Under the pieces are notes generated by a model. It was not told the origin of the DNA. It was given only the letters and a program-made list of their open reading frames with translations, and did not search any database. From NCBI GenBank assembly GCA_030620115.1, contig JAUXFG010000167.1, forward strand, positions 1-7,851: a stretch of 7,851 nt of DNA. Direction: 5' to 3'. The stretch comes from Candidatus Fermentibacterota bacterium. GTDB lineage: Bacteria > JAFGKV01. Made by a program: the position numbers and the translations under genes. Below are positions 1-7,851 of this stretch, piece after piece; position 1 is the first letter of the stretch; every line of letters starts with the position of its first letter.

Positions 1-146
1 ATCGAATGGGAGAAGGGGAGTGGGGGAGAGAAGGTGGTTGGCATTGGACGCGACAACACGCGTCATTCTGAGGGAACAGCGCGACCGAAGAATCTGGGTG
101 GGGGGATGGGGAGGAAGCGTTCAGCGTTCAGATGATGGAGCGAAGA
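1..146. repeat. Direct-duplication copy 1 of a G-rich intergenic block
   Basis: This block recurs at 414-549. Both copies run in the same order: a G-rich stretch (GGGAGAAGGGGAGTGGGGG), CATTGGACG-GACAACACG, the motif TGTCATTCTGAGGGA/GAC-GAAGAATCT, a second G-rich stretch, and GGAAGCGTTCAGCGTTCAG. Copy 1 has 11 extra bases at 31-41; otherwise the copies differ by scattered substitutions and one G-run length change. The block reaches the window edge, so its true left end is not visible. Short reading frames across it encode only repeat-derived peptide and are not genes. Confidence 0.85.
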
Positions 147-161
147 GAGAGGAGAGATTCT

Positions 162-262
162 TGCAACTTCTCAATAAGTCCGGGCATCCGACCTTCTCCC
201 TTTCGTAAAGGGGGATTAAGGGGGATTTCTCCGATATTGCACGGACTTATTGAGAAGTTGCA
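162..262. mobile_element. Small non-coding inverted-repeat (MITE-like) element, about 101 bp
   Basis: Two perfect 21-bp inverted arms (162-182 and 242-262; outer bases TGCAACTTCTC / GAGAAGTTGCA) enclose about 59 bp that include a CCCTTT-cgt-AAAGGG mini-hairpin and a GGGGGATTAAGGGGGATTT run. It is flanked by direct copies of GATTCT (156-161 and 263-268; AGATTCT if the terminal A is counted as duplicated). The related unoccupied sequence at 4388-4402 carries GAGGAGAGATTCTTC without interruption, so the element looks inserted into a pre-existing repeat with a 6-7 bp target duplication. It has no coding capacity, so any movement would need a transposase from elsewhere. The family is not recognised. 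Confidence 0.75.
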
Positions 263-378
263 GATTCTTCACTCCCTGTGGTCGCTCAGAATGACAGTGG
301 TAGCGTACGCAAGGATGTGAGTTCATGTGTCATTCTGAGGGAGCAGCGCGACCGAAGAATCTGGGTGGGGGGATGGGG
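262..378. repeat. 117-bp composite palindromic repeat, copy 1
   Basis: The left half (AGATTCTTC ... GTCGCTCAGAATGACA) and right half (TGTCATTCTGAG ... GACCGAAGAATCT) are inverted copies of one motif, joined by a conserved spacer (GTGGTAGCGT...AAGGATGTGA) and followed by GGGTGGGGGGATGGGG. The whole unit recurs at 4394-4510 with the same length and orientation, with about 16 mismatches in the first 101 bp counted by eye. Single halves also occur at 61-95 and 463-497. The TGTCATTCTGAG...GAAGAATCT motif is a dispersed non-coding repeat known from several bacterial lineages. Confidence 0.85.
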
Positions 379-413
379 AAGGAAAAGGAAACATTCAACA
401 TCCAACACCCAAC

Positions 414-549
414 ATCGAAGGGGAGAAGGGGAGTGGGGGAGAGCATTGGACGTGACAACACGTGTCATTCTGAGGGAGCAGAGCGATCGAAGAATCTGGG
501 CGGGGGGGATGGGGAGGAAGCGTTCAGCGTTCAGACGACGGAGCAAAGA
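414..549. repeat. Direct-duplication copy 2, ending at the nuoC-like start codon
   Basis: This is the second copy of the 1-146 block, offset by about 402-413 bp, lacking the 11-base segment found at 31-41. Just upstream, 392-420 is a low-complexity stretch (ACATTCAACATCCAACACCC) that is also non-coding. The right edge of the copy contains the GGAG and spacer placed correctly for the ATG at 550, so the downstream gene's translation signal lies within repeat DNA. Confidence 0.85.
540..543 (+). promoter_or_regulatory. Ribosome binding site GGAG for the nuoC-like gene
   Basis: GGAG lies 6 bases before the ATG at 550, which is ideal Shine-Dalgarno spacing. The open frame continues upstream to an ATG at 325, but the extension would be pure repeat peptide. 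Between 550 and 706 there is no other in-frame ATG, GTG or TTG. This site is the main reason for choosing 550 as the start. Confidence 0.6.
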
Positions 550-1200
550 ATGAAGAGAGAAGAGAGAACAGAGAACAGGATTCGTATCCTTCCGACCCAT
601 CCCCCCAATCCCCCAGTCTCCCATCCCCCCAATCCAGCCTCTGAACCTCTGAACAACCTTCTTACGAAGCTTTCCGACAGATTCGGGGATCTTTGTCGTG
701 GTGAGGTGGTGGGCAATGCCCTGTCTATCCAATGTCACCGGGACCAGATGGTCTCATTGCTCTACCACGTGAAGCATGCGGAGGGATTTGTGATCCTGCA
801 ACTCATCAGTTGTATCGATTGGGAAGAAGAAAACGAGTTCCAGCTTACCTATCTGTTGTGGAATCCCCAAGCCCGTGTGCAACTCCTGCTTTCCTGCCGT
901 ATTCCACGGCAGGGTTATGAGATGGCGTCAATGATTCCGCTCTGGCCACATGCCGAGACGTTTGAGCGTGAGCTTCACGAGATGTTTGGCCTTTGTTTTA
1001 CGGGCAATGCCCGGCAGGACGAGGAGTTCCTTCTGGAGAATTGGGACGGGCCTCCTCCAATGCTCAGAAGCTTCGATACGCGGGCTTTCGCCATGGAGCG
1101 GTTCGGAGAAAGGCCGGGTCGGGAGCATATGGATCCCCGGGAGTATGTGGGCGAGCGGACCGGCGAATGGGAGCTCTCATGGCCGAGGAAAGCGAAATGA
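550..1200 (+). CDS. NuoC-like (30 kDa subunit) protein of a complex I / group 4 hydrogenase-related complex
   Basis: The protein is 216 residues from the ATG at 550. The family signature FERELHEMFGLCFTGN lies at about residues 138-153 and matches the NuoC pattern ERExxDxFGxxFxGH, with Glu where NuoC usually has Asp. An upstream LTKL...VVGNALSIQC segment fits the NuoC N-terminal strand, and the C-terminus (MDPREYVGERTGEWEL) is short and hydrophilic. There are no membrane segments or signal peptide. In complex I and related hydrogenases this subunit packs against NuoD and stabilises the peripheral arm. The next gene encodes that NuoD partner, 38 bases downstream. Residues 1 to about 35 (KREERTENRI, then a Pro-rich stretch) come from repeat and C-rich DNA and are probably not conserved. 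The family call is secure; the exact start is not (CTG 649 and GTG 706 are alternatives). Confidence 0.85.
   Translation: MKREERTENRIRILPTHPPNPPVSHPPNPASEPLNNLLTKLSDRFGDLCRGEVVGNALSIQCHRDQMVSLLYHVKHAEGFVILQLISCIDWEEENEFQLTYLLWNPQARVQLLLSCRIPRQGYEMASMIPLWPHAETFERELHEMFGLCFTGNARQDEEFLLENWDGPPPMLRSFDTRAFAMERFGERPGREHMDPREYVGERTGEWELSWPRKAK
597..635. repeat. Two copies of CCCATCCCCCCAATCC inside the nuoC-like 5' end
   Basis: Identical 16-mers lie at 597-612 and 620-635, separated by 7 bases. They are translated as PTHPPNPPVSHPPNP. The C-rich composition resembles the complement of the G-rich tails of the neighbouring repeats (GGATGGGG), which suggests the repeat cluster extends into the coding frame. 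Confidence 0.8.
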
Positions 1201-1238
1201 TGGGCGCCGTGAGCCCGCGTTGCGAGAGCAGGTAGGAA

Positions 1239-2351
1239 ATGCGGACTGATCCCCAGAAAACGGTACGCCTCTTCTTTGGCCCGCAACATCCTGGTGTGAC
1301 GGGGAATATGAGCGTGGAGCTCTGGGTGGAAGGAGACGAGGTCACCAAGGGGATTTCGCGGGTCGGCTACCTCCATCGGGGCTTCGAGAAGCTCATGGAG
1401 CGGAGACTGTGGATCCAGAACTTTCCGCTTGTCTGCCGAATGTGCGTACCTGAGACTGACGTCAACGAAGCGTGTTATGCCGAGGCTTTGGAATTGCTGG
1501 CCGGCATCGATGTACCGGTTCGCGCGCGGTGGCTCAGAGCGCTGGTGCTGGAGCTTGCGCGATTGGGCGTGAACCTCATGTCCTTGGGCGGTCAGGGCGG
1601 CACCATAGGATTGGGCACCGCGGCTCAGTGGGGGATCACCTACCGCGACTTTGTGCTGGATCTGTTGGAGGAGCTTTCCGGTGGTCGCATCTATCATATG
1701 TTCATCCTGCCGGGTGGCGTACGGAGAGATATACCCAGCGGCTTTTTCTCTCGAGTGGAGACAGTTCTTGAAACCATAGAGGAGCGCCTTCCGGAATTCG
1801 ACCGATTGCTCTTCGACAATGCGGTCTTTCAAACGCGTACACAAGGCATCGGAGTCATACGGCCTGAATGGGTGGATGAGTTGGGCCTGGTTGGGCCCAT
1901 GGCGCGGGCATGTGGGTTCGCCCGGGATGTACGTCAGGACGATGCCTACGAGATCTACGATCAGCTTGCGTTTGACGTGGTGACCGAAACAGGAGGTGAC
2001 ATCTTCGCCCGTGCGCTGGTTCGGCGACGCGATATTGCGCTTTCCATCGATCTGATACGGCAGATCATGAAGCGCACGCCGGACGGGCCGGTTGCGGTTC
2101 AGCTTCCCAATCTCACAAGGTGGCGGATTCCGGCCGGAGAGGTCTATGCAAAGGTGGAATCCTCACGCGGGGAGTATGGCTACTATGTGGTGAGCGACGG
2201 TGGGCTGCGACCTCGGAGGGTACATGTACGTGGGCCGTCATATGTGCATGGGGTGACGCTTCTGGAACGCATGCTGGTGGGGACGAATATCGCCGATGTG
2301 TCGAATCTCATGGTGAGCCTGACTATCTGTCCTCCGGAGATCGACAGGTAA
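1239..2351 (+). CDS. NuoD-like / group 4 [NiFe]-hydrogenase-related large subunit with CxxE motifs
   Basis: This 370-residue protein is full length for the NuoD/Nqo4/EchE family. Landmarks in order are GPQHPG (14-19), GYLHRGFEKLMERR (43-56), VPVRARWLRALVLELARLG (92-110), PGGVRRDIPSG (158-168), VESSRGEYGYYVVSDGG (306-322) and the terminal EIDR. The quinone- or metal-site segments are unusual. The N-terminal one reads RMCVPET (67-73), where hydrogenases have RxCxxC and complex I has RxDxxH. The C-terminal one reads SLTICPPEIDR (360-370), where hydrogenases have DPCxxCxxR. This leaves Cys69/Glu72 and Cys364/Glu367. A normal [NiFe] centre with four Cys ligands is therefore not expected. The ATG at 1239 follows AGGTAGGAA. 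The next gene starts 3 bases after the TAA, so translation is probably coupled. The protein likely forms the catalytic core of an Ehr/Mbx-type or ancestral complex I-like enzyme; substrate unknown. Confidence 0.92.
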   Translation: MRTDPQKTVRLFFGPQHPGVTGNMSVELWVEGDEVTKGISRVGYLHRGFEKLMERRLWIQNFPLVCRMCVPETDVNEACYAEALELLAGIDVPVRARWLRALVLELARLGVNLMSLGGQGGTIGLGTAAQWGITYRDFVLDLLEELSGGRIYHMFILPGGVRRDIPSGFFSRVETVLETIEERLPEFDRLLFDNAVFQTRTQGIGVIRPEWVDELGLVGPMARACGFARDVRQDDAYEIYDQLAFDVVTETGGDIFARALVRRRDIALSIDLIRQIMKRTPDGPVAVQLPNLTRWRIPAGEVYAKVESSRGEYGYYVVSDGGLRPRRVHVRGPSYVHGVTLLERMLVGTNIADVSNLMVSLTICPPEIDR

Positions 2352-2354
2352 AGC

Positions 2355-4127
2355 ATGAAATTCACCAACATAATCTCACCTTTCCTTGCATGGGGCCGCG
2401 CGGCCAAGAAAGCCGATACAGTTGCATTTCCCTCTGCCGATCGTCCGGGAGCCCCGCGCTACAGAGGGTTCCATATCAACGACTTGGAGAAGTGTATTGG
2501 GTGCGGCCGATGCGAGGAGATCTGCCAGAATGCGGCCCTCGATATGACGCCGACCCCCCTGACGCAGTTCAAAGAAGGAGACACCGGCCTTCGGCCCAGA
2601 GTGGATTACGGACGATGCTGCTGGTGCGCCTTGTGCGTGGATGTCTGTTCCACAGGGTCGTTGGGCATGACGAATGAGTATCTATGGTCCTCAGTTGACG
2701 CCGATGAATTTATCTACACGCCTGGTCTTGAAGCCAAACCATGGGACGATTCATCGCGAGGATATCGGCAAGCGCAGGATATCCTGGGCTGGGCAGGCGG
2801 TGCACGACGGGAGATGCCCGTGCTTCCTCCTGATGAGCGGATCAAGACATTCGACGAAGTCGTCATGGGATTCATCGAAGAGGATGCCGTCGCCGAAGCC
2901 GCCCGGTGTATCCAGTGCGGGCTATGCGTGAGTGCGTGCCCGGCTCACATGCATATCCCGGAGTATCTGCTGGCCATTGCGGAACGACGCTTCCGTGATG
3001 CGGTGGAGATTTTCTATCAGAACAATCCGCTGCCCGAGATGTGCGGCAAGGTCTGTACCAGGCGATGTGAGATGGTCTGCGCCCTTGGCCATCAAGGCGA
3101 GCCTATCGCCATTCGATGGCTGAAGCGTTTCGCTACAGAACGATTTGATTCTCTTGCGGAAGTCATGCGGATGTGGGAGCGAAAAGCGCCAACAGGGAAA
3201 CAGGTGGCGGTGATCGGTGCCGGGCCAGCCGGGCTCACGGCCGCCTACTACCTGGCGTTGGCAGGCCATGATGTGGAGGTGTTCGATGCCGACCGCAAAG
3301 GTGGCGGGGTTACCCGTTCCGGAATCCCCATGTATCGGCTGCCGGATCAGTCATTGGACAAGCAGATGGAAGTGTTCAAGAATGCGGGCGTTACCCTGCG
3401 GTTCGGCCAGACAATCGACCAATCGCGTTTCGTCTCGCTCTGTTCGGATTTTGATGCCGTGTTCATCGCGGTGGGCCTCACCGGGGCCTTGAGATTGCGT
3501 ATTGAAGGCGAGGATCTTGGGGGAGTCGAATCGGCGTTGGACCTGCTTGCACGAGTCAATCTGGAGGACGATGCCTCGCCGGTCGGTGAGCGCGTGGTGG
3601 TGATCGGGGGAGGCAATGTGGCCATGGATGCGTCCCGGGTTGCCCGGAGGTTGGGTGCTCAAGTCGTACTCTCGTATCGGCGGCGCGTTCAGGACATGCC
3701 TGCCGACGATGAGGAGATTGAGGAAGCAAAGGAAGAAGGGATCGAGTTCAGGACACAGACCATACCGCTGAGAATCGAATCGCGCGGATCAAAGCTCCTG
3801 TATCTGTATGGTAACGCGGAGATGATTCCCGATCAAAAAGGCGGACGCCCGAGACCGCGGTTGATGGAGGGCACGGAGCACGAGTTGGAGGTTGACCGTG
3901 TGTTTGTGGCTGTCGGGCAAGCCCCGGATCTTGGATTCCTGCCAAAGGAAATCTCGGATCAACTCAAGGTCGACTGGGGCAAGATCGTCGTGGATGCAGA
4001 TCAGTTCACCGGAGTTCCCGGCATCTTCGCCGGGGGAGACATCACCCCCGGTCGTGACGACGCCATCTCCGCCATTGCAGATGGCCTCCGCGCAGTACGA
4101 GGAATCCGTCGGCTCCTGGAGGGTTAG
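2355..4127 (+). CDS. NuoI-like ferredoxin fused to a GltD/NfnB-type FAD-NAD(P) oxidoreductase
   Basis: A 590-residue two-part protein. The N-terminal NuoI-like part has two 4Fe-4S motifs: CIGCGRCEEIC (Cys47, 50, 53, 57) and CCWCALCVDVC (Cys88, 91, 94, 98). A linker of about 80 residues follows. The GltD-like part starts with RCIQCGLCVSACPAHMHIP (Cys185, 188, 191, 195) and NPLPEMCGKVCTRRCEMVC (Cys230, 234, 238, 242), the cluster-binding segment of glutamate synthase small subunit and NfnB relatives. Then come the FAD fold VAVIGAGPAG (284-293), the NAD(P) fold VVVIGGGNVAMD (414-425) with YRRR (441-444) favouring NADPH, and the closing FAD motif IFAGGDITPG (557-566). It has no membrane segment. 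Following nuoC- and nuoD-like genes, it probably carries electrons between a pyridine nucleotide and the NuoD-like site through a cluster chain, replacing the NuoEFG module. It is not a glutamate synthase gene: no gltB is adjacent. The direction of electron flow is unknown. Confidence 0.92.
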   Translation: MKFTNIISPFLAWGRAAKKADTVAFPSADRPGAPRYRGFHINDLEKCIGCGRCEEICQNAALDMTPTPLTQFKEGDTGLRPRVDYGRCCWCALCVDVCSTGSLGMTNEYLWSSVDADEFIYTPGLEAKPWDDSSRGYRQAQDILGWAGGARREMPVLPPDERIKTFDEVVMGFIEEDAVAEAARCIQCGLCVSACPAHMHIPEYLLAIAERRFRDAVEIFYQNNPLPEMCGKVCTRRCEMVCALGHQGEPIAIRWLKRFATERFDSLAEVMRMWERKAPTGKQVAVIGAGPAGLTAAYYLALAGHDVEVFDADRKGGGVTRSGIPMYRLPDQSLDKQMEVFKNAGVTLRFGQTIDQSRFVSLCSDFDAVFIAVGLTGALRLRIEGEDLGGVESALDLLARVNLEDDASPVGERVVVIGGGNVAMDASRVARRLGAQVVLSYRRRVQDMPADDEEIEEAKEEGIEFRTQTIPLRIESRGSKLLYLYGNAEMIPDQKGGRPRPRLMEGTEHELEVDRVFVAVGQAPDLGFLPKEISDQLKVDWGKIVVDADQFTGVPGIFAGGDITPGRDDAISAIADGLRAVRGIRRLLEG

Positions 4128-4175
4128 CCCGCACTTCTCATCCCGCGTCCGCCGCGGGATGAGAAGTGCGGGCTA
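4125..4175. repeat. Perfect 23-bp palindrome with 5-nt loop overlapping the operon's last stop codon
   Basis: Arms 4125-4147 and 4153-4175 are exact reverse complements around TCCGC; the outer ends are TAGCCCGCACTTCTCATCCC and its complement. The first three bases are the TAG stop of the preceding gene. The RNA hairpin would be very stable and could end or protect the operon transcript, but no U-tract follows (GAAAAGGG), so a classical intrinsic terminator is not supported. The end sequence resembles the termini of the element at 7455-7603, which points to a repeat family rather than a purpose-made terminator. Confidence 0.9.
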
Positions 4176-4249
4176 GAAAAGGGTTCACTCAGGAATAAAT
4201 CCGCAGTCTTGGGGCTCATATTCGCCTCAGATTTGATCTCCCCCATGTA

Positions 4250-4280
4250 GGGGCATCCGCCAGCTGGCGGACCGTGCCCC
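4250..4280. repeat. GC-rich hairpin with perfect 16-bp palindrome
   Basis: TCCGCCAGCTGGCGGA (4256-4271) is a perfect palindrome. It is flanked by GGGGCA (4250-4255) and TGCCCC (4275-4280), which extend the stem with a 3-base bulge. GTAGGGGC (4247-4254) can alternatively pair with GCCCCTAC at 4352-4359, enclosing about 100 bp. Fragments related to GCCAGCTGGCGGA also appear near 6690 and 7530, so this is probably part of a dispersed repeat. Confidence 0.6.
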
Positions 4281-4393
4281 CCCGAGGCGTAGTCCCGCGT
4301 ACTGCGCGAGACAAAGATGGGATCCAAGAATGTGAAGTTACCTCCGCCTGGGCCCCTACCCCCGAAGGAGGGGAAAGCCGAGCAGATGAGGAG

Positions 4394-4510
4394 AGATTCT
4401 TCGCTTCTTTCAGTCGCTCAGAATGACAGTGGTAGCGTGTAGAAGGATGTGATTTCATGTGTCATTCTGCGGAAGCGGAGCGACCGAGGAATCTGGGTGG
4501 GAGGATGGGG
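4394..4510. repeat. 117-bp composite palindromic repeat, copy 2
   Basis: Same length, orientation and internal order as 262-378: an inverted pair of the AGATTCTTC...CAGAATGACA / TGTCATTCTG...GAATCT motif around a GTGGTAGCGT...AAGGATGTGA spacer, then a GGATGGGG tail. Its left border GAGGAGAGATTCTTC is continuous, whereas in copy 1 this point is interrupted by the 162-262 element. It therefore serves as the empty-site reference. Confidence 0.85.
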
Positions 4511-4590
4511 AGAAGAGCGAAATGCGGGATACCCTTCAGTCGCGGGAATCCGGATGTTTGATGGAGACGAGAGGTACGGGGAGCGCGAGT

Positions 4591-4620
4591 TCGATATCGA
4601 TCCCGATTCCGATCCCGATC
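4591..4620. repeat. Hexanucleotide-periodic stretch (TCGATC/CCGATT)
   Basis: The sequence is a run of 6-bp variants of CCGAT plus one base (ATCGAT, CCCGAT, TCCGAT, CCCGAT). It is a short degenerate microsatellite between the composite repeat and the tRNA gene, in non-coding DNA. The acidic DPDSDPD peptide read from it is a by-product of the period. Confidence 0.7.
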
Positions 4621-4666
4621 ATGTTGTGAAGGAGAGGGAATGGCCGCAGTGTCATATATATCCCTC

Positions 4667-4752
4667 TGGTGCGAGAGAGGGGACTCGAACCCCTACCCCT
4701 TGCGGGACTGGATCCTAAGTCCAGCGCGTCTACCAAATTCCGCCACTCTCGC
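4667..4752 (-). tRNA. tRNA-Leu (anticodon UAG), CCA encoded
   Basis: On the minus strand the acceptor stem GCGAGAG (5' end at 4752) pairs with CTCTCGC, followed by discriminator A and an encoded CCA. The D-arm region contains GGTAGACGC. The anticodon arm is CTGGA-CTTAGGA-TCCAG, with TAG at positions 34-36 and T33 before it. A long variable arm (TCCCGCAAGGGGT) identifies the type II tRNA expected for leucine. The T arm is GGGG-TTCGAGT-CCCC. The length of 86 nt including CCA fits. It reads codon CUA and, with U34 wobble, other CUN codons. It lies 101 bases downstream of mtnA on the same strand and could be transcribed from its own promoter or by read-through. Confidence 0.97.
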
Positions 4753-4809
4753 AATTCATCATCTCTCAGCTCTCAGTTCTTCGATCTCTCTCCTCCTCTT
4801 CCTCCCATT

Positions 4810-4833
4810 CAAGCAATCCAGCAATCTAGCAAT
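4810..4833. repeat. Three tandem 8-mers (CNAGCAAT) between mtnA and tRNA-Leu
   Basis: CAAGCAAT, CCAGCAAT and CTAGCAAT follow one another without spacing. On the minus strand they read as ATTGCTAG / ATTGCTGG / ATTGCTTG, lying after the mtnA stop and 5' of the tRNA. A CTCTCAGCTCTCAGTTC low-complexity stretch sits next to them. No terminator hairpin is visible between mtnA and the tRNA. Confidence 0.75.
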
Positions 4834-4853
4834 TCGAAGTTCTTCCTCCCCAC

Positions 4854-5879
4854 CTACGATGTCAACGTTGCATCATACGGAGGCCGGTGGACTCCATCTT
4901 CCGTGATAATCGCCGAGATAAGTGAGTTTGGAGTTACGTCGAATGCAGGATTAAATACGTCCACGCCATGGGGAGCGATCTGTTTCCCGGCAAGATGTGT
5001 CACCTCATGTGGCGAACGCTCTTCAATGGGGATGCTTTCCCCCGAGGAAATTGCGAAATCCACGGTTGACTTCGGCGCCGCTATGTAGAATGGTATCCCA
5101 AAATGATTGGCCAGTACGGCCAGACCAAGTGTCCCGATCTTGTTTGCCGCGTCGCCATTGGCCGCGATCCGGTCTGCTCCAGTGATGACCAAATCCACCC
5201 TGCCACTCGCCATTACCGTAGCCGCCATATCGTCGCAGATCAGCGTCACCGGAATGCCTGCCTCCTTCAGTTCCCACGTCGTCAATCGAGCTCCCTGGAG
5301 GAGCGGACGAGTCTCGTCGGCCCAGACATGGACCGTCTTGCCTTGCTCGTGAGCCACGTAGATCGCGGCAAGAGCGGTGCCATAGTCGGCTGTGGCAAGA
5401 TACCCTGCATTGCAGTGGGTCAGCACATGACAAGAGTCAGGTAACAAAGTGGCCCCGTGTTCTCCGAGCGCGCGACAAATGCCGGTATCCTCTACTACCA
5501 TCTCGAGCGCCTCATTCACCACCGCTTGTCGAAGCTCATCAGTCGATATGTCAGGCAAACACCAGATACTCCTCATGCGTTCTATGGCCCAAAACAGATT
5601 GACGGCAGTGGGGCGGGTGGCGGCGAGAACCGAAGCGGTCTCCTCCAGATCCTCGATCAATGCCTCTCGATTCGATGAGTCGTTCTTGCCGGCCTTGAGT
5701 GCTATCCCGAGGGCGGCAGCCAGACCTATTGCCGGCGCGCCACGAACCCGAAGGGATTTGATGGCCTCGGCCAAGGTATCGATGTCTTCGCATCGGAGAT
5801 ATTTCACTTCATGCGGAAGCAGCGTTTGATCGAGAAGCTCTACCGCTCCATCAACCCAACGCAGGGTTGGTTTTCTCAT
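4854..5879 (-). CDS. mtnA: S-methyl-5-thioribose-1-phosphate isomerase (MtnA)
   Basis: This 341-residue cytoplasmic enzyme is full length for the MtnA/eIF2B-alpha-like family. It converts 5-methylthioribose 1-phosphate to 5-methylthioribulose 1-phosphate in salvage of the methylthio group from methylthioadenosine (methionine salvage or related shunts). Signatures are RVRGAPAIG (44-52), THCNAG (154-159) with catalytic Cys156, ADETRPLLQGARLT (187-200), GADRIAANGDAANKIGT (234-250) with catalytic Asp236, and NPAFDVTP (310-317). Cys156 and Asp236 correspond to the catalytic pair described for the Bacillus enzyme (Cys160/Asp240). The ATG at 5879 starts one base after the yjbQ stop, and GAGAAG in the end of yjbQ can serve as its ribosome binding site, so translation is probably coupled. 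No other methionine-salvage gene lies in the window, so the local pathway cannot be resolved. Confidence 0.97.
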   Translation of the reverse strand: MRKPTLRWVDGAVELLDQTLLPHEVKYLRCEDIDTLAEAIKSLRVRGAPAIGLAAALGIALKAGKNDSSNREALIEDLEETASVLAATRPTAVNLFWAIERMRSIWCLPDISTDELRQAVVNEALEMVVEDTGICRALGEHGATLLPDSCHVLTHCNAGYLATADYGTALAAIYVAHEQGKTVHVWADETRPLLQGARLTTWELKEAGIPVTLICDDMAATVMASGRVDLVITGADRIAANGDAANKIGTLGLAVLANHFGIPFYIAAPKSTVDFAISSGESIPIEERSPHEVTHLAGKQIAPHGVDVFNPAFDVTPNSLISAIITEDGVHRPPYDATLTS

Positions 5880-5880
5880 A

Positions 5881-6300
5881 CTACTTCTCGCCCATCAGCG
5901 TGACAATGACTCTGCGCTGCCTGGATCGGTTATCGAAATCCAAAAAAACGATTTGCTGCCATGTTCCCCTCACCAATTTGCCGTTGACAATGGGCACCGT
6001 GAGTGATGGACCGAACATGCTCGCTCTCAGATGGGAATGCCCGTTGCCGTCTCCCCAGGTCATGTTGTGAGCCCAGTCCCGATTTTTTGGAACCAATTCG
6101 TCAAGCAAGACCTTCAGGTCGCGTACCAGGGCATCTTCGTACTCGATGGTGGTCAAGGCTCCGGTAGATCCCGGAACGAATAGGTTGACCATACCGGATC
6201 TTAGGTCTGTCTCGCGAACGAGGGTCTCGACCTTGCCGGTTATGTCAATGACGTCCGTGTCACCGGAGGTGGCGAACTCAATCTCTGCATGCTGAATCAT
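5881..6300 (-). CDS. yjbQ: YjbQ family protein (UPF0047; secondary thiamine-phosphate synthase-like)
   Basis: From the ATG at 6300 the protein has 139 residues, the usual YjbQ length. The conserved core is GSTGALTTIEYEDALVRDL (44-62), HNMTWGDGNGHSHLRASMFG (78-97) and GTWQQIVFLDFDNRSRQRRV (112-131). The His and Asp residues in the HN...WGDGNGHSH block are the likely metal or catalytic site. E. coli YjbQ has a weak thiamine-phosphate synthase side activity, but the true cellular role of the family is unsettled. An upstream TTG at 6363 would add 21 residues outside the family. The ATG at 6300 has AGGGAG immediately before it, though only 3 bases away, and is preferred. It is the first gene of a two-gene unit with mtnA. 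Confidence 0.93.
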   Translation of the reverse strand: MIQHAEIEFATSGDTDVIDITGKVETLVRETDLRSGMVNLFVPGSTGALTTIEYEDALVRDLKVLLDELVPKNRDWAHNMTWGDGNGHSHLRASMFGPSLTVPIVNGKLVRGTWQQIVFLDFDNRSRQRRVIVTLMGEK

Positions 6301-6362
6301 TTGCTCCCTGCTCTCTGGAAATCCCACTAGGTCGGGCGTGAGTTTCGATTGGAGAGTCGACA

Positions 6363-6391
6363 AGATTACGATGAATCGCCGAAGCTTTCAA
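6363..6391 (-). promoter_or_regulatory. Candidate sigma70-like promoter for yjbQ-mtnA
   Basis: On the minus strand TTGAAA (6391-6386) is followed after exactly 17 bases by TAATCT (6368-6363). The -35 matches consensus at 5 of 6 positions; the -10 is weak (3 of 6). The yjbQ ATG lies 62 bases further on. It is the best spaced pair seen upstream of the unit, but could occur by chance. Confidence 0.35.
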
Positions 6392-6443
6392 GAGGAATAG
6401 AGCCCAACCTCTGTTGATGAGCGTACAAGGGGACGTCGGTACT

Positions 6444-6622
6444 GAATGTGACCATACTATTCTGTGGAGGGACGCGCTCCGTCGCGTCCGTGGCATCGGG
6501 TCAGATGGCGGCCATGACGGAGCATGGCCATCCAGCGGGGAATGTGAGCGTATTGTCCTATGGAGGGATGCGCTCCCGTCGCGTCCGCGGTATCGGCACA
6601 AACTGCGGCCATGACGGAGCAT
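6444..6622. repeat. Two tandem copies of an 82-83 bp hairpin-rich repeat
   Basis: Unit 1 (6444-6525) and unit 2 (6540-6622) both begin GAATGTGA and end GCGGCCATGACGGAGCAT or a near match, with TGGAGGGAYGCGCTCC and GTCGCGTCCG inside; a 14-base spacer separates them. In unit 1 GGACGCG pairs with CGCGTCC (loop CTCCGT), or GCTCCGTC pairs with GACGGAGC near the right end, giving two alternative stems. Unit 2 preserves both with one or two changes. Function unknown; it looks like a dispersed intergenic palindromic repeat present twice. Confidence 0.85.
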
Positions 6623-6771
6623 CGAAGATCCGACAACCGGCGGATCGCGTTCGCAAGTATCGGCGCCAACGCCCAAGTAGGAATCTCGGCCGGCTGGCGG
6701 ATTGAATGTGTGATGCTTCCCAGATCTCAATATCGATGCCGTTCCAACCGGACCCTGGCCCGGATACGCTT

Positions 6772-7116
6772 TCAGCGACCTAGCACGACGTCGATGCCGG
6801 ATAGCACAAGTTCTACCTTGGCGTCGGGCAGCTTACCAACCCGTTCCGTGAGCAAGGATTTATCCAAAGACACCAATTGCGACACGTTTGCAACGGAATC
6901 CTTAGGAAGACCTGTCATCCGATGCTGCAACAACACATTCCCTGGAGCGTCGGCCCACTTCAAATTGCTGGTGAGGGGAACACATACAACCGTTCCGATC
7001 TTACTGCGGTTCACGGCGTCTCCTTGCACCATAATCACTGGGCGTCGGAATCCCGGTCCGGAGCCTGTTGGTTCGGGAAGTTCTGCCCACCAGACTTCGC
7101 CCTGGCAAATCACCAC
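6772..7116 (-). CDS. MazF/PemK-family endoribonuclease toxin
   Basis: This 114-residue protein has the whole MazF fold. It opens with GEVWWAELPEPTGSGPGFRRP (residues 6-26), continues with VVCVPLTSNL (43-52), PGNVLL (58-63) and TGLPKDSVANVSQ (68-80), and ends with a C-terminal helix. Arg25 and Thr49 match the positions of the catalytic Arg/Thr pair of MazF-type mRNA interferases, so it is probably active and cuts RNA at short single-stranded sequences. The start is GTG at 7116 (or GTG at 7113), overlapping the end of the antitoxin gene by 7 (or 4) bases. The two genes are therefore translated together, as is usual for toxin-antitoxin pairs. The cleavage sequence cannot be inferred. Confidence 0.93.
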   Translation of the reverse strand: MVICQGEVWWAELPEPTGSGPGFRRPVIMVQGDAVNRSKIGTVVCVPLTSNLKWADAPGNVLLQHRMTGLPKDSVANVSQLVSLDKSLLTERVGKLPDAKVELVLSGIDVVLGR

Positions 7117-7346
7117 TCAGTTTGCTCCAAGACCCGCCTGGAGGCTGATGATACGAATGTATCAGTCGTTACCCCGAGTTCATCAATCGCGCGGTTCATC
7201 GCCTCCGTGATCTCATCTGGGGCGTGTCTCGCCACGTACTCGCGGAGCGCCTCGCTGAAAAGCCGGCTACGCGATTTCCTCGTTCTTCGCGCCAGTCGCT
7301 CGGCTTTCTCAAAAATGTCATCTGGAATTGATATTGCAGTTTTCAT
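7110..7346 (-). CDS. Ribbon-helix-helix antitoxin (MazE/CopG-like)
   Basis: A 78-residue protein. The N-terminus KTAISIPDDIFEKAERLAR forms the DNA-contacting strand and first helix of a ribbon-helix-helix domain. RKSRSRLFSEALREYVARH completes the second helix. Residues after about 45 (DEITEAMNRAIDELG onward) should be the flexible region that binds and neutralises the toxin. It precedes and overlaps the MazF gene on the same strand, the classic order, and would bind its own promoter for autoregulation. The ATG at 7346 has no Shine-Dalgarno sequence but lies just after a strong -10 element. Confidence 0.9.
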   Translation of the reverse strand: MKTAISIPDDIFEKAERLARRTRKSRSRLFSEALREYVARHAPDEITEAMNRAIDELGVTTDTFVSSASRRVLEQTEW

Positions 7347-7352
7347 ACCAAT

Positions 7353-7381
7353 AGTATAACCAAAAACACCTCAAACATCAA
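7353..7381 (-). promoter_or_regulatory. Sigma70-like promoter of the toxin-antitoxin pair, with flanking TTGGT repeats
   Basis: On the minus strand TTGATG (7381-7376), a 17-base spacer, then TATACT (7358-7353), which matches the -10 consensus at 5 of 6. The antitoxin ATG begins 7 bases after the -10, so transcription should start at or next to the A of the start codon, giving a leaderless or nearly leaderless mRNA. TTGGT occurs on both sides of the -10 (7363-7359 and 7351-7347; 12-base period) and is a candidate operator half-site pair for the ribbon-helix-helix protein; that part is inference. Confidence 0.7.
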
Positions 7382-7734
7382 GATCAGGGCAAGGTCTTGC
7401 ATTCCGTCGGCCGACTATCGAATCATGCTCCGTGCATCGTGGGAGAGGGGGACATAGCCCTGACTTCTCACCGGCCTTTGGCGTGAAATGGGTTAGGGGG
7501 CATTGCCCGCAAGGCTTGCGACCGACAGAGTGCGCCAGCCGGCGGAAAGCAGGCGGTGCCATATCCGCCGTTGTAGTAGAAGGCTGGTGAGAAATCCGGG
7601 CTAAGTAACTTCGGTACCAACGTCACCCCAAACTTCAACCGACCAAATATTCAAGCCTTGTACATTGCTGACCCCCAACCCCCCTGACCCACAAAAGGAA
7701 TAACCTCATGAACATCCCCGGTGCACAGGCTGAG
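7382..7734. other. Intergenic region between the two toxin loci
   Basis: It contains the 149-bp inverted-repeat element (7455-7603), a 10-bp palindrome GTCGGCCGAC (7406-7415) and, at 7604-7734, unremarkable C/A-rich sequence (CCCCCAACCCCCCTGACCC near 7672-7690). No open frame here has family resemblance, and no RNA gene was recognised. Confidence 0.6.
7455..7603. mobile_element. 149-bp non-coding element with 22-bp imperfect terminal inverted repeats
   Basis: The left end TAGCCCTGACTTCTCACCGG and the inverted right end TAGCCCGGATTTCTCACCAG match at 19 of 22 positions over 7455-7476 and 7582-7603. The same TAGCCC..ACTTCTCA pattern forms the outer arms of the 4125-4175 palindrome, so the two appear to belong to one family: a long form with about 105 bp of inner sequence and a collapsed form that is nearly all stem. 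I could not identify a target duplication. No coding capacity is visible; the inner part includes GCGCCAGCCGGCGG and CGCAAGGCTTGCG mini-palindromes. It lies upstream of the antitoxin promoter and downstream of the partial toxin gene. Confidence 0.65.
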
Positions 7735-7851
7735 TCACGTATCAAGCAAAGTGCCGACCTTGTTGAGCGCCTCCCGAACGGTTGATTCTGGGAATGCACA
7801 CAACAGGGATGCCTTGCGAGCCTTCCAATCAAGGCTCTTGACCTGATCGGA
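7735..7851 (-). CDS. C-terminal part of a second MazF-type toxin, cut by the window edge
   Basis: The minus-strand frame entering from the right edge encodes 38 residues before TGA (7737-7735). It opens SDQVKSLDWKARKA and ends VREALNKVGTLLDT. DQVKS-W-AR near the C-terminus, followed by one helix ending in a LL pair, is the hallmark end of E. coli MazF/ChpB-type toxins (ADQVKSIAWRARG in MazF). The C-terminus is in register and stops where the family stops, so the visible part looks intact. It differs from the toxin at 6772-7116, which lacks the DQVKS motif. An antitoxin gene would be expected beyond the right edge. The 130 bases between it and the 149-bp element show no gene. Confidence 0.8.
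   Translation of the reverse strand, partial: SDQVKSLDWKARKASLLCAFPESTVREALNKVGTLLDT

Follow-up and report, generated by a model that had tools for sequence, protein, structure and literature searches.

Positions 1239 to 2351 of the DNA analysed here encode a NuoD-like protein that, as judged from its sequence and by analogy with the P. furiosus enzyme, probably serves as the large subunit, of the MbsL/MbxL type, in a bacterial membrane-bound MBS/MBX complex, an ion-pumping sulfane-sulfur reductase. By sequence comparison, the CxxE/CxxE pattern that the protein carries at the places of the [NiFe] ligands is a family signature of MBS/MBX large subunits, and not a new site.

The NuoD-like subunit and its operon

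The window, i.e., the whole stretch of DNA that was analysed (7,851 nucleotides), is the entire contig C210 of a 4.1 Mb genome that is 98% complete. It contains the following features:

1–600, no strand: dispersed-repeat stretch between NuoC and the upstream part of the operon (32-bp exact overlap with the end of contig C183)
640–1200, plus strand: NuoC-like subunit, MbsK homologue (Pfam Complex1_30kDa, 1.4e-20; start uncertain)
1239–2351, plus strand: NuoD-like subunit, MbsL/MbxL homologue, 370 aa, with CxxE/CxxE (ORF, profile matches, 6u8y_L, clade support)
1434–1454, plus strand: L1 motif C66-R-M-C69-V-P-E72 (sequence and alignment of relatives)
2328–2348, plus strand: L2 motif C364-P-P-E367-I-D-R370, the C-terminal end of the NuoD-like protein (sequence and alignment)
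2355–4127, plus strand: NuoI::GltD fusion, 590 aa, last gene of the operon (profile and structure matches)
4667–4752, minus strand: tRNA-Leu
4854–5879, minus strand: MtnA, methylthioribose-1-phosphate isomerase (profile match)
5881–6363, minus strand: YjbQ/UPF0047 protein (profile match)
6772–7116, minus strand: PemK/MazF-like toxin gene (profile match)
7110–7346, minus strand: antitoxin-looking 78-aa ORF, overlapping and preceding the toxin gene

The NuoD-like ORF is intact, matches Pfam Complex1_49kDa (3e-70) and NCBIfam PRK06075 (9.8e-123) in profile searches, and has its nearest named relatives in Candidatus Fermentibacterota. The four residues singled out by the first-pass annotation are all read directly from its codons, namely Cys69 (1443–1445), Glu72 (1452–1454), Cys364 (2328–2330) and Glu367 (2337–2339). 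In [NiFe] hydrogenase structures, the first cysteine of each CxxC motif binds Ni terminally and the second bridges Ni and Fe; by analogy with these structures, we take Cys69 to occupy a terminal-ligand position and Glu72 a bridging-ligand position. That the four residues stand at hydrogenase ligand positions, as the same annotation had it, is borne out by an alignment of 88 relatives, in which the six group 4-type hydrogenases all have CCCC in the four columns, and the columns sit in gap-free segments that include the invariant residues Arg67 and Arg370. The protein itself has no hydrogenase CxxC in L1 or L2, with CxxE at both.

A third nearby cysteine, Cys66 (codon 1434–1436), is kept in 16 of 32 non-redundant relatives. 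The other register, with Cys66-x-x-Cys69 as the first CxxC, is ruled out, because the invariant Arg67 and the ungapped flanks put Cys69 at the first ligand column; it is also countered by position 66 itself, where half of the non-redundant set has Pro, Ile, Leu or Val.

Contig C183 (L078) holds the upstream part of the operon and ends in NuoB followed by 32 bases identical to positions 1–32 of the window. Joined by this 32-bp overlap, which falls in a dispersed repeat, the two contigs give the order MnhE-MnhF-MnhG-MbhD-MnhB/MbhE-MnhC-double antiporter-NuoH-NuoB, then about 0.65 kb that is largely dispersed-repeat sequence, then NuoC-NuoD-NuoI::GltD. C183 contributes MnhE, MnhF and MnhG, MbhD, MnhB with MbhE, an MnhC-like subunit, NuoH, and a 986-aa protein with two antiporter matches. 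Across the join, the NuoD-like gene is accompanied, as in MBS/MBX, by an Mrp-type antiporter module with two antiporter-like units and a NuoH-like anchor. The repeat interrupts the MBX operon after NuoB and before NuoC; its core, GTCATTCTGAGGGAGCAG..CGAAGAATCTGGG, occurs 11 times in exact form across the genome, and this accounts for the break between contigs C183 and C210. A diverged copy lies near position 4445 of the window. The NuoB–NuoC spacing is much shorter in close relatives than across the join. The NuoC frame is open upstream from ATG 325 through the repeat stretch, whereas the NuoC of relatives starts shortly after NuoB, and the native start is uncertain because the ORF opens inside repeat sequence. 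As far as contigs reach, the order Mnh/Mrp-NuoH-B-C-D-NuoI::GltD is kept in about 45 loci from at least 8 phyla.

The last gene of the operon comprises a two-cluster NuoI/MbsN-like ferredoxin domain (residues ~6–117; 6u8y_N, 3.2e-22) and an NfnL/GltD-like FAD/NAD(P)H oxidoreductase (residues ~158–588; NfnI alpha 5jca_L, 2.6e-80), and matches PRK13984 at 9e-173, under that model's cut-off. The fusion is found in bacterial members, and two Thermoplasmatota loci match the NuoI part only. The antiporters are fused, as single ORFs of ~980–1120 codons, in the Fermentibacterota, Acidobacteriota, Spirochaetales, Thiogranum and Bacteroidales relatives checked, and are separate ORFs in WOR-3, Thermotogota, Halanaerobiales, Thermoplasmatota and a deeper Spirochaetota relative (L042).

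We note that tRNA-Leu, MtnA and YjbQ/UPF0047 are ordinary genes with no relation to the MBX operon. Elsewhere in the genome, contig C272 carries a group 3b-type sulfhydrogenase operon (L079, 3243–7165) with intact RICGIC and DPCISC motifs, which is the genome's one true [NiFe] hydrogenase.

Conservation of the four ligand positions

A genome scan yielded 52 relatives of the NuoD-like protein. In a maximum-likelihood tree of 88 sequences, 55 form one clade with PfMbsL (support 100/100), in agreement with the earlier placement of the protein among non-hydrogenase relatives of group 4 hydrogenases that have partially lost the Cys ligands, of the Mbx type. The best solved-structure match is chain L of P. 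furiosus MBS (6u8y_L, 1.8e-105, residues 7–370), whose first site is RICVPEPDV and whose C-terminal motif is NCPPDIDR, i.e., CxxE plus CxxD, with Cys at 85 and 385. The paired pattern, once taken to be undescribed, therefore has a precedent in P. furiosus MbsL (CVPE/CPPD), and it is already published that P. furiosus MBS keeps two of the four NiFe cysteines, C85 and C385 (PMC7684303).

Within the clade, position 72 is acidic in all 55 members (Glu in 49, Asp in 6), and position 367 in all 54 readable rows (46 Glu and 8 Asp, one row being incomplete there). Cys69 is kept in 53 of the 55, the other two (L019 and L027) having Ala, and Cys364 in 42 of 54, with Tyr in the remaining 12, which come from Spirochaetota, Pseudomonadota (Thiocapsa, Thiorhodovibrio, Siculibacillus and others) and Cloacimonadota. 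The acids at 72 and 367 are under stricter conservation than the cysteines at 69 and 364. Free variation of the Cys or Glu positions among homologues, which the first-pass annotation had named as evidence against its proposal, is found in part for the cysteines and not at all for the acids. CECE occurs in 34 of the 55 members and Glu/Asp-swapped forms in 8 more; the full set (CECE, CDCD or CECD) covers 42 rows, among them every one of the 14 in the Fermentibacterota-type clade to which the window belongs. The pattern, kept in these forms across the clade, is not due to chance.

In evolutionary terms, the replacement is not the symmetrical one that had been supposed. The complex I-type NuoD sequences (26 in the alignment) read D/E, A/S/I, V/I/T and D/E at positions 69, 72, 364 and 367, with one exception, and Asp or Glu at 367 is universal among them (26/26), whereas Glu or Asp at 72 is nearly confined to the MBS/MBX clade. 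Since the acid at 367 is common to complex I NuoD, only the acid at 72 is special to the clade, L063 aside.

L063 (G012:C1:1181393-1182472), the single case outside the clade, is a NuoD-like protein on a long branch that reads RICFMDD and CHGDIDR (CxxD/CxxD), and is possibly an independent or intermediate case. We also note that the Fermentibacterota genomes of L005, L007 and L008 (L131–L133, L142) contain a second MBX large subunit, which is CECE and 51–53% identical to that of the window, and that one of them has a third, a paralogue fragment (L142) with Asn at 69 and Glu72 kept. Asn23, Glu77 and Tyr152-His153 are invariant, and Asp74 nearly invariant, in the MBS/MBX clade and not in complex I or hydrogenases; these residues are other candidates for a family-specific function.

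Proposed mechanism and alternative readings

An AlphaFold model of the NuoD-like protein built with 40 sequences (pLDDT 89, pTM 0.90; residues 365–370, including E367, below 50) superimposes in a fold comparison (VIA-align) on complex I NuoD/Nqo4 and 49-kDa subunits, with Z ~46 and rmsd ~2 Å over ~357 residues; among the 50 fold matches listed, complex I fills the rows and MbsL of 6u8y is absent. From the homology with the hydrogenase site, and from the published C85/C385 pair located ~12 Å from the MBS proximal cluster (PMC7684303), the four positions would be expected to converge.

The quinone-headgroup residues H38 and Y87 of Nqo4 are replaced in the alignment by T21 and V70. The NuoB partner reads YGTGCGAIE, as against FCTGCGGIE in MbsJ, CC in complex I and the longer CxxCxGCD-type motif of hydrogenases, so that the complex I set of a quinone His and Tyr in NuoD and adjacent CC in NuoB becomes T21, V70 and GTGC. 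With neither CC nor CxxCxGCD, its shortened motif matches the three-Cys cluster of MBS/MBX. The equivalent of MbsJ Cys25 is gone (Gly) and the other two cluster cysteines remain; the proximal cluster would then find Cys at only three of the usual ligand positions. GTGC is found at 29 loci and CTGC, as in MbsJ, at 13, while six NuoB sequences, fragments or frameshifted genes among them, fall outside either pattern. Catalysis in P. furiosus MBS takes place at the proximal [4Fe-4S] cluster of MbsJ itself, which is held by only three cysteines; removing its unique iron abolishes activity, and both the MbsJ C25A and the MbsL C85A/C385A mutants are active, the latter equalling wild type in the published assay (PMC7684303).

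Modelled on that enzyme, the complex would comprise an Mrp antiporter-like ion pump (MnhE, MnhF, MnhG, MbhD, MnhB with MbhE, MnhC and the fused double antiporter), the NuoH anchor and the NuoB/C/D/I arm. The NuoI::GltD fusion as last gene suggests NAD(P)H, or ferredoxin, as the electron source: electrons would enter from NAD(P)H through FAD, or from ferredoxin into the NuoI clusters, and pass along the [4Fe-4S] chain to the proximal cluster in NuoB, whose open iron would reduce a sulfane-sulfur substrate, e.g., polysulfide, in the emptied [NiFe] chamber of NuoB, NuoD and NuoH. Sulfur reduction would be coupled to ion pumping by the Mrp-type pump, in keeping with the MBS/MBX family, in which polysulfide or sulfane-sulfur reduction drives Na+ pumping. 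A role with sulfur compounds, one of those offered by the first-pass annotation, is plausible for a protein that belongs with MBS/MBX, and the T. maritima mbx operon is induced by S0 (PMC9431562). The CxxE/CxxE pattern would be a remnant of the [NiFe] ligand set, with both terminal cysteines kept and both bridging positions occupied by carboxylates. These carboxylates would most likely shape and charge-balance the chamber wall, possibly paired with the invariant Arg, rather than bind metal, and Cys69 and Cys364 would be dispensable. The invariance of both acids could also reflect a more active role, e.g., proton relay or weak metal binding.

Descent of all four positions from the [NiFe] ligand set, together with the 42 of 55 rows that keep CECE, CDCD or CECD (all 14 Fermentibacterota-type rows among them), would suit a retained mononuclear metal site, whether catalytic or structural, formed by Cys69, Glu72, Cys364 and Glu367 in the CECE/CDCD lineages at least. 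However, position 364 is Tyr in 12 rows and position 69 is Ala in 2, the C85A/C385A variant of MBS still acts on dimethyltrisulfide, and apart from the [4Fe-4S] clusters no metal is described at the C85/C385 place in the text of the structure paper (PMC7684303). The natural variation of the cysteines and the active double mutant disfavour a required 2Cys/2Glu metal or thiol site, as had been put forward, and we consider metal binding by the four residues highly improbable. The GltD/NfnL-type NAD(P)H domain joined to NuoI could instead be the NAD(P)H end of an ion-pumping NAD(P)H:quinone or ferredoxin:NAD(P)+ oxidoreductase, complex I-like or Rnf-like, that is not a sulfur reductase. This is the only complex I-like pump found in the genome, which has one NuoD-family protein, one NuoH and no ordinary complex I found, and a ferredoxin:NADP oxidoreductase was once proposed for archaeal Mbx, as quoted in PMC6349859. 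Such an enzyme is nonetheless unlikely: the complex I headgroup residues are missing (T21, V70), NuoB has GTGC and not CC, and a pure Fd:NAD(P)+ reaction would have no obvious need for a conserved chamber and proximal cluster.

Two of the four ligands are missing, and related complexes are apparently annotated as group 4g H2-evolving hydrogenase (PMC8542988), as might be expected if the protein were a degraded, non-functional [NiFe] hydrogenase or a sequencing artefact. To this we assign practically no probability: the ORF is intact, the operon is conserved, the pattern is strongly kept in 55 relatives spread over many phyla, and the genome has a true hydrogenase, with its CxxC motifs intact, at another locus. 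Conservation across many phyla and the separate group 3b enzyme on C272 rule out a degraded hydrogenase. Returning to the MBS/MBX assignment, two features set the complex apart from P. furiosus MBS, the GltD fusion and the lack of MbsJ Cys25, and donor and acceptor could therefore differ as well. It is conceivable, though doubtful, that E72 and E367 functionally replace the bridging cysteines under stronger selection and, with a bacteria-specific three-Cys cluster (C25 lost) and the NAD(P)H-linked GltD fusion, mark a new subtype, an ion-pumping NAD(P)H-dependent sulfur (or other) reductase.

Relatives that have lost one or the other cysteine but neither acid are in line, as independent evidence, with the published C85A/C385A result, and single out Glu72 and Glu367 as residues of interest; the P. 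furiosus counterparts, E88 and D388, are not mentioned by number in the main text of the structure paper (PMC7684303). The CxxE/CxxE motif also provides a simple guard against labelling such complexes in metagenome bins as H2-evolving group 4g hydrogenases. The Stygibacter frigidus genome has been described with such a hydrogenase (PMC8542988), and the only NuoD-family gene detected in it encodes a CEYE protein of the MBS/MBX clade; the group 4g annotation is therefore doubtful, although the incompleteness of this MAG calls for caution.

Comparison with known systems

Like P. furiosus MBS (6U8Y), its full-length best match, the NuoD-like protein has CVPE as its first motif, keeps the first Cys of each pair and lacks the other two, and carries an acid at the fourth ligand position; the two complexes also share Mrp-type antiporter subunits, the absence of the quinone residues and the three-Cys proximal cluster motif. 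Unlike P. furiosus MBS, the window has Glu and not Asp at the last position, its NuoB has Gly in place of C25, NuoI carries a fused GltD/NfnL-type FAD/NAD(P)H domain, and the H and H' antiporters are fused into 986 aa. Among bacterial MBX of the Thermotoga maritima kind, Thermotogota L035 and L036 share the gene order (as far as contigs reach), CECE and the NuoI::GltD fusion, but keep CTGC in NuoB, are ~50% identical and, in L036, have separate antiporters.

Complex I NuoD/Nqo4 has the same fold and the acid at 367, but Asp/Glu at 69, Ala/Ser/Ile at 72, Val/Ile/Thr at 364 and the conserved quinone His and Tyr. The group 4 [NiFe] hydrogenases (Mbh/Ech/Hyc) share overall homology and the operon plan, but have all four Cys ligands, whereas the window has two of the four. 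MBS/MBX is already known in archaea and Thermotoga (PMC7684303, PMC9431562), and, compared with MBS, the GltD fusion and the missing MbsJ Cys25 amount to modest variations. What is new here, judged by sequence, is a bacterial member of this known family, in a subclade with Cys25 loss, antiporter fusion and NuoI::GltD fusion.
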